Shown here in pieces: positions 1 through 64,000 of a DNA stretch of 64,000 bases (position 1 is the stretch's first letter; every line of letters begins with the position of its first letter). Below the pieces are notes generated by a model. The model made no database searches, was not told where the DNA came from, and worked only from the letters and a program-made list of their open reading frames with translations. A program made the translations under genes and the position numbers. Source of the DNA: Oryzomicrobium terrae (lineage in GTDB: Bacteria > Pseudomonadota > Gammaproteobacteria > Burkholderiales > Rhodocyclaceae); the NCBI RefSeq assembly GCF_008274805.1, contig NZ_CP022579.1, forward strand, positions 2,046,001 to 2,110,000, read 5' to 3'.

Positions 1-1466
1 CGGATCACGGCGAACTGCTCGCCCTTGGCCTCGGCCAGCTTGCCCAGGGTCTGCTGCATCAGACCGAGCACGGCCTTCATGGTGACGCCGCCTTCCCGGG
101 CCATCTTGCGGCCGATCAGGTCGTTGGCCTGAATGGCGGTGGTGCCTTCGTAGATGGCGGTGATGCGGGCATCGCGCAGGTGCTGGGCGGCACCGGTTTC
201 CTCGATGAAGCCCATGCCGCCGTGCACCTGCACGCCGGTGGAGGCGATCTCGATCGACTGCTCGGTGCTCCAGCCCTTGACCACCGGGATCATCAGGTCG
301 GCGAAGGCCTGGTTCTTGGCCCGCTCGGCCTCGTCCGGATGGCGCTTGGCGGCATCCATGGCGGCGGCCACCACGTAGGCCAGGGCGCGCATGGCTTCGG
401 TCTGGGAACGCATGCTCATGAGCATGCGGCGCACGTCCGGGTGCTTGATGATGGCGACCTTGGGACCGCCGCGCACACCCACCTCGGTACCCTGGATGCG
501 CTCCTTGGCGTAGTCGCGGGCGCGCTGGTAGGCGCGCTCGGCCAGGGCCACGCCTTCCATGCCGACGGCGAAGCGGGCGGCGTTCATCATGATGAACATG
601 TATTCCAGACCACGGTTTTCCTGGCCCACCAGGTAACCGATGGCGCCACCGTTGTCGCCGAAGGCCATCACGGCGGTGGGGCTGGCGTGGATGCCGAGCT
701 TGTGCTCGATGGACACGCAGTAGGCATCGTTGCGCGCGCCCAGGCTGCCGTCGGCGTTGACCATGAACTTGGGCACGACGAACAGGGAGATGCCCTTCAC
801 GCCCTCGGGGGCGTCGGGCAGGCGGGCCAGCACCAGGTGCACGGTGTTGGACACCATGTCGTGGTCACCGTAGGTGATGAAGATCTTCTGGCCGAACACT
901 TTGTAGGTGCCGTCGCCCTGGGGCTCGGCGCGGGTGCGCACGGCGGCCAGATCGGAACCGGCGTTCGGCTCGGTCAGATTCATGGTGCCGGTCCATTCAC
1001 CGCTCACCATCTTCGGCAGGTAGCGCTGCTTGAGCTCGTCGGAGCCGGCCACCAGCAGGGCCTCGATGGCGCCCTGGGTGAGCATCGGGCACAGGGAGAA
1101 GGCCATGTTGGCCGACTTCCACATCTCGTTGACCGGGGTGGAGAGAATCTTGGGCAGACCCTGACCGCCGAATTCGGGATCACAGGCCAGGGCGGTCCAG
1201 CCGTTTTCGGCGAACTGCTGGTAGGCGGACTTGAAGCCGGCCGGCATGGTCACGGCGTTGTTGGCCCACTTGGCGCCTTCCTGGTCGCCGCTCCAGTTGA
1301 GGGGCGACAGGACGTTGCTGGCGAACTTGGACGCTTCGTCGAGGATGGCATCGGCCAGGTCGGCGGTCGCTTCTTCGCAGCCGGGCAGCTGGGCAACCTG
1401 CTCCAGACCGGCCAGTTCCTGCATCACGAACTGCATTTCGCGAAGGGGGGCGATGTATTCAGCCAT
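1..1466 (-). CDS. Acyl-CoA dehydrogenase, 3' end beyond window
   Basis: This gene encodes an FAD-dependent acyl-CoA dehydrogenase that should oxidise acyl-CoA to enoyl-CoA and pass electrons to ETF, whose genes lie just upstream. The start ATG (complement of 1464-1466) follows AAGGAG by 8 nt. The protein begins MAEYIAPLREMQFVMQEL, and about 488 residues are visible before the gene leaves the window. Landmarks are the substrate/FAD-binding stretch MNLTEPNAGSDLAAVRT, then GQKIFITYGDHD, and the C-terminal helix region QVHGGMGFIEETGAAQHLRD with YEGTTAIQ. The N-terminal extension and the sequence continuing past residue 480 fit the roughly 600-residue subclass with an extra C-terminal domain. The chain-length preference cannot be read. 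It is probably co-expressed with etfBA. Confidence 0.93.
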   Translation of the reverse strand, partial: MAEYIAPLREMQFVMQELAGLEQVAQLPGCEEATADLADAILDEASKFASNVLSPLNWSGDQEGAKWANNAVTMPAGFKSAYQQFAENGWTALACDPEFGGQGLPKILSTPVNEMWKSANMAFSLCPMLTQGAIEALLVAGSDELKQRYLPKMVSGEWTGTMNLTEPNAGSDLAAVRTRAEPQGDGTYKVFGQKIFITYGDHDMVSNTVHLVLARLPDAPEGVKGISLFVVPKFMVNADGSLGARNDAYCVSIEHKLGIHASPTAVMAFGDNGGAIGYLVGQENRGLEYMFIMMNAARFAVGMEGVALAERAYQRARDYAKERIQGTEVGVRGGPKVAIIKHPDVRRMLMSMRSQTEAMRALAYVVAAAMDAAKRHPDEAERAKNQAFADLMIPVVKGWSTEQSIEIASTGVQVHGGMGFIEETGAAQHLRDARITAIYEGTTAIQANDLIGRKMAREGGVTMKAVLGLMQQTLGKLAEAKGEQFAVI

Positions 1467-1529
1467 GGAAAGCTCTCCTTAATGGTGGATGTGCGTTGAA
1501 TTGAGCAAACGGGCAACAGTCGTTCTGTT

Positions 1530-2195
1530 TTATTTTTTGGCCAGGTACTGGGCATCGTCGAACAGCGACACCCATTCGGGCCGGTAGATCACCATCAGGG
1601 TCACCACCATCCCGGCCAGCCATCCCTCGGAAAAGCCAAGCAGCAAAAAGTACGGCAGGTAGTCATCAAAGAGGACGGGGAACGGGTAGATCCCGGCGCC
1701 GCCCAACGCCAGCAGTACCGCCAGGCCGGTGAGAAACACCACCAGGGCCGAGCCGAAGAAGCCGTTGGCAAAGATGAAGACAAACACATTCTTGGGCAGG
1801 TAACGGTCGCCCAAGCGAAACAATCCCCAACTCAGTCCCACCGGCAGCGCAGCCATCAGTACCGCGTTGAGGCCAAACGCCTCCCAGCCCGCCGCGCCAT
1901 TGAGGGTCACCGCCGCCAGCACCGTGGTCAGCCCGAGGAAAGCCAGGGATGGCCCGACTTCGAGGGTGAACACCATGGCGCCGAGCAGGTGCAGGGAAAG
2001 GCCGGGCAGAACCCCGGCCTTGAGGCTCCACAGCAGCATCAAGGCGACGATGGAGCCGAGCCAGACGTTGCTGCGTCCGCCCTCGGTCAAGCTGCGCCAG
2101 GGGGCCCGGCGCAGCGCCACGAGCAGAATCAGCACGAACAGCCCCCAGCCGGCGCCTATCCAGGCGCCGCCGAGGAGACCGTCCGGCAGATTCAT
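1530..2195 (-). CDS. CbiM-like (COG3235-type) integral membrane protein
   Basis: The 221-residue protein is almost entirely hydrophobic, with about six membrane segments, and resembles the predicted membrane proteins related to the CbiM/energy-coupling-factor permease family. Visible features include a conserved-looking acidic/aromatic stretch near residues 165-200 (PFPVLFDDYLPYFLLLGFSE), followed by a last helix and a short charged tail. It sits between etfA (39 bp upstream) and the acyl-CoA dehydrogenase (63 bp downstream), all on the minus strand, so it is probably in the same transcript. No ATPase or EcfT partner is nearby. CbiM relatives handle cobalt or nickel, but the metal-binding N-terminal MHIxxG motif of true CbiM is absent, so the substrate is unknown. 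Confidence 0.7.
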   Translation of the reverse strand: MNLPDGLLGGAWIGAGWGLFVLILLVALRRAPWRSLTEGGRSNVWLGSIVALMLLWSLKAGVLPGLSLHLLGAMVFTLEVGPSLAFLGLTTVLAAVTLNGAAGWEAFGLNAVLMAALPVGLSWGLFRLGDRYLPKNVFVFIFANGFFGSALVVFLTGLAVLLALGGAGIYPFPVLFDDYLPYFLLLGFSEGWLAGMVVTLMVIYRPEWVSLFDDAQYLAKK

Positions 2196-2234
2196 GGCCT
2201 TGGCCCAATGACCGGGTCGGGCGTTTCTTCCCGT

Positions 2235-3170
2235 TTACAGGGAAGCGGTCAGCTGCGGCACGGCCTCGAAGAGGTCGGCCACCAGGCCATAGTCGGCCAC
2301 CTGGAAGATCGGAGCTTCCGGATCCTTGTTGATCGCCACGATCACCTTGGAATCCTTCATGCCGGCCAGGTGCTGGATCGCGCCGGAGATGCCGACGGCG
2401 ATGTACAGCTCGGGAGCGACGATCTTGCCGGTCTGGCCGACCTGATAGTCGTTGGGCACGAAGCCGGCGTCCACCGCGGCACGGGAAGCGCCCAGGGCGG
2501 CACCCAGCTTGTCGGCCAGGGGTTCGAGCAGGGCCTTGTAGTTGTCGCCGTTGCCGACACCGCGGCCGCCGGAGACGATCACCTTGGCGGCGGTCAACTC
2601 GGGACGCTCGGACTTGGTGATCTCGCGACCCACCAGCTTGCTCTTGCCGAAGTCGGCAGCAGCAGCCACCGGGGCGACGCTGGCAGCACCGCCGTCAGCA
2701 GCGGCGTCGAAAGCGGTGGTACGCACGGTGATGACTTTCACCGCGTCGGCGGACTTGACCGTGGCCAGGGCGTTGCCGGCGTAGATCGGGCGGACGAAGG
2801 TATCGGCACCTTCAACCCCGACGATGTCGGAGATCTGGGCCACGTCGAGCAGGGCGGCAACACGCGGCAGGGCGTTCTTGCCATTGGCGGTGGCGGGGGC
2901 CAGCACGTGGCTGTAGCCGCCGGCCTTGGCCACGTCGACGATCAGGGCGGCCAGGTTCTCGGCGGTCTGATCGGCGTAGTGGGCGGCGTCGGCCAGCTTC
3001 ACCTGGGCCACGCCGGCCAGCTTGGCGGCTTGGTCGGCCACGGCGGCGCAGCCGGCACCGGCCACCAGCACGTGGATATCGCCGCCGATCTTGGCGGCAG
3101 CCGTCACCGCGTTGCGGGTGGCGGCCTTGAGTTGGGCGTTGTCGTGTTCGGCAATAACGAGAATGGCCAT
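2235..3170 (-). CDS. etfA: Electron transfer flavoprotein alpha subunit
   Basis: EtfA (311 residues, a normal length) forms a heterodimer with EtfB and carries the FAD that accepts electrons from acyl-CoA dehydrogenases before passing them to ETF:ubiquinone oxidoreductase. The N-terminal domain begins [15 protein letters not shown]. The C-terminal FAD domain is recognised by [31 protein letters not shown] and [20 protein letters not shown]. The ATG directly abuts the etfB stop (TAA|ATG) and uses an AAGGTG ribosome site inside the end of etfB, implying translational coupling. The pair sits in front of an acyl-CoA dehydrogenase, its likely electron donor. Confidence 0.97.
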
Positions 3171-3932
3171 TTAGATCACCTTCGCTTCGTTCTTGAGCTT
3201 TTCCACCAGCTGGGCCACGTCGGCCACCATCACGCCAGCCTGGCGCTTGGCCGGCTCGGCCACCTTGACGGTGGTCAGGCGGGGGGCCACATCGACGCCC
3301 AGGTCGGCCGGCTTGACGGTGTCGAGCGGCTTCTTCTTGGCCTTCATGATGTTGGGCAGAGTGGCGTAGCGCGGCTCGTTCAGGCGCAGGTCGGTGGAAA
3401 TCACCGCCGGCAGGGCGAGTTCGAGGGTTTCCAGGCCGCCGTCCACTTCGCGGGTCACGGTAGCCTTGTCGCCGGCCACCACGACCTTGGAGGCGAAGGT
3501 GGCTTGCGGCCAGTTGGCCAGGGCGGCGAGCATCTGGCCGACCTGGTTGGCGTCGTCGTCGATAGCCTGCTTGCCGCAGATCACCAGCTGGGGCTGTTCC
3601 TTGTCGGCCAGGGCCTTGAGCAACTTGGCCACGGCCAGGGGCTGCAGGTTGTCGGCTTCGTCGGCGCTGGTTTCGATCAGGATCGCCCGGTCGGCACCGA
3701 TGGCCAGGGCCGCGCGCAGGGTTTCCTGGCAGGCGGCGACGCCGGCGGAGACGGCCACCACTTCGGTGGCGATACCGGCTTCCTTGAGGCGCACGGCTTC
3801 TTCAACGGCGATTTCGTCGAAGGGGTTCATCGACATTTTCACGTTGGCGATATCCACGCCCGTGCCGTCGCTCTTGACCCGCACCTTGACGTTGTAATCC
3901 ACCACTCGCTTGACTGGTACCAGGATCTTCAA
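3171..3932 (-). CDS. etfB: Electron transfer flavoprotein beta subunit, TTG start
   Basis: EtfB (253 residues) binds AMP and pairs with EtfA. The protein starts [19 protein letters not shown], the usual EtfB N-terminus, and shows the ETF-beta signature around [16 protein letters not shown] and the adenine-binding segment [16 protein letters not shown]. The start is TTG (complement of 3930-3932): GAGGAG lies 6 nt upstream, and no ATG gives this conserved N-terminus. A longer reading frame exists upstream but adds residues unlike the family. It is the first gene of the etfB-etfA cluster, transcribed divergently from a TetR regulator, with two dyad operators in the shared spacer. Confidence 0.95.
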
Positions 3933-4090
3933 GACTTTCTCCTCACAAGTGTCCTCTGTCCGAGGTAAACGCAATTGCCCATGCTACCCCGGCAAACGCC
4001 CCTTTGCATGCCTTGTCGCATCGCGAGGCCCCCCGTGGCGCCCGCCCTGTCTTGGTTTGACAGCGCATGGAGCTCCCCGGACAATGAGCC

Positions 4091-4128
4091 CATACCTTGC
4101 GGTATGGATTCGCATACGGTACCGTATG
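4091..4128. promoter_or_regulatory. Twin TetR-type operators (CATAC-N6-GTATG x2)
   Basis: Two perfect 16-bp dyads of the same format lie in the etfB/tetR spacer. The first is CATACCTTGCGGTATG (4091-4106) and the second is CATACGGTACCGTATG (4113-4128). Their centres are 22 bp apart, about two helical turns, so two dimers would bind the same face of the DNA. The pair sits 65 bp before the TetR start and about 160 bp before the etfB start. This is the expected position for an operator controlling both directions. That the adjacent TetR protein binds here is inference. Confidence 0.75.
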
Positions 4129-4192
4129 GAAAAAAGCGCGTCAAGCAATAGCCGGCGCCATAATCTTCCCCAACCATTCACCGGGATCCTCC

Positions 4193-4798
4193 ATGCCCCA
4201 GGAACGCGCCAAACCCCGCACCTCGCTGGACCGCAACGACTGGATCCAGGCTGCCCTGGAAGTCCTGGCCGAGAAAGGCCTGGACGGCCTGCGCGTGGAA
4301 GTGCTGGCCAAAAGTTTCGGCGTCACCAAGGGCAGCTTCTACTGGCACTTCAAGGATCGCCAGGATCTGCTCTCGGCCGTGCTGACCCTGTGGAAGGAAG
4401 GGCGGATCAAGGACATCATCAAGCAGACCACCGCTGCCCCGGGCCGCGCCCTGCCCCAGATCTACCACGTCATCGAAGTCTATTCCGCCGCCCGCAGCCG
4501 CAAGGGCATGAACATCGAGCTGGCGATCCGCGACTGGGCCCGCCGCGATGCCGAAGCCGCCGCCGTGGTCGAGGAAGTGGACCGCTGGCGTCTCGAATGC
4601 GCCAGCCGCCTGTTCATCGAGTGCGGCCTGCCGGAAAAGGAAGCCAAGAGCCGCAGCCTGCTGCTCTACGCCTACGTCTTCGGCCAGAGCCTGATGGTGT
4701 TCGACAAGTACGACGCCAACGTCCCCGACCTGCAGGCCTGGATTGCCGACGTGATCGCCCGGGCCCCAACCATTCCCGAAACGACCTCCCCATCATGA
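4193..4798 (+). CDS. TetR-family transcriptional regulator
   Basis: This 201-residue protein has a typical TetR N-terminal helix-turn-helix at about residues 12-58 ([20 protein letters not shown], then [19 protein letters not shown]). A helical ligand-binding domain follows and contains WARRD and [12 protein letters not shown]. The start was placed at the ATG at 4193 because the domain begins shortly after it; the frame is open further upstream, but that part would cover the operators. The gene is divergent from etfBA-acyl-CoA dehydrogenase and overlaps the next gene by ATGA. By context it may sense an acyl-CoA or fatty acid and repress the etf cluster and itself. The ligand cannot be read from the sequence. 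Confidence 0.9.
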
Positions 4799-5391
4799 CC
4801 ACTTCCCTTACCCACGTCTGCGTCTATTGCGGCTCCAACCCGGGCGCCAGGCCCGAATACGCCGAGGCCGCCCGCGAACTGGGGCGCACGCTGGCCGAAC
4901 GGGGGCTGACCCTGGTGTACGGCGGCGGCAACGTGGGGCTGATGGGCATCGTCGCCGATGCAGCACTGGCCGCCGGCGGCCGGGTCGTGGGCATCATTCC
5001 CCAGGCCCTGGTGGACAAGGAAGTGGCCCACTTCGGCCTGACCGAGCTGGTGACGGTCGCCAACATGCACGAACGCAAGCTGGAAATGGCCAACCGCTCC
5101 GGCGCCTTCATCGCCTTGCCCGGCGGCATCGGCACCCTGGAAGAATTGTTCGAGGTGTGGACCTGGCTGCAACTGGGCTTTCATACCAAGCCGATCGGCC
5201 TGCTCAATACTGCCGGCTACTACGACCACCTGCTCAGCTTCATCGACCACCAGGTGGCGGAACGCTTTCTCAAGCCGCACCAGCGCGACCTGCTCCAGGT
5301 CAGCCCCAGCCCCGCGGCCCTGCTCGATCTGGTGGCCAAGCATCGCCCCGAAGCCGGCGACAAGTGGTACACCGGTCGCGAACTGGCCTGA
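4795..5391 (+). CDS. LOG-family (cytokinin riboside monophosphate phosphoribohydrolase-like) protein
   Basis: The 198-residue Rossmann-fold protein belongs to the LOG/TIGR00730 family, often misnamed lysine decarboxylase. The nucleotide-binding start [10 protein letters not shown], the segment [18 protein letters not shown] and the catalytic motif [13 protein letters not shown] (PGGxGTxxE) are all intact, preceded by MHERKLEMA. Family members hydrolyse nucleoside 5'-monophosphates to free base and ribose phosphate. The ATG overlaps the tetR stop (ATGA), so the two genes are translationally coupled. No functional link to fatty-acid oxidation is obvious, and the pairing may simply be a shared promoter. 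Confidence 0.92.
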
Positions 5392-5696
5392 GCACGGCGC
5401 CCTGCCGTCATGCCAGACAGGTGTTTATTCCAAAAACAGAATTTCACCTTAACGTAACCACGCAGCAAGCAACACAACACCCCTCCCAACAAAGCAAAAC
5501 ATTGGTTACGAATTTGCTTTGTCATGTATGATTAAAACAATCAATAAGTACTTTCACCTATAAATTTGGTGAATTGCCTATAAAAACAACAAGGCAATTG
5601 TGTGCGTACTTAAAGAAAAAGAGCCGGCACTTGCCGGTCATGTGAGCAGGCGCAGCACCAGATTGCGCCGCTCGCCCATCCCGCCGAGATCTCTCC
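5392..5696. other. AT-rich intergenic leader with two inverted repeats
   Basis: This 305-bp spacer is much more AT-rich than the rest of the window and holds no gene I can support. It contains the inverted repeat TTCACC (5553-5558) / GGTGAA (5568-5573), immediately followed by AATTGCC (5572-5578) / GGCAATT (5593-5599). A small GC hairpin, GCCGGC-ACTT-GCCGGT, lies near 5623-5638. The spacer probably carries the terminator of the LOG gene and the promoter of the chemoreceptor gene at 5697. No standard -35/-10 pair is convincing. Confidence 0.45.
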
Positions 5697-7289
5697 ATGA
5701 AGGTAAACCTGCCCGTTACCGGGGTTGAGCGCATGCTCAGCCCCGGCCGCCCGATCGTCACCAAGACCGACCTCAAGGGCTGCATCACCTACGCCAACGA
5801 TGCCTTCGTGCAGATCAGCGGTTTTTCCGCCGCCGAGCTGATCGGCCAGAACCACAACGTGGTTCGCCACCCGGACATGCCGCCGGAAGCCTTCGCCGAC
5901 CTGTGGAGCACGGTCAAGGCAGGTCTGGCCTGGCGCGGCCTGGTCAAGAACCGCTGCAAGAACGGCGACCACTACTGGGTCGAGGCCTACGTCACCCCCA
6001 TAACAGAAGGGGGCCGCACCGTCGGCTACATGTCGGTGCGCTCCAAGCCCGGGCAGGCCGAGGTCCAGGCCGCCGAATCGCTCTACGCCGCGGTGCGCCA
6101 GCAGCAGGCCCGTCTGCCGGCCACGGCTACCCAGCGCCACCGCCTGTCGATCAAGCAATCCCTGGTCGCTTTCTCCCTGGTGCTGGCGGCCCTGCCCCTG
6201 ATCGCCACCACCCTGCCCGCCCCCTGGCTGCTGACCATGTCGGTCGGCAACACCCTGGTCGCCCTGATCTTTGCCTGGTGGCTGCTGAACAACGTGCGCC
6301 TGCCGTTGAAGCAGGCCAACGCCATGATCCGCGAACTGAGCGAAGGCCGTCTCAACGCCGCCTTCGCCCCCCAGCACCGCTTCAAACTCAACCGCCTGAC
6401 CATGCGCCTGCAATCGCTGCGGGTGAACCTGCGGGCGATCTTTGCCGATGTGCTGGCCCACAGCCGCCAGGTCGAAGAGGAAGCCCACTCCATCGAAACC
6501 CAGATCCAGCGCATTACCACCGCCGCGCGGCAACAGGCCGAACACGTGGAATCGGTGAGCGTGTCGATGGAAGAGCTATCGGCCGCCTCGGCGGACATCG
6601 CTTCCCATGCCGGCGACAGCTATCGCCTGGCCGAAGAAGCCCTGGCCGAAGTCGATAACGGCACGGCCCAGATGGCCGAAACCCGCGCCGTCTCGCAGCA
6701 GGTGCTGACCGTGGTGGAATCGCTGCGCGGCCAGCTCGACAGCCTGGGCCAATCGGTCGGCCAGATCGGTTCCCTGAGCGACGCCATCCGCGAAATTGCC
6801 GACCAGACCAACCTGCTGGCGCTCAACGCCAGCATCGAAGCCGCCCGGGCCGGCGAAGCCGGACGCGGTTTCGCCGTGGTCGCCGACGAGGTGCGCAAGC
6901 TGGCCGAACGGACCAGCAACTGCACCGGCGACATCGCCGCCACCCTGGTCGCCGTCGGTCGGGAATCCCAGGCCGCCCTGGCGACCATGGGCGAAGCCGC
7001 CGTCGAAATCCAGCGCAGCGGCAGCCAGATCGAACGCTGCGACCAGAGCCTCGCCTTGATCCGCAGCGCCAGCGAATCGGCGCGACGGGCCAGCGAAGAG
7101 ATCCGCTCGATGCTGCAGCAGCAGGCCACCCTGACGGAAGGCATCGCCCAGACCATGGAGCAGTTCCGCCAGAATCTGGAACAGGGGGTGGAAAACGTGG
7201 AAGCGGTGGGCGGCTCGGTGACGGTGCTGGCCCGCACGGCAGACGAGCAGTACCAGTTGATCCGCCACCTGGAAGGGCAACTGGGCTGA
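5697..7289 (+). CDS. PAS-domain methyl-accepting chemotaxis protein, Aer-like
   Basis: The 530-residue protein has the architecture of Aer-type energy or oxygen sensors. A PAS domain lies at about residues 20-120 ([20 protein letters not shown] and [19 protein letters not shown]). A hydrophobic pair of helices follows at about 160-200 ([20 protein letters not shown], then [10 protein letters not shown]), then a HAMP-like region. The cytoplasmic signalling domain has the conserved hairpin tip [20 protein letters not shown] and [18 protein letters not shown]. There is no periplasmic ligand domain, so the signal is read in the cytoplasm, probably redox state through FAD bound to PAS. No C-terminal CheR-docking pentapeptide is present. 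It stands alone, without other che genes nearby. Confidence 0.93.
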
Positions 7290-7314
7290 GAAGCGGGGCG
7301 ACGCCCGAGACCCA

Positions 7315-7362
7315 CGGCCGCCGCAACGGTAGCAGCGGCAGCAACTGTAGCAACGGCGGCCG
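7315..7362. repeat. GC-rich inverted repeat after chemoreceptor gene
   Basis: CGGCCGCCG (7315-7323) and CGGCGGCCG (7354-7362) form perfect 9-bp arms around a 30-nt loop rich in GCAGC-like triplets. The element lies between two convergent genes, the chemoreceptor and marR. It has no T-tract and is at best a weak Rho-independent terminator. Confidence 0.35.
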
Positions 7363-7380
7363 CGGCCGCCACCTCCCCCG

Positions 7381-7818
7381 CTAGGCGCGACGCGCCTGGA
7401 GCAGCTGGAACACCTGGTCGAGCACTTCGGTGCACTGGCCGAGGGCTGCCTCATTGATACCCGCGAGCAATTCGCGGCTGAAGCCATCCAACTCCAATTG
7501 CAGCCCTTCGGTCAGGGCCAGCCCCTCGTCGGTCAAGGACAGCAGCTTGCTGCGCCGGTCTTGGGGGTCCGGACTCCGGAGCACCCAGCCCTGGCGCTCC
7601 AGCCGGTCGAGCAGGCGCACCAGGGTCGGCCCTTCGATGGCCAGCCGGCCCGCCAGCTCGGTCTGGTTCATCGGCGCGTGGCGGTTGCGCAGGATCAGCA
7701 AGGCACGCCAGGTGGCCTGGGACAAGCCAGTGGGTTTGAGGCGCTGGTCGAGGGCCTGGCGGTACAGGGAAGCGGTGCGGTGCAGCAGGAAGGCAAAGCG
7801 TTGAGGCAGGTTGTCCAT
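7381..7818 (-). CDS. MarR/SlyA-family transcriptional regulator
   Basis: The 145-residue protein has the MarR winged-helix fold. Helices lead to LSQATWRALLILRNRHAPMN, then the recognition region QTELAGRLAIEGPTLVRLLD and the wing WVLRSPDPQDRRSKLLSLTD, whose DxRxK pattern is the family hallmark. It is transcribed away from a DHA2-type drug exporter that begins 121 bp off. In this arrangement the regulator usually represses the exporter and itself and is released by toxic phenolic or lipophilic compounds. The shared spacer is AT-rich and includes the palindrome GTTAAC near 7871, but a clean operator dyad could not be drawn. Confidence 0.92.
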   Translation of the reverse strand: MDNLPQRFAFLLHRTASLYRQALDQRLKPTGLSQATWRALLILRNRHAPMNQTELAGRLAIEGPTLVRLLDRLERQGWVLRSPDPQDRRSKLLSLTDEGLALTEGLQLELDGFSRELLAGINEAALGQCTEVLDQVFQLLQARRA

Positions 7819-7939
7819 GTCCCATTTCTCCCGGAACGAGCGGATAAAGTCTTGTCACAATAATTAGCTTGTTAACTATTTCACCAACAACTTATCATCA
7901 TCCCACTGGTCCGACAAGTACGCTTCCGTTACGAACGCC

Positions 7940-9421
7940 ATGGATTCTTCCCGCCCTCCCGCTCCCCATCCCCGCTCCCTCGCCGCCCTCCGGGCACGCC
8001 ATGGCGACGCCTACAAGTGGCGCCTGCTCATCGCCATGTCGGTGGGCATGGTGGCTTCGGTGATGTCGGCCACCATCTTCAACGTGGCCACGCCCCACCT
8101 GATGCGCGACTTCGGCCTGGGCCACGACGCGGTGCAGTGGGCGGTGACCGCCTACATGGCGGCCATGACCGTGGCCATGCTGCCCACCGCCTGGCTGATC
8201 GACCGCTTCGGCTTTCGCCACGTTTTTCTCGGCGCCTTGGCGATCCTCGGCATCGGCAGCATCGGCGGCGCCCTGAGTCCGGCCTTCGGCGTGGTGGTGG
8301 CGATGCGCATCCTGCAAGGGCTGGCCGCCGGCATGCTGCAACCCATGTCCACCCTGATGGTGCTGCGCGCCTTCCCCCTCGAAGACCAGGGCCGGGCCAT
8401 GGGCCTGCTCGGCTTCGGCATCGTCCTGGCCCCGGCGGTGGCGCCGGTGCTAGGGGGCTTTCTGGTGGACCACTTCGGCTGGCGGCCGATCTTTTTGATC
8501 GTGCTGCCCGGCTGCATCCCGGCCCTGATCATGGGCCACTTCCTGATGCCCCTGCGCGACGTGGATACCCCCTCCGGCCTGCCGCCGCGCCATGGCTTCG
8601 ACTGGTGGGGCCTGGGCCTGCTCGGCACCGCCATCCTGGCCCTGTTGCAGACCGCCAGCGGCCTGCACGCCCACGGCTTCGCCTCCCTGCCGACCCTGGC
8701 CGGGGTGGCCATCGCGGCGGTGACCCTGGCCCTGTTCGCCCGCCATTCCCGGCGCGTGCCCGGGGCCCTGATCCAGGCCAGCATCTTCCGCGACCGGCCG
8801 CTGCGCGTCGGCACCGTGGTGGCCTTCACCTACGGCCTGGGCCTGTTCGGCTCCACTTACCTGCTGCCGGTGTTCATGCAGACCGTGCTGCACTTCAACG
8901 CCACCTCCGCCGGCCTGGTGCTGCTGCCCAGCGGCCTCGCCCTGGCCCTGATGATGCCGGTGGCGGGCAACCTGACCAACAAGCTCGCTACCCACCGCCA
9001 GACCGCTTCCGGCATGGCCCTGTTCGCTCTGGCCTTCTTCATGTTCTTCGCCGTGGCCTATGGCGAGCACCCGGCCTGGCTGGCCGCCGGCCTGACGGTA
9101 GCCGCCGTGGTCAGCCGCATCGGCCTGGCCCTGACCCTGCCGGCGCTCAACATCGGCTCGCTGCGCACCCTGCCCAAGGACAAGACGGCACAGGGCTCCA
9201 GCCTGACCAACTGCGTGCGCCAGGTGGGCGGTACCCTGGGCATCAGCCTGGGAGCCGTGTTCGTCGAGACCCGCAGTCAGATGCTCGGCGGCGGCAACGG
9301 CGCCGAGCACGAGGCCTTTGCCGAAGCTTTCCTGATCATCGGCGTACTGTTCGTCCTGGCCACCGTGATCGCCCTGGGCATGAAAGCAAAAACCGCCCAG
9401 TCCGAAACCGTTTCGGAGTGA
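7940..9421 (+). CDS. DHA2-family (EmrB/QacA) MFS drug exporter
   Basis: The 493-residue protein has about 14 membrane segments, the hallmark of DHA2 proton-driven multidrug exporters. The MFS motif A appears as LIDRFGFRHVFLGA near residue 88. The DHA2 motif C region is visible as GFGIVLAPAVAPVLGGFLVD. A long hydrophilic stretch near residues 200-215 separates the halves, and the second half ends with NCVRQVGGTLGISLGAVFVE. There is no membrane-fusion EmrA partner next to it, so it may act alone in the inner membrane. Control by the divergent MarR regulator is inferred from position. Confidence 0.92.
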   Translation: MDSSRPPAPHPRSLAALRARHGDAYKWRLLIAMSVGMVASVMSATIFNVATPHLMRDFGLGHDAVQWAVTAYMAAMTVAMLPTAWLIDRFGFRHVFLGALAILGIGSIGGALSPAFGVVVAMRILQGLAAGMLQPMSTLMVLRAFPLEDQGRAMGLLGFGIVLAPAVAPVLGGFLVDHFGWRPIFLIVLPGCIPALIMGHFLMPLRDVDTPSGLPPRHGFDWWGLGLLGTAILALLQTASGLHAHGFASLPTLAGVAIAAVTLALFARHSRRVPGALIQASIFRDRPLRVGTVVAFTYGLGLFGSTYLLPVFMQTVLHFNATSAGLVLLPSGLALALMMPVAGNLTNKLATHRQTASGMALFALAFFMFFAVAYGEHPAWLAAGLTVAAVVSRIGLALTLPALNIGSLRTLPKDKTAQGSSLTNCVRQVGGTLGISLGAVFVETRSQMLGGGNGAEHEAFAEAFLIIGVLFVLATVIALGMKAKTAQSETVSE

Positions 9422-9540
9422 GCGGTAAGGCTGGGTCAGGAATAGCGGTGGGGTGCCGGGGCGAAATCGCCAGAGGGATTTTTTAGACTAACCGGAACGC
9501 CGCACCAGTGCTTGGTCTCCAGGCCCCCTGCCCGTAACGC

Positions 9541-9594
9541 AAGGATTGGCGCGGTTCTCCAGGCATACCCCGTGAAAGTCCGCGCCAGTCCTAG
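9541..9594. repeat. Dispersed palindromic repeat, copy 1
   Basis: The arms AGGATTGGCGCGG (9542-9554) and CCGCGCCAGTCCT (9580-9592) match at 12 of 13 positions around a loop containing CAGGCATACCCCGTG. This is the clearest copy of an intergenic repeat family also seen near 9745, 20501, 28065, 28131, 39108 and 39180. Confidence 0.75.
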
Positions 9595-9744
9595 GGTTTA
9601 GGCAGCCACTCGAAAGCGGCCCCGCATCGTCGGCAGTCAATGCCGGATCACCGCCCCTTCCACGCCGCCGGACTCGCGATGATTTTTCAGCCTGGCCGGA
9701 ACGCCGCGCCAGTACTTGATCTCCAGACATGCTGCCCGCAGCGC

Positions 9745-9798
9745 AAGGATTGGCGCGGTTCTCCAGGCATACCCCGTGAAAGTCCGCGCCAGTCCTAG
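9745..9798. repeat. Dispersed palindromic repeat, copy 2
   Basis: This copy is identical to copy 1 over the whole palindrome (arms 9746-9758 and 9784-9796) and lies 204 bp away as part of the tandem duplication. The crotonase stop codon (9852-9854) is about 55 bp away, so the element sits in that gene's 3' untranslated region. Confidence 0.75.
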
Positions 9799-9851
9799 GG
9801 TTTAGGCAGCCGCTCGCAAGCGGCCCCGCATCGCCGGCAATCAACGCCGGA

Positions 9852-10637
9852 TCAGCAGCCCTTCCACACCGCCGGACGCTTGGCGATGAAGGCGTCGATG
9901 CCCTCAGCCACGTCCTCGGCCATGGCGTTGCAGGCCATCACCTCGCCGGCCAGCTGGTAGGCGGACTCCAGGCCCATTTCCAGCTGGCGGTAGAACATCT
10001 GCTTGCCGGCGGCCACGGCCACCGGGGTCTTGGCGATGATGCTGGCGGCCAGCTTGTCCACCTCGGCGTCGAGCTGCTCCAGGGGCACCACCCGGTTCAC
10101 CAGGCCCCGCTCCTTGGCCTCGGCGGCCGAGATGAATTCGCCGGTGAGCAGCATCTCCATGGCCTGCTTGCGTCCCAGATTGCGCGACAGCCCCACGCCG
10201 GGAGTGGCGCAGAACAATCCCACGTTGATGCCCGAAACGGCGAACTTGGCCACGTCGGCCGCCACCGCCAGGTCGCACATCGACACCAGCTGGCAACCCG
10301 CCGCGGTAGCAATGCCATGAACCCGGGCAATCACCGGCTGGGGCAGCTTGGTCACGGTCATCATGACCTTGGTGCACGCCTTGAACAGGGCCTGCATGAA
10401 GGCCTTGTCATGGTTGGCGCGCATTTCCTTGAGATCGTGCCCGGCACAGAATGCCTTGCCGTCGCCGGCCATCACCACCACCCGCACCTTGGGGTCCCGG
10501 CCAATGGCATCCAGTTCGGTCTGCAGGGCGGCGAGCATCTCCTTGGACAGGGCGTTGAACTGGCTGGCGCGGTTGAGGGTGAGCGTGGTCAGACCGTCAG
10601 GACGGTCTTGGCGTAGGACGTAGGGGATGTTGGTCAT
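9852..10637 (-). CDS. ECHDC3-like crotonase-family protein (enoyl-CoA hydratase fold)
   Basis: The 261-residue protein has the crotonase fold, with the oxyanion-hole segment DGKAFCAGHDLKEM at about residues 58-71 and HGIATAAGCQLVSMCDLAVA at about 105-125. Both glutamates that catalyse hydration in canonical enoyl-CoA hydratase are replaced: the CEL position reads CQL, and the PEI position reads SGI in AVSGINVGLFCATPGVG. This pattern matches the ECHDC3-like branch, whose reaction is not established. The start was chosen at the ATG 10637, which has AAGGAG 7 nt upstream; a longer open frame lacks a ribosome site. It lies downstream of an acyl-CoA ligase on the same strand, but a strong hairpin separates them. 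Confidence 0.88.
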   Translation of the reverse strand: MTNIPYVLRQDRPDGLTTLTLNRASQFNALSKEMLAALQTELDAIGRDPKVRVVVMAGDGKAFCAGHDLKEMRANHDKAFMQALFKACTKVMMTVTKLPQPVIARVHGIATAAGCQLVSMCDLAVAADVAKFAVSGINVGLFCATPGVGLSRNLGRKQAMEMLLTGEFISAAEAKERGLVNRVVPLEQLDAEVDKLAASIIAKTPVAVAAGKQMFYRQLEMGLESAYQLAGEVMACNAMAEDVAEGIDAFIAKRPAVWKGC

Positions 10638-10684
10638 GGGTTGTCTCCTTTTGCTCTTCTGATGAAAGCAGGCTTTCTCTAATG

Positions 10685-10716
10685 AAACGCCCCGGGAAAT
10701 AAAGCCCGGGGCGTTT
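10685..10716. terminator. Strong hairpin between acyl-CoA ligase and crotonase genes
   Basis: AAACGCCCCGGG (10685-10696) and CCCGGGGCGTTT (10705-10716) form a perfect 12-bp stem with an 8-nt loop AAATAAAG. On the minus strand the stem ends GCGTTT followed by CATTAG, a short U-run, so it could terminate the ligase transcript or be read through into the crotonase gene. Confidence 0.75.
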
Positions 10717-10737
10717 CTATTCACAAGCCGCTAACGC

Positions 10738-12378
10738 TTATTCAAACGCCGCCGTCGACTTCGCCCGATCGCGCAGCACGAACTTCTGAATCTTGCCCGT
10801 GGAGGTCTTGGGCAGGGCGCCGAAGATCACGCGCTTGGGCACCTTGAAGCGGGCCATGTGCTCGCGGCAGAACTCGATCATCTCTTCTTCCGTGGCGTTG
10901 CTGCCTTCACGCAGTTCGACGAAGGCGCAGGGCACTTCGCCCCACTTCGGGTCGGGAGTGGCCACCACCGCCGCGGCCAGCACTGCCGGGTGCTTGTAGA
11001 GGGTGTCTTCCACCTCGATCGACGAGATGTTCTCACCGCCGGAGATGATCACGTCCTTGGAGCGGTCCTTGATCTTGACGTAGCCGTCGGGCTGCATCAC
11101 CGCCAGGTCGCCGGTGTGGTAGTAGCCGCCGGCGAAGGATTCAGCGGTGGCCTTCTCGTTCTTCAGGTAGCCCTTCATCACCAGGTTGCCACGGAACATG
11201 ATCTCGCCCATGGTCTCGCCATCCCAGGGCACCGGGGCCATGGTGACGGGGTCGAGCACGGTGACGTCTTCCTGGCCGTGGTAGCGCACGCCCTGGCGGC
11301 CGTTGAGGGCCACCTGGTCGGCCAGGGGCAGGCTGTCCCATTCGGTGTGCTTAGCGCACACCGAGGCCGGGCCGTAGGTTTCGGTCAGGCCGTAGACGTG
11401 GGTGATGTTGATGCCGATCTTGGCCATGCTCTCGATCATCGAGGCCGGCGGGGGGGCCGCGGCCACCAGGCCGGAGACGCCGTGGGTGATGCCTTCGCGC
11501 CATTCGGCCGGGGCGTTGGCGATCATGCTGTGCACGATCGGGGCGCCGCAGTAGTGGGTGACCTTGTTCTCGCGCATCAGGGTCAGGATCAGCTTGGCGT
11601 CCACCTTGCGCAGGCAGACGCTGGTGCCGGCGTTGGCGGCCATGGTCCAGGGGAAGCACCAGCCGTTGCAGTGGAACATGGGCAGGGTCCACAGGTACAC
11701 CGAATGGGGCGGCATGCCCCAGGAGACGATGTTGGACACGGCGTTGAGATAGGCGCCCCGGTGGTGGTAGACCACGCCCTTGGGGTTGCCGGTGGTACCG
11801 GAGGTGTAGTTGAGGGAGATGGCGTCCCACTCGTCGTCGGCGCCGCGCCAGGCGAAGTCCTCGCTACCGGCGGCCAGCAGGGCCTCGTAGTCGATCTCGC
11901 CGAGGCGCTCGCCCGGGCCGGTGTATTCCGGATCGTCCACGTCGATCACGGTGATGGCGCGGCCGAGCTTTTCCAGAGCCCCCTTGACGATGTGGGAGTA
12001 TTCCTTATCGGTGATGAGGATCTTGGCCTCGCCGTGGTTGAGCATGAAGGCCACGGCTTCCGGGTCGAGCCGGGTGTTCAGGGTGTTGAGCACGGCACCG
12101 GTGACGGGCACGCCGAAGTGGCACTCGTACATCTCCGGGGTGTTGTTGAGCATCACCGCCACGGTGTCGCCCTTCTGGATGCCGCGGGCGACCAGCGCCG
12201 AGGCCAGGCGCTTGGCCCGGGCGAAGGTCTGGCTCCAGGTATAGCGGCGCTGGCCGTGGATCACCGACAGCCGGTCCGGGTAGATGTAGGCCGACCGTGC
12301 GATGAAGGTCAGCGGAGTCAGCGGAACGTAGTTGGCCTGGTTTTTTTCCAGACCGATTTCGTAGATGTTTTGGGCCAT
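10738..12378 (-). CDS. AlkK-like medium-chain acyl-CoA ligase (AMP-forming)
   Basis: This 546-residue enzyme of the ANL superfamily activates a fatty acid to acyl-AMP and then acyl-CoA. The N-terminus AQNIYEIGLEKNQANYVPLT is typical of the AlkK/medium-chain group. The AMP-binding P-loop is YTSGTTGNPKGVVYHH near residue 185, HCNGWCFPW follows, the A5 motif is VYGLTETYGP, the hinge region is YYHTGDLAVMQPDGYVKIKD, and the catalytic lysine lies in TSTGKIQKFVLRD at the C-terminus. All key residues are present. The start is the ATG 12378, with GAAGGA 6 nt upstream; an upstream in-frame TTG is less likely. It supplies substrate for the acyl-CoA dehydrogenase and crotonase encoded nearby. Confidence 0.94.
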   Translation of the reverse strand: MAQNIYEIGLEKNQANYVPLTPLTFIARSAYIYPDRLSVIHGQRRYTWSQTFARAKRLASALVARGIQKGDTVAVMLNNTPEMYECHFGVPVTGAVLNTLNTRLDPEAVAFMLNHGEAKILITDKEYSHIVKGALEKLGRAITVIDVDDPEYTGPGERLGEIDYEALLAAGSEDFAWRGADDEWDAISLNYTSGTTGNPKGVVYHHRGAYLNAVSNIVSWGMPPHSVYLWTLPMFHCNGWCFPWTMAANAGTSVCLRKVDAKLILTLMRENKVTHYCGAPIVHSMIANAPAEWREGITHGVSGLVAAAPPPASMIESMAKIGINITHVYGLTETYGPASVCAKHTEWDSLPLADQVALNGRQGVRYHGQEDVTVLDPVTMAPVPWDGETMGEIMFRGNLVMKGYLKNEKATAESFAGGYYHTGDLAVMQPDGYVKIKDRSKDVIISGGENISSIEVEDTLYKHPAVLAAAVVATPDPKWGEVPCAFVELREGSNATEEEMIEFCREHMARFKVPKRVIFGALPKTSTGKIQKFVLRDRAKSTAAFE

Positions 12379-12421
12379 ACGCAATCCTTCGATCCCTATT
12401 TGGATTCTGAATACTTAATTA

Positions 12422-12435
12422 CGAAGCGAGCTTCG
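12422..12435. promoter_or_regulatory. Short dyad upstream of acyl-CoA ligase
   Basis: CGAAGC-GA-GCTTCG is a perfect 6-bp-arm dyad in the 75-bp spacer between the ligase start and the PqiC-like gene. It lies about 45 bp upstream of the ligase ATG, where an operator could sit. There is no match to the CATAC-N6-GTATG format of the etf operators. Confidence 0.3.
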
Positions 12436-12453
12436 AACTATACCGTCCCTTCC

Positions 12454-13083
12454 TTACTTCGTCCTTGCGTCACGACAAACAGATGCATCGGCGCCGTCGA
12501 AACGGGCCAGCATTGCCGCGGCATCCCGCGCCAAGGCGTCCGCCGCCTGCACCAGGGCGGCCACCCCACCCCGGGCATCGGCGCTGGGCGCGGCAATGGC
12601 GTAGGCCACGTCCTGCCCGGCGAGGGTCTTGCGCCGTGGGTCGAGCACCGTCATGCGCCCGGCCAGGCGGGCCTGGCTGGCCTGGGGCGCCGTGAAGGTC
12701 TGCTCGAACAGATCGACCTCCACCCGCACCAGGCAACCGCCCTGCCCCGCCGCGCCAAGCTGGCGCCGCAGCCGCGCCGCCAACAACTGGGACGGGGCCG
12801 CCGCCCAACGGCTCTGGGCGTAATCGCGGCGCCGGGTGGCGTCCTCATAGGCCAGCCGGTAGGTCATGGCCTCGCTGTCCATCCAGCCCGGCAGGCGCAC
12901 CTCCACCGCCAGGGGATAGGGGCGCAGCGCCCCGGCGTCGGGCACCCCCAGGTCGAACGCCGCGACTGGCGCGGCGTTTCGGGTAGCACACCCGGAGAGG
13001 CCCGCCAGTAAAAGGATTCCGAGCAGCATGCCCGGAAAGCCAATACTGGCACGGGGTTTGGCGAGGGGTGATTTTAACGGCAT
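12454..13083 (-). CDS. PqiC-like ABC-transport auxiliary lipoprotein
   Basis: The 209-residue protein starts with a lipoprotein signal sequence: LLGILLLAGLSGC gives a lipobox with Cys at about position 32. The mature part resembles the DUF330/ABC auxiliary lipoprotein family (PqiC), outer-membrane lipoproteins that work with MCE-domain lipid transporters. Visible strands include YPLAVEVRLPGWMDSEAM, the family start in which a peptide of known form meets the membrane partner, and later AALVQAADALARDAAAML. It is the last gene of the ppx-MlaE-MlaF-MlaD-PqiC order, 67 bp after the MCE gene. Its role as the periplasmic or outer-membrane end of that transporter is inferred. Confidence 0.83.
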   Translation of the reverse strand: MPLKSPLAKPRASIGFPGMLLGILLLAGLSGCATRNAAPVAAFDLGVPDAGALRPYPLAVEVRLPGWMDSEAMTYRLAYEDATRRRDYAQSRWAAAPSQLLAARLRRQLGAAGQGGCLVRVEVDLFEQTFTAPQASQARLAGRMTVLDPRRKTLAGQDVAYAIAAPSADARGGVAALVQAADALARDAAAMLARFDGADASVCRDARTK

Positions 13084-13150
13084 AAACGGCCTCGTAAAGT
13101 CGGGACGCTCAAAAGGGGTTCGCCCGCCCTGTAGTCGGCGGCCGCCGCCC

Positions 13151-14095
13151 TCACGGCGCAGTACCGCCGGCGGGCGCGGGCGAAGCGGAAAAGCCCGCCT
13201 CCCCCGGCCCCGGCGCCGCCGGCGGAGCGCCGAAGATCAGGCTCTGGGGGTTGCGCTCCAGGTGCTTGAGCAGCCGGTTGAGCTGGCGCACGTCGGTGGC
13301 CACCTGGCCGGCCAGTTCGTCCCAGCGCGGCGAGAGCACGCCGAAGCCGCTGCCGGCGGATTCTTCCACGCCCCGGTCGAGGCGCTCGGCCACGGATTGC
13401 AGGCGCACCGCCAGCTGCTGAGCCTCGCGCAGGGTGCCGGCGGCTTCCTGGGTGGCGGCGGCGGTGTTCTTGAGGGTGCTTTGCAGGGCGGCGACGTTCT
13501 CGGGCGAGACGGCGCTGCGCAGGCTGGCCAGGGTCGGTTGCAGCTCCCGGGTGGCGGCTTCCAGGTGGTCCAGGGTGGCGGTCATGCGCGCCCGGTTATC
13601 GTCGTCGGTGAGCTTGTTGAGGTTGGTCACCAGCTGGCGCACCTGGCGCAGCACGTCGGCACCGGAATCGGCCAGTTCGTCCACCAGGGAGGGCTTCATG
13701 GCGATCACCGCCGGGGCCTTTTCGGTGGACACCAGGGGCGTCGGGTCGCTGCCCGATTCTTCGAGCTGCACGTAGGCGATGCCGGTGATGCCCTGGTAGC
13801 CGAGCTTGGCGGTGGTGCCGCGGGTGAGCGGTACGTCGTCGCGGATGCGGATGCGGATGTGGATCAGCGCCGGATCGTGGCGGTCCAGGTCGATGCCCTG
13901 GACCCGGCCGACCCGGATGCCCCGGTAGCGCACCTGGCCCTGGGGATTGAGGCCGGTGACGTTGGCCCGGGTCTCGACCACGTAGTCCCGGGTCTGCTCC
14001 TGTTTGTTGCCGAACCACCAGAAGGCAAAGGCCGCGGCGATCCCGAGCAGGATCACGAACAGGCCGGCAAGGAGGGCATGGGCACGGTTTTCCAC
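13151..14095 (-). CDS. MlaD-type MCE-domain lipid-transport protein
   Basis: The 314-residue protein has one N-terminal membrane helix (ALLAGLFVILLGIAAAFAFW, about residues 8-28), followed by a single MCE domain beginning RDYVVETRANVTGLNPQGQV and containing VRYRGIRVGRVQGIDLDRHD and GITGIAYVQLEESG. A long predicted helical region (about residues 150-290) then runs to a Pro/Ala/Gly-rich tail. MCE proteins form a periplasmic hexameric ring that carries phospholipid between inner and outer membranes. It sits directly after the ATPase gene. Its long helical C-terminus is larger than in E. coli MlaD and may bridge part of the periplasm. Confidence 0.9.
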   Translation of the reverse strand: MENRAHALLAGLFVILLGIAAAFAFWWFGNKQEQTRDYVVETRANVTGLNPQGQVRYRGIRVGRVQGIDLDRHDPALIHIRIRIRDDVPLTRGTTAKLGYQGITGIAYVQLEESGSDPTPLVSTEKAPAVIAMKPSLVDELADSGADVLRQVRQLVTNLNKLTDDDNRARMTATLDHLEAATRELQPTLASLRSAVSPENVAALQSTLKNTAAATQEAAGTLREAQQLAVRLQSVAERLDRGVEESAGSGFGVLSPRWDELAGQVATDVRQLNRLLKHLERNPQSLIFGAPPAAPGPGEAGFSASPAPAGGTAP

Positions 14096-14118
14096 GGCAG
14101 GCAGTCGTCGTCAGGAAG

Positions 14119-14898
14119 TCAGGGTTGGGGGGCAGGCGCGCCGGCAAAGAAGGCCTGGATGAAGGGGTGGTCGCTGCGCCGCACCGCTTCCGGGGAGCCC
14201 ACCGCCACCAGGTGGCCGTCGGCCAGCACCGCCACCTGAGTGGCGAGAGCCGACAGGGATTCCACGTCGTGGGTGACCATCACCACGGTGAAGTGCAGCG
14301 CCTCCTGCAGGCAGCGGATCAAGTGCACGAAACTGCGGCTGCGGTCCGGGTCCAGGCCCGAGGTGGGCTCATCGAGCACCAGCAGGTCCGGCTCCAGGGC
14401 CAGGGCCCGGGCCAGGGCGACGCGCTTGACCATGCCGCCGGACAATTCGGCCGGCATCAGGTGGGCGTGGTGCGGCTCCAGCTCCACCTGGGCCAGTTTT
14501 TGCAGCACCAGGGCGCGGATCAGGTCCGGGTCGAACCACTTCAGTTCGCGCAGCGGAAAGGCGATGTTGTCATAGACCGACAGGGCCGAAAACAGGGCGC
14601 CGTGCTGGAACAGCACGCCGAGGCGGCGCTTCAGGGCGCGGCGCTCGTCCCCGGGCACCCGGTACAGGTCGGCGCCGAACAGGCGCACTTGGCCCTGCCA
14701 GGGCGGCAGCAGGCCGACCATCTGGCGCAGCAGAGTGGTCTTGCCGCTGCCCGAGCCGCCGACGATGGCGCACACGCTGCGCCGCTGCACCTCCAGGGAA
14801 ATACCCTGGTGGATGACGTGGCGCCCGTAGCGGGACCACACCTGGTCCAGGGCCACGGCGGGCGCCATGGTGGCGTGGGGGTCGCAGGCGCCAGTCAT
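14119..14898 (-). CDS. MlaF-type ABC transporter ATP-binding protein
   Basis: The 259-residue ATPase has a Walker A motif GGSGSGKTTLLRQMVGL, Q-loop LFQHGALF, ABC signature LSGGMVKRVALARAL and Walker B LLVLDEPTSGLDP followed by the H-loop VTHD. The signature LSGGM and the text around it match the MlaF/organic-solvent-tolerance Ttg2A group. The start (complement of 14896-14898) overlaps the permease stop as ATGA. A much longer open frame continues upstream inside the permease gene but has no homology to the family. It drives the lipid transporter formed with the permease and the MCE protein. Confidence 0.93.
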   Translation of the reverse strand: MTGACDPHATMAPAVALDQVWSRYGRHVIHQGISLEVQRRSVCAIVGGSGSGKTTLLRQMVGLLPPWQGQVRLFGADLYRVPGDERRALKRRLGVLFQHGALFSALSVYDNIAFPLRELKWFDPDLIRALVLQKLAQVELEPHHAHLMPAELSGGMVKRVALARALALEPDLLVLDEPTSGLDPDRSRSFVHLIRCLQEALHFTVVMVTHDVESLSALATQVAVLADGHLVAVGSPEAVRRSDHPFIQAFFAGAPAPQP

Positions 14899-16013
14899 TG
14901 CTGGGGAATCCCGACTTCCCGGGTGAGCAGGGCAAAGATGGCGTCGGCCAGGATCACCACGGTGATGGCGGTGACCACCGAACTGGTGGTGCGGGCCGAC
15001 AGGCTCTCGGTGTTGGGCCGCACCTTGAGGCCGAAGTGGCAGGCGATCTGGGCGATGAGAAAGCCGAACACGGCGCCCTTGGTCAGGGCGATCCACAGGT
15101 TGGGCACCGGCACCGCCCGGGCCAGGCCGTGCAGCAGGAAGTCGAAGGTCAGCCCCAGTTGCAGGTGGGCCGAGACCATGCCGCCCAGGAGGCCCATGGC
15201 CGAGGTCCACACCACCAGCAGCGGCATGGCCAGGGTCAGGGCCGCCACCCGGGGTAACACCAGGCGCAGGGTGGCGGGAATGCCCATGGTCGTCAGGGCG
15301 TCGATCTCCTCGGTCACCCGCATCACCCCGATCTGGGCCGTCATGGCCGAGCCCGAGCGCCCCGCCACCAGCACCGCGGCGAGCACCGGGCCGAGCTCGC
15401 GGATGATGGCCAGGCCCATGACGTTGACGATCAGGGGCTCGGCGCCGAAGTTGCGCAGTTGCAGGGCCGACAGGTAGCTGATCACCACGCCGACGAGAAA
15501 GCCCACCAGGGCGGTGACCGGCAGGGCCTGGGCACCGCTCTTGAAGACGGTGGCGGAAAACTCGCGGAACGGCGCCCGGCGCGGGGTGCGCAGCAGGCCC
15601 ACGGCGTCCAGGGCGAGGCGGCCGAGCAGTTCGGTAAGCTCAATGAAGTTGCGCCCGGCGCGCAGCACCTGGTTGCCCAGGGCCTCGACCTCGGCGAAGG
15701 GCCGGCGCGGCGGTGGCGGCAGGGCATCGGGCACGGCGGCGGCCCGGGCGATGGCCAGGCGCTCTTCGTCCCCCAGGACCACCTCGGCCGGCCAGGCACG
15801 CCCCCAGGCGCGCCACAGCAAGGTGGCGGCAGCGCTGTCGAGGCGCTCCAGGCCGTTCAAGTCCCAGGGCAGGCGCCGTGCGGCGAAATCGGCCAGGCGG
15901 GCTTCGAAGGCGTTGCGCGGCAGGGGCTGGCGCAGCAGGTTGACCAGCGTCCAGTCGCCGGCGAGGACGATACGGCCGCCCTCTTCCTTGAGAACCAGGC
16001 CCCCGGTGGGCAT
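14895..16013 (-). CDS. MlaE-type ABC permease with N-terminal STAS-like domain
   Basis: The 372-residue protein fuses an N-terminal soluble region to an MlaE permease. Residues 1-95 resemble a STAS fold (IVLAGDWTLVNLL and WDLNGLERLDSAAATLLWRA). The permease covers about residues 120-370 and shows the family motif ELGPVLAAVLVAGRSGSAMT, then QIGVMRVTEEIDALTTMGI and about five membrane segments. In E. coli the STAS protein MlaB is separate, so a fused form would combine two subunits. The start codon abuts the ppx stop (TAA then ATG on the minus strand), and the end overlaps the ATPase start, showing tight translational coupling. Confidence 0.9.
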   Translation of the reverse strand: MPTGGLVLKEEGGRIVLAGDWTLVNLLRQPLPRNAFEARLADFAARRLPWDLNGLERLDSAAATLLWRAWGRAWPAEVVLGDEERLAIARAAAVPDALPPPPRRPFAEVEALGNQVLRAGRNFIELTELLGRLALDAVGLLRTPRRAPFREFSATVFKSGAQALPVTALVGFLVGVVISYLSALQLRNFGAEPLIVNVMGLAIIRELGPVLAAVLVAGRSGSAMTAQIGVMRVTEEIDALTTMGIPATLRLVLPRVAALTLAMPLLVVWTSAMGLLGGMVSAHLQLGLTFDFLLHGLARAVPVPNLWIALTKGAVFGFLIAQIACHFGLKVRPNTESLSARTTSSVVTAITVVILADAIFALLTREVGIPQQ

Positions 16014-17612
16014 TTAGGCGGCTTGGGTCAAGATCGGCGCCATCCCATCCGTCCCTGCCGAAACCCCTTCGACGGGCAGCACCGTGAGGTTGCCCGAGAG
16101 CTCGCCGCGCCCCCGGGATTTGAGGCGGAAGGTCAGGCCGACACCGCGCCAGGCATCCACTTCGTCGGACAGGGCCGCGGCGGTGAGGGGGTTGGCCGCC
16201 AGCCAGTCCCCCGGCAGTTCGAGCAAGAAGCCCTTGTCACCGGCGCGCACGCCCCATTCGCTGGGCGGTTTGCTTTCCCGGGAGCGCAGCAGGATGGTGG
16301 CCAGGCGCAGGGCGAACACCATCAGCCAGTTCACGTCGCCGTAGGGCAGCCCCCCCACTTTCTGCAGCTTGCCCTTGTGGCCGAGCACCAGCATCGCCAG
16401 GCGGGCCTGCTCCTTCTTGGAGAAGCCGGGCATGTCGGCGAAGGTGAGGATGTAGGCGCCGTGCTTGTGGTAGCCGTTGTGGGCCACAGACAGGCCCAGC
16501 TCGTGCAGCCGGGCCGCCCAGCACAGGAAGTGCTCGTCGTTGACGTGCTCCACCGGATGGGTGTCGGCGCGCCCCGGCGTCAGGGCACGGAACACGGTCA
16601 GCGCCACTTGCTCGACACGGGCGGCCTGGGCCGAATCGACCTGGTAGCGTCGCATGAACTGGGTGACCGTGGCATCGCGCATGTCGCTGTGGTGGAAGCG
16701 GCCGAGCAGGTCGTACAGCACGCCCAGGCGCAGCGCCCCGTCGGCATAGGTCATGCGTTCCAGGTTGAGCTCCTGGAACACCGCCATCATGATCGCCAGC
16801 CCGCCGGGAATCACCGGCAGGCGGTCGGATTTGAGGCCTTCCAGGTCCAGGGCGTCGAGGGAGCCGGCCTTGATCAGCAGGGCCTTCATGCGCTCCATGC
16901 CGGCCCGGGTGATGCCGACGGCGCCCCCCGGGTTGAGGCCGTTCAGCTCCAGCACGTCGGCGATTGCCCGGGCCGAGCCGGAAGAGCCCACCGCTTCCTT
17001 CCAGCCCAGACGCAGGTAGTCGTAGGCGATGGTCTGGATTTCCTTGCCGGCGGCCACCTCGGCCTCGCGGAAGCGCTTCTTGTCCATGCGCCCATCCGGA
17101 AAAAAACGCCCGGTGTAGCTGACACAGCCCATGAACAGGGATTCCATCGACTGGGGCTCGAAACGCTTGCCGATGATGAACTCGGTGGAGCCGCCGCCAA
17201 TGTCCACCACCAGCCGCTTGTGCGGCACCAGGGGCAGGGAATGGGCGGCGCCGATGTAGATCAACCGGGCCTCTTCGCGGCCGGCGATGATTTCGATGGG
17301 AAAGCCCAAAGCCGCTTCGGCCTTGGGCAGGAACTCGGCGGCGTTCTTGGCCACGCGCAGGGTATTGGTAGCCACCGCCCGCACCTGTTCCGGGGCAAAG
17401 CCGCGGATGCGCTCGCCAAACTTGGCCAGGGCCGCCAGGGCGCGGCGCTGGGAGGCCTCGTCCATGTAGCGTTCCGGGGTCAGGCCCGAGGCCAGGCGTA
17501 CCGCTTCCTTGAGGGAATCCAGGGTATAGATCTGGTCCTCGACTACCCGCCCCACTTCCAGGCGAAAGCTGTTGGACCCGAGGTCTACAGCGGCGATCAG
17601 TTCATTTTGCAT
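16014..17612 (-). CDS. ppx: Exopolyphosphatase / Ppx-GppA family
   Basis: The 532-residue enzyme releases phosphate from the ends of polyphosphate, opposing Ppk, which is encoded divergently. The ASKHA-type ATPase motifs are clear: AAVDLGSNSFRLEVGRV at the N-terminus (phosphate 1), VRAVATNTLRVAKNA, and VDIGGGSTEFIIGKRF (phosphate 2). The C-terminal half holds an HD-like helical domain (CWAARLHELGLSVAHNGYHK, then GAYIL), as in E. coli Ppx. The gene is the first of a minus-strand run into MlaE/F/D/PqiC and ends exactly where the permease begins. It could equally be the GppA relative, but its adjacency to ppk favours Ppx. Confidence 0.93.
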   Translation of the reverse strand: MQNELIAAVDLGSNSFRLEVGRVVEDQIYTLDSLKEAVRLASGLTPERYMDEASQRRALAALAKFGERIRGFAPEQVRAVATNTLRVAKNAAEFLPKAEAALGFPIEIIAGREEARLIYIGAAHSLPLVPHKRLVVDIGGGSTEFIIGKRFEPQSMESLFMGCVSYTGRFFPDGRMDKKRFREAEVAAGKEIQTIAYDYLRLGWKEAVGSSGSARAIADVLELNGLNPGGAVGITRAGMERMKALLIKAGSLDALDLEGLKSDRLPVIPGGLAIMMAVFQELNLERMTYADGALRLGVLYDLLGRFHHSDMRDATVTQFMRRYQVDSAQAARVEQVALTVFRALTPGRADTHPVEHVNDEHFLCWAARLHELGLSVAHNGYHKHGAYILTFADMPGFSKKEQARLAMLVLGHKGKLQKVGGLPYGDVNWLMVFALRLATILLRSRESKPPSEWGVRAGDKGFLLELPGDWLAANPLTAAALSDEVDAWRGVGLTFRLKSRGRGELSGNLTVLPVEGVSAGTDGMAPILTQAA

Positions 17613-17764
17613 GGCAGCACACGGCGCGCAGAATCGCTATGGGGAGGGAAACCGGCGCATTCTAACACCGGCGCTCCGGTTGCAAGGGCGACGAACGGCG
17701 CCTGGGCGAAACAGCAAAGTCCGCGCCAATACTAGCGTTCCGGCCAATGACAAAAAAACGCAAG

Positions 17765-17793
17765 CTGTCATCTGGAGGCAACAACCCTGTAAC
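17765..17793 (+). promoter_or_regulatory. Possible Pho box upstream of ppk
   Basis: CTGTCAT (17765-17771), a perfect PhoB half-site, is followed 22 bp later by CTGTAAC (17787-17793), which reads on into ATACTTT. PhoB boxes are 7-bp repeats at 11-bp intervals, so these two are in phase with one degenerate unit between them. The site is 54-80 bp upstream of the chosen ppk start. Control of ppk by PhoB is known in other bacteria; here it is inference. Confidence 0.45.
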
Positions 17794-17846
17794 ATACTTT
17801 GGCACGTGATCCACTTGCCGTCGTCTTCAACGTGTCTGCCACTGTC

Positions 17847-19946
17847 ATGAATCGAGCCACCCTCACCCGCCGCTTTCCCCCGGAAAACTACCTGAACCGC
17901 GAACTGGGGCTGCTCGCCTTCAACCGCCGGGTGCTCGCCCAGGCGGCGGACGCCCGGATGCCCCTGCTGGAACGCCTGCGCTTTCTCTGCATCGTCTCTT
18001 CCAACCTGGACGAATTCTTCGAGATCCGGGTCGCCGGCCTCAAGGAACAGCTCAAGCTGGGCGCCACCAGCCGCACCACCGACGGTAAGACGCCCCGGGA
18101 GGTGTATCGCCAGGTCAGCCAGGAAGCCCACCGGATGGTCAATGAGCAGTACACCCTGTTCAACCAGGAAGTGCTGCCGGCCCTGGCCGCCGAGGGGATC
18201 TGCTTCCTGCGCCGGACCAGCTGGAGCAATGAGCAGCGCGAGTGGATCCGCGACTACTTCTTCCGCGAAGTGATGCCGGTGCTCACCCCGATCGGCCTCG
18301 ATCCGTCCCACCCCTTCCCGCGCATCCACAACAAGAGCCTCAACTTCGCCGTGGAACTGGAAGGCCGGGACGCCTTCGGGCGCAACTCCGGCGTGGCCAT
18401 CGTCCAGGCGCCCCGGGCCCTGCCCCGGGTAATCCGCCTGCCTTCCGAACTGGCCGGCTGCGAGTACGGCTGCGTCTTCCTCTCCTCGATCCTGCACGCC
18501 TTCGTTGGCGAGTTGTTCGCCGGCATGACGGTGCGCGGCTGCTACCAGTTCCGCGTCACCCGCAACTCCGACCTGTTCGTGGACGAGGAAGAGGTCAAGA
18601 ACCTGCGCACCAAGATCCAGGGCGAGCTGCCCCAGCGCCACTTCGGCGACGGGGTGCGCCTGGAGGTGGCCGACAGCTGCTCCGAAACCATGGCTGAGTT
18701 CCTGCTCAACCAGTTCGCCCTGGCGCCGGACGACCTGTACCGGGTCAACGGCCCGGTGAACCTGGTGCGGCTGATGCAGGTGCCGGACTGGGTGGATCGC
18801 CCCGACCTGAAATTCCCGCCCTTCGCCGCCGGCTTTCCCAAGCCGCTGCAAAAGAAGCGCAGCATCTTCGCCGCCATGCGCGAGGGCGACGTACTGCTGC
18901 ACCACCCCTACCAGAGCTTCGCCCCGGTGGTGGAACTGCTCGAAGAGGCTGCCGACGACCCCCAGGTGGTGGCGATCAAGATGACGGTGTACCGCACCGG
19001 CACCGACTCGGTGCTGATGAACGCCCTGATCCGCGCCGCCCAGAACGGCAAGGACGTGACGGCGGTGGTGGAACTGCTCGCCCGCTTCGACGAAGAGGCC
19101 AACATCAACTGGGCCAACAAGCTCGAAGAAGTCGGCGCCCACGTGGTCTATGGCGTGGTCGGCTACAAGACCCACGCCAAGATGCTGATGATCGTGCGCC
19201 GCGAACGGGACGAGGACGCGGGCCGCAGCCGCCTGCGCCGCTACGTGCACCTGGGTACCGGCAACTACCACCCGCGTACCGCCCGGCTGTACACCGACTT
19301 CGGCCTGCTCACCAGCAACGAGGAAATGGGCGCCGACGTCTCGGAAGTGTTCAAGCAGCTCACCGGCCTCGGCCGCGCCCAGGCCCTGCATCACCTGTGG
19401 CAGGCGCCCTTCTCGCTCCATTCCAACGTGATCGCCGCGATCAAGCGGGAAACCGAAGTAGCCAAGGCCGGCGGCCGGGGTCGCATCATCGCCAAGATGA
19501 ACTCCCTGCTCGAACCGGAGACCATCGCCACCCTCTACGAAGCCAGCCAGGCCGGGGTGGACATCGACCTGATCGTCCGCGGCGTATGCGCCCTGCGCCC
19601 CGGGGTGAAGGGCCTCTCGGAGAACATCCGGGTGCGCTCGGTGATCGGCCGGCTGCTCGAACACCACCGCATCTTCTACTTCTGGGCCGAAGGCGAGGAA
19701 AACGTCTATCTTTCCAGTGCCGACTGGATGGAGCGCAACTTCTTCCGCCGCATCGAACTGTGCTTCCCGGTGCGCGACCCGCGCCTCAAGAAGCGCGTCA
19801 TCGCCGAGGGCCTGCGCATGTACCTGGCGGACAACCAGCAAGCCTGGGAGATGGATTCCAACGGTGCCTATCACCGCAAGCGCCAGGGCCGGGCCAAGCC
19901 CCGCTCGGCGCAAAACGAGCTGATGGCGGCCCTGGGCGGGGTATAG
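17847..19946 (+). CDS. ppk1: Polyphosphate kinase 1
   Basis: The 699-residue enzyme polymerises ATP gamma-phosphate into polyphosphate and can run in reverse. Family features are the N-terminal ENYLNRELGLLAFNRRVLAQ, RFLCIVSSNLDEFFEIRVAG, HHPYQSFAPVVELLEEAADD, the phospholipase-D-like segment HAKMLMIVRRE with the first catalytic histidine, and VHLGTGNYHPRTARLYTDFG. A second histidine lies in RLLEHHRIFYF. The ATG at 17847 fits the family N-terminus; an in-frame TTG at 17799 would add 16 residues, and neither has a good ribosome site. It is divergent from ppx, a common layout in betaproteobacteria, so synthesis and breakdown of polyphosphate share one control region. Confidence 0.95.
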   Translation: MNRATLTRRFPPENYLNRELGLLAFNRRVLAQAADARMPLLERLRFLCIVSSNLDEFFEIRVAGLKEQLKLGATSRTTDGKTPREVYRQVSQEAHRMVNEQYTLFNQEVLPALAAEGICFLRRTSWSNEQREWIRDYFFREVMPVLTPIGLDPSHPFPRIHNKSLNFAVELEGRDAFGRNSGVAIVQAPRALPRVIRLPSELAGCEYGCVFLSSILHAFVGELFAGMTVRGCYQFRVTRNSDLFVDEEEVKNLRTKIQGELPQRHFGDGVRLEVADSCSETMAEFLLNQFALAPDDLYRVNGPVNLVRLMQVPDWVDRPDLKFPPFAAGFPKPLQKKRSIFAAMREGDVLLHHPYQSFAPVVELLEEAADDPQVVAIKMTVYRTGTDSVLMNALIRAAQNGKDVTAVVELLARFDEEANINWANKLEEVGAHVVYGVVGYKTHAKMLMIVRRERDEDAGRSRLRRYVHLGTGNYHPRTARLYTDFGLLTSNEEMGADVSEVFKQLTGLGRAQALHHLWQAPFSLHSNVIAAIKRETEVAKAGGRGRIIAKMNSLLEPETIATLYEASQAGVDIDLIVRGVCALRPGVKGLSENIRVRSVIGRLLEHHRIFYFWAEGEENVYLSSADWMERNFFRRIELCFPVRDPRLKKRVIAEGLRMYLADNQQAWEMDSNGAYHRKRQGRAKPRSAQNELMAALGGV

Positions 19947-20002
19947 CAAGGTATAGCAGGCCATACCGGCCTGACGCCCCAACACGAACGAGGAGCGTAG
20001 CG

Positions 20003-20323
20003 ATGTTGATGAACAAGGTCACCGGGCGGGAATGGACGCCCACGGATTTTCCCGGCATCGAACGCAGCCTGTTCCGCAACAACCCGGAAGGCGGACGCTC
20101 GTCGGTCGTGCGCCTACGGCAAGGCGCCCGTTTCCCCCGCCACACCCACCAGGGCACCGAAGAAGTGGTGGTGCTGGTCGGGCGGATCACCATCGGCGGG
20201 GTGGAGCTGGAGGCCGGCGACTACCTCTTCACCAGCCCGGGCGAAGAGCACGACGTGGTCGCCCTGAGCGACGCCCAGATCTTCGTCTCGTCGCAGAAGG
20301 CCACGCCCCTTATTCCTGAATAA
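20003..20323 (+). CDS. Small cupin-domain protein (ChrR-like fold)
   Basis: The 106-residue single-domain cupin has cupin motif 1 (GARFPRHTHQGTEEVVVLVG, with the metal-binding His-His-Glu) and motif 2 (GDYLFTSPGEEHDVVALS, with the final His). The start ATG 20003 has AGGAG 7 nt upstream. The sequence resembles anti-sigma ChrR C-terminal cupins and similar stand-alone proteins, but the anti-sigma zinc domain is missing. It follows ppk by 56 bp on the same strand and may be co-transcribed, ending at the strong hairpin at 20436. Substrate or function is unknown. Confidence 0.8.
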   Translation: MLMNKVTGREWTPTDFPGIERSLFRNNPEGGRSSVVRLRQGARFPRHTHQGTEEVVVLVGRITIGGVELEAGDYLFTSPGEEHDVVALSDAQIFVSSQKATPLIPE

Positions 20324-20435
20324 GCGCGGATGGGCGGCCCCGCACGGCGCTGCCGTTGCGGGTGCCGGCCGAAGGATGGGGACGACAGCCGCGCTGCACG
20401 ACAGGCAAAGCGCGCAACGAGGACAACCCGACAGC

Positions 20436-20469
20436 AAAACGGGGAAAGGCGTGAGCCTTTCCCCGTTTT
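20436..20469 (+). terminator. Bidirectional Rho-independent terminator after cupin gene
   Basis: AAAACGGGGAAAGGC (20436-20450) and GCCTTTCCCCGTTTT (20455-20469) form a perfect 15-bp stem with a GTGA loop. The U-tract is part of the stem on both strands, so it can stop the cupin transcript and the convergent minE transcript. Confidence 0.9.
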
Positions 20470-20500
20470 GATCGAACCGTCCGACACCTGGCGAAACCCC

Positions 20501-20553
20501 AGGACTGGCGCCATTCTTCACGGGTACCCCGTGGAACTCGGCGCCAGGCGTGG
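20501..20553. repeat. Dispersed palindromic repeat, 20.5-kb copy
   Basis: CTGGCGCC (20505-20512) pairs with GGCGCCAG (20540-20547), and the loop itself contains the dyad CACGGG-TAC-CCCGTG (20519-20533). The outer arm reads AGGACTGGCGCC, like the other copies. It lies between the terminator and the end of minE. Confidence 0.6.
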
Positions 20554-20591
20554 CATTCCAGCCTGTCCGCGGCCGGACTGCCCGGAACGCC

Positions 20592-20861
20592 TTATTTGGC
20601 CTGGGCCGCGTCCGGCAGCACGATATTGACTTCGAGCACCTCGAAGTTGCCCTGCTTTTCCAGGGACACCTTGATGTCGTCCGGATTGACCGAGACGTAC
20701 TTGGAGATCACCTGGATCAACTCCTGCTGCAGCTTGGGCAGAAAATCCGGAGAGCCGGCGGACGCGTCGGTGCGTTCCCGGGCGATGATCAGCTGCAGGC
20801 GCTCCTTGGCCACCGACGCGGTCTTCGGCTTCTGGCCGAACAGCATGGAAAGCAGCGACAT
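20592..20861 (-). CDS. minE: Cell division topological specificity factor MinE
   Basis: The 89-residue protein stimulates the MinD ATPase and drives Min oscillation, restricting septum formation to midcell. The N-terminal membrane-targeting and anti-MinCD helix begins [11 protein letters not shown], followed by [18 protein letters not shown]. The topological-specificity domain includes [20 protein letters not shown]. The length is standard. The gene follows minD with 2 bp between them. Confidence 0.96.
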
Positions 20862-20863
20862 GG

Positions 20864-21676
20864 TCACTTCCCTCCGAAGATGCGCTTGAGCAGGCCCGGC
20901 TTTTCGTAATCGACGAAGCGCAGGGGCTTGTCCTCGCCGAGGAAGCGCGCCACCACGTCCTGGTAGGCGGCGGCCACGTCGCTGCCATCCATGTGGATCG
21001 CCGGGGTGCCCTGGTTGGAGGCCTGGAGGACGATTTCCGATTCCGGGGTGACGCCCAGCAGGGGGATGCGCAGCAGTTCCTGCACGTCCTTGTAGGAGAG
21101 CATTTCGCCGTCCTCGACGCGCTTCGGGCTGTAGCGGGTCACCAGCAGGTGCTCCTTGACCGGCTCGACACCGTCCTTGGCCCGGCGGGACTTGGACTGG
21201 ACGATGCCAAGGATGCGGTCGGAGTCGCGCACCGACGACACTTCCGGGTTGGTCACCACGATCGCCTCGTCGGCGAAGGTCAGGGCCATCACCGCGCCGC
21301 GCTCGATGCCGGCGGGGGAATCGCACACGGCGTAATCGAAGCCCATGTGTTCCAGCTCTTTCAGCACCTTCTCCACGCCCTCTTCGGTGAGCGCGTCCTT
21401 ATCCCGGGTCTGGGAGGCGGGCAGGATGAACAGGTTGTCGGTGTGCTTGTCCTTGATCAGCGCCTGGGAGAGGTTGGCCTCGCCGTTGAGCACGTTCACC
21501 AGGTCGTACACCACGCGACGCTCGCAGCCCATGATCAGGTCCAGGTTGCGCAGACCGACGTCGAAGTCGATGACCGCGGTCTTGAAGCCGCGCAGCGCCA
21601 GGCCCGAGGCAAACGCGGCACTGGTGGTGGTTTTGCCCACACCACCCTTGCCGGAAGTGACGACGATGACTTTCAT
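20864..21676 (-). CDS. minD: Septum site-determining ATPase MinD
   Basis: The 270-residue deviant-Walker ATPase starts [20 protein letters not shown], with the signature lysine of the MinD/ParA family. It also has the [18 protein letters not shown] segment and the C-terminal amphipathic membrane-targeting helix [10 protein letters not shown]. The ATG at 21676 was preferred over the upstream in-frame start because it gives the conserved N-terminus. It dimerises on the membrane with ATP, recruits MinC and is released by MinE. It lies between minC and minE in the usual C-D-E order. Confidence 0.97.
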
Positions 21677-21755
21677 GGGACCCCTTCTTATCAATGATTC
21701 AGTAATTTGGATTCAGTACAACCGGATGGAGCGGATAACGGGAACGGCGGCCGAC

Positions 21756-22637
21756 TCAGCGCAGGTTGAGCGGCTCCAGCCGCAATTGCTGCTGATCGAC
21801 ATCGGCCCCGGCGAGACGGACCTGCACCGGCTGGCCGGTCAGGGTTTTTTCCGAACCGGGTTCGAAGGTCCGGTACACGCCGGCAATCGAGACCAGTTCA
21901 GCTTCGAAACAGGTGGTGAAGATGCGCGCCCCCACATCGCCCCGGGCACCGGCCAGGGCGCGGCCGCGCAACGGCGCATAGACGTGGATGTTGCCGTCGG
22001 CGATCACCTCGGCGCCGGGATTGACCATGGCCAGCACGATCACGTCGCCGCCCCGGGCATAGACCTGCTGGCCGGAACGCAGCGGCCGGTCCACCACCAG
22101 GGTGCCGGTGAATGCGGGGGCTGGCGCGGGGGCGGGTTCCGGCGCTGCCGGAGCGGGAGCCACTTCCGGCGTGGCGAACAGGTCGCCATTGACCGGCGCC
22201 TCGGCGGCCGCGACGGGGCTTTCCGCCTCGGCGGCCGCCCCGGCCTCGGCCGGGCCGGCCGTATCGGGGGATTGGGAGGAGTGGGCAGAGCGGGCGGCGG
22301 GCGCCGCGCGCACCACGGTTTCCACTTCCTCGGCGATCACCAGGCCAGCGGCCCGGGCCGCCTCGGCTTGGGCCGGCGACGCGTTGCGCACGGCGAACGG
22401 CGTGAGTTGGTGGCGGCGCAGCAGGGGCAGCAAGGTGCCCCAGTCGGGCTGGGCATCGGCATCGAGGCCGGCCAGATCGACCACCGTCGGATCGTGGCTG
22501 AAGAAATCGGGAGCGGGGCCGCACAGATCGGCCAGGGTGCGTTCCACCGCCGCCGCATCGGCGCTGCCCAGGGCGGCGTGGAGCACCGTCAGGGCCAGGG
22601 TGGAACCTTTGAATTCGAGAGTGGGGGCGGACTTCAT
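21756..22637 (-). CDS. minC: Septum site-determining protein MinC
   Basis: The 293-residue FtsZ-polymerisation inhibitor has an N-terminal domain (residues 1-105, starting [20 protein letters not shown]). A long Ala/Pro/Glu-rich linker covers about residues 115-185. The C-terminal beta-helix begins [20 protein letters not shown] and includes [20 protein letters not shown] and [11 protein letters not shown]-like residues that contact MinD. The linker is longer than in E. coli MinC (231 residues), which accounts for the extra length. It is the first gene of minCDE, separated from minD by 79 bp. Confidence 0.95.
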
Positions 22638-22745
22638 CAGGGCCCTGAGCTTAAAAAAGGCGCCAGTCTAGCAGAGGCCGCGCGGCCCCACGGCCCGGCA
22701 CGGCCATGGCGGCGGGACGGGGCAAGGCGAACGGCCGGACCAACG

Positions 22746-24950
22746 TCATCCGCGCCGCGCCCCCACCACGCCGTCCACGTCGTGGATCAGCTTCAACACC
22801 CGCTTCATTTGCGGCAGTTCGCCGATTTCCACGGTAAAGCCCATGTGGGCCTTGCCCTGCTTGGAGAAGGTATTCACGCCGATGACGTTGATCTTCTCCT
22901 TGGCGAAGATGTCGGAGATGTCGCGCAGCAGGCCCTGACGGTCGTGGGCGTCCACCACGATGTCCACCGGGAAGATGCCTTCCGGGCGGCCGCCCCACTC
23001 CACCTCGATCACCCGTTCCGGGTGCAGGGCCGAGAGCATGGCGAAGTTGGGGCAGTCGTGGCGGTGGATCGAGACGCCCTTGCCCCGGGTGACGAAGCCG
23101 CCGATGTCGTCCGGCGGCGCTGGCTTGCAGCAGCGCGCCAACTGGGTCAGCAGCTTGTCCACGCCGACGATCAGGATGCCCCGGTCGGTGGGTTCCACCT
23201 TGTTGCGCCGGCGCGGCGCCGGTTCGGCGTGGCGCTCTTCGACCGGCGGCTCCTGGCCGCGCACGGTGGCCTGGAACAGGCGCAGGCCCAGCTCGCCCCG
23301 GGCGGCGGCGATGTACAGGTCGTCGGCCTTGGCGAAGCCGAGCTTGCCCGCCAGCTCTTCCAGGTTGGCTCCGCCGGCGCCGAGGCGCTGCAGCTCCTTG
23401 GCGATGATGGTGCGGCCTTCGGCCAGGGTTTCTTCCAGGGCCAGGTTGGAGAACCAGGTGCGCACCTTGGTGCGGGCGCTCTTGGTGGCGATGTAGCCCA
23501 GGCTGGGGTTGAGCCAGTCCCGGGAGGGGCCGCCCTGTTTGGCGACGACGATTTCCACCTGCTGACCGGTCTGCAGCGGCGTATTGAGGGGCACCAGGGC
23601 GCCATTGACCTTGGCACCGCGGCAGCGGTGGCCCAGATCGGTGTGCAGCCGGTAGGCGAAGTCCACCGGGGTCGCGCCCTTGGGCAGATCCACCACCTTG
23701 CCCTGGGGCGTCATCACGTACAGGGTGTCGTCCAGGGCGGCCTGCTTGTAGTGCTTGACCCAGTCGGAGGAATCGGTGACTTCCTCCTTCCAGGTGAGCA
23801 GCTGGCGCAGCCAGGCGATCTTGTCGTCGTAGCCCTCGTCGCTGCGCTTGCTGCCTTCCTTATAACGCCAGTGGGCGGCGATGCCCAATTCGGCGTGGCG
23901 GTGCATTTCCCAAGTACGGATCTGCACTTCCAGGCTGCGCCCGTCGGGGCAGCGCACGGCCGTGTGCAATGAACGGTAGTGGTTGCCCTTGGGGTTGGAG
24001 ATGTAGTCGTCGAATTCCTTGGAGATCGGCGTCCAGATGTTGTGCACGATGCCCAGCACCGTGTAGCAATCCTTGACCTCATTGACAATCACGCGCAGGG
24101 CGCGGATGTCGTAGACCTCGGAGAACTCCAGGTCCTTCTTGCGCATCTTGTTCCAGATGGAATAGATGTGCTTGGGTCGGCCATAGACCTCGGCCTGGAT
24201 ACCCACCGCCGCCACTTCCTTCTTCAGGCGCTCGGTGGCCTCGGCGATGAACTGCTCTCGCTCGACGCGCTTCTCGTCGAGCATCTTGGCGATCTTCTTG
24301 TAGGTTTCCGGGTGGAGGAAGCGGAACGACAGGTCCTCCAGTTCCCACTTCAGTTCCCATACCCCCAGGCGGTTGGCCAGGGGGGCGTACAGGTCCAGGG
24401 TTTCCCGGGCCACATGGGCGCGCAGCTCCTCGGGGCGGGAGGCGTAGTAGCGCAGGGTCTGGGTACGGGAGGCAAGGCGCAGCAGCACTACCCGGATGTC
24501 CTCGACCATGGAGAGGAGCATCTTGCGCAGCACCTCGACCTGGGCCTTCACTTCCTTGGGATTGGCCTCGGTGTCGGCAACGAAGTCGCGGGTGATGGGG
24601 CGCAGGCGGTTGAGGCGGGAAATGCCGCTGACCAGATGCACGACCTCGCCGCCAAAGTCGCTCTCGATGCGGGCCAGGCCATCCTGCTCGTGGCTGGGCA
24701 CGGCGAACAGCAGGGCCGCCACGCGGCTGTCGCAGTCGAGTTTGAGCCCGACCAGGATCAGCGCCATCCCCAGGGCATGGGGCCAGACGCCTTCGCCGCT
24801 GCCGAGGAGGTGGTCGCCATAGGCCTGCTGGGCGAACAGGGCGGCGGCGCGCAGCCGCTCGGCCTCTTCGGGGCCGAGGCCCTCGCTCAAGGTGGCAAGG
24901 GTTTGATCGAAGTCGGCCTGAGCGGCGACGGAGTGAGCAACGGAAACCAT
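22746..24950 (-). CDS. relA: (p)ppGpp synthetase RelA, degenerate hydrolase domain
   Basis: The 734-residue protein makes the stringent-response alarmones from ATP and GDP/GTP. The N-terminal pseudo-hydrolase lacks the HD metal motif (PHALGMALILVGLKLDCDSR and LLFAVP replace HDxxED), so it cannot degrade ppGpp. The synthetase domain has GRPKHIYSIWNKM, VYDIRALRVIV and KEFDDYISNPKGNHYRSLH; the EFDD motif marks the RelA (synthetase-only) type. TGS (VMTPQGKVVDLPKGATPVDF), zinc-finger (CCKPAPPDDIGGFVTRGKG) and C-terminal ACT domains follow. The ATG at 24950 was chosen over an upstream frame that has no family similarity. Confidence 0.95.
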   Translation of the reverse strand: MVSVAHSVAAQADFDQTLATLSEGLGPEEAERLRAAALFAQQAYGDHLLGSGEGVWPHALGMALILVGLKLDCDSRVAALLFAVPSHEQDGLARIESDFGGEVVHLVSGISRLNRLRPITRDFVADTEANPKEVKAQVEVLRKMLLSMVEDIRVVLLRLASRTQTLRYYASRPEELRAHVARETLDLYAPLANRLGVWELKWELEDLSFRFLHPETYKKIAKMLDEKRVEREQFIAEATERLKKEVAAVGIQAEVYGRPKHIYSIWNKMRKKDLEFSEVYDIRALRVIVNEVKDCYTVLGIVHNIWTPISKEFDDYISNPKGNHYRSLHTAVRCPDGRSLEVQIRTWEMHRHAELGIAAHWRYKEGSKRSDEGYDDKIAWLRQLLTWKEEVTDSSDWVKHYKQAALDDTLYVMTPQGKVVDLPKGATPVDFAYRLHTDLGHRCRGAKVNGALVPLNTPLQTGQQVEIVVAKQGGPSRDWLNPSLGYIATKSARTKVRTWFSNLALEETLAEGRTIIAKELQRLGAGGANLEELAGKLGFAKADDLYIAAARGELGLRLFQATVRGQEPPVEERHAEPAPRRRNKVEPTDRGILIVGVDKLLTQLARCCKPAPPDDIGGFVTRGKGVSIHRHDCPNFAMLSALHPERVIEVEWGGRPEGIFPVDIVVDAHDRQGLLRDISDIFAKEKINVIGVNTFSKQGKAHMGFTVEIGELPQMKRVLKLIHDVDGVVGARRG

Positions 24951-25042
24951 GGCGGCAATTATACGTTGCCTCGCCCCCCGGCACACACGGCGTCCCGCCC
25001 GAGCGGGGCGTTTGGCGCGACAGGCCGTCATATTCCCGGCCG

Positions 25043-25055
25043 CCCCCCCCCCCCC
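25043..25055. repeat. Homopolymer tract of 13 cytosines
   Basis: A run of 13 C lies between divergent relA and the VOC gene, flanked by GGCCG and GGGCCGG. It is about 93 bp from the relA start and 87 bp from the VOC start. It could vary by slipped-strand mispairing, or its length could be a sequencing artefact. Confidence 0.85.
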
Positions 25056-25141
25056 GGGCCGGTACGGATTGCCGGCAGCATGGCGGGACAGTTATCGTGC
25101 AGCCTTCCCCCTGCCACCCTCACCCGCGCCAAGGAGCCGCC

Positions 25142-25552
25142 ATGGAACCCCGCATCAGCCTGATCACCCTGGGCGTTTCCGACCTGGAACGCTCCCGCGC
25201 CTTCTACCGCGACGGTCTGGGATTCACCTTGCGCCCGGAAAGCCAGGACGGCATCGCCTTCTTCGCCCTGCACGGGCTGTGGCTGGCCCTCTACCCCCGC
25301 GACGCCCTGGCCGAAGACGCCCACCTGCCGCCCAGCCCGGCCGTGCCCGGGGCCTTTCCCGGCTTCACCCTGGCCCACAACCTGCGCACCCGGGCCGAGG
25401 TGGACGAAGTGCTGGCCCACGCCGTGAAAGCCGGCGCCACACTGGTGAAACCTGCCGAGGAAGTGTTCTGGGGCGGCTACAGCGGCTACTTCGCCGACCC
25501 GGACGGCTTTCTCTGGGAAGTGGCGCACAATCCCTTTATCTGGATCGAATAG
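25142..25552 (+). CDS. VOC (glyoxalase/bleomycin-resistance) family protein
   Basis: The 136-residue protein has the two beta-alpha-beta-beta-beta units of the vicinal oxygen chelate fold: ISLITLGVSDLERSRAFYRD at the start and GYSGYFADPDGFLWEVAHNP near the end. The last motif carries the metal-ligand glutamate. The start ATG 25142 is preceded by AAGGAGCCGCC. The family includes glyoxalases, dioxygenases and resistance proteins, and nothing here fixes the substrate. It is divergent from relA across the C13 tract. Confidence 0.85.
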   Translation: MEPRISLITLGVSDLERSRAFYRDGLGFTLRPESQDGIAFFALHGLWLALYPRDALAEDAHLPPSPAVPGAFPGFTLAHNLRTRAEVDEVLAHAVKAGATLVKPAEEVFWGGYSGYFADPDGFLWEVAHNPFIWIE

Positions 25553-25709
25553 GGGCGCCGCTCCCGCCATTCCCCTCCCGCCGCTCCGGCCGGGCACCGC
25601 CGCCGGCGCTGTCGACGGCCCGGCCGCGGGTGGCATAATCGCCTTCCCCAACCCGGCACGGCCGTCAGGCCGGCGCCGGAGCCCGCCCCAGAAAAACCAA
25701 TAAACCGCC

Positions 25710-26624
25710 ATGGCCCCCGAGTCCCGGACGCACTTGCTGCGCCACCCCTACCTGCTGCTCACCCTCACCGCCCTGTTCTGGTCCGGCAATATGGTGCTGG
25801 GCCGGGCCATCCGCGCCGACGTGCCGCCCTTCGCCCTGGCCTTCTGGCGCTGGAGCCTGGCCTTGCTGCTGGTGCTGCCCCTGGCCCTGCCCCACCTGCG
25901 CAGCCAGTGGCCGATCCTGAGGAAGGGGTGGAAGCCGGTGCTGCTGCTGGGCGTCCTCGGCGTGGGCTGCTACAACACCTTCGCCTACATCGCCCTGCAA
26001 TACACCGCCGCCACCAACGGGGTGCTGCTCAATTCGTTCATTCCCATCGCCACCATCGCCCTGTCCTGGGCCTTTCTCGGTAAGCGGCTGCGGCCCATCG
26101 AGGGGCTGGGGGTGGCCTTGTCCTTCGTCGGCGCCGCCACCATCATCTGCCGCGGCGACCTGGACGTGCTGGCCGGCCTGACCCTCAACCGGGGCGACCT
26201 GTGGATGCTCGCCGCCGTGCTGGTCTGGGCGGTCTATACCGTGGGCCTGCAATGGCGCCCCTCCGGCGTGGACCCGATGCTGATGCTGGCGGCCATGACC
26301 GTGGTCGGCGTGCTGGTGCTGGCCCCGGCCTATGCCTGGGAAATCACCCAGGAGCGCCATATCAACGTCAACGCCGGCGCCCTGGCCGGAATCGCCTACG
26401 TGGCGATCTTTCCCGGCTTTCTCGGCTACGTGTTCTATAACCGGGGGGTGGCCGAGGTCGGCGCCAACAAGGCCAGCCTGTTCATCCACCTGATGCCGGT
26501 GTTCGGCACCCTGCTCTCGGCCCTGCTCCTGGGCGAAGTGCCCCACCTCTACCACTACGCCGGCATCGCCCTGATCTTTGCCGGCATCTACCTCACCACC
26601 GTGCTCGGGCCGCGGTTGAAGTGA
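25710..26624 (+). CDS. EamA/DMT-family transporter
   Basis: The 304-residue protein has ten membrane segments in two EamA repeats: LTLTALFWSGNMVLGRAI begins the first, and DLWMLAAVLVWAVYTVGLQW begins the second. The characteristic end of each repeat is visible in LSWAFLGKRLRPIEGLGVAL and LLLGEVPHLYHYAGIALIFA. DMT exporters of this type move amino acids or metabolites. A possible -10 element CATAAT occurs at about 25634. The substrate is unknown. Confidence 0.88.
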   Translation: MAPESRTHLLRHPYLLLTLTALFWSGNMVLGRAIRADVPPFALAFWRWSLALLLVLPLALPHLRSQWPILRKGWKPVLLLGVLGVGCYNTFAYIALQYTAATNGVLLNSFIPIATIALSWAFLGKRLRPIEGLGVALSFVGAATIICRGDLDVLAGLTLNRGDLWMLAAVLVWAVYTVGLQWRPSGVDPMLMLAAMTVVGVLVLAPAYAWEITQERHINVNAGALAGIAYVAIFPGFLGYVFYNRGVAEVGANKASLFIHLMPVFGTLLSALLLGEVPHLYHYAGIALIFAGIYLTTVLGPRLK

Positions 26625-26640
26625 GGCGGAAGCACACACC

Positions 26641-27477
26641 ATGATCCACCGCCTGCTCGCCGCCCTGGGCCTGGGCCGCAATGCGCGCCCGGCGGCGATT
26701 CCCGAGCCCCTGTGGCGCAGTACCGTTGCCGGGCTGCCCTTTCTCGCCGCCCTCAACCGGGAGGAACAGGGCAACCTGAAGCAGCTGGCCGAGGCGTTCC
26801 TGGCCGACAAGTCGTTCACCGGCGCCGGGGGCCTGGTGCTGACCGACGCCATCTGCGTCTCGGTGGCGGCCCAGGGCTGCCTGCCGGTGCTCAACCTGGG
26901 GCTGCACTGGTACAAGGACTGGAGCGGCGTGGTGATCTACCCGGACGAATTCGTCATCCCGCGCCAGATCGCCGACGAAACCGGCGTGGTGCACGAGTAC
27001 GACGAAGTGGCTGCCGGCGAGGCCTGGTCCGGCGGGCCCTTGATCCTCTCTTGGCGCGACGTGCTGCTGGCGGACGAAGGCTACAACGTGGTCATCCACG
27101 AATTCGCCCACAAGCTCGACATGCGCGAGGGCGAACCCGACGGCGTGCCGCCGCTGCACCCGGGCATGAACCAGGAGCACTGGATCGAGGTGCTGGATGC
27201 CGCCTACGAGGACTTCTGCGCCCGGGTCGATGCCGGCGAGGAAACCTGGATCGACCCCTACGGTGCCGAGCACCCGGGGGAATTCTTCGCCGTGCTGTCG
27301 GAAACCTTCTTCACCTTCCCCGAAGCGGTGCGGGACAGCTACCCGGCCCTGTACGCCCTGTTCGTGCGCTTCTACCGCCAGGACCCGGCGGCCCGCCTGC
27401 CCTATCCGCCAGCGCTGCCGCGCCGGGCGGCGACGGCGGCCGTTCCGCCGGCCTCCCGGGCTTCCCGGACCTGCTAA
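26641..27477 (+). CDS. mtfA: MtfA-like M90 zinc peptidase
   Basis: The 278-residue protein belongs to the M90 glucose-regulated metallopeptidase family (E. coli MtfA, which binds the repressor Mlc). The active-site motif HEFAHKLD (HExxH) is at about residue 159, within NVVIHEFAHKLDMREGEPDG. A downstream glutamate in FFAVLSETFFTFPEA is likely to be the third zinc ligand. Other family stretches are PFLAALNREEQGNLKQLAEA and WYKDWSGVVIYPDEFV. It lies 16 bp after the DMT gene and 19 bp before a flavodoxin-like gene, so the three may be one transcript. No sugar PTS genes lie nearby. Confidence 0.88.
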   Translation: MIHRLLAALGLGRNARPAAIPEPLWRSTVAGLPFLAALNREEQGNLKQLAEAFLADKSFTGAGGLVLTDAICVSVAAQGCLPVLNLGLHWYKDWSGVVIYPDEFVIPRQIADETGVVHEYDEVAAGEAWSGGPLILSWRDVLLADEGYNVVIHEFAHKLDMREGEPDGVPPLHPGMNQEHWIEVLDAAYEDFCARVDAGEETWIDPYGAEHPGEFFAVLSETFFTFPEAVRDSYPALYALFVRFYRQDPAARLPYPPALPRRAATAAVPPASRASRTC

Positions 27478-27496
27478 TCCCGGCACGGCGCGCGCC

Positions 27497-27955
27497 ATGG
27501 CCCGGCTACTGATCGTCTACCACACCCAGAGCGGGCGCACCGAGGCACTGGCCCGGGCCGCCCTGGCCGGCGCCCGTGAGGCCGCCCCGGCGGTGGATAC
27601 CCGCCTGCAACGGGCCGCCGACACCAATGCCGACGACCTGCGCGGCGCCGACGGCTACCTGATCTGCACCCCGGAGAATTTCGGCTATATGGCCGGGCTG
27701 GTGAAGGATCTGTTCGACCGCACCTTCTATCCCCTGGAGAACCAGACCACCGGCCGCCCCTACGCGGTGCTGGTGGCCTGCGGCAACGACGGCCGCGGCG
27801 CCCTGCGGGAGGTCGGGCGGATCGCCACCGGCTACGGCTGGAAGCCGGTGCATCCCGGCCGCATCGCCCGCCAGCCCACCACCCCGGCGGACCTGGAGGC
27901 CAGCCGCGAAATCGGCGGCCTGCTGGCCGCCGGGCTGGAGATGGGGCTGTTCTGA
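27497..27955 (+). CDS. Flavodoxin-like / NAD(P)H-dependent reductase family protein
   Basis: The 152-residue protein begins LLIVYHTQSGRTEALARAAL, the FMN phosphate-binding loop of flavodoxin-fold proteins, and has a second flavin segment TPENFGYMAGLVKDLFDRTF. Its length and the latter motif (PENFGYMAGxxKDFFDR) mark the group of flavodoxin-family reductases found in many proteobacteria. The start ATG 27497 lies 19 bp after the peptidase stop. The electron partner is unknown. Confidence 0.85.
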   Translation: MARLLIVYHTQSGRTEALARAALAGAREAAPAVDTRLQRAADTNADDLRGADGYLICTPENFGYMAGLVKDLFDRTFYPLENQTTGRPYAVLVACGNDGRGALREVGRIATGYGWKPVHPGRIARQPTTPADLEASREIGGLLAAGLEMGLF

Positions 27956-28268
27956 TCCGGGCATTCAGCCGGAGTCGCGGTTGCGCGGCGGGCCTGTTGC
28001 ATGGTGGGCCGGCGTCACGGGCATCGAGGCCGTCCCTCAAACACCGCGCCCATGGCCGATCTCCGAGGCATACCCTTGGAGACCCGCGTCAATCCTTGAT
28101 CTCCAGAGCCACCCTTTGAAGAACGGCCAGGGGCGCGGGGTTTCGCGGGTCAGGCTCCCTCCCTCCCCTTCGCCCCTGCCTCGCCCCTGCCTCGCCCCTG
28201 CCTCATCACGGTGCGCCGCTTCCTGCGCCGCCCCGCTGCGGACCCTCGTCGGCAACGGGCAGACCGGC
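27956..28268. repeat. Intergenic spacer with two degenerate copies of the dispersed repeat
   Basis: This 313-bp spacer between the flavodoxin-like gene and the 3' end of cysB holds no gene I can support. Segments akin to the palindromic repeat occur at 28065-28098 (GAGGCATACCC, then GCGTCAATCCTTG) and at 28131-28149 (GGGCGCGGGGTTTCGCGGG). A run of CCCCTGCCTCG triplicate repeats sits at about 28165-28205. Confidence 0.5.
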
Positions 28269-29210
28269 TTACAGCTGGTAGGAGTCTCCCGCCCCGGCCA
28301 TGGCCATTTCCACGGCCTTGCGGGTCAGTTGCGGGGCGAAGTACTCGATGAAGTCGTATTCGAAGCGGCGCAGGTAGGTGCCGCGCTTCAGGCCGATGCG
28401 GGTGGTGTTGCGCTCGAACAGGTGGCTGGCGTCCAGGGCGCGCAGGCCGACGTCCCGCTCGGCATCGAAGGCCATGGCGGCGATCACGCCCAGACCCAGG
28501 CCCAGGCCGACGTAGGTCTTGATCACGTCGGCGTCGATGGCCGCCAGCACCACGTTGGGGGTGATGCCGGCCCGCTCGAAGGCCCGGTTGATCCGGGAAC
28601 GGCCGGTAAAGGCCGGGTCGTAGGTGATCAGGGGATAACGGGCCATTTCCTGCAGGGTCAGGGCTGGTTCGGCCAGGATCGGGTGCCCTTCCGGGGCGAT
28701 CACCACGTGGGACCACTGGTAGCAGGGCAGCATCACCAGCTGGGGATACTGGTCCATGGCCTCGGTGGCGATGCCGATGTCGGCATCGCCGTTGCTCACC
28801 CATTCGGCGATCTGGGTCGGGCTGCCCTGGTGCAGGGACAGGCGCACGTTGGGGTACTTGTCCACGAAGCGCTTGACCACCGCCGGCAGGGCGTAGCGGG
28901 CCTGGGTGTGGGTGGCTGCGATGGTCAGGCTGCCGGAGTCGCCCCCGGCGTATTCGGCGCCGACCCGCTTCAGGTTGTCCGCCTCTTTAAGTATGCGGCC
29001 GGAAATCTCCAGCACCGCCTTGCCCGGCTCGGTGATGCCCACCAGGCGCTTGCCGCTGCGCTCGAAGACGACAATGCCCAGCTCGTCCTCGAGCAGTTTG
29101 ATCTGCTTGGAGACGCCGGGCTGGGAGGTGTACAGGGCTTCCGCCGCCTCGGAAACGTTGAGCCCGCGCCGGGCCACCTCCACCAGATAGCGCAACTGCT
29201 GCAGTTTCAC
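28269..29210 (-). CDS. cysB: LysR-type sulfur regulator CysB
   Basis: The 313-residue LysR regulator starts MKLQQLRYLVEVARRGLNVS and has a recognition helix in LYTSQPGVSKQIKLLEDELG. The sequence closely resembles CysB, with SLTIAATHTQARYALPAVVK and LPCYQWSHVVIAPEGHPIL in the effector domain and VIKTYVGLGLGLGVIAAMAF. CysB activates sulfate assimilation genes and responds to N-acetylserine and sulfide. It is divergent from cysI-DUF934-cysHDN, with a 117-bp AT-rich spacer holding probable CysB sites. It could be the close relative Cbl, but its location favours CysB. Confidence 0.95.
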   Translation of the reverse strand: MKLQQLRYLVEVARRGLNVSEAAEALYTSQPGVSKQIKLLEDELGIVVFERSGKRLVGITEPGKAVLEISGRILKEADNLKRVGAEYAGGDSGSLTIAATHTQARYALPAVVKRFVDKYPNVRLSLHQGSPTQIAEWVSNGDADIGIATEAMDQYPQLVMLPCYQWSHVVIAPEGHPILAEPALTLQEMARYPLITYDPAFTGRSRINRAFERAGITPNVVLAAIDADVIKTYVGLGLGLGVIAAMAFDAERDVGLRALDASHLFERNTTRIGLKRGTYLRRFEYDFIEYFAPQLTRKAVEMAMAGAGDSYQL

Positions 29211-29256
29211 GAGTTCTCCCTTATAAATAACAAATCGCTATAACAATCTAACCGGA

Positions 29257-29280
29257 TATTCTTTTTGAATCAATAACCCG
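29257..29280 (+). promoter_or_regulatory. cysI upstream element shared with sbp
   Basis: The 24-bp stretch TATTCTTTTT-GAATCAAT-AACCCG is almost repeated upstream of sbp (40736-40758), where it reads TATTCTTTTT-CAAGAAA-AACCCG. A -35-like TTGAAT is embedded at 29265-29270. The element lies 48-71 bp upstream of the cysI start, in the region where CysB would be expected to bind. Confidence 0.6.
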
Positions 29281-29327
29281 GTCTTACCATAGCGTCACTC
29301 ATTTCCGCAGGCCTGTCTGGACCCTCC

Positions 29328-31043
29328 ATGTACCGCTACGACGCTTACGACCACGCCATCCTCCGCCAACGGGTCGCCCAGTACCGCGACCAGGTCCGGC
29401 GCTGGAAAACCGGCGAACTCTCCGACGACGAATTCCGCCCGCTACGCCTGCAGAACGGCCTGTACATCCAGCGCCACGCGCCGATGTTCCGCATCGCCGT
29501 GCCCTACGGCCTGCTGTCGTCCACCCAGCTGCGCAAGCTGGCCGAGGTGGCCCGGGACTACGACCGGGGCTACGGCCACTTCACCACCCGGCACAACCTG
29601 CAGCTCAACTGGCCCAAGGTGGAAGACACCCCGGACATCCTGGAAAAGCTGGCGGACGTGGAAATGCACGCCATCCAGACCTCGGGCAACTGCGTACGCA
29701 ACGTCACCACCAGCCATTTCGCCGGCATCGACCCGGACGAGATCGCCGACCCGCGCCCCTTTGCCGAGCTGCTGCGCGAATGGAGCACCTTCCAGCCCGA
29801 ATTCGCCTTCCTGCCGCGCAAGTTCAAGATCGCCGTGAGCGGCTCCACCCGGGACCGGGCGGTGACCCTGGCTCACGACATCGGCCTCAACATCAAGAAG
29901 AACGCCGCCGGCGAGATCGGCTTCGAGGTGCTGGTGGGCGGCGGCCTGGGCCGCACCCCGATCCTGGCCAAGGTAATCGAGGAATTCCTGCCCTGGCAGC
30001 ACCTGCTGACCTTCGTCGAGGCCATCCTGCGCGTCTATAACTCCTACGGCCGCCGCGACAACCCCTACAAGGCCCGTATCAAGATCCTGGTGCACGCCCT
30101 GGGCGCCGAGCAGTTCCGCAAGGAAGTGCTGGAGGAATGGGCCAACCTGAAGGACGGCCCGAGCACCGTCGGCACCGAGGAGCTGGAGCGCATCGCCCGC
30201 CACTTCACCGCCCCGGACTACGCCGCCCTGCCGGCCCGCGATGAACGGGTCGACGCCCTGAAAGCCTCCAACCCGGCTTTCGCCCGCTGGGTGGCGCGCA
30301 ACGTGCACCCGCACAAGCAGCCGGGCTACGCCGCCGTCACCATTTCCCTGAAGGACCCGCGCCAACCGCCCGGGGATTGCACCTCGGAGCAGATGGAAGC
30401 CGTGGCCGACTTGGCCGACCAGTTCAGCTTCGGCGAATTGCGCGTCTCCCACGAGCAGAACCTGGTGCTGCCCGACGTGCCCGTTTCCGCCCTGCCCGAC
30501 GTCTGGGAAGCGGCCAAGGCCAAGGGTCTTTCCACCCCCACCGTGGGCCTGCTCACCGACCTGATCTGCTGCCCCGGGGGCGACTACTGCTCCCTGGCCA
30601 ACGCCAAGTCGATCCCCATCGCCGCAGCTATCCAGGAGCGCTTCGCCGACCTGGACTATCTGTTCGACATCGGCGACCTGGACCTCAACATCTCCGGCTG
30701 CATGAACGCCTGCGGCCACCACCACGTCGGCCACATCGGCATCCTCGGCGTCGATAAGAACGGCGAGGAGTGGTACCAGGTCACCCTGGGCGGCCACACC
30801 GACGGCGTCAAGGGCCGGGAAACCGCCCTGGGCAAGGTGATCGGCCCCTCCTTCTCGGCCGCCGAAGTGCCCGAGGTGGTGGAAACCCTGGTGCGCACCT
30901 ACGTGGCCCAGCGCCACGACGATGAGCGCTTCCTCGACACCTTCGAGCGCCTCGGACTCGCCCCCTTCAAGGAAGCGGTCTATGCTGGCCGCCGCCCCGC
31001 CGCCCTCAACACCTCCGCTGCCCGGGAATCGACCCATGCCTGA
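29328..31043 (+). CDS. cysI: Sulfite/nitrite reductase hemoprotein
   Basis: The 571-residue enzyme reduces sulfite to sulfide by six electrons using siroheme and a 4Fe-4S cluster. Typical motifs are GHFTTRHNLQLNWPKVEDTP near residue 85, SGNCVRNVTTSHFAGIDPDE, and the cluster/siroheme cysteines in CCPGGDYCSLANAKSIPI and NISGCMNACGHHHVGHIGIL. It is related to assimilatory ferredoxin-type sulfite and nitrite reductases. No CysJ flavoprotein is nearby, so the electron donor is probably ferredoxin or another protein. It heads the cysI-DUF934-cysH-cysD-cysN operon, and the next gene overlaps it by 8 bp. Confidence 0.94.
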   Translation: MYRYDAYDHAILRQRVAQYRDQVRRWKTGELSDDEFRPLRLQNGLYIQRHAPMFRIAVPYGLLSSTQLRKLAEVARDYDRGYGHFTTRHNLQLNWPKVEDTPDILEKLADVEMHAIQTSGNCVRNVTTSHFAGIDPDEIADPRPFAELLREWSTFQPEFAFLPRKFKIAVSGSTRDRAVTLAHDIGLNIKKNAAGEIGFEVLVGGGLGRTPILAKVIEEFLPWQHLLTFVEAILRVYNSYGRRDNPYKARIKILVHALGAEQFRKEVLEEWANLKDGPSTVGTEELERIARHFTAPDYAALPARDERVDALKASNPAFARWVARNVHPHKQPGYAAVTISLKDPRQPPGDCTSEQMEAVADLADQFSFGELRVSHEQNLVLPDVPVSALPDVWEAAKAKGLSTPTVGLLTDLICCPGGDYCSLANAKSIPIAAAIQERFADLDYLFDIGDLDLNISGCMNACGHHHVGHIGILGVDKNGEEWYQVTLGGHTDGVKGRETALGKVIGPSFSAAEVPEVVETLVRTYVAQRHDDERFLDTFERLGLAPFKEAVYAGRRPAALNTSAARESTHA

Positions 31044-31644
31044 CCTGATCCGCCGCCCCCAGATCATCCGCTCCACCCCGGCGCCGGCCATCGTCGCCGA
31101 CGATTTCGCCCGGCTGGTGCTGACGGTCTCCACCGACGCCCCGGAAAGCAGCGAGAGCGCCGCCACCGTCACCCTGCCCTCCGTCGCCGACGCGCCCAAC
31201 CTGATCGTGCCCCTGGCCGTGTGGCAGGCCCGCCGCGACGAGCTGCTGGCCCGCCTGACCCAGGGCGGCAAGCTCGGCGTGAGCCTGGCCCCGGGCGAGG
31301 AAGCCGAGCAATTGGCCGGCGACTTCGCCCACCTGGCCCTGATCGCCGTGGAATTCCCCAAGTTCGTGGACGGCCGTGGCTACACCAGCGCCACCCTGCT
31401 GCGCCGCCTCGGCTGGACCGGCGAGATCCGCGCCGTGGGCGACGTGCTGCGCGACCAGTTCTTCCTGATGCGCCGCTGCGGCATCGACGCCTTCGCCCTC
31501 AAGGAAGGCAAGGACCTGAACGACGCCCTGAAGGCCTTCGACGACTTCAGCTTCACCTATGCCGGGGCGGTGGACGATCCCCGTCCCCTGTTCCGCCGGG
31601 TGCAGCGCGGCGGTGCCAGCCTCGACGCCGGCCAGTCTTCCTGA
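31036..31644 (+). CDS. DUF934 protein of the sulfate-reduction operon
   Basis: The 202-residue protein is a DUF934 member, a family almost always found next to sulfite reductase genes and sometimes annotated as an oxidoreductase. Recognisable pieces are IVPLAVWQARRDELLARLTQ, FPKFVDGRGYTSATLLRRLG and GEIRAVGDVLRDQFFLMRRC with CGIDAFALKEG. There is no cofactor motif. The start ATG 31036 lies inside the cysI end (8-bp overlap), so translation is coupled. It is possibly an accessory factor for sulfite reductase; the exact role is unknown. Confidence 0.88.
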   Translation: MPDLIRRPQIIRSTPAPAIVADDFARLVLTVSTDAPESSESAATVTLPSVADAPNLIVPLAVWQARRDELLARLTQGGKLGVSLAPGEEAEQLAGDFAHLALIAVEFPKFVDGRGYTSATLLRRLGWTGEIRAVGDVLRDQFFLMRRCGIDAFALKEGKDLNDALKAFDDFSFTYAGAVDDPRPLFRRVQRGGASLDAGQSS

Positions 31645-31654
31645 GCGCTACGCC

Positions 31655-32395
31655 ATGGCCAACTTCAACCCCGCCGTCCTCAAGGGCGACAACCCGCAGG
31701 CGCTGCAAAGCGCCCTGGCCAAGGCCGAAGCGGTGCGTGCCGTGCTCGCCGGCATCGCCGCCAAACATGGCGCCGGCGCCGCCCTGGCCTCCAGCCTGTC
31801 CGCCGAGGACATGGTGCTCACCGACCTGATCGCCAAGGACAAGCTGCCCATCGGCATCTTTACCCTGGACACCGGCCGCCTGCCGGCGGAAACCTACGAT
31901 CTGCTGGCCGAAACCGCCAAGCGCTACCCGGGCACCCCGGTGAGCGTGATCTTCCCCGAGGCCGCCGACGTGCAGACCTTCGTCGTGCGCTTCGGCATCA
32001 ACGGTTTTTACGACTCGGTGGAAGCCCGCAAGGCCTGTTGCGGCGCCCGCAAGGTGGCGCCCCTCAACCGGGCCCTGACCGGCAAGGCAGCCTGGATCAC
32101 CGGCATGCGCGCCGCCCAGTCCGCCACCCGGGCCGAGCTGCCGGTGGAAGACTTCGACAGCGACCGGGGCATCCCCAAGTACAACCCGCTTTCCGACTGG
32201 AGCGAGGCCGAGGTGTGGGCCTACGTGCGCCACTTCCAGGTGCCCTATAACGCCCTGCACGACCGTTTCTACCCGAGCATCGGCTGTGCTCCCTGCACCC
32301 GCAGCATCACCCCGGGCGAGGACGTACGCGCCGGCCGCTGGTGGTGGGAAAACCCCGAAAGCAAGGAGTGCGGGCTCCACGTCAAGCAGGCCTGA
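31655..32395 (+). CDS. cysH: APS reductase (assimilatory, iron-sulfur type)
   Basis: The 246-residue enzyme reduces activated sulfate to sulfite. The PP-loop region includes LASSLSAEDMVLTDLI, and GIFTLDTGRLPAETYDLL follows. Two cysteine pairs (KACCGARKV and IGCAPCTRS) form the 4Fe-4S site, and the catalytic cysteine lies in ESKECGLHV near the C-terminus. These pairs distinguish APS reductase from the thioredoxin-dependent PAPS reductase of E. coli, so no APS kinase (CysC) is needed, and none is seen here. The start at 31655 is 10 bp after the DUF934 stop. Confidence 0.95.
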   Translation: MANFNPAVLKGDNPQALQSALAKAEAVRAVLAGIAAKHGAGAALASSLSAEDMVLTDLIAKDKLPIGIFTLDTGRLPAETYDLLAETAKRYPGTPVSVIFPEAADVQTFVVRFGINGFYDSVEARKACCGARKVAPLNRALTGKAAWITGMRAAQSATRAELPVEDFDSDRGIPKYNPLSDWSEAEVWAYVRHFQVPYNALHDRFYPSIGCAPCTRSITPGEDVRAGRWWWENPESKECGLHVKQA

Positions 32396-32441
32396 TTGCC
32401 ATCTGGCCGACCGCTCCCCACGAACCGATTTCATTATTGCG

Positions 32442-33362
32442 ATGAGTGCACCCATGACCACCCGCGTCACCCTCTCCCACCTGGACTGGCTCGAAGCCGA
32501 AGCCATCCACATCCTGCGGGAAGTGGCCGGCCAGTGCGAGAACCCGGCCCTCCTGTTCTCCGGGGGCAAGGACTCGATCTGCCTGCTGCGCCTGGCGGAA
32601 AAGGCTTTCCGCCCCGGCAAGTTCCCCTTCCCCCTGCTGCACATCGACACCGCCCACAACTACCCGGAAGTGATCGCCTTCCGCGACCGCCGCGCTTCTG
32701 AATTGGGCGAGCGGCTGATCGTGCGCAGCCTGGAGGATTCCATCGCCCGGGGCACCATCGTGCTCAAGTCGCCCCTGGAATCGCGCAACCGCTTCCAGTC
32801 GGTGACCCTGCTCGAAGCCGTGGAGGAATTCGGTTTCGACTGTCTGATCGGTGGCGCCCGCCGCGACGAGGAAAAGGCCCGGGCCAAGGAGCGGGTGTTC
32901 AGCTTCCGCGACGAGTTCGGCCAGTGGGACCCGAAGAACCAGCGCCCCGAGCTGTGGAACCTGTACAACGCCCGGGTGCGCAAGGGCGAGCACATGCGCG
33001 CCTTCCCCATCTCCAACTGGACCGAGCTGGACGTGTGGCAGTACATCGCCCGGGAAGGCCTGGAACTGCCCTCGATCTACTTCACCCACAAGCGCCAAAT
33101 CGTGCGCAAGAACGGCCTGCTGGCCCCAGTCACCGACCTGACCCCGGCCAAGGACGGCGACGTGGTGGAGGAAATCGACGTGCGCTTCCGCACCGTCGGC
33201 GACATCCCCTGCACCGCGCCGGTGGAATCCACCGCCGACACCATCGACAAGATCATCGCCGAGACCGCCAGCACCGCCGTCTCGGAACGGGGCGCCACCC
33301 GCCTGGACGACCAGACCAGCGAGGCCTCCATGGAACAACGCAAGAAGGAAGGGTATTTCTGA
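32442..33362 (+). CDS. cysD: Sulfate adenylyltransferase subunit 2
   Basis: CysD (306 residues) is the catalytic ATP sulfurylase subunit that makes APS from sulfate and ATP with CysN. The PP-loop FSGGKDSICLLRLAEKAF lies near residue 40, followed by LHIDTAHNYPEVIAFRD, CLIGGARRDEEKARAKER and the C-terminal signature RFRTVGDIPCTAPVES. Two start codons are possible, 32442 and 32454, neither with a strong ribosome site; the first is listed. The cysD stop overlaps the cysN start by one base (TGATG). Confidence 0.94.
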   Translation: MSAPMTTRVTLSHLDWLEAEAIHILREVAGQCENPALLFSGGKDSICLLRLAEKAFRPGKFPFPLLHIDTAHNYPEVIAFRDRRASELGERLIVRSLEDSIARGTIVLKSPLESRNRFQSVTLLEAVEEFGFDCLIGGARRDEEKARAKERVFSFRDEFGQWDPKNQRPELWNLYNARVRKGEHMRAFPISNWTELDVWQYIAREGLELPSIYFTHKRQIVRKNGLLAPVTDLTPAKDGDVVEEIDVRFRTVGDIPCTAPVESTADTIDKIIAETASTAVSERGATRLDDQTSEASMEQRKKEGYF

Positions 33363-34687
33363 TGGCTGCCCTGGAACGCATTCAAGACCACGGCCTGCTG
33401 CGCTTTCTCACCTGCGGCAGCGTGGACGACGGCAAGAGCACCCTGATCGGGCGTCTGCTCTACGACACCCGGACGATCCTGACCGACACCCTGGCCCAGA
33501 TCGAGCGCACCTCCCAGCGTCGCGGCCTGTCCGCCGTCGATCTGTCCCTGCTCACCGACGGCCTCTCCGCCGAGCGCGAGCAGGGCATCACCATCGACGT
33601 GGCCTACCGCTACTTCTCCACAGGCACGCGCAAGTACATCATCGCCGACGCCCCCGGGCATGAGCAGTACACCCGCAACATGGTCACCGCCGCCTCCACC
33701 GCCGACCTGGCGATCCTGCTGGTGGATGCGCGCAAGGGCCTGTCGGTGCAGACCCGCCGCCACGCCGCGGTGTGCCACCTGCTCGGCATCCGCCACCTGG
33801 TGGTGGCGGTGAACAAGATGGACCTGGTGGAGCACGACCGGGCCGTGTTCGAGCGCATCCGCGCCGACTTCCAGGATTTCGCCGCCGGCCTGGGCCTGTC
33901 CGACACCACCCACGACGTGACCTTCGTGCCCATGTCGGCCTTGAACGGCGACATGGTGGTGGACCGGGGCGAAGCCCTGGCCTGGTACGAGGGCCCGACC
34001 CTGCTGGAACTCCTGGAAACCGCCCCCGGCGCCCACGGCGACGCGGCGGCCAAGGCCGAGCAGTTCCGCTTTCCGATCCAGTGGGTGTGCCGTCCCCAGG
34101 CCTCCGACAACCCGGAACTGCACGACTACCGTGGCTTCTGCGGCCGTATCGAGTCGGGCACCGTCCAGGTGGGCGACCGCATCCTGGCCCTGCCGGCCTG
34201 GATCGAGACCAAGGTGAAGGCCATCCACATTGGCGGCCAGCCCCTGACTTCGGCGGTGGCCGACCAGTCGGTGACCCTGCTGCTCGAAGACGAGATCGAC
34301 CTGTCCCGGGGCGACATGCTGGTCAAGGCCGGCAGCACCGCCAGCGCCGCCAACGGCGACGGGGCCGTGCCGGAAGTAACCAAGCAGCTGGAAGCCATGG
34401 TCTGCTGGTTCGCCGAAACGCCGCTCGACCGCAGCCGCAAGTACACCATCCGCCACACCACCCGCAGCACCCGGGCGGCGGTGGGCGAGATCGCCTACAA
34501 GCTGGACGTGAACACCCTGGAACAGCAGGGCGCCGAGAAGCTGGCCATGAACGACATCGCCCGGGTCAGCTTCCGCCTCGCCCAGCCGGTGTTCTGCGAT
34601 TCCTACGCGAAGAACCGGGCCACCGGGGCCTTCGTCATCATCGACGAGGCCACCTTCGACACCGTGGGCGCCGGAATGGTCGTGTAA
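33362..34687 (+). CDS. cysN: Sulfate adenylyltransferase subunit 1 (GTPase)
   Basis: CysN (441 residues) is the GTPase that powers ATP sulfurylase. The G1 loop CGSVDDGKSTLIGRLLYDTR, switch region AEREQGITIDVAYRYFST, G3 ADAPGHEQYTRNM and G4 VAVNKMDLVEHD are intact, followed by EF-Tu-like domains 2 and 3. There is no C-terminal APS-kinase fusion, which matches use of an APS-type reductase. It is the last cys gene of the operon, followed by a hairpin at 34715. Confidence 0.95.
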   Translation: MAALERIQDHGLLRFLTCGSVDDGKSTLIGRLLYDTRTILTDTLAQIERTSQRRGLSAVDLSLLTDGLSAEREQGITIDVAYRYFSTGTRKYIIADAPGHEQYTRNMVTAASTADLAILLVDARKGLSVQTRRHAAVCHLLGIRHLVVAVNKMDLVEHDRAVFERIRADFQDFAAGLGLSDTTHDVTFVPMSALNGDMVVDRGEALAWYEGPTLLELLETAPGAHGDAAAKAEQFRFPIQWVCRPQASDNPELHDYRGFCGRIESGTVQVGDRILALPAWIETKVKAIHIGGQPLTSAVADQSVTLLLEDEIDLSRGDMLVKAGSTASAANGDGAVPEVTKQLEAMVCWFAETPLDRSRKYTIRHTTRSTRAAVGEIAYKLDVNTLEQQGAEKLAMNDIARVSFRLAQPVFCDSYAKNRATGAFVIIDEATFDTVGAGMVV

Positions 34688-34714
34688 CGCCCCGAGGGCT
34701 ATAATCCCGGGCTT

Positions 34715-34742
34715 GGCCCGACCGCCTACCAGTGGTCGGGCC
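34715..34742 (+). terminator. Hairpin after cysN (terminator or metN leader stem)
   Basis: GGCCCGACC (34715-34723) and GGTCGGGCC (34734-34742) form a perfect 9-bp stem with a 10-nt loop, followed by GCATTCTTTTCT. A T-run so close suggests Rho-independent termination of the cys transcript. TATAAT at 34700-34705 just upstream could instead make this the first leader stem of a metN transcript. Confidence 0.6.
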
Positions 34743-34748
34743 GCATTC

Positions 34749-34817
34749 TTTTCTGCCGCATCCGTCCTTTCGACTGCCTCCACCCGGCCGGCGGCAGAAA
34801 AGCATCGCCGTTGGCGA
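34749..34817 (+). promoter_or_regulatory. Two further stem-loops in the metN leader
   Basis: TTTTCTGCCGC (34749-34759) and GCGGCAGAAAA (34791-34801) are perfect 11-bp arms around 31 nt. Directly after, TCGCC-GTT-GGCGA (about 34805-34817) makes a small stem. The first arm shares its T-run with the preceding hairpin, so the two structures compete. This looks like a regulatory leader before metN, but it does not match any riboswitch I know. Confidence 0.45.
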
Positions 34818-34860
34818 CACCATCGAGCCAATCCAAGCACACAAAGAACCATCGGGAATC

Positions 34861-35925
34861 ATGGAGAACCTCCAGACCGCGCCCATGATCGCGCTCAACG
34901 CGATCGCCAAGCGCTACCCCGGGCCCAGCCGCGACAGCGCCGTGGTGGAAGCCCTGAGCAACATCGACCTGACCATCGCCGAAGGCGAGATCTTCGGCAT
35001 CATCGGCAAGAGCGGCGCCGGCAAATCGACCCTGATCCGCTGCATCAACCTGCTCGAACGCCCCAGCGCCGGCCAGGTGGTCGTCGCCGGCCGCGACCTG
35101 ACCTCATTGTCGGACGCCGAGCTGCGTGCCGCCCGGCGCGAGATCGGCATGATCTTCCAGCACTTCAACCTGCTGGCCAACCGCACCGTCTTCGCCAACG
35201 TCGCCCTGCCCCTGGAACTGGCCGGCGTGCCCCGGGCCGAGATCGCCGCCCGGGTCGACCCGCTGCTCGAACTGGTGGGCCTGGCCGCCCAGCGCGACCG
35301 CTACCCGAGCCAGTTGTCCGGCGGCCAGAAGCAGCGCGTCGGCATCGCCCGGGCCCTCGCTTCCCGGCCCAAGGTGCTGCTCTGCGACGAGGCCACCTCG
35401 GCCCTGGACCCGGAGACGACCCGCTCGATCCTGGCCCTGCTGCGCGACATCAACCGGCGCCTCAAGCTGACCATCGTGGTGATCACCCACGAGATGCAGG
35501 TGATCAAGGACCTGTGCGACCGGGTGGCGGTGCTCGACCACGGCCGCATCGTCGAATCGGGCCGGGTGTTCGAGGTGTTCACCTCCCCCACCCAGCCCAT
35601 GACCAAGACCCTGATCGCCGACGTGATCGGCCACGAACTGCCCGAGGGCCTGCTCGAACGGCTGGCCCAGCCGCACCTGCAAAAGGGCGGCCAGGTGGTG
35701 CGCCTGTTCTTCACCGGCGCCTCGGCCGACGCGCCGCTGATGTCGGCCCTGACCCGCCAGTTCGGCCTGGACGTGAACATCCTGCACGGCCAGATCGACG
35801 AGATCCAGGGCGAGCCCTTCGGCTCCCTGCTGGTGCTGCTCGAAGGCGACGTCGCCAACCGCCAGGACGCCCTGACCTGGCTCGATCAACAAGGCATCCG
35901 CACGGAGGTGGTCAATGTCGCCTGA
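34861..35925 (+). CDS. metN: Methionine ABC transporter ATP-binding protein
   Basis: The 354-residue ATPase has the P-loop [21 protein letters not shown]-loop MIFQHFNLL, signature [15 protein letters not shown] and Walker [17 protein letters not shown] with the H-loop [14 protein letters not shown]. The C-terminal extension (residues 260-350) is the ACT-like domain of MetN, which binds methionine and inhibits transport. It drives import through MetI. The start 34861 was used; an in-frame ATG at 34885 is an alternative. The stop overlaps the metI start by 11 bp. Confidence 0.95.
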
Positions 35926-36568
35926 ACTGCTTTCCCTGCTCTGGGACTCGTTCATTGAAACCCTGGTGATGGTCGGCCTGTCCGGCGGCATCGCCACCTT
36001 GATCGGCATTCCCCTCGGGCTGCTGCTCGCCGTCACCGCCCCGGGCCACATCCTGGCCCGGCCGGTCTTCAACAAGACCCTGGGCCTGGTGGTGAACGCG
36101 GTGCGTTCCACCCCGTTCATCATCCTGATGGTGGCGATCATTCCCTTCACCCGCCTGATCACCGGCACCTCGATCGGCACCGCCGCCGCCGTGGTGCCCC
36201 TGGCGATTGCCGCCATTCCCTTCGTCGGCCGCCTGGTGGAAGGCGCCCTGCGCGAAGTGGACGGGGGCCTGATCGAGGCCGCCCAGGCCATGGGCGCCAC
36301 GCCGATGCAGATCATCACCAAGGTGCTGGTGCCCGAATCCCTGCCCGGCATCCTCAACGGCCTGACCATCATGCTGGTCAGTCTGATCGGCTTTTCCGCC
36401 ATGGCCGGCGCCGTCGGCGGCGGCGGCCTGGGCGACCTGGGCATCCGCTACGGCTACCAACGCTTCATGCCCGAGGTGATGGGCATGGTGGTGCTGGTGC
36501 TGATCGTCTTCGTCCAGCTGGTCCAGTCCTGTGGCGACTGGCTGTCGCGGCGCTTGAATCACCGCTGA
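35915..36568 (+). CDS. metI: Methionine ABC transporter permease
   Basis: The 217-residue permease has about five membrane helices and the EAA-like cytoplasmic loop [22 protein letters not shown], shared by MetI proteins, together with [20 protein letters not shown]. It forms the membrane channel with MetN dimers. Its start lies inside the end of metN, a sign of coupled translation. metQ follows after 73 bp. Confidence 0.95.
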
Positions 36569-36641
36569 TCATCGCAGACCACCGTCTGACGCCGGATCGC
36601 CCTTTTCCCTTGTTTCCGACCCTTAGCCAACAGGAGTCCCC

Positions 36642-37445
36642 ATGAAAATCGCAAAAACCCTCGCCGCCCTGCTGGTGGGCGCCACCGCCCTAGCCAGCCT
36701 GAGCAGCCTGGCCGCCCACGCTGACGACAAGGTGTACAAGATCGGCGTCACCGCCGGCCCCCACGCCCAGGTGATGGAACAGGTCAAGAAGCTGGCCGAG
36801 AAGGAAGGCCTGAAGATCCAGGTGGTGGAATTCTCCGACTACGTGCAGCCCAACGCCGCCCTGGCCGCCGGCGACCTGGACGCCAACAGCTATCAGCACC
36901 AGCCCTACCTGGACGACCAGGTGAAGTCCCGGGGCTACAAGCTGGTGTCGGTGGCCACCACGGTCAACTTCCCCATGGGCCTCTACTCCAAGAAGGTGAA
37001 GAGCGTGGCCGAACTGGCCAACGGCGCCACCATCGGTGTCCCCAACGACCCGACCAACGGCGGCCGCGGCCTGCTGCTGCTGGAAAAGCAGGGCCTGATC
37101 AAGATCAAGCCGGGCGTGGGCCTCAAGGCCACCCCCCTGGACATCGCCGAGAACCCCAAGAAGTTGAAGTTCAAGGAACTCGACGCCGCCCAGCTGCCCC
37201 GCACCCTGGGTGACCTGGATGCCGCCACTATCAACACCAACTACGCCCTGCCGGCCGGCCTCAACCCGACCAAGGACGCCATCGCCATGGAAGCGGCCAA
37301 GGGCCCCTACGCCAACGTGATCGTGGTGCAGGAGAAGAACAAGGATGCGGCCTGGGTGCACAAGCTGATCAAGGTCTACCACAGCGCCGAGATCAAGAAG
37401 TTCATCGACACCGAGTTCAAGGGTTCCGTGCTGACTACCTGGTAA
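36642..37445 (+). CDS. metQ: Methionine-binding protein MetQ (non-lipoprotein)
   Basis: The 267-residue NlpA-family protein has a cleavable signal peptide (KTLAALLVGATALASLSSLA, then AHADDK) and no lipobox cysteine, so it is probably a soluble periplasmic protein or retained otherwise. Family hallmarks are IGVTAGPHAQVMEQVKKLAE, VEFSDYVQPNAALAAGDLDA, NSYQHQPYL and GVPNDPTNGGRGLLLLEKQG. It delivers methionine, including D-methionine in relatives, to MetNI. The start follows AACAGGAGTCCCC, a good ribosome site. Confidence 0.95.
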   Translation: MKIAKTLAALLVGATALASLSSLAAHADDKVYKIGVTAGPHAQVMEQVKKLAEKEGLKIQVVEFSDYVQPNAALAAGDLDANSYQHQPYLDDQVKSRGYKLVSVATTVNFPMGLYSKKVKSVAELANGATIGVPNDPTNGGRGLLLLEKQGLIKIKPGVGLKATPLDIAENPKKLKFKELDAAQLPRTLGDLDAATINTNYALPAGLNPTKDAIAMEAAKGPYANVIVVQEKNKDAAWVHKLIKVYHSAEIKKFIDTEFKGSVLTTW

Positions 37446-37496
37446 GCGCCGGCCAGCAGTGGATGCGCCGCTGCCGCCCAATCCCTGGCTACAAGC

Positions 37497-37528
37497 AAAA
37501 CGCCCGGCTTCGCGAAGCCGGGCGTTTT
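37497..37528 (+). terminator. Rho-independent terminator after metQ
   Basis: The perfect 32-nt palindrome AAAACGCCCGGCTTCG / CGAAGCCGGGCGTTTT ends in TTTTGCTT. It ends the metNIQ transcript and, being symmetric, can also stop the convergent lipoprotein gene. Confidence 0.95.
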
Positions 37529-37609
37529 GCTTATGCGGGCATGTTGGGGTACGTCGCCGGCAGCGCAGCGGCGCTCTCGCGGGACGCACCGCGCTTGAAG
37601 GAAGGCCGC

Positions 37610-38203
37610 CTACTTGTCCTTGGCCGGCGCCGTGGCCCGCACACCGGCCACGAACGGGTAGCGGGCGAAGATGGCGGCCACCGCCTTGTCCAGGGACTTT
37701 TGCGAGATGGCCTCCTCCACATCGCCCACCGTGCCGACCCCGACCCCCTCCCAGACCAACTGGCGACGGCGGGCGTCCACCAGGTCGATGTTGAGGGTGC
37801 CCTCGGTGTAGTTGATGACTTCCTGCCCCCAGCCGTAGCCGGGCCAGGGGCCGTAGAAACCGCCACGGTAGCCGTAGTAGCCCATCGGCGGCGGCGGTGG
37901 CGCCGGTACCACGCTGGTCCGGTGTTCCAGCTTGCCGCTGAAATTCACCAACAGATCGGGAGAGGCTTCCCGGTAGACGTAGCCGCGCCGCTCCAACTCG
38001 GCCCGGGTGGCGTGCTTGAGCCGCTCGGTCACCAGGGTGCCGTAACCGGCCTTGTCGGTGCCGGCCGGGGAGAAGAAGGCAAAGGTCTGGTAGCGCGAGA
38101 AATCCGCCTGGGGGTCGTAATCGCTACGCACCCGGGGCTCGCTGGCACAGGCGGCCAGGAGCAGGGACAGACACAAAACGAACAGCCGGGATGGCAGGAC
38201 CAT
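37610..38203 (-). CDS. DUF4136-family lipoprotein
   Basis: The 197-residue protein has a signal peptide with a lipobox (RLFVLCLSLLLAAC, Cys near residue 19). The DUF4136 pattern follows: DYDPQADFSRYQTFAFFSPA at the start of the mature part and EGTLNIDLVDARRRQLVWEG near the end. A Pro/Gly/Tyr-rich insert (APPPPPMGYYGYRGGFYGP) occupies residues 100-125. Such lipoproteins are common and uncharacterised. It points toward the metQ terminator and away from upp, 92 bp from the upp stop. Confidence 0.82.
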   Translation of the reverse strand: MVLPSRLFVLCLSLLLAACASEPRVRSDYDPQADFSRYQTFAFFSPAGTDKAGYGTLVTERLKHATRAELERRGYVYREASPDLLVNFSGKLEHRTSVVPAPPPPPMGYYGYRGGFYGPWPGYGWGQEVINYTEGTLNIDLVDARRRQLVWEGVGVGTVGDVEEAISQKSLDKAVAAIFARYPFVAGVRATAPAKDK

Positions 38204-38295
38204 GGCGGTCTCCCCTCTCGATGGAAAGCGGCGAAAACGGTCCCGGGTGGAGCCGGCCCCGTCGTTTACTCAGACGCCGGGCCCGGTACTGGGGT

Positions 38296-38925
38296 TCATT
38301 GCTTGGTACCGAACAGCTTGTCGCCCGCGTCGCCCAGGCCGGGGATGATGTAGCCGTCGGCGTTGAGGTGGCTGTCCAGGGACGCGGCGTGGATCGCCAC
38401 GTCGGGATGGGCAGCGGTCACCGCCTTGACCCCCTCCGGCGCCGCCACCAGCACCAGGGCCTGGATCTGGCGGCAGCCCTTGCGCTTCAACATGTCGATG
38501 GTGGCGTTGAGGGAGCCGCCGGTGGCCAGCATCGGGTCGATGATCAAGGCCATGCGCTCTTCCAGGCTGCCCACCAGCTTCTCGAAATAAGGCTCGGGCA
38601 TCAGGGTTTCCTCGTTGCGGGCGATGCCCACCACGCTCACCCGGGCGCTCGGCATCAGGTCGAGCACCCCGTCTAGCATGCCCAGGCCGGCGCGCAGGAT
38701 GGGTACCACGGTGACCTTCTTGCCCTTCAGTTGCTGCACTTCCACCGGGCCGCACCAGCCCTCCACCGTCACCGTTTCCACGGGAAAGTCGCGACAGGCC
38801 TCGTAGGCCAGCAGCCGGGCCAGTTCCGCCGTCAGCTCGCGGAACTTCTTGGTGCTCATGTCCGCGGCCCGCAGCAAGCCGATCTTGTGCTGGACGAGGG
38901 GGTGGTCGACGACGGTAAAGGCCAT
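38296..38925 (-). CDS. upp: Uracil phosphoribosyltransferase
   Basis: The 209-residue salvage enzyme converts uracil and PRPP to UMP. Typical UPRT sequences are [20 protein letters not shown] at the N-terminus, [20 protein letters not shown], the PRPP-binding stretch [20 protein letters not shown] and a C-terminal [13 protein letters not shown]. The length matches E. coli Upp (208 residues). A -10-like GATAAT (complement of 38955-38960) lies 30 bp upstream of the start. Confidence 0.97.
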
Positions 38926-39099
38926 GGTGATCTCGAAACGGGGGAAATGGCCGGATTATCGCCCGGAGCGGCACGGGCCGGAATAGCGACAGCGCCCGTC
39001 GGCACCGCCACGGCGCCGGCGACAGACGGCCCAGCCGCACCGTTACTGCGTTGCCGGAAGGATGGGGTGCTAACTTTCGCCTGCCCGGATCGCCACGAT

Positions 39100-39205
39100 C
39101 CATGCGGTGTTTCAGGGTGGCCCTCTGAAGAACCGCGCCAATGCTTGATCTCGGAAAGCCATGGTCCAAGAACAAGGCTGGGCGCGGAGTTTCACGGTGG
39201 TGGCC
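39100..39205. repeat. Degenerate copies of the dispersed palindromic repeat
   Basis: In the 422-bp spacer between upp and the DMT gene, TTTCAGGGTGGCCCTCTGAAG followed by AACCGCGCCAATGCTTG (39109-39147) matches one arm of the repeat family. GGGCGCGGAGTTTCACGGTGG (39180-39200) matches the other arm in inverted order. No gene is seen in the rest of this spacer. Confidence 0.55.
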
Positions 39206-39347
39206 TGGCTGCACCTGCCAAAGCACGGTGGCGATGTCGGTTGCACACCCTCCCCCCCAACCGGGCGAGTGACGCCACGGAGCCGCCCGGTTGGCGTCCG
39301 AAGCGGCGATAATCCCCGCCTTTGCCCACCGCCGAAGTCGTCGCGCC

Positions 39348-40280
39348 ATGCCCGTCCACACCCGCCATCCCCTCGCCCTGGGCGTGCTCTGCGCCCAGGG
39401 CGCCGGCCTGCTTTGGGGCTTGGTCTTCGTCGCCCCGTTACGCTTCGCCGACGTGGCACCGGCCTCCCTGGCCCTCGGGCGCTACCTGGCCTTCGGCCTG
39501 GTCGCCCTGCTGCTCGCCGGCACCGACCGGCGCCGCCTCCAGGCCCTGGGCCGGGCCGACTGGCGACGTGCCGTGGCCCTCACCCTGGTGGGCAACTTCA
39601 TCTACTACGGCTGCCTGGCCGCGGCGTTGCAGCAGGCCGGCGGGCCGCTGCCGACGCTGATCATCGGCACCCTGCCGGTGGTCATCGCCGTCTGCGCCAA
39701 CCTGAGCAGCCCGGACCTGCCCTGGCGGCGCCTGGTGCCGCCCCTGCTGGCCATCGGTTGCGGCCTGCTGCTGGTCCACGCCCAGGAGGCCGGCGATACC
39801 GCCTCCCCGCAGTTTTCCCTCGGCGTGCTGCTTGCCGTGGCGGCAGTGGCCTGCTGGACCTGGTATCCCCTGGCCAATGCCGCCTGGCTGCGTCGCCACC
39901 CCCACCTCTCGCCGACCACCTGGGCCACCGCCCAGGGACTGGTCACCCTGCCCCTGGCCGTGATCGGCTTTGCCGGGCTTCTTCTGGTTCAGCCCACCCC
40001 ACGGATCTGGGGCAGCGACCCGGCCGCCTACATCGCCGGCATGGCGGTACTCGGCCTGGGCGCCTCCTGGGCCGGCACGTTGCTGTGGAACCGGGCCAGT
40101 CAACTGCTGCCGCCCTCCCTCACCGGCCAGTTGATCGTCTTTGAAACTCTGGCTGCCCTGGGCTACCTCTACGCCTTCGCTGGCCGGGGACCGACGGTTT
40201 TCGAGAAGGCCGGTATCGTCTTGCTGCTCTGCGGCGTATTGCTCGGCGTGCGGGCGGTTAGCGGGAAGCAACGCCATTAA
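39348..40280 (+). CDS. EamA/DMT-family transporter
   Basis: The 310-residue protein has ten hydrophobic segments in two EamA repeats, beginning LGVLCAQGAGLLWGLVFVAP and LGVLLAVAAVACWTWYPLAN. It ends with the typical FEKAGIVLLLCGVLLGVRAV. DMT exporters of this kind move amino acids, nucleobases or small metabolites; the substrate is unknown. The ATG 39348 was chosen as the first in frame after GCGCC; a -10-like GATAAT lies at 39308. It is not close in sequence to the other DMT protein at 25.7 kb. Confidence 0.87.
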   Translation: MPVHTRHPLALGVLCAQGAGLLWGLVFVAPLRFADVAPASLALGRYLAFGLVALLLAGTDRRRLQALGRADWRRAVALTLVGNFIYYGCLAAALQQAGGPLPTLIIGTLPVVIAVCANLSSPDLPWRRLVPPLLAIGCGLLLVHAQEAGDTASPQFSLGVLLAVAAVACWTWYPLANAAWLRRHPHLSPTTWATAQGLVTLPLAVIGFAGLLLVQPTPRIWGSDPAAYIAGMAVLGLGASWAGTLLWNRASQLLPPSLTGQLIVFETLAALGYLYAFAGRGPTVFEKAGIVLLLCGVLLGVRAVSGKQRH

Positions 40281-40418
40281 CGGCGCCAAGCCTTGCTCCC
40301 AGGCGGATTCCTGCAACGCACAAATTTTGATTGCATAAAACAGAATTGCAATGGAATATTTTCCTCTCCTACAACGCAACGGGGCCTTCACGGGCCTATT
40401 TTTGCAAAGGGGAAAATC

Positions 40419-40673
40419 ATGCAGTCATCGTCCTCTCGCCTCTCGGTCGCGCAGGAATCCTCTTGCCCCGACTGCCTGAAGCGGTATCTCTCCGGTCAAC
40501 GTCCCACCAGCACCGCCTCACCCCCCGGTAACGCCTGCCGCAACGGCCGTCGCTGCCCCTTGCGTGAAATCCAACTCTTCGGCCGTATCAGCGATCTTTC
40601 CTACCACGCCACCTGGCTTGCCCTGGCCAGCCTAACGGCCTTCCTAACCATCGCCATCCTCACCAGCGTTTAA
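40419..40673 (+). CDS. Small Cys-rich protein with one C-terminal membrane helix
   Basis: The 84-residue protein has an N-terminal hydrophilic region with the cysteine pattern CPDC at residue 16, then C at 40 and C at 46 ([13 protein letters not shown]). This could be a zinc or metal site. One strong membrane helix follows at the C-terminus ([20 protein letters not shown]). The ATG at 40419 follows AAAGGGGAAAATC, a good ribosome site, and the gene ends in its own terminator at 40683, so it is probably real. I do not recognise the family. It lies 141 bp before the sulfate-binding protein gene sbp. Confidence 0.62.
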
Positions 40674-40682
40674 GGTGCTACC

Positions 40683-40702
40683 CGGGGCTCTGCGGAGCCC
40701 CG
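40683..40702 (+). terminator. Terminator after the small Cys-rich gene
   Basis: CGGGGCTC (40683-40690) and GAGCCCCG (40695-40702) form a perfect 8-bp stem with a TGCG loop, followed by the AT-rich CTTATTACAATAATTAAT. It lies 10 bp after the small gene's stop. Confidence 0.7.
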
Positions 40703-40735
40703 CTTATTACAATAATTAATAAAAATACAGAATTT

Positions 40736-40758
40736 TATTCTTTTTCAAGAAAAACCCG
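40736..40758 (+). promoter_or_regulatory. sbp upstream element shared with cysI
   Basis: TATTCTTTTT-CAAGAAA-AACCCG matches the cysI upstream element at 29257-29280 at about 20 of 24 positions, with one gap. It lies 56-78 bp before the sbp start. A -10-like GATACA follows at 40763-40768. A common regulator, probably CysB, is inferred. Confidence 0.6.
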
Positions 40759-40813
40759 CCTCGATACAGTACGCCCATCACCTTTCGTTCATTCCGAACC
40801 CACGAGGATCACC

Positions 40814-41833
40814 ATGGCGTACAAGACTCCCCTTTCCCGCGTGCTCGGCACCCTGGCCCTGGCACTTTCCACCGCGTTTGGCGCCGCCCACGCGGCCGAC
40901 GTGAATCTGCTCAACGTCTCCTACGACCCGACCCGGGAGCTGTACCAGGACTACAACGGCGCCTTCACCAAGTACTGGAAGGCCAAGACCGGCGACAACC
41001 TGACCGTGCGCCAGTCCCACGGCGGCTCGGGCAAGCAGGGCCGCGCGGTGATCGACGGCCTGGAAGCCGACGTGGTCACCCTGGCCCTGGCCTACGACAT
41101 CGACGAGATCGCCGCCAAGGCCAAGCTGCTGCCGGCCGACTGGCAGAAGCGTCTGCCCCACAACGCCAGCCCCTACACCTCGACCATCGTCTTCCTGGTG
41201 CGCAAGGGCAACCCGAAGAACATCAAGGATTGGGAAGACCTGGCCAAGCCGGGCATCTCGGTGATCACCCCCAACCCCAAGACCTCCGGCGGCGCCCGCT
41301 GGAACTACCTGGCGGCCTGGGGCTACGCTCTGAAGAAGTACGGCAGCGAGGACAAGGCCCAGGAATTCGTCGGTCGCCTGCTCAAGAACGTGCCCGTGTT
41401 CGACACCGGCGCCCGGGGTGCCACCATCACCTTCGTCGAGCGCGGCCTGGGCGACGTGCTGCTCGCCTGGGAGAACGAGGCCCTGCTGGCCACCAAGGAA
41501 ATCGGCAAGGACAAGTTCGACATCGTGGCGCCGGAAACTTCGATCCTGGCCGAACCGCCGGTGTCGCTCGTGGACAAGAACGTGGACAAGCACGGCACCC
41601 GCAAGGTGGCCCAGGCCTACCTGGAGTACCTGTACTCGCCGGAAGGCCAGGACATCGCCGGCAAGCACTACTACCGCCCGGTGGATGCCAAGGTGGCGGC
41701 CAAGTACGCTAGCCAGTTCCCCAAGGTCAAGCTGTTCACCATCAACGACGTGTTCGGCGGCTGGGAAAAGGCCACCAAGGCCCACTTCTCCGACGGCGGC
41801 TCCTTCGACCGGCTGGTCGGCGGCAACCGCTAA
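40814..41833 (+). CDS. sbp: Sulfate-binding periplasmic protein
   Basis: The 339-residue protein has a cleavable signal peptide ([16 protein letters not shown]). The mature protein begins [20 protein letters not shown], the Sbp/CysP signature, with [20 protein letters not shown] and [20 protein letters not shown] as sulfate-contact regions. It captures sulfate or thiosulfate for a CysTWA permease, which is not encoded in this window. It is not next to the other cys genes, but its promoter resembles that of cysI. An EAL-domain gene starts 19 bp after its stop. Confidence 0.95.
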
Positions 41834-41852
41834 CGGGAGCCCAGGCAACGCC

Positions 41853-42794
41853 ATGACCGCCCTGGAAGCCCTGCACGACGTGGTCCGCTACTTCAACGAC
41901 CACGCCTTCGCCCGCCCCACCGGCCAGCCGGCCCTGAACGTGACCCCTCAGCAGGTCGAGGGGCTGTTCACCGACCTGCGCCTGGAATCCCGCTACCAAC
42001 CCCTGATCTCGGTGCGGGACGGGGCCAGCGTGGCCCACGAGGCCCTGCTGCGCGCCTTCGGGCCGGACGGCACACCCCTGTCGCCGGAAGACGTGTTCTC
42101 CCTGCCGGGAGGCAGCGAGGAGATGGTGCACCTGGATCGCTTGGTGCGCACCCTCCACGCCCTCAACTTCCTGGCCAACGGGGCTCGGGGCGACCTGCAC
42201 CTGAACGTCCATCCCCAGCACCTGCTGGCGGTCCAGGGCGGCCATGGGCAAGTCTTCGAAACCATCCTGCGCCACCTGGGGCTATCCCCTAGCCAGGTGG
42301 TGCTGGAAATCGTCGAAACCGGTGACAGCAGCGGCGGTGACGGCAAATCCTACGAGGCCCACCTGGCCCGGGCCATCGCCGGGTGGCGCGAGCGGGGCTA
42401 CCGCATCGCCCTGGACGACTTCGGCCGGGCCCACTCCAACGTGCACCGCCTGGCCTGGCTGTCGCCGGACATCGTCAAGCTCGACGGCACCCTGATCTAC
42501 GCCGCCGAACAGGACCGGCGCCACGCCAGCATCCTCAGCCGCATGGTGGCCATCGCCCACGACATCGGCGCGGTGGCGGTGTGCGAGGGCATCGAGACCC
42601 CGCGCCACCTGGAGCTGGCCATCGCCGCCGGCGCCGACCAGGTACAGGGCTACCTGTTCGGCCAACCGGCCTCCTTCAGCCAATTGACCCAGGCCAGCGT
42701 AGCGGATGGCAACGCCATGAGCGCCGCCCTGGGCACCCTGCAAACCCTGTTCGCCGAATTCGCACCGGATGCCTCCAACGCCCTGGCGGCCTGA
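41853..42794 (+). CDS. EAL-domain (c-di-GMP phosphodiesterase) protein downstream of sbp
   Basis: The 313-residue protein is mostly one EAL domain. The conserved residues are present: HEALLRAF (EAL), LHLNVHPQHL (Asn), VVLEIVETG (Glu), IALDDFGRAHSNVHRLAWL (Asp-Asp), IVKLDGTLI (Lys) and CEGIETPRHLELA (Glu), then QVQGYLFGQP. It therefore looks capable of c-di-GMP hydrolysis, not degenerate. No GGDEF, PAS or membrane segment is seen; about 45 N-terminal residues precede the domain. It follows sbp by 19 bp on the same strand, so it is probably co-transcribed with a sulfate-uptake gene, which is unusual. Confidence 0.9.
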   Translation: MTALEALHDVVRYFNDHAFARPTGQPALNVTPQQVEGLFTDLRLESRYQPLISVRDGASVAHEALLRAFGPDGTPLSPEDVFSLPGGSEEMVHLDRLVRTLHALNFLANGARGDLHLNVHPQHLLAVQGGHGQVFETILRHLGLSPSQVVLEIVETGDSSGGDGKSYEAHLARAIAGWRERGYRIALDDFGRAHSNVHRLAWLSPDIVKLDGTLIYAAEQDRRHASILSRMVAIAHDIGAVAVCEGIETPRHLELAIAAGADQVQGYLFGQPASFSQLTQASVADGNAMSAALGTLQTLFAEFAPDASNALAA

Positions 42795-42832
42795 TCGACG
42801 CCCTGCGTCCCCCGTTCCGGTAGTCGCCGCCC

Positions 42833-42871
42833 CCAAAGAAAAAGGCCCCTGAACGGGGCCTTTTTCTTTGG
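42833..42871. terminator. Bidirectional terminator between EAL gene and rlmB
   Basis: CCAAAGAAAAAGGCCCC (42833-42849) and GGGGCCTTTTTCTTTGG (42855-42871) form a perfect 17-bp stem with a TGAAC loop. The T and A runs in the arms allow termination in both directions for the two convergent genes. Confidence 0.95.
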
Positions 42872-42899
42872 ATAAACCAGAAAGCTACTCAAGCGCTCT

Positions 42900-43655
42900 T
42901 CAAGCGCCGGCCATGCGCCGCCGGCGCGCCTCGAACAGACAGACCCCGGTCGCCACCGAGACGTTGAGGGATTCGACGCTGCCCAGCATGGGGATGCTCA
43001 CCAGGGCGTCGCAGGTCTCCCGGGTCAGGCGGCGCAGCCCTTCCCCTTCGGCCCCCAGCACCCAGGCCGTGGCTTCCGGCCACTGGGCTTCATAAAGAGT
43101 GGAGGTGGCTTCACCGGCGGTGCCCACCACCCAGATGTCCCGCTCCTTCATTTCGCGCAGGCTGCGGGCCAGGTTGGTGACCACCACGTAGGGCACGGTT
43201 TCGGCGGCGCCGGAGGCGGCCTTGATCGCCACGTCGGTGAGCCCCACCGCCCGGTCCTTGGGCGCCACCACGGCATGGGCGCCGACCGCGTCGGCCACCC
43301 GCAGGCAGGCCCCCAGGTTGCGCGGATCAGTGATGCCGTCCAGCACCAGCAGCAGGGCCGGTTCGTCCAGGGTATCGAGCACGTCGTCCAGGGTGATGTG
43401 GCGGATGCGGGCATCCACCAGGGCGATCACCCCCTGGTGGCGCGCCCCCGGCGCCATGCCGTCGAGGCGCTTGCCGTCCACCGGAATCACCCGCACGCCC
43501 TGGGTTTCGGCGTGGCGGAGCAGATCCTTGGCCCGCCCGTCCTGGCGGTTGGCGTCGAGGTAGATTTCCTTCACCGCCTCCGGGTCGTGGCGCAGCTTGG
43601 CGATGATGGCGTGAAAGCCGTGGATGGAGCGGGTCTGGGAGCGGCTTTCGGCCAT
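42900..43655 (-). CDS. rlmB: 23S rRNA (guanosine-2'-O)-methyltransferase RlmB
   Basis: The 251-residue SpoU/TrmH-type enzyme methylates G2251 of 23S rRNA using S-adenosylmethionine. It has the N-terminal substrate domain (RSIHGFHAIIAKLRHDPEA). The trefoil-knot SPOUT domain has motif 1 LVLDGITDPRNLGACLRVAD, motif 2 WVLGAEGEGLRRLTRETCD and motif 3 VSIPMLGSVESLNVSVATGV. It lies downstream of rnr on the same strand, the usual gammaproteobacterial and betaproteobacterial rnr-rlmB order. The gap of 111 bp contains a large hairpin. Confidence 0.96.
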   Translation of the reverse strand: MAESRSQTRSIHGFHAIIAKLRHDPEAVKEIYLDANRQDGRAKDLLRHAETQGVRVIPVDGKRLDGMAPGARHQGVIALVDARIRHITLDDVLDTLDEPALLLVLDGITDPRNLGACLRVADAVGAHAVVAPKDRAVGLTDVAIKAASGAAETVPYVVVTNLARSLREMKERDIWVVGTAGEATSTLYEAQWPEATAWVLGAEGEGLRRLTRETCDALVSIPMLGSVESLNVSVATGVCLFEARRRRMAGA

Positions 43656-43706
43656 GACGAGTACCTTGCAGAAATGGGAAAAACAGGGCGGCGATTGTAG
43701 CCGTTC

Positions 43707-43752
43707 GGCGCCGTCCCGGCGGGAAAGATCACGCTCCCGTCAGGACGGCGCC
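43707..43752. repeat. Large GC hairpin between rnr and rlmB
   Basis: GGCGCCGTCC (43707-43716) and GGACGGCGCC (43743-43752) are perfect 10-bp arms, and the pairing extends inward (GCGGGA with TCCCGT). On the minus strand a -10-like TACAAT lies about 10 nt after it. There is no U-run, so it is more likely an mRNA-stability or processing structure than a terminator. Confidence 0.5.
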
Positions 43753-43766
43753 ATAGCAGTTACCGA

Positions 43767-46700
43767 TCAGCCCCCTTTGCTGGCTTTGCTTGCCCCGGTC
43801 TTGACGGGTTTGGCGGTGGCGGCACCGGCGGCAGTCTTGCCCGTTGCGCTCTTGTTCGCCGTTTTGCCGGTAGCCTTGGTGGCCGTCGTGGGTGTTGCCA
43901 CCGTCTTGCTTGCGCCTTCAACCACGGGGGCCGCGGCCTTGGCGCGCTTGGGAGCCTTCGTGGTCGCCGCCGGTTTGGCAGCTGGTTTTTTCTTCGCACT
44001 GGTCTTGGGCGCCACCGCTTGTTCCACCGTGGCCGGAGCCGCCGCTTTGTCCGCGGCAGGGGCGCTCTTGGTCGGCTTACGCTTGACCGCCGCGGCCTTT
44101 GCCGGCGCTTTTTTCACCGTTGCTGCCGTTTTTTTGCCTGCACCGGTACCGGCGGCCTGGGTCGCTTGGCTGGCTTTCGTTGCTTTGGTCGCTTTAGCCG
44201 ATTTCACCGTTTTCACGGGCTTGCCGGTCGCGCTTTGCTTCTTCTTCGGCAGCGCTTCCACGGGAGCCTGGGCGACCTCGACCAGCGGCAAGGGAACACC
44301 GCCCAGCAAAGCCGCTACGGGTGCCTTGCGCCGCCTCGACGTGGCGGCGGGAACGCTAGGAACGGCGGCGTTGGCCACGCCTTCAGGCGGTCCGAAGTAA
44401 GTCGTCGGACGATCCTCGTCGCGCATCGGAGCGGCCTTGGCCGGGAAGGTTTTCTTGCTCGTGCGCTCCTGGTGGCGATGGCTGCCCGGGGCACTCTTGG
44501 CAGCGTAGTGTTCCGCCCCCCGGTGCGACGAGGAAGCCCCCTTCTTGCCGGCAGCCTTGTCACGGCGGGAGGTGCGCCCATCCTCGCGCTTGGCGAAGCC
44601 GGAAGCCGGCTGGGGCTCGTGCCTGGCAGTATGATGGGGTTTCTTGCCCATTTTGTCCGGTGTCGCGGCCTCGACAGCCCGCGCCCCCTTGCCTGCAGCC
44701 GCACCGTCCTTGACCAGGGCGAAATCGATCTTGCCGCTCTCCATGTCGGCACGCACCAGCTTGACCTTGACCCGGCCGCCGAGGCGATAACTGACCTTGG
44801 TCCGCTCACCGACCATGGCATGCTTGACCGGGTCGTGGTGGAAGTAGTCCTCCCCGAGCTCGGAAACATGCACCAGGCCTTCGACGTACACCTCGTCCAG
44901 GGCGACGAAGATGCCGAAGGGCACCACGGTGGAAATGGTGCCGTCGAACACCTCGCCGATGCGCTCCTTCATGTAGAAGCACTTCAGCCAGTTCTCCACA
45001 TCCCGGGTAGCCTCGTCGGCACGCCGCTCGGTGGCCGAGCAGTGCAGGCCGATGGATTCCCAGTTGGCGTGATCCTTGTCCTTGGGGGCCTCCGCCGGCA
45101 GGGCCTTGGCGGTCTTGACCTCGGCCGGGCGCGACTGGGCGCCGTTACGCTTGAGGGGCTTTTCCGGAATCAGAATCAGGTCCTGGTAGCCCTCGGGCTT
45201 GTAGCGCTGACCGGACAGCACCGCCTTGATCGCCCGGTGCACCAGCAGGTCCGGGTAGCGACGGATCGGCGAGGTGAAATGGGTGTAGGCCTCGTAGGCC
45301 AGGCCGAAGTGGCCCAGGTTGTCCGGGCTGTAGATGGCCTGGCGCAGGGAGCGCAGCATCACCGTCTGCAGCAGCGGTGCGTCGGGCCGGTCCTTCACCT
45401 TGTCGAGCAGTTCGGCATAGTCCCGGGCCCCCGGGGCATCGCCGCCGCCGATGGACAGACCGAATTCCTTGAGGAAGTCGCGCAGGGCTTCGAGCTTTTC
45501 CGGCGTCGGGCCCTGGTGCACCCGGTACAGGCAGGTCTGCTTGTGCTCTTCGAGGAAATTGGCGGCACAGACGTTGGCCGCCAGCATGCATTCCTCGATC
45601 AGTTTGTGAGCATCGTTGCGGACCACCGGCACGATCGTGTCGATCTTGCCTTGATCGTTGAAGATCATCTGGGTCTCGGTGGTCTCGAAATCGATGGCCG
45701 CCCGCTGATCCCGGGCCTTGGAGAGCACCTGGAACAGCTTGTAGAGGGTTTGCAGGTGAGGAAAGACCGCCACGTGTGCATCGGCTTCGGGCTGCGCGGC
45801 GCCGGAGATCCAGTTCCACACCTGGGTGTAGGTGAGGCGGGCCCGGGAACGGAACACCGCCGGGTAGAAACGGTAGCTCTTGATACGGCCGGCACTGGTG
45901 ATCTGCATGTCGCAGACCATGGACAGGCGGATCACGTCCGGGTTGAGGGAGCACAAGCCGTTGGAAAGCTTTTCCGGCAGCATCGGGATCACCCGGCGCG
46001 GGAAATAGACCGAGTTGCCCCGGGAGAAGGCGTCGTGGTCCAGGGCCATACCCGGCTTGACGTAGTGGGAGACGTCGGCGATGGCCACCACCAGGCGGTA
46101 CCCCCGGCCGACCTTTTCGGCATAAACCGCGTCGTCGAAGTCCCGGGCGGTTTCACCGTCGATGGTCACCAGGGGCAGGTGGGTCAGGTCCTCGCGGCCG
46201 GCGGTATCGACCTTGCGCACCGTGTCCGGAATGGCCTTGGTCTCGGCCTCGGCTTCCGGCGAGAAATCGAAGGGCAGATCGTGCTTGCGCAGGGCGATCT
46301 CGATCTCCATGCCTGGGTCGGCGTAGTTGCCCAGCACCTCCTTCACCCGGCCGATGGGCTGGGTGTAGCGGGTCGGCTGCTCGATGATCTCGACCACCAC
46401 CACCTGACCGGGCTGGACCACGGCCACGCCACCACGCTTCTTGCCCTTTTTGCCGGTTTCACCCTTTTCGGCGGGAGCCAGCAGGATTTTCTGGTTGATG
46501 CGCCGGTTCTCCGGCACGACGAAGCGCACGCCGTGCTCCTCGAAGACGCGCCCCACTAGCAGGGTATTGGCCCGCTCCAGCACCTCGACGATGACCCCTT
46601 CGCGCCGCCCGCGCCGGTCCACTCCAGCCACCCGCGCCAGTGCACGGTCGCCGTGCAGTACCCGGTCCATCTGCTTGGGTTCGAGGTACAGGTCGTCGGA

Positions 46701-47036
46701 CTGGTCGTCCGGAATCAGAAAGCCGAAACCGTCGGCATGGCCCATCACCCGACCGGGAATCAGATCCACTTTTTCCGGCAGGATCAGGGCGCCCTTGCGG
46801 TTGCGCAGGACTTCCCCTTCCCGCTCCATGGCACGCAGGCGTCGCTCGAACAGATCGCGCTCGAAGGGAGCGATATCGAGCAAGGCGCACAGATGCTCGA
46901 CGCTGACGGGTCTGCCTTGTTCTTCCAGGGTCAGGGTGATGTATTCCCGGGAGGGCAGCGGCGACGGGTACTTTTGTACCTCGCGCTCAAAAAACGGATC
47001 GCTGCGGCGAACTTTCGACAATTTTGGTGTTGACAC
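43767..47036 (-). CDS. rnr: Ribonuclease R with a long Lys/Ala-rich C-terminal tail
   Basis: The 1089-residue 3'-5' exoribonuclease degrades structured RNA. Domains in order: N-terminal winged helix (VSVEHLCALLDIAPFERDLF), cold-shock domains (GHADGFGFLIPDDQSDDLYL), the RNB catalytic domain with DFDDAVYAEKVGRGYRLVVA and active-site aspartates, and S1 (DGTISTVVPFGIFVALDEVY) ending near residue 772. The remaining about 315 residues are low complexity and rich in Lys, Ala, Thr and Pro, giving a total well above the 813 residues of E. coli RNase R. The start is the GTG at 47036 (MSTPKLSKV...), with AAGGA 11 nt upstream. A longer frame would run into the tRNA gene. Confidence 0.93.
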   Translation of the reverse strand: MSTPKLSKVRRSDPFFEREVQKYPSPLPSREYITLTLEEQGRPVSVEHLCALLDIAPFERDLFERRLRAMEREGEVLRNRKGALILPEKVDLIPGRVMGHADGFGFLIPDDQSDDLYLEPKQMDRVLHGDRALARVAGVDRRGRREGVIVEVLERANTLLVGRVFEEHGVRFVVPENRRINQKILLAPAEKGETGKKGKKRGGVAVVQPGQVVVVEIIEQPTRYTQPIGRVKEVLGNYADPGMEIEIALRKHDLPFDFSPEAEAETKAIPDTVRKVDTAGREDLTHLPLVTIDGETARDFDDAVYAEKVGRGYRLVVAIADVSHYVKPGMALDHDAFSRGNSVYFPRRVIPMLPEKLSNGLCSLNPDVIRLSMVCDMQITSAGRIKSYRFYPAVFRSRARLTYTQVWNWISGAAQPEADAHVAVFPHLQTLYKLFQVLSKARDQRAAIDFETTETQMIFNDQGKIDTIVPVVRNDAHKLIEECMLAANVCAANFLEEHKQTCLYRVHQGPTPEKLEALRDFLKEFGLSIGGGDAPGARDYAELLDKVKDRPDAPLLQTVMLRSLRQAIYSPDNLGHFGLAYEAYTHFTSPIRRYPDLLVHRAIKAVLSGQRYKPEGYQDLILIPEKPLKRNGAQSRPAEVKTAKALPAEAPKDKDHANWESIGLHCSATERRADEATRDVENWLKCFYMKERIGEVFDGTISTVVPFGIFVALDEVYVEGLVHVSELGEDYFHHDPVKHAMVGERTKVSYRLGGRVKVKLVRADMESGKIDFALVKDGAAAGKGARAVEAATPDKMGKKPHHTARHEPQPASGFAKREDGRTSRRDKAAGKKGASSSHRGAEHYAAKSAPGSHRHQERTSKKTFPAKAAPMRDEDRPTTYFGPPEGVANAAVPSVPAATSRRRKAPVAALLGGVPLPLVEVAQAPVEALPKKKQSATGKPVKTVKSAKATKATKASQATQAAGTGAGKKTAATVKKAPAKAAAVKRKPTKSAPAADKAAAPATVEQAVAPKTSAKKKPAAKPAATTKAPKRAKAAAPVVEGASKTVATPTTATKATGKTANKSATGKTAAGAATAKPVKTGASKASKGG

Positions 47037-47057
47037 TTTCTTATGGGTCCTTATAAT
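47030..47057 (+). promoter_or_regulatory. Perfect sigma-70 promoter of tRNA-Leu copy 1
   Basis: TTGACA (47030-47035) and TATAAT (47052-47057) are both perfect consensus hexamers, 16 bp apart. They are followed by a GC-rich discriminator (CCGGCC) typical of stable-RNA promoters under stringent control. The -35 box overlaps the GTG start of rnr on the other strand, so the two transcription units interfere. Confidence 0.88.
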
Positions 47058-47083
47058 CCGGCCTTCTTCGATGTTCGCACATC

Positions 47084-47168
<85 letters not shown>

Positions 47169-47180
47169 AATCGCAGGGAA

Positions 47181-47210
47181 AAGCCAGCTTTCGAGCTGGC
47201 TTTTTTCTTT
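47181..47210 (+). terminator. Terminator of tRNA-Leu copy 1
   Basis: AAGCCAGCT (47181-47189) and AGCTGGCTT (47194-47202) form a 9-bp stem with a TTCG tetraloop and a following T-tract TTTTTTCTTT. Confidence 0.93.
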
Positions 47211-47595
47211 TCTGCGCGGCCTGTTCTCAGCGCCATTATTTGATCCCTTGCGTCCGTTGGGGTTGTGGTAGCGCCCGCCAAGCCAGGCCCCACGAGGCAT
47301 TGACCGGAATGACGAACGCCGGATATCGGTACGCGGCAAGACGCTGACATTGCGCTGGCATCGCCGCAGCGCCGATGATACCAGCCCTGGGCCCGCCTCC
47401 CGCCCTTTTCCGTCTTCCCTACCCTCCTTTCCCTCGCCCAGATATCCGCCCACCCGCGCTGGCGACCGGACTTCGCTACGAATAGCGTTGTTGAAAACAG
47501 GCACCACGGCGTCCTTTCACGCGAAACAATGGGAAAAGAGCAAGAAAACGACAAGTAAAAAAACATCATGGCCGCACCATCACCTGCATCAGCGT
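47211..47595. other. Spacer between the two tRNA-Leu copies, no gene seen
   Basis: This 385-bp stretch carries no convincing gene. Minus-strand frames of about 130-150 codons run through it and into the tRNA but have no ribosome site or recognisable sequence. No integrase fragment, repeat or attachment core was seen. Confidence 0.6.
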
Positions 47596-47624
47596 TTGCG
47601 TTGCGCGGCGAGATTCCTTATAAT
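47596..47624 (+). promoter_or_regulatory. Promoter of tRNA-Leu copy 2
   Basis: TTGCGT (47596-47601) and a perfect TATAAT (47619-47624), 17 bp apart, precede the second tRNA by 26 bp. A GC-rich discriminator (GCGCGCC) follows. The spacing to the tRNA is the same as in copy 1, and GATGTTCG precedes both genes. Confidence 0.8.
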
Positions 47625-47650
47625 GCGCGCCTATCCGATGTTCGAATATC

Positions 47651-47735
<85 letters not shown>

Positions 47736-47742
47736 ATCGCAG

Positions 47743-47776
47743 AAAAAAGCCGGCTTTCGAGCCGGCTTTTTTCTTT
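47743..47776 (+). terminator. Terminator of tRNA-Leu copy 2
   Basis: AAAAGCCGGCT (47745-47755) and AGCCGGCTTTT (47760-47770) form an 11-bp stem with a TTCG loop and a T-run. It has the same layout as the copy 1 terminator with compensating base changes in the stem. Confidence 0.93.
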
Positions 47777-47936
47777 TCTGTTTCCGGCAGGCTTGCTCTC
47801 TATTCCGCAATCAGCCCCCCTCCAAAATTACGACTACGCAGGTCTTAGGCTCCGGAAAAAATAGGGAGCATTACGGCTCTCGGTGCGAAACGGTCGAAAA
47901 AGAGCAGGACAAGGTTGCTTTTGCCTTAATACCCCC

Positions 47937-49151
47937 CTAGCGCGGCCTGGCCGGATTTGGCAGCAGGGCGGCACAAATACCCAGCAGGGGCAGGAACGAG
48001 CACAGCCAGTACACGTACTCGATGCCCCAGGCATCGGCCAGCCGGCCCAGCACCGCGGCGCCGATGCCGCCCATGCCGAAGGCAAAGCCGAAGAACAGGC
48101 CCGACACGGTGCCCACCTTGCCCGGGATCAGCTCCTGGGCGAACACCAGGATGGCGGAGAAGGCCGAGGCCATGATGAAGCCAATGATCACCGTCAGCAC
48201 GCCGGTCCAGAACAGGTTGGCGTAGGGCAGCGCCAGGGTGAAGGGCGCGGCCCCCAGGATCGACGCCCAGATCACCCGCTTGCGCCCGATCCGGTCGCCG
48301 ATGGGGCCGCCCAGGATGGTGCCGGCGGCCACGGCGAAGAGGAACAGGAACAGGTGCACCTGGGCCGACTGGATCGACAGGCCGAAGCGGCTGATCAGGT
48401 AGAAGGTGTAGTAGCTCTGCAAGCTGGTCAGGTAGAAGTACTTGGAGAAGATCAGCAGCAGCAGCACCCCCATGGCCAGGGCCACGGTGCGCCGCGGCAG
48501 GGGCGAGGCCTGGGCCTTGGCGTGGCCGCCCCGGGCCCGTTGCAGGGCCTGCTGGACCCGGTACCAGCGGCCGATCTGCCACAGCACGGCGATCGCCAGC
48601 AGGGCCGCCAGGGCGAACCAGGCGACGCTGGCCTGGCCGTTGGGGATGATGATCCACGCCGCCAGCAGGGGCCCCACGGCACTGCCGCCGTTGCCACCCA
48701 CCTGGAAGATGGACTGGGCCAGGCCGTGGCGCCCGCCGGAGGCCATGCGCGCCACCCGGGACGATTCCGGATGGAAGATCGACGAGCCGGTGCCCACCAG
48801 CATGGCGGCCCCCAGCACGGTTATGAAGTCGGGGGCCACCGCCAGCAGCAGCAGGCCCGCCAGGGTGCAACCCATGCCCACCGAGAGGGAATGGGGCTTG
48901 GGGTGGCGGTCGGTGTACAGCCCCACCAGGGGTTGCAGCAGGGAGGCGGAGAGCTGGTAGGCCAGGGTGATCAGGCCGATCTGGGCGAAGCTCAGGCCGA
49001 AGTTGCCCTTGAGCAGCGGATAGATAGCCAGAATCAACGACTGGATCATGTCGTTGAGGAAGTGGGCGAAGCTGATCGCCCCGAGCACCCGGAAGCCGGT
49101 GCGCTGGGCATCCCCGGCGGCGGTAGCGGTTGTGGCGAGGGTGTTTTCCAT
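47937..49151 (-). CDS. MFS transporter, Fsr (fosmidomycin resistance)-like
   Basis: The 404-residue protein has 12 membrane segments and the N-terminal sequence SFAHFLNDMIQSLILAIYPL of the Fsr-like MFS group, with motif A-like regions VGLYTDRHPKPHSLSVGMG and GDRIGRKRVIWASILGA. The start ATG 49151 was chosen because the longer open frame upstream has no similarity. Its substrate is not known; E. coli Fsr exports fosmidomycin. It is divergent from an AraC regulator 109 bp away, its likely activator. Confidence 0.88.
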   Translation of the reverse strand: MENTLATTATAAGDAQRTGFRVLGAISFAHFLNDMIQSLILAIYPLLKGNFGLSFAQIGLITLAYQLSASLLQPLVGLYTDRHPKPHSLSVGMGCTLAGLLLLAVAPDFITVLGAAMLVGTGSSIFHPESSRVARMASGGRHGLAQSIFQVGGNGGSAVGPLLAAWIIIPNGQASVAWFALAALLAIAVLWQIGRWYRVQQALQRARGGHAKAQASPLPRRTVALAMGVLLLLIFSKYFYLTSLQSYYTFYLISRFGLSIQSAQVHLFLFLFAVAAGTILGGPIGDRIGRKRVIWASILGAAPFTLALPYANLFWTGVLTVIIGFIMASAFSAILVFAQELIPGKVGTVSGLFFGFAFGMGGIGAAVLGRLADAWGIEYVYWLCSFLPLLGICAALLPNPARPR

Positions 49152-49260
49152 GGGGTTGGGGTGCCGGATCGGGCCGGCTTGTTGTGATCGAAGCGGCATC
49201 CTAACGGCGAAAAAATCGCCCGTCCTGCGATAATAAGACAACACCTTTCGCGAAACAGAC

Positions 49261-50043
49261 ATGGCCAGCCACCATTTCGACGACGGCCTGGACCGTAGCG
49301 ACCTGCCCGTCACCGGACTGGCGGCGGACTACCGCTCCGGCGAGGCCACCTGCCGCCATTCCCACCTCAACGCCCAGCTGATCTACGCGGTGGAGGGGGT
49401 GATGGTGGTCAACAGCCCGGAGGGCCGCTGGATCGTCCCCCCCACCCGGGCAATCTGGATGCCCGGTGGCACCGAGCACTGGAACCGCATGGTCGGCGGG
49501 GTGCGCATGCGCACCGTGTTCATCCGTCCCGACGCGGCCCCCGGCCTGCCCCGGGACTGCTCGGTGATCGGCGTCTCGCCCCTGCTGCGCGAGCTGATCG
49601 TCGCCGCGGTGGCGGTGCCCCTGCCCTACTCCGCCGAATCCCGGGACGGTCGGCTGATGCGCCTGCTGCTCGACGAGATCACCCAGATGGACGTGCTGCC
49701 CCTGCACTTGCCCACGCCCCGGGACGGACGCCTGGCCCGGCTGTGCGACGGGTTGCTGGCGGCCCCCGACGACACCACGCCGCTCGGCGACTGGGCCAGG
49801 CGGCTGGGGGTGACGGAAAAAACCCTGCAACGATTGTTCCGCCGCGATACCGGCATGACCTTTGGCGAATGGCGCCAGCAGGCCCGGCTACTCGAAGGGC
49901 TGGAACAGTTGGCCACCGGCAGCAAGATCGTGGACGTGGCCCTGAACCTGGGCTATAGCAGCCCGAGCGCCTTCGCCACCATGTTCAAGCGCCAGTTCGG
50001 CGTACCGCCCAGCGCCTATTTCGCCGACGCGGCGGGGGGCTGA
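49261..50043 (+). CDS. AraC-family regulator with N-terminal cupin
   Basis: The 260-residue protein has an N-terminal sensor cupin (HSHLNAQLIYAVEGVMVVNS, then IVPPTRAIWMPGGTEHWNRM) and a C-terminal pair of AraC helix-turn-helix motifs (LGDWARRLGVTEKTLQRLFR and IVDVALNLGYSSPSAFATMF, then KRQFGVPPSAYF). It resembles NimR-like regulators that control a neighbouring exporter. It is divergent from the Fsr-like gene and ends before a strong terminator. The ligand is unknown. Confidence 0.92.
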   Translation: MASHHFDDGLDRSDLPVTGLAADYRSGEATCRHSHLNAQLIYAVEGVMVVNSPEGRWIVPPTRAIWMPGGTEHWNRMVGGVRMRTVFIRPDAAPGLPRDCSVIGVSPLLRELIVAAVAVPLPYSAESRDGRLMRLLLDEITQMDVLPLHLPTPRDGRLARLCDGLLAAPDDTTPLGDWARRLGVTEKTLQRLFRRDTGMTFGEWRQQARLLEGLEQLATGSKIVDVALNLGYSSPSAFATMFKRQFGVPPSAYFADAAGG

Positions 50044-50084
50044 GGGGCGGCCCGCTCTCCACCAACCGATCCCGTTGAAACAAA

Positions 50085-50116
50085 GCAAAAGGGCCGACAT
50101 CTGTCGGCCCTTTTGC
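50085..50116. terminator. Bidirectional terminator between araC-type gene and purA
   Basis: GCAAAAGGGCCGACA (50085-50099) and TGTCGGCCCTTTTGC (50102-50116) form a near-continuous 15-bp palindrome, with TTTT in each strand. It ends the convergent araC-type and purA transcripts. Confidence 0.93.
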
Positions 50117-50145
50117 TGTCCCGGGGAGCGATCCCCCTGGTCCGC

Positions 50146-52615
<2,470 letters not shown>

Positions 52616-52616
<1 letters not shown>

Positions 52617-52801
52617 CAACGAAAAATCATCAACAGCACCAGCCCCACCAGCATGGCGGTCAGACCGATGAAGCGGATCTGACCGTCGTTAAGCTGGATG
52701 AGACGGGAAAAGGTTTCTTTCCAGGCCTTGGGGGCCAGAAAGGGAAGCACGCCTTCAAGCACCAACATCAGGGCAAAGGCGAGCAGCAGGTTCTCGCTCA
52801 T
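52616..52801 (-). CDS. DUF2065 small membrane protein
   Basis: The 61-residue protein has two hydrophobic helices ([20 protein letters not shown] and [17 protein letters not shown]), separated by a polar stretch containing [17 protein letters not shown]. This matches DUF2065 (YjeT-like). It overlaps hflC by ATGA and hisZ by TGATG, so translation passes through all three genes. Its role is unknown, but its conserved placement after hflC suggests a link to membrane protein turnover. Confidence 0.9.
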
Positions 52802-53676
52802 TTAGCGTTTTTACCCACGCTCTTCATGTACTTGAAGAAATCGGAGGTGGGGTCCACCACCAGCACGTCGCCCTTGCTCTTGAAGCTGTTGCGATAGGCG
52901 TCGAGACTGCGGTAGAAAGCGTAGAACTCGGGGTTCTGGCCGAACGCTTGGGCGTAGATCGCGGACGCCTTGGCATCGCCCTCGCCCTTGATCACCTGGG
53001 CATCACGATAGGCTTCGGCCACGATCACCTCGCGCTGCTTGTCGGCATCGGCACGGATCTTCTCGGCCTCGGCGGAACCCTGGGAGCGCAACTCGTTGGC
53101 GACCCGCTTGCGCTCGGCCTCCATGCGGCGGTACACCGATTCGGATACTTCCGCCGGCAGTTCGACGCGTTTCAGGCGCACATCGACGATCTGCACGCCG
53201 ATCTTGCGTGCATCCTGGTCGGCCTTGGCCCGCATGTCTTCCATGATCTTGTCACGACCACCCGACACCACGTCGTGCACCGTGCGCTTGCCGAACTCCT
53301 CGCGCAAACCGGCGTTCACCGTCTGCGACAAGCGGGTGCGGGCCCGGGACTCGTCACCGCCGACGGAGATGTAGTAAAGCTTGGGATCGACAATCCGCCA
53401 CTTGACGAAGGAGTCCACCAGCACGTTCTTCTTTTCCGAGGTGATGAAGCGCTCGGGCTCGTTGGAGTCCAAGGTCAGAATACGCCGGTCGAAGTAGCGC
53501 ACGTTCTGGATGAACGGCCATTTGAACTTGATGCCCGGCTCGGTGATGATCTGTTTCACCTCACCCAATTGGAAAACCACGGCGTATTGACGCTGGTCCA
53601 CCGTGAACAGGCACATGGCAAGAACGGCGAGGGCCAGGGCGGCAACGCCGCCGAGAAAGCTGAGATTTCGTTTCAT
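52798..53676 (-). CDS. hflC: FtsH-protease modulator HflC
   Basis: The 292-residue SPFH/band-7 protein forms a membrane complex with HflK that wraps and restrains the FtsH protease. It has an N-terminal membrane anchor (LGGVAALALAVLAMCLFTVD), the band-7 domain (RQYAVVFQLGEVKQIITEPG) and a heptad-rich helical part (RMEAERKRVANELRSQGSAE), with EGDAKASAIYAQAFGQNPEF near the C-terminus. It is 12 bp downstream of hflK. Confidence 0.97.
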   Translation of the reverse strand: MKRNLSFLGGVAALALAVLAMCLFTVDQRQYAVVFQLGEVKQIITEPGIKFKWPFIQNVRYFDRRILTLDSNEPERFITSEKKNVLVDSFVKWRIVDPKLYYISVGGDESRARTRLSQTVNAGLREEFGKRTVHDVVSGGRDKIMEDMRAKADQDARKIGVQIVDVRLKRVELPAEVSESVYRRMEAERKRVANELRSQGSAEAEKIRADADKQREVIVAEAYRDAQVIKGEGDAKASAIYAQAFGQNPEFYAFYRSLDAYRNSFKSKGDVLVVDPTSDFFKYMKSVGKNAK

Positions 53677-53688
53677 AGTGTCGCCCCC

Positions 53689-54945
53689 TTAGCGCCCTTC
53701 CCGATCCCGGGACCGGAGGGAATCACGGTTGCGGAAATCCAGTTGCTTGTCCACCTGTGGAGGAACATCGTTGGGGATGGCAGCCGCCGGCGCACTACGG
53801 GTAACCGGTTCGGCGCCCGGGGTCGCCCCCTGGGTCGCAGCCACCGTCCCGCTGGCCTGCAACAGCTTATCGAGCGGCAGGTAGAGCAGGTTGCCCTGCC
53901 CCTTGGTATCGATCATCACCTTGCTGGTATTAGCGAAAATCTGCTGCATGGTATCCAGGTAGAGGCGCTGCCGGGTCACTTCCGGAGCCTTGGCGTACTC
54001 GGTCACCACCTGCTTGAAGCGCGATGCATCACCTTCGGATTGGGCAATCACCCGCTGCTTGTAGCCGGTGGCTTCTTCCATGAGGCGAGCGGCGGTACCC
54101 TTAGCCTTGGGAATCACGTCGTTCGCATAGGCTTGGCCTTCATTCTTCTGACGTTCCCGGTCCTGCCCAGCCTTGACGGCATCATCGAAGGCGGCCTGGA
54201 CCTGCTCGGGCGGCTGGGCATTCTGCAGGGTCACCTTGGAGATCAAAACGCCGGTCTTGTAGCGGTCCAGGATGTCCTGCATCAGCTTCTGTGCTTGGGC
54301 GGCAACCTGCTCACGGCCTTCGTAGAGCACGAAGTCCATCTGGCTCTTGCCGACGATCTCACGCATGGAGGTCTCGGCAGCCTGCATCACGGCCTCGTCC
54401 GGGCCCCGGTTGTTGAACAGGTACTCGACCGGATCTTTGAGGATGTACTGCACGGCAAACTGAATGTTGATGATGTTTTCATCATCGGTGAGCATCAGCG
54501 CTTCCTTGAGCACCTTGTTCTTTTCGGTGCCACGATAGCCGATCTCGATGGTGCGCACCCCGGTGAGGTTGATCACCTCGTGGGACTCGATTGGATAAGG
54601 CAGACGCCAGCGCAAGCCGGGTTCGGTGGCTTCCTTGAAGCGGCCGAACTGCAGCACGACCCCGCGTTGGGACGCATCGACGATGTAGAAGCCGCTCGCC
54701 AGCCAGGCGAGCAGAACCAATCCGGCGATAACGCCGACGCCACCGCCGAACAGTTTGGGACTCAACTCCGGCATGCCGCCGTTGCCCCGACCACCGTCGT
54801 TACCACCGCCGCCCTTCTTTCCGAAGATACCGGAGAGCTTGCGGTTGAAATCCCGCCACACTTCTTCCAGGTCCGGCGGGCCACCCTGGGGGCGACGGCC
54901 GCCATCGTTACCCCCACGACCCCACTGGGGGTCATTGAGGGACAT
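53689..54945 (-). CDS. hflK: FtsH-protease modulator HflK
   Basis: The 418-residue SPFH protein starts with a Gly/Asn/Asp-rich cytoplasmic segment (NDPQWGRGGNDGGRR), then a membrane helix (IAGLVLLAWLASGFYIVDAS), the band-7 domain (RGVVLQFGRFKEATEPGLRW) and helical VQAAFDDAVKAGQDRERQKN, as in E. coli HflK. The start at 54945 lies 14 bp inside the end of hflX. An alternative upstream start (54969) gives MISTIGLLMSLN and would overlap more. It complexes with HflC. Confidence 0.96.
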   Translation of the reverse strand: MSLNDPQWGRGGNDGGRRPQGGPPDLEEVWRDFNRKLSGIFGKKGGGGNDGGRGNGGMPELSPKLFGGGVGVIAGLVLLAWLASGFYIVDASQRGVVLQFGRFKEATEPGLRWRLPYPIESHEVINLTGVRTIEIGYRGTEKNKVLKEALMLTDDENIINIQFAVQYILKDPVEYLFNNRGPDEAVMQAAETSMREIVGKSQMDFVLYEGREQVAAQAQKLMQDILDRYKTGVLISKVTLQNAQPPEQVQAAFDDAVKAGQDRERQKNEGQAYANDVIPKAKGTAARLMEEATGYKQRVIAQSEGDASRFKQVVTEYAKAPEVTRQRLYLDTMQQIFANTSKVMIDTKGQGNLLYLPLDKLLQASGTVAATQGATPGAEPVTRSAPAAAIPNDVPPQVDKQLDFRNRDSLRSRDREGR

Positions 54946-56200
54946 GAGCAGTCCGATGGTTGAAATCATAGGGTTCGTTCAGGTTGGTAGAGCGGTCAGA
55001 GGAAGGAGCCGATTCCGCCTCTCCCCCTTCATTCGGGGAAAGCGGAAGGCTCGCGACGGTTTCTGCCTGGGCTGCGCTTGCGGCCGCAAATCGAGCGGCG
55101 GCGTCACGGGTTTTATCCAGGGCAATTTCGGCCAGGGCTTCGCGCAGCAGATCAAGCCCCGCGCCAGTTCTGGCGCTGATACGAACGCGGCGGATTCTAC
55201 CATATTCATCCCGCTCGACTGCCGCGGGCAAGCCGGTCAGATCCGCCTTGTTGAGCACCAGCACCTGGGGAACATCGGCTGCGCCGATTTCATTCAGGAC
55301 TTTGTTAACCTCGTCGATCTGCTCGTCGCGGGCCGCCGAGGCGCTATCCACCACGTGCAGCAGCAGGTCGGCCTGGGCGGTCGCCTCCAGGGTCGCCTGG
55401 AAAGCTGCCACCAGGGAATGGGGCAGATCGCGGATGAACCCGACTGTATCGGAGACCACCACTTGCCCTACTTCCGCCAGCCATACCTTGCGCGACGTGG
55501 TATCCAGGGTAGCGAAGAGTTGGTCGGCGGCATAAACGCCTGCCTTGGTCAGGGCATTGAACAGGGTCGACTTGCCGGCGTTGGTATAGCCGACCAAGGA
55601 AACATTGAGCTGATCGCCGCGCATCCGGGCCTTGCGCTGCACCCCCCGCTGGCGGGACAGCTTGGCCAGGCGCTCCTTGAGCGCCTTGACCCGGATACCG
55701 AGCAGACGCCGGTCGGTTTCCAGCTGGGTTTCGCCCGGGCCCCGCAGGCCGATACCACCGCGCTGCCGCTCCAAGTGGGTCCAGCCTCGCACAAGCCGAG
55801 TAGACAGGTGTTCGAGCTGGGCCAATTCGACCTGCAGCTTGCCCTCCGCACTCTGGGCGCGCAGCGCGAAAATATCGAGAATCAGGCTGGTGCGATCCAC
55901 CACCCGGCACTTGAGCTCCCGCTCCAGGTTGCGTTGCTGGCCCGGGGAAAGCTCGTGGTTGAATACCACTAAGTCGGCTTGGGCGGCGCGCATCACCGCA
56001 CCAATCTCCTCGACCTTACCCTTGCCCGCAAACAGGGCCGGATCGGGTGCCTGGCGGCGACCGGTGACCTCGGCCACTACCTCGCCACCGGCGGATTCGA
56101 TCAGGAGGCGCACCTCCTCCAGGTCTTCCTTGAGGTCGCGGCGCCCGAAGTCGAGCTGGATGACGACGGCGCGTTCGCCGGCGGAAGGACGTTCAAACAT
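54932..56200 (-). CDS. hflX: Ribosome-associated GTPase HflX
   Basis: The 422-residue OBG-HflX-like GTPase splits stalled or heat-damaged ribosomes. The N-terminal HflX domain has FNHELSPGQQRNLERELKCR and RTSLILDIFALRAQSAEGKL. The GTP-binding part has G1 LVGYTNAGKSTLFNALT, G3 VVVSDTVGFIRDLPHSLVAA and G4 VLVLNKADLTG. A C-terminal extension follows. It sits between hfq and hflK in the usual hfq-hflX-hflK-hflC order, with its end overlapping hflK. Confidence 0.97.
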   Translation of the reverse strand: MFERPSAGERAVVIQLDFGRRDLKEDLEEVRLLIESAGGEVVAEVTGRRQAPDPALFAGKGKVEEIGAVMRAAQADLVVFNHELSPGQQRNLERELKCRVVDRTSLILDIFALRAQSAEGKLQVELAQLEHLSTRLVRGWTHLERQRGGIGLRGPGETQLETDRRLLGIRVKALKERLAKLSRQRGVQRKARMRGDQLNVSLVGYTNAGKSTLFNALTKAGVYAADQLFATLDTTSRKVWLAEVGQVVVSDTVGFIRDLPHSLVAAFQATLEATAQADLLLHVVDSASAARDEQIDEVNKVLNEIGAADVPQVLVLNKADLTGLPAAVERDEYGRIRRVRISARTGAGLDLLREALAEIALDKTRDAAARFAAASAAQAETVASLPLSPNEGGEAESAPSSDRSTNLNEPYDFNHRTAHVPQ

Positions 56201-56298
56201 GTGTATCTCGGTTGGCGCGAAGGAGTGACGGGTATTCGACCCGATTTTTCAAGAAAAATGCCACAAGAACCCCACGCGCCGGCACCGGGCCAGACGAC

Positions 56299-56319
56299 AC
56301 GGCCGGCAGAGCCGGCCGT
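56299..56319. other. Hairpin between hfq and hflX
   Basis: ACGGCCGGC-AGA-GCCGGCCGT is a perfect 9-bp stem with a 3-nt loop, in the 146-bp spacer downstream of hfq. There is no T-run, so it may attenuate or process the hfq-hflX transcript instead of ending it. Confidence 0.5.
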
Positions 56320-56346
56320 TGCAAACGTCGAGCCGTAACGGCTGGA

Positions 56347-56586
56347 TCAGGAATCCTGAGCCTGGTCGTGCTGAAGATTGACCGGACGAGCGGGAACGAC
56401 GGTGGAGATGGCGTGCTTGTAGACCATCTGGGTGACCGTGTTCTTGAGCAGCACCACATACTGATCGAAGGATTCGATCTGGCCCTGCAGCTTGATGCCA
56501 TTGACCAAGTAGATCGAAACCGGGACGTGCTCCCGGCGCAGGGTGTTGAGGAACGGGTCTTGTAAAAGTTGCCCTTTATTGCTCAT
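56347..56586 (-). CDS. hfq: RNA chaperone Hfq
   Basis: The 79-residue Sm-like protein helps small RNAs pair with mRNAs. Sm1 is seen in [20 protein letters not shown] and [19 protein letters not shown], and Sm2 in the [10 protein letters not shown] motif that makes the proximal RNA-binding site. The C-terminal tail is short, as in most betaproteobacteria. It lies upstream of hflX, its conserved neighbour. Confidence 0.98.
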
Positions 56587-56730
56587 GGTCTTAGCTCCAT
56601 GGGTTAGTTGTTTTAGAAATATGAGTGAAGCTTAAAGGGATTTACCGTAACCGCCAACGGAAATCCTGTAACGAAAGACGACGTCGCCGCCGCTTCCGGC
56701 CAACCAAGAGCCCCCCAAACGCCAGGCTCC

Positions 56731-58098
56731 CTACTTCTTGAAAGTGCTGCGTTTGCCTTCGAGACGCCGCTTCGGTACTTCATCAGCATACGGATTGCGC
56801 GTCACGTTGAACTGGATACGCAATGGCGTTCCTTGCAATTTGAACGCGTCACGATAAGTCCGTTCCAGGTAGCGCCGGTAACTGTCGGAAATATGATCCA
56901 GGGCATTACCGTGCACCACCACGATGGGCGGATTGGAGCCCCCCTGGTGCGCATAGCGGGGCTTCGGCCGGAACAGGCCGTGCCGCGGCGGTGCCTGTTT
57001 GGCCACGGCATCGATCAATACCCGGGTGAGCTGGGGCGTGGACATCTTGATCATTGCCGCCCCGTAGGCGGAGTCGATGGAATGAAGCAGATCGCCAAGC
57101 CCCTGCCCCTTCAACGCCGAAATGGTGTGAAAACGGGCAAAGTCGAGAAACTTCAGCTTGCTCAGCAGGCGGTTCTTGATCTGGTCGCGCTCGTAGGAGG
57201 ACAAGCCATCCCATTTATTGATCGCCACCACTAGGGCCCGCCCGGATTCGACGATGAAGCCGGCGATATGCGCATCCTGGTCGGAAATATCGGCCTGGGC
57301 ATCTAGGACCAGCACCACCACATTGGCATCCTCGATGGACTGCAGGGTTTTCACCACCGAGAATTTCTCGATGGCCTCGAATACCTTGCCCTTGCGGCGC
57401 AGACCGGCAGTATCGATCAGGGTGTACTTGCGGCCGTTGCGCTCGAAGTCGACAAAAATCGAGTCCCGGGTCGTCCCGGGCATGTCAAAGGCGATAACCC
57501 GCTCCTCACCGATGAGGGCGTTGATCAGGGTGGATTTACCGACGTTGGGGCGGCCGACGATCGCCACCCGGGGGTGACGCTCCTTTTCTTCGTCCTCGGC
57601 GGGCTCGGGATAAGGCTCCAAGGCCATTTCGACCAGCCCACGCACGCCTTCACCATGAGATGCCGAAATCGACCAGGGCTCACCCAAGCCGAGTTCATGG
57701 AAATCGGCGGTGGTCACCCCCTTGTCCATGCCCTCCGTCTTGTTGACGGCCACGAACACCGGCCGGTCGAGGCGGCGCAGCTTGTTGGCGATGTCCTTGT
57801 CGTGGGCGGTAATACCCTGGCGGCCATCGACAACGAAGATGACCACGTCCGCCTCGGCAATGGCCTGCTCGGTCTGGCGGGCCATTTCGTGCAGGATGCC
57901 ATCCTTGGCCAGGGGCTCGAAGCCCCCCGTATCCACCACCAGGAAAGGCTTGCTGCCGCTCTTGCCGTGACCGTAGTGACGGTCACGGGTCAGCCCGGGT
58001 AAATCTGCCACCAGGGCATCCCGGGTCTTGGTCAGGCGATTGAACAGGGTGGATTTGCCCACGTTGGGGCGCCCCACGAGTACGACAGTCGGTTTCAT
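56731..58098 (-). CDS. der: Ribosome-assembly GTPase Der (EngA)
   Basis: The 455-residue protein has two tandem GTPase domains: [17 protein letters not shown] with [12 protein letters not shown] and NKTEGMD, then [20 protein letters not shown] with [11 protein letters not shown] and NKWDGL. A C-terminal KH-like domain ([20 protein letters not shown]) completes it. It is essential for 50S assembly. It overlaps bamB by ATGA, and the hfq gene follows after 144 bp. Confidence 0.98.
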
Positions 58099-59258
58099 TG
58101 AACATCCAGGGCGAAGACCCCGCCCTTCTGGGTTTGCACAACGAAGCCTGCGCCCTGGGCCACCAGGGGAGCAGTCACGGGACTGCCATCGGTGGCGGTG
58201 CGGCCGATAAAGCTGCCGTTGTCGCGATTAAGAACGTGCACATAGCCCTGGACATCCGCCGCCACCACGACACCACGACGGATCACCGGTGCCGAGACGC
58301 CGCGCAGGGACAGCTTGTCCTGTTTCCAGACAGAAGATCCGCTGTAGCGATCGAGGGCATGGATGCCGCCCTTTTCGTCCACCGCGTAAACCTGGCGATT
58401 GTCCATGGCCAGGCCCACAGTGGAGGAGAAATCCCGAGCCCACAGGGAATTGCCGTTCTGCAGGTCGAAGCAGGCGATCCGCCCCTGGAAGGCCACGGCG
58501 CAGATCTGATTGCCCTCCAGTACCGGCGGCGCCACCACATCGGCAATCCGGTCCAGTTCGGTGGTGCCCTTGGGCAGGGCGACGGCTCCTTCCCACAGGG
58601 CTGCGCCGTTGTTGCTGGCGACGGCTACCAGTTTTCCGCCGGGAAAGCCGGAGAACACGTAGCGGTCGGCAATCAGCACCGGCGACGTCGAGCGCAGCGC
58701 CAGGGGCGGCGTTTGCCGCTGATAGGTCCACTTCTTACGCCCGTCGGCCGGATCGAAGGCGAACAAGCGATAATCGCTACCCTTCACCACGATCAGGTCG
58801 CTGCTCACGGCGGGAGGGGCCAGCACTTCGCTGCCGGCCTTGGCCCGCCAGAGCACCTTGCCATCGACGGCGGACAGGGCGATCACATCGCCCTTGGCGG
58901 TAGCCACGACGACCAGCTTGCCGTCGCTTCCCACCCCGGCGGAGAGCTTTTGATCCACATCGCTTTTCCACACGCGCTTGCCGCCTTCGAAGGCGGCGAC
59001 CACGCCGTTGCGGCCGGCGGCGAATACGCGCTCCCCGGCTACGGCGGGAACGAACGAGTAGCCCTCGGCCTTGCCGACCGAGTCGGACCACAGGGTCTTG
59101 ACATCAACACTGGGCTTGAGGGCCGGCAGATCGGCCATCTTGACCTTGTCCTTGCTGGAAAACGGATTGATCGCATCCAGCGTGGAGCACCCCGCCAGGC
59201 CGGCCAATGCAACGGCCAGCGTCAGGGTACGAACGGGAAATCGGTAATGACGGCGCAT
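58095..59258 (-). CDS. bamB: Outer-membrane assembly lipoprotein BamB
   Basis: The 387-residue lipoprotein of the BAM complex has a signal peptide ending [11 protein letters not shown] (lipobox, Cys near residue 24). It carries beta-propeller PQQ-like repeats such as [60 protein letters not shown] and [20 protein letters not shown]. It helps BamA insert outer-membrane proteins. Its start shares one base with the yfgM stop (TGATG), and its end overlaps der by ATGA. Confidence 0.96.
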
Positions 59259-59929
59259 CAGGCACCCCCGAGAGCGTCGAGCTTTTGCTGCAGCAATTCT
59301 TTGTAGGGACCGGCGGATTGGGCAGCCACGGCGCTGCCTTCGCCCGCCTTGTCGGCATTCAGCTTGCTCAGGGCTTCCTGATAGGACGTGCGGGCATCAG
59401 CGGCCTTGCCTTGAGCAAACAGCACGTCACCCTTCAATTCGGCAAAGCGGGCGGCAAAGCCCTCTTCCGGCGCAGTCTGGAGCACCTTCAGCGCTTCGTC
59501 GTACGCCTTGTCGTCGAGCAGGACCGCCGCCAGGTGCAGGCGAGCCACATCGCGCAACTCGTTGCTGCCATGCTCGGTGGCCCAGGTCAGCTGGGCGCGG
59601 GCAGACTTGAGGTCACCCGCATCGAACAGCACCTTGCCGGCCATCAGCGCCCCCATCGGGGCATAGCTGGTGCCGCTGTACTTTTCGACCAATTCCCCGG
59701 CCGCCACCTTGACCCGGGCGCTGTCCTTGGCTTCGGCCGCCTGGGTCAGAACACCGTAGATGGCCGAGGCTTCGCCGGTTTTCTTGTTCTGGTAACCCTG
59801 CCAGCCGTAGTAGCCCCCCACGCCGATAGCGGCCACCACGATGGCGCCGGTGATCAGGTTGCCGTACTGCTTCCAGAACGCCTTGGCGCTGGCGATCTGC
59901 TCTTGTTCTTCGAGGTCGTAGACTGCCAT
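59258..59929 (-). CDS. yfgM: YfgM-like SecYEG-associated TPR membrane protein
   Basis: The 223-residue protein has a short cytoplasmic N-terminus (YDLEEQEQIASAKAFWKQYG), one membrane helix (NLITGAIVVAAIGVGGYYGW) and periplasmic TPR-like repeats (LMAGKVLFDAGDLKSARAQL and VLFAQGKAADARTSYQEALS). It matches the YfgM/DUF2133 family, which associates with the Sec translocon and periplasmic chaperones. Its place between hisS and bamB is conserved. It begins one base after the hisS stop codon. Confidence 0.93.
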   Translation of the reverse strand: MAVYDLEEQEQIASAKAFWKQYGNLITGAIVVAAIGVGGYYGWQGYQNKKTGEASAIYGVLTQAAEAKDSARVKVAAGELVEKYSGTSYAPMGALMAGKVLFDAGDLKSARAQLTWATEHGSNELRDVARLHLAAVLLDDKAYDEALKVLQTAPEEGFAARFAELKGDVLFAQGKAADARTSYQEALSKLNADKAGEGSAVAAQSAGPYKELLQQKLDALGGA

Positions 59930-59930
59930 G

Positions 59931-61244
59931 TCACTCTTCCCAATCCATAAGGGTGTTCATGATGGTGTCGGCCAGATCCTCGGCTTTCACCCGTTGTTGT
60001 TCTGCCCGCTCGGCAGGGTCCAAACCATCGCTGCGCAATGGTTTCAAACTGACTTCTCCGGCCGCAGCCTCGTCGTCGCCGATAATCACGGCGAAGGCGG
60101 CACGACTGGCATCGGCCCGCTTCATCTGAGCCTTGAAACTGCCCCCACCGCAATGCAGCTGGGTGCGGATGCCCACGTCGCGCAACTGCTCGGCGACGCG
60201 GAAGGCCAGACGGGTGGCCTCCTCCCCCTGGTGCACCACGTACACCTCCACCCCTTCCGGAGCCGGGACGCCACCGGCGTCCTCGATCAAGGCGATCAGC
60301 CGCTCCACGCCCATGGCGAAGCCGCAGGCCGGGGTCGGCTTGCCGCCCAGTTGGGCGACCAGACCGTCGTAGCGGCCGCCAGCGCAGACCGTGCCCTGGG
60401 CGCCGAGACGATCGGTAACCCATTCGAACACGGTCAGATTGTAGTAGTCGAGCCCGCGCACCAGACGGGGATTGATTTCGAAGGGAATGCCAGCGTCGCG
60501 CAGCACCTGCTGCACGCCTTCAAAGTGGGCCAGGGATTCGGCACCGAGGAAGTCGATCAGCTTCGGTGCATTGGCACACAGCTCCTGCATCGCCGGATTC
60601 TTGGTATCCAAGATACGCAGGGGGTTGGTGTGCAGCCGGCGCTGGGCATCTTCGTCGAGCAACTCGGCATTGGCCTCGAAGTAGGCAATCAGGGCGGCCC
60701 GGTGCTGGGCCCGCTCGTCCGGCTGGCCCAGGCTGTTCAATTGCAGGCGGATGCCGTCCAGCCCCAGGTCGTCCCACAGGCGGGCGCCCATCAGGATCAG
60801 TTCCGCATCCACGTCCGGGCCGGCGAAGCCGATGGTCTCCACCCCCACCTGATGGAACTGGCGATAACGCCCCTTCTGGGGCCGCTCGTGGCGGAACATG
60901 GGGCCAAAGTAATAGAGCCGCTGGGGAATCTGGTTGGCGATGCCGTGTTCGATCACGGCACGCACGCAGCCGGCGGTGCCCTCGGGGCGAAGGGTCAGCA
61001 AGTCGCCGTTGAGGCTGTCCTCGAAGGAATACATTTCCTTCTCGACGATGTCCGTGACCTCGCCGATGGCCCGCTTGAACAGCGGGGTCGGCTCGACGAT
61101 GGGCATGCGGATCGGCCGGTAGCCGTAGCCCTTCAGCCAGGAGCGAACGGTTTCTTCGAAGACTTCCCAGAATTCAGCGGCGTCCGGCAGGATGTCGTTC
61201 ATCCCCTTGACGGCCTGGAGCGCTTTTTGTGCGGGTTTGCTCAT
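59931..61244 (-). CDS. hisS: Histidyl-tRNA synthetase
   Basis: The 437-residue class II synthetase charges tRNA-His. Motif 2 is [20 protein letters not shown], the histidine-binding loop is [20 protein letters not shown], and motif 3 is [18 protein letters not shown]. The anticodon-binding C-terminal domain has [20 protein letters not shown]. It is the true hisS, in contrast to hisZ at 51.5 kb. It is 12 bp after ispG on the minus strand. Confidence 0.97.
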
Positions 61245-61256
61245 GCGTTGCTTTTG

Positions 61257-62516
61257 TTAGACGTGTGTAGCGGGGTTGATCTTGCGCTGGTAGGTGCGAG
61301 CCACGTAGCGGTCGATGATGGCCTTGAACTCGCCGACGATGTTGTCGCCGCGCAGGGTCACGGTCTTGGCGCCATCCTCGAATACCGGGGCGGCCGGCGC
61401 CTCGCCGGTGCCGGGCAGGGAGATGCCGATGTTGGCGTGCTTGGATTCGCCCGGGCCGTTGACCACGCAGCCCATCACCGCCAGGGTCATGTTCTCGACC
61501 CCGTCGTACTCGGCCCGCCAAGCGGGCATCTGGGCGCGGACGTAGCCCTGCACCTCAGCGGCCAGTTCCTGGAAGAAGGTGCTGGTGGTGCGACCGCAGC
61601 CCGGGCAGGCGGCAACCATCGGGGTAAAGGCGCGCAGCCCCATGGACTGGAGAATTTCCTGGGCGACGATCACTTCCTGAGCGCGGCTACCGCCGGGTTC
61701 CGGAGTAAGCGAAACACGGATGGTATCGCCAATGCCGCCCTGGAGCAGGATGGCCAGGGCGGCCGTAGAGGCGACAATGCCCTTGCTGCCCATGCCGGCC
61801 TCGGTAAGGCCCAGGTGCAGCGGGTAGTCGCACTTGCTCGATAGATCCTTGTAGACAGCAATCAGGTCCTGGACGCTGGATACCTTGCAGGAGAGCACGA
61901 TGCGATCGCCGGGCAGACCGAGTTCCTCAGCCTTGGCAGCGGACTCCAGTGCCGAGGTCACCAGGGCCTCGCGCATCACCTCAATGGCATCCTTGGGCTG
62001 GGGCCGGCTGGCGTTCTCATCCATCACGCGGGCGAGCAGATCCTGGTCCAGACTGCCCCAGTTCACGCCGATGCGGATCGGCTTGCCGTACTGGACGGCG
62101 AAACCGACCATCTGGGCAAATTGTTCGTCGCGCTTCTTGCCGTGGCCAACGTTGCCCGGGTTGATGCGGTACTTGGCCAGCAGTCGGGCGCACTCCGGGT
62201 AATCGGCGAGCAGGCGGTGGCCGTTGTAGTGGAAGTCACCGATGATCGGCACGTCCAGCCCCAGGCGCTCCAGGTGCTCGACGATCTTGGGCACGGCGGC
62301 AGCGGCTTCCGGGGTATTAACGGTGATACGCACCATCTCCGAACCAGCCCGGGCCAACTCGGCGATCTGCAGGGCGGTTGCCAGGTAGTCGGCGGTATCG
62401 GTGTTGGTCATGGACTGCACCACTACCGGGGCATCGCCCCCCAGGACAACCCGGCCGATGGTGACCTGGCGGGTTTTCTTGCGCATGACGGGACTCACGG
62501 AACTCACGACACTCAC
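61257..62516 (-). CDS. ispG: 4-hydroxy-3-methylbut-2-enyl-diphosphate synthase
   Basis: The 419-residue 4Fe-4S enzyme catalyses the penultimate step of the MEP isoprenoid pathway. The N-terminal TIM barrel has [20 protein letters not shown] and [17 protein letters not shown]. The cluster domain has [19 protein letters not shown] and [20 protein letters not shown], with the conserved cysteines and Glu. It sits between rodZ and hisS, as in many proteobacteria. Confidence 0.97.
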
Positions 62517-62528
62517 GTTGCGACAACC

Positions 62529-63584
62529 TTACTGAAGGGTAATCCGGGCCACATCGCTGACCTCGTTAGGCGCCAGAGCCACCGGCTTGCCGTTGTAGAA
62601 CACCTTAACGTTACTGGCGTTGCCCACCACCAAGACAAACGGCGGCGTACCCGCCACTTCCTTCTGGCTGCCGGCCGGCTGGAGCTGGGAAAGCAGGGTC
62701 TGGCCAGTTTTGTCCTTGATCTCGACCCAGGAGGACTTGGAGAACTCAAAGCGCAGCTTGCCCTGGCCCGGCGGCGTGATGGTTCCTTGTGCAGCGGGAG
62801 CCGGTGCGGCAGCCACCGTCGCAGGTGCCACAACAGGGGTGGGAGTGGTGGCAGAAGCCACAGCGGGGGCAGGTTTCTCGGCCGCAGGCGCCGGTACAGG
62901 CACTGCGGCAGCAACTGCAGCTGCCGCAACCGGCGCCGCTGCTTGTTCCGCCGGTTGCGCTGCCGGTGCAGACTGGCCGCTGCCCTCAGGCGCAGCGGCT
63001 TCGGCGGCCGCGGCCGCAGCAACCTGCTCAGCGGCATCCGTTGCGGCCTCGCTCTCGGCAGCCTTCTCGTCAGCAACCGGCTCAGCCGGCTGGCTGGCAA
63101 AGAGTGGCTCGACGGTGGTTTCCCAGAAATTCTCGGGCAACAGGAAATAGATCCCCAGGGCAACGGCCACCATACCGGCCGCGCCGAACACGGCGACCAG
63201 GTCGCGGCGCTTGGCGTAACCTGGGCGCGGCAATTCACCGGAGGCGGTTCGCGCCAGTTCGATATTTACCGGCTCGGGCGCCAGGTTGGCTTCGAGATGG
63301 GCCAGCAGCATGTCGCCATCAAGGTGGAGCAGGCGGGCATAGTTGCGCAGAAACCCTCGGGCGAAGGTCTGGCCGGGCAGGCGTTGCCAATCGTCCGCTT
63401 CAATCGCCTCCACCTGCCGCTGGCTCAGCTTGAGCAGACTGGCCACTTCGGCAATCGACAGGCCCCGCTCTTCCCGAGCAGCCCGTAAATACTGGCCGAC
63501 CGTGTGCTGTGGCTCGGTCGAAGCGGCAGCCGGTGCAGGTGAGGCCGCCAGGGCGCCATCCGAGGTGAAGGTCTGCTCGCTCAT
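62529..63584 (-). CDS. rodZ: Cell-shape regulator RodZ
   Basis: The 351-residue protein has an N-terminal helix-turn-helix that contacts MreB (GQYLRAAREERGLSIAEVAS, then LLKLSQRQVEAIEADDWQRL). One membrane helix follows (LVAVFGAAGMVAVALGIYFL), then an Ala/Pro-rich periplasmic linker at about residues 160-265. The C-terminal DUF4115 domain has KSSWVEIKDKTGQTLLSQLQ and KVFYNGKPVALAPNEVSDVA. It overlaps pilW by ATGA. It helps position the elongation machinery. Confidence 0.95.
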   Translation of the reverse strand: MSEQTFTSDGALAASPAPAAASTEPQHTVGQYLRAAREERGLSIAEVASLLKLSQRQVEAIEADDWQRLPGQTFARGFLRNYARLLHLDGDMLLAHLEANLAPEPVNIELARTASGELPRPGYAKRRDLVAVFGAAGMVAVALGIYFLLPENFWETTVEPLFASQPAEPVADEKAAESEAATDAAEQVAAAAAAEAAAPEGSGQSAPAAQPAEQAAAPVAAAAVAAAVPVPAPAAEKPAPAVASATTPTPVVAPATVAAAPAPAAQGTITPPGQGKLRFEFSKSSWVEIKDKTGQTLLSQLQPAGSQKEVAGTPPFVLVVGNASNVKVFYNGKPVALAPNEVSDVARITLQ

Positions 63585-64000
63585 CGTCCGTTTCCTTTCA
63601 GCATTTCCTGGGTTTCCGGAGCGTCGGGGAAGCGGCGGCGAAGCTGGGTGGCATAGCTAAGTTCGGCACTGCGATCGCCTAGGGCACGCTCAATGCGCAC
63701 CCCGAGCCAAAGCGTTTGGGGACCGGGGTCTTGAAGTCGATTCATATCCATGAGCAATTGACGAGCCTGGGTTGCCTCGCCGCGTTTCAAACGCAGGTTG
63801 GCCAGTTCGAACATGGCCGTAGGGTTGTTCGGGCTCAGGCGTAGGGAACGTTCTACATACTGTAGGGCCAGGGCGTCATCCCCCATGCGGGCCGCGCACT
63901 GGCCGGCGTTGAGATAGGCACGCTCCGGCGTTGGATAGAGCGGGTTTTTTATCGCCGTCAGAAAGTATTGCAGGGATTGGCGCACCCGACCGGTCTGGCA
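63581..64000 (-). CDS. pilW: PilW (PilF) type IV pilus biogenesis TPR lipoprotein, partial
   Basis: Only the C-terminal 139 residues lie inside the window; the 5' end lies beyond it. Visible TPR units include PTPERAYLNAGQCAARMGDD, ALQYVERSLRLSPNNPTAMF and ELANLRLKRGEATQARQLLM. The order pilW-rodZ-ispG-hisS supports PilW, which assembles the PilQ secretin in the outer membrane. The signal peptide and lipobox are not visible. Confidence 0.85.
   Translation of the reverse strand, partial: CQTGRVRQSLQYFLTAIKNPLYPTPERAYLNAGQCAARMGDDALALQYVERSLRLSPNNPTAMFELANLRLKRGEATQARQLLMDMNRLQDPGPQTLWLGVRIERALGDRSAELSYATQLRRRFPDAPETQEMLKGNGR

Follow-up and report, generated by a model that had tools for sequence, protein, structure and literature searches.

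What is the role of the two short inverted repeats in the spacer that separates etfB from a divergent TetR-family gene in Oryzomicrobium terrae? An initial annotation had described two 16-bp dyads of the same CATAC-N6-GTATG format in this spacer, 22 bp apart between centres, and both are present there in the window (the whole stretch of 64,000 nucleotides that was analysed). We interpret them, with a probability of roughly 0.85, as the tandem operator of the adjacent TetR protein, which would repress tetR and etfBA, control a regulon of lipid and CoA genes via single sites and likely have a CoA thioester as its inducer. The features of the locus are:

1..1466, minus strand: acyl-CoA dehydrogenase gene, extending 327-328 bp past the window start
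1530..2195, minus strand: gene for a CbiM-like membrane protein, separating etfA from the acyl-CoA dehydrogenase gene
2235..3170, minus strand: etfA, electron transfer flavoprotein alpha subunit
3171..3932, minus strand: etfB, electron transfer flavoprotein beta subunit, with a TTG start
4057..4085, plus strand: predicted tetR promoter, TTGACA-17-GACAAT, with 10/12 consensus matches (shuffles: mean 0.0, sd 0.2)
4091..4106: putative operator 1, CATACCTTGCGGTATG, conserved in relatives and over the expected tetR transcription start
4113..4128: putative operator 2, CATACGGTACCGTATG, conserved in relatives and holding the predicted etfB -10 (TACCGT, minus strand)
4116..4144, minus strand: predicted etfB promoter, TTGACG-17-TACCGT, with 8/12 matches by hand count, under the promoter-scan threshold
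4193..4798, plus strand: gene for a TetR-family regulator of 201 aa (P0001), with a PF00440 match and a TetR fold in the predicted model

The initial annotation held it likely that the regulator controls etfB, etfA and the acyl-CoA dehydrogenase gene as well as itself. Control of tetR and etfBA fits the operator positions, on or beside the predicted core promoters. The dehydrogenase part of the claim stands less well, as this gene does not directly follow etfA. It may belong to the etf operon at the downstream end, and co-transcription is uncertain because the CbiM-like gene intervenes. The TTG start of etfB (window 3932-3930) is preceded by a good AGGAG ribosome-binding site. A PAS-type chemotaxis receptor starting MKVNLPVTG or MKKNFPVTG is encoded in three copies (window 5697-7289; L008, window -2365 to -779; L006:1919-3541), two of which flank the etf/tetR region.

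Operator 1 has perfect arms of 6+6 bases around a 4-bp core (TTGC), and operator 2 is self-complementary across its full 16 bp; their centres are at 4098.5 and 4120.5. These dyads are the only two matches to CATAC-N6-GTATG in the window at up to one mismatch. In 100 dinucleotide shuffles of the window the mean was 0.32 such matches, and two or more appeared in 7/100. At 66% G+C, chance predicts 0.018 perfect sites per window (about one per genome) and, from base composition, about 1e-5 site pairs per genome with starts 17-60 bp apart. The genome as a whole has five perfect places, compared with two for a reversed-pattern control, and 14 compared with 11 when one mismatch is allowed. The raw count is thus weak on its own, and the case is carried by position and conservation. 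We dropped the per-genome site count as proof on account of the 14 versus 11, and used regulator presence or absence and gene-centred scans as controls in place of raw counts.

We looked for conservation in two overlapping sets of related sequences, so that their counts are not independent trials. The first comprises 61 genomes (our own and 60 relatives), 26 of which have a TetR homologue at E <= 1e-20. In 24 of the 26 the gene and etfB are divergent, with a perfect site in 22 of the 24 spacers. The exceptions are L029 and L032; the spacer of the latter contains AGCACCTTGCGGTGCG, a possible diverged operator. The two non-divergent homologues (L033, 41% identical, and L034, 36%) lack both a neighbouring etfB and a site of the CATAC-N6-GTATG type. 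Upstream of the TetR gene at L033 (G043) there are two ATAGGNNNNCCTAT dyads, at 1251-1264 and 1271-1284 and thus 20 bp apart, similar in layout and different in half-site.

The second set, from a profile search of named genomes, comprises 81 loci: our own and the best 80 of 591 confirmed relatives, among them Accumulibacter, Thauera, Aromatoleum, Zoogloea and Dechloromonas. The divergent etfB-tetR arrangement occurs at 65 of the 81. Among these 65 divergent loci, 59 have a perfect site, 64 have one with at most one mismatch, and 54 have at least two sites; L196 is the only one without a site at up to one mismatch. We take this conservation (64/65) to mark the dyads as operators. The 70 distinct 16-mers from the etf loci have fixed half-sites and a varying core, with no A at position 6 and no T at position 11 in any of them. 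Of 45 aligned TetR proteins, 44 share the helix-turn-helix sequence TKGSFYWHF, and this near-constancy fits a constant half-site.

Neighbouring sites at the etf loci of the 81-locus set are spaced, start to start, by 19-24 bp (n=35), 30-31 bp (n=15), 50-53 bp (n=14) or 62 bp (n=1), close to 2, 3, 5 and 6 helical turns. Only 29 of 20,000 random draws were phased as well as the 12 distinct spacings, a statistic that has to allow for the non-independence of indels among related loci. Distant relatives show less regularity, with spacings of 22, 24, 27, 36, 38, 40, 42, 44 and 80 bp that agree partially with phasing.

The predicted tetR and etfB promoters face each other and meet at the operators, with a gap of 5 bp from the predicted tetR -10 to operator 1. 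Their expected start sites are near 4092 (+) and 4109 (-). The same layout recurs among the 65 divergent loci (own and best 80 of 591 relatives). An etf-type promoter has its -10 within a site at 42 of them (mean for random placement 8.76), and a tetR promoter abuts a site at 26, our own included (mean 2.64); the criterion for the former was the looser of the two. Both layouts occur together at 20 loci. By hand count, the last ATG of an operator is in frame and at, or up to 9 bases from, the aligned tetR start at 28 of the same 65 loci. Such an ATG reads straight into the TetR protein, so in those 28 loci the operator holds the tetR start codon. These operators are mostly of the form AATAC-N6-GTATG (e.g., L139, L141, L147, L150, L157 and L174), and TetR binding to them would cover the translation start of tetR. 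The tetR start codon is not inside an operator in the window.

Palindromes of this kind could also be transcribed hairpins (attenuator or terminator) or products of chance. A perfect site elsewhere in the genome (L006:4279) does sit in a hairpin with a minus-strand T run. In the window, a scan of 3900-4250 found no terminator-like element, and we rejected a terminator or hairpin reading of 4091-4128 on that result. The fixed half-sites with a varying core and the placement of the sites at promoters also argue against it, and we consider it very improbable that the dyads are anything other than protein operators.

If the dyads are operators of the TetR protein, such sites should depend on its presence in the genome. 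In 150 genomes of the family, 91 have the regulator (called at E <= 1e-40) and 59, obtained by subtraction, do not. The pattern CATACSNNNNSGTATG occurs 189 times in the 91 genomes with the regulator versus 20 for the reversed-pattern control, with at least one occurrence in 84/91. In the 59 genomes lacking it there are 6 occurrences versus 11 for the control, in 6/59 genomes. A looser pattern in the 61-genome set gives 74 versus 11 for the control in the 24 genomes with a divergent TetR gene, and 26 versus 21 in the 37 without one. The totals of 189 and 74 include the etf-locus sites.

The initial annotation had suggested searching the genome for CATAC-N6-GTATG at other lipid genes, and such sites exist. 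Two of the five perfect places are those of the etfB/tetR spacer. A third (L005:4484) stands some 45 bp ahead of a 3-hydroxybutyryl-CoA dehydrogenase (hbd) gene. The fourth (L007:4472) is followed after 7 bp by a TATAAT and precedes a gene for an acetyl-CoA hydrolase/transferase. The fifth is the above-mentioned hairpin site (hairpin L006:4260-4310, near 2342778), which follows a thiolase gene; we do not count it as an operator, and regard it as a terminator-like element that matches the format by coincidence. The spacer that separates a thioesterase gene from the gene for ETF-QO holds a one-mismatch site, CATACGATAGCGTATT (L039), with a TATAAT 7 bp ahead of it. The other eight of the nine one-mismatch places are intragenic or at no recognisable lipid gene.

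Outside the etf locus, the 24 genomes with the regulator have 45 perfect sites (three in our own genome and 42 in the others). Lipid, acetate or CoA genes adjoin 23 of them: hbd (9), the ETF-QO/thioesterase spacer (6), CoA-transferase (3), actP (2) and three sites in G008, the only genome with fadD-, fadH- and fadB-like targets (one each). The remaining 22 are at other genes: an MFS transporter gene at three (L078, L088 and L098, in G032, G021 and G026) and 19 others, including RND pump loci (3), DUF2889-sucC (1) and a terminator (1). The MFS transporter may be a regulon member that carries an acid or another substrate. No lipid, acetate or CoA gene was identified at the 18 sites read of 26 in genomes lacking the regulator; the 18 are not a random draw (four listed and four unlisted sites were left out). 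Genes at the 45 and 18 sites were named by unblinded reading, with Pfam searches of 12 proteins at sites, two DUF proteins, five etf-locus genes and the thiolase of our own genome.

The gene-centred control started from homologues chosen independently of the sites, with 350 bp upstream scanned at up to one mismatch (167 bp scannable at one hbd locus with the regulator, L270). A site precedes hbd at 9/16 loci in genomes with the regulator versus 0/12 in those without (28 loci, 26 genomes; Fisher p 0.0028). For ETF-QO the figures are 12/28 versus 0/32 (60 loci, 54 genomes; Fisher p 2e-5). A purely local autoregulator of tetR and etfBA, with all other sites due to chance or to other regulators, would not be expected to give this result, and we think it quite unlikely. 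It would suit genomes such as G011 and G019, whose one S-flanked site belongs to the etf locus, and it would also suit the perfect sites at RND pump genes. The wider regulon that we favour would still be patchy beyond etfBA, given the loci in genomes with the regulator that lack a site (7/16 for hbd and 16/28 for ETF-QO). Sites are thus conserved with tetR across much of the family, track the presence and absence of the regulator and recur at lipid and CoA genes, and the absence of further sites in the genome or in relatives, which the initial annotation had named as evidence against its proposal, is not what we observe.

Not every CATAC-N6-GTATG site can belong to one regulon, and we rejected that idea. 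Five are at RND pump loci (L099, L101, L105, L119 and L125), with AcrR-type regulators beside them where seen; four of the five loci have CATACANNNNTGTATG, and L099 has CATACACGAACGTATG. Loci of AcrR-type pump repressors can thus hold the same format and differ in the inner bases, none of the 70 distinct etf-locus 16-mers having A at position 6. For that reason, and because its neighbours are etfBA, we do not identify the present regulator as an AcrR-type pump repressor. The position-6 rule is not absolute: A is also found at an actP site (L079, CATACACTATGGTATG) and at the distant homologues L225, L227, L231 and L244.

The 201-aa protein matches PF00440 (E 3.1e-13) over residues 18-63, the N-terminal TetR helix-turn-helix domain. 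Its AlphaFold2 model (pLDDT 89.2) has ten helices in the all-helical, two-domain TetR fold, and the best structural matches of the model, by Foldseek and by VIA-align, are chains of the TetR family. The first five Foldseek rows are Bacillus FadR (TM 0.60-0.65, E about 1e-4, 16-20% identity). The two methods disagree on the nearest chain, and Bacillus FadR is not among the 50 VIA-align matches listed. Sequence searches of the PDB gave matches mostly to the DNA-binding domain. Structure comparison of the predicted model singles out no clear ligand analogue, and the NCBIfam matches listed for the protein include no PsrA model. A palindromic operator near the regulator's own gene, at predicted promoters, is a TetR-family trait that appears to be present here.

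Among 300 genomes drawn from the order, the TetR profile has 13 matches at E <= 1e-20, in 6/9 genomes of the same family and 7/291 of the others, with an orthologue-like score among the latter only in G438 (E 1.9e-90). The operator extends to more distant proteins. The 13 matches include five further distant homologues (L244-L248), and four of these, all but L247, carry a site at up to one mismatch close to the start of tetR. For other families of the class, 15 of 22 loci carry such a site between -250 and +60 relative to the approximate start of tetR; in two more (L222 and L223) it is on the 3' side, and the remaining five lack it. Of 16 non-divergent relatives from the best 80 of 591 (40-52% identity), 13 of which we take to be Alphaproteobacteria, 10 have a site within 350 bp, perfect in five cases. 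By reading, some distant relatives with the operator adjoin acyl-CoA ligases or thioesterases.

This setting bears on the ligand. The TetR protein may regulate as proposed and sense something other than an acyl-CoA, such as a free fatty acid, a signal derived from acetate or propionate, or the redox state of the electron-transfer chain. The recurrent targets (ETF, ETF-QO, hbd, CoA-transferase and acetate permease) are not classical fad genes, those being confined to one genome, and would suit such a signal. Against it, hbd, thioesterase and acyl-CoA ligase are enzymes of CoA thioesters, and the ligase and thioesterase neighbours of distant relatives point the same way, as does, weakly, the acyl-CoA-binding FadR at the head of the Foldseek list. 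We therefore regard a non-acyl-CoA ligand as unlikely, if a good deal less so than a purely local regulator, and a CoA thioester as the probable inducer.

We infer binding, repression, cooperativity and ligand from these patterns, and propose the following mechanism. One TetR homodimer would bind each dyad, both on the same DNA face, because 22 bp is about two helical turns. With operator 1 over the expected tetR start and operator 2 over the predicted etfB -10, a bound pair would shut the two face-to-face promoters at once. The result would be autoregulation of tetR and repression of etfBA, the latter perhaps reaching as far as the acyl-CoA dehydrogenase gene. From single sites in its own genome the protein would also act on hbd, ETF-QO/thioesterase and acetyl-CoA hydrolase/CoA-transferase genes; further targets in some relatives may be actP, the MFS transporter or more genes of beta-oxidation. 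The likely inducer would be an acyl-CoA or another CoA thioester from the breakdown of fatty acids or short-chain acids. On the sequence evidence, the dyads are very probably the conserved tandem operator of a TetR repressor that regulates its own gene and, in the Rhodocyclaceae, a small regulon of variable content centred on ETF/ETF-QO and short-chain acyl-CoA genes. The sites probably mark a small control circuit, and one that is possibly undescribed.

We also offer a more tentative proposal, to which we give slightly less than even odds: CATAC-N6-GTATG may be the recognition code of an old, widely distributed subfamily of TetR proteins whose role is to report the load of CoA thioesters. The targets in the Rhodocyclaceae would be ETF and ETF-QO, by which electrons leave beta-oxidation, and acetate or short-chain CoA genes rather than classical fad genes, controlled via helically phased arrays on face-to-face promoters. 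Homologues of 40-52% identity in Alphaproteobacteria and other classes would share the half-sites, some of them beside acyl-CoA ligases, thioesterases or acyl-CoA dehydrogenases.

The Rhodocyclaceae use volatile fatty acids, aromatic acids and lipids in wastewater and denitrifying systems. A defined operator with a testable list of targets would provide a control point for ETF-dependent oxidation in this family. A half-site fixed down to 40-50% identity would allow the regulon to be read from sequence in other classes. FadP, in the available parts of its description, is reported for other betaproteobacterial groups (PMC5343134).

Among the titles and abstract openings listed by a search of literature available without subscription, we found neither this operator nor a TetR regulator of etfBA in the Rhodocyclales. 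Comparison with described regulators relies on the portions of the cited sources that were available. FadP of Ralstonia, Burkholderia and Comamonadaceae is a TetR repressor of fatty-acid breakdown whose inducer is given there as unknown (PMC5343134, PMC12543098). In R. solanacearum, according to the same partial account, it covers 12 operons and 27 genes. The likeness to the present protein is that of a betaproteobacterial TetR repressor tied to fatty-acid breakdown. As described in those portions FadP belongs to other groups, and the distribution of the present TetR, with profile matches in 6/9 genomes of its own family and 7/291 others, differs from that. The FadP operator motif is reported in Kazakov 2009.

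Bacillus FadR binds acyl-CoA, and its operator differs from CATAC-N6-GTATG. Thermus FadR binds TTRNACYNRGTNYAA, as given in the available text (PMC5597230). Similar in its arms is MbdR of the related genus Azoarcus (strain CIB), described in the accessible portion of its source as a TetR repressor with ATAC/GTAT arms over the -10 and start sites, which controls aromatic degradation and is induced by a CoA thioester, 3-methylbenzoyl-CoA (PMC4424350). It shares the ATAC and GTAT arms and differs in having N10 rather than N6 between them; its ATAC-N10-GTAT format, as reported there, occurs in 0/65 of the divergent etf spacers (own and best 80 of 591 relatives).

Similar in its targets is PsrA of Pseudomonas, also of the TetR family. 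According to the portion of the source available, it represses etfBA (PA2952-2951) and, in P. putida, its own promoter, has a positive effect on ETF-QO (PA2953) and binds G/CAAAC-N2-4-GTTTG/C (PMC13104628). The initial annotation had not recognised the site in the window from characterised FadR, FadP or PsrA sites. For PsrA this is borne out with the motif as given there: a dyad of PsrA format is absent from the window spacer and present in one of the 65 etf spacers (L152; own and best 80 of 591 relatives). The present operator thus matches none of the PsrA, MbdR and Thermus FadR motifs as given in the accessible text, the FadP motif being outside this comparison. The likeness to PsrA, as far as that source describes it, is in the circuit: a TetR regulator of itself, etfBA and ETF-QO, here a candidate system known from sequence. 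The best reading, by analogy, is that the regulator works like PsrA, through another operator.
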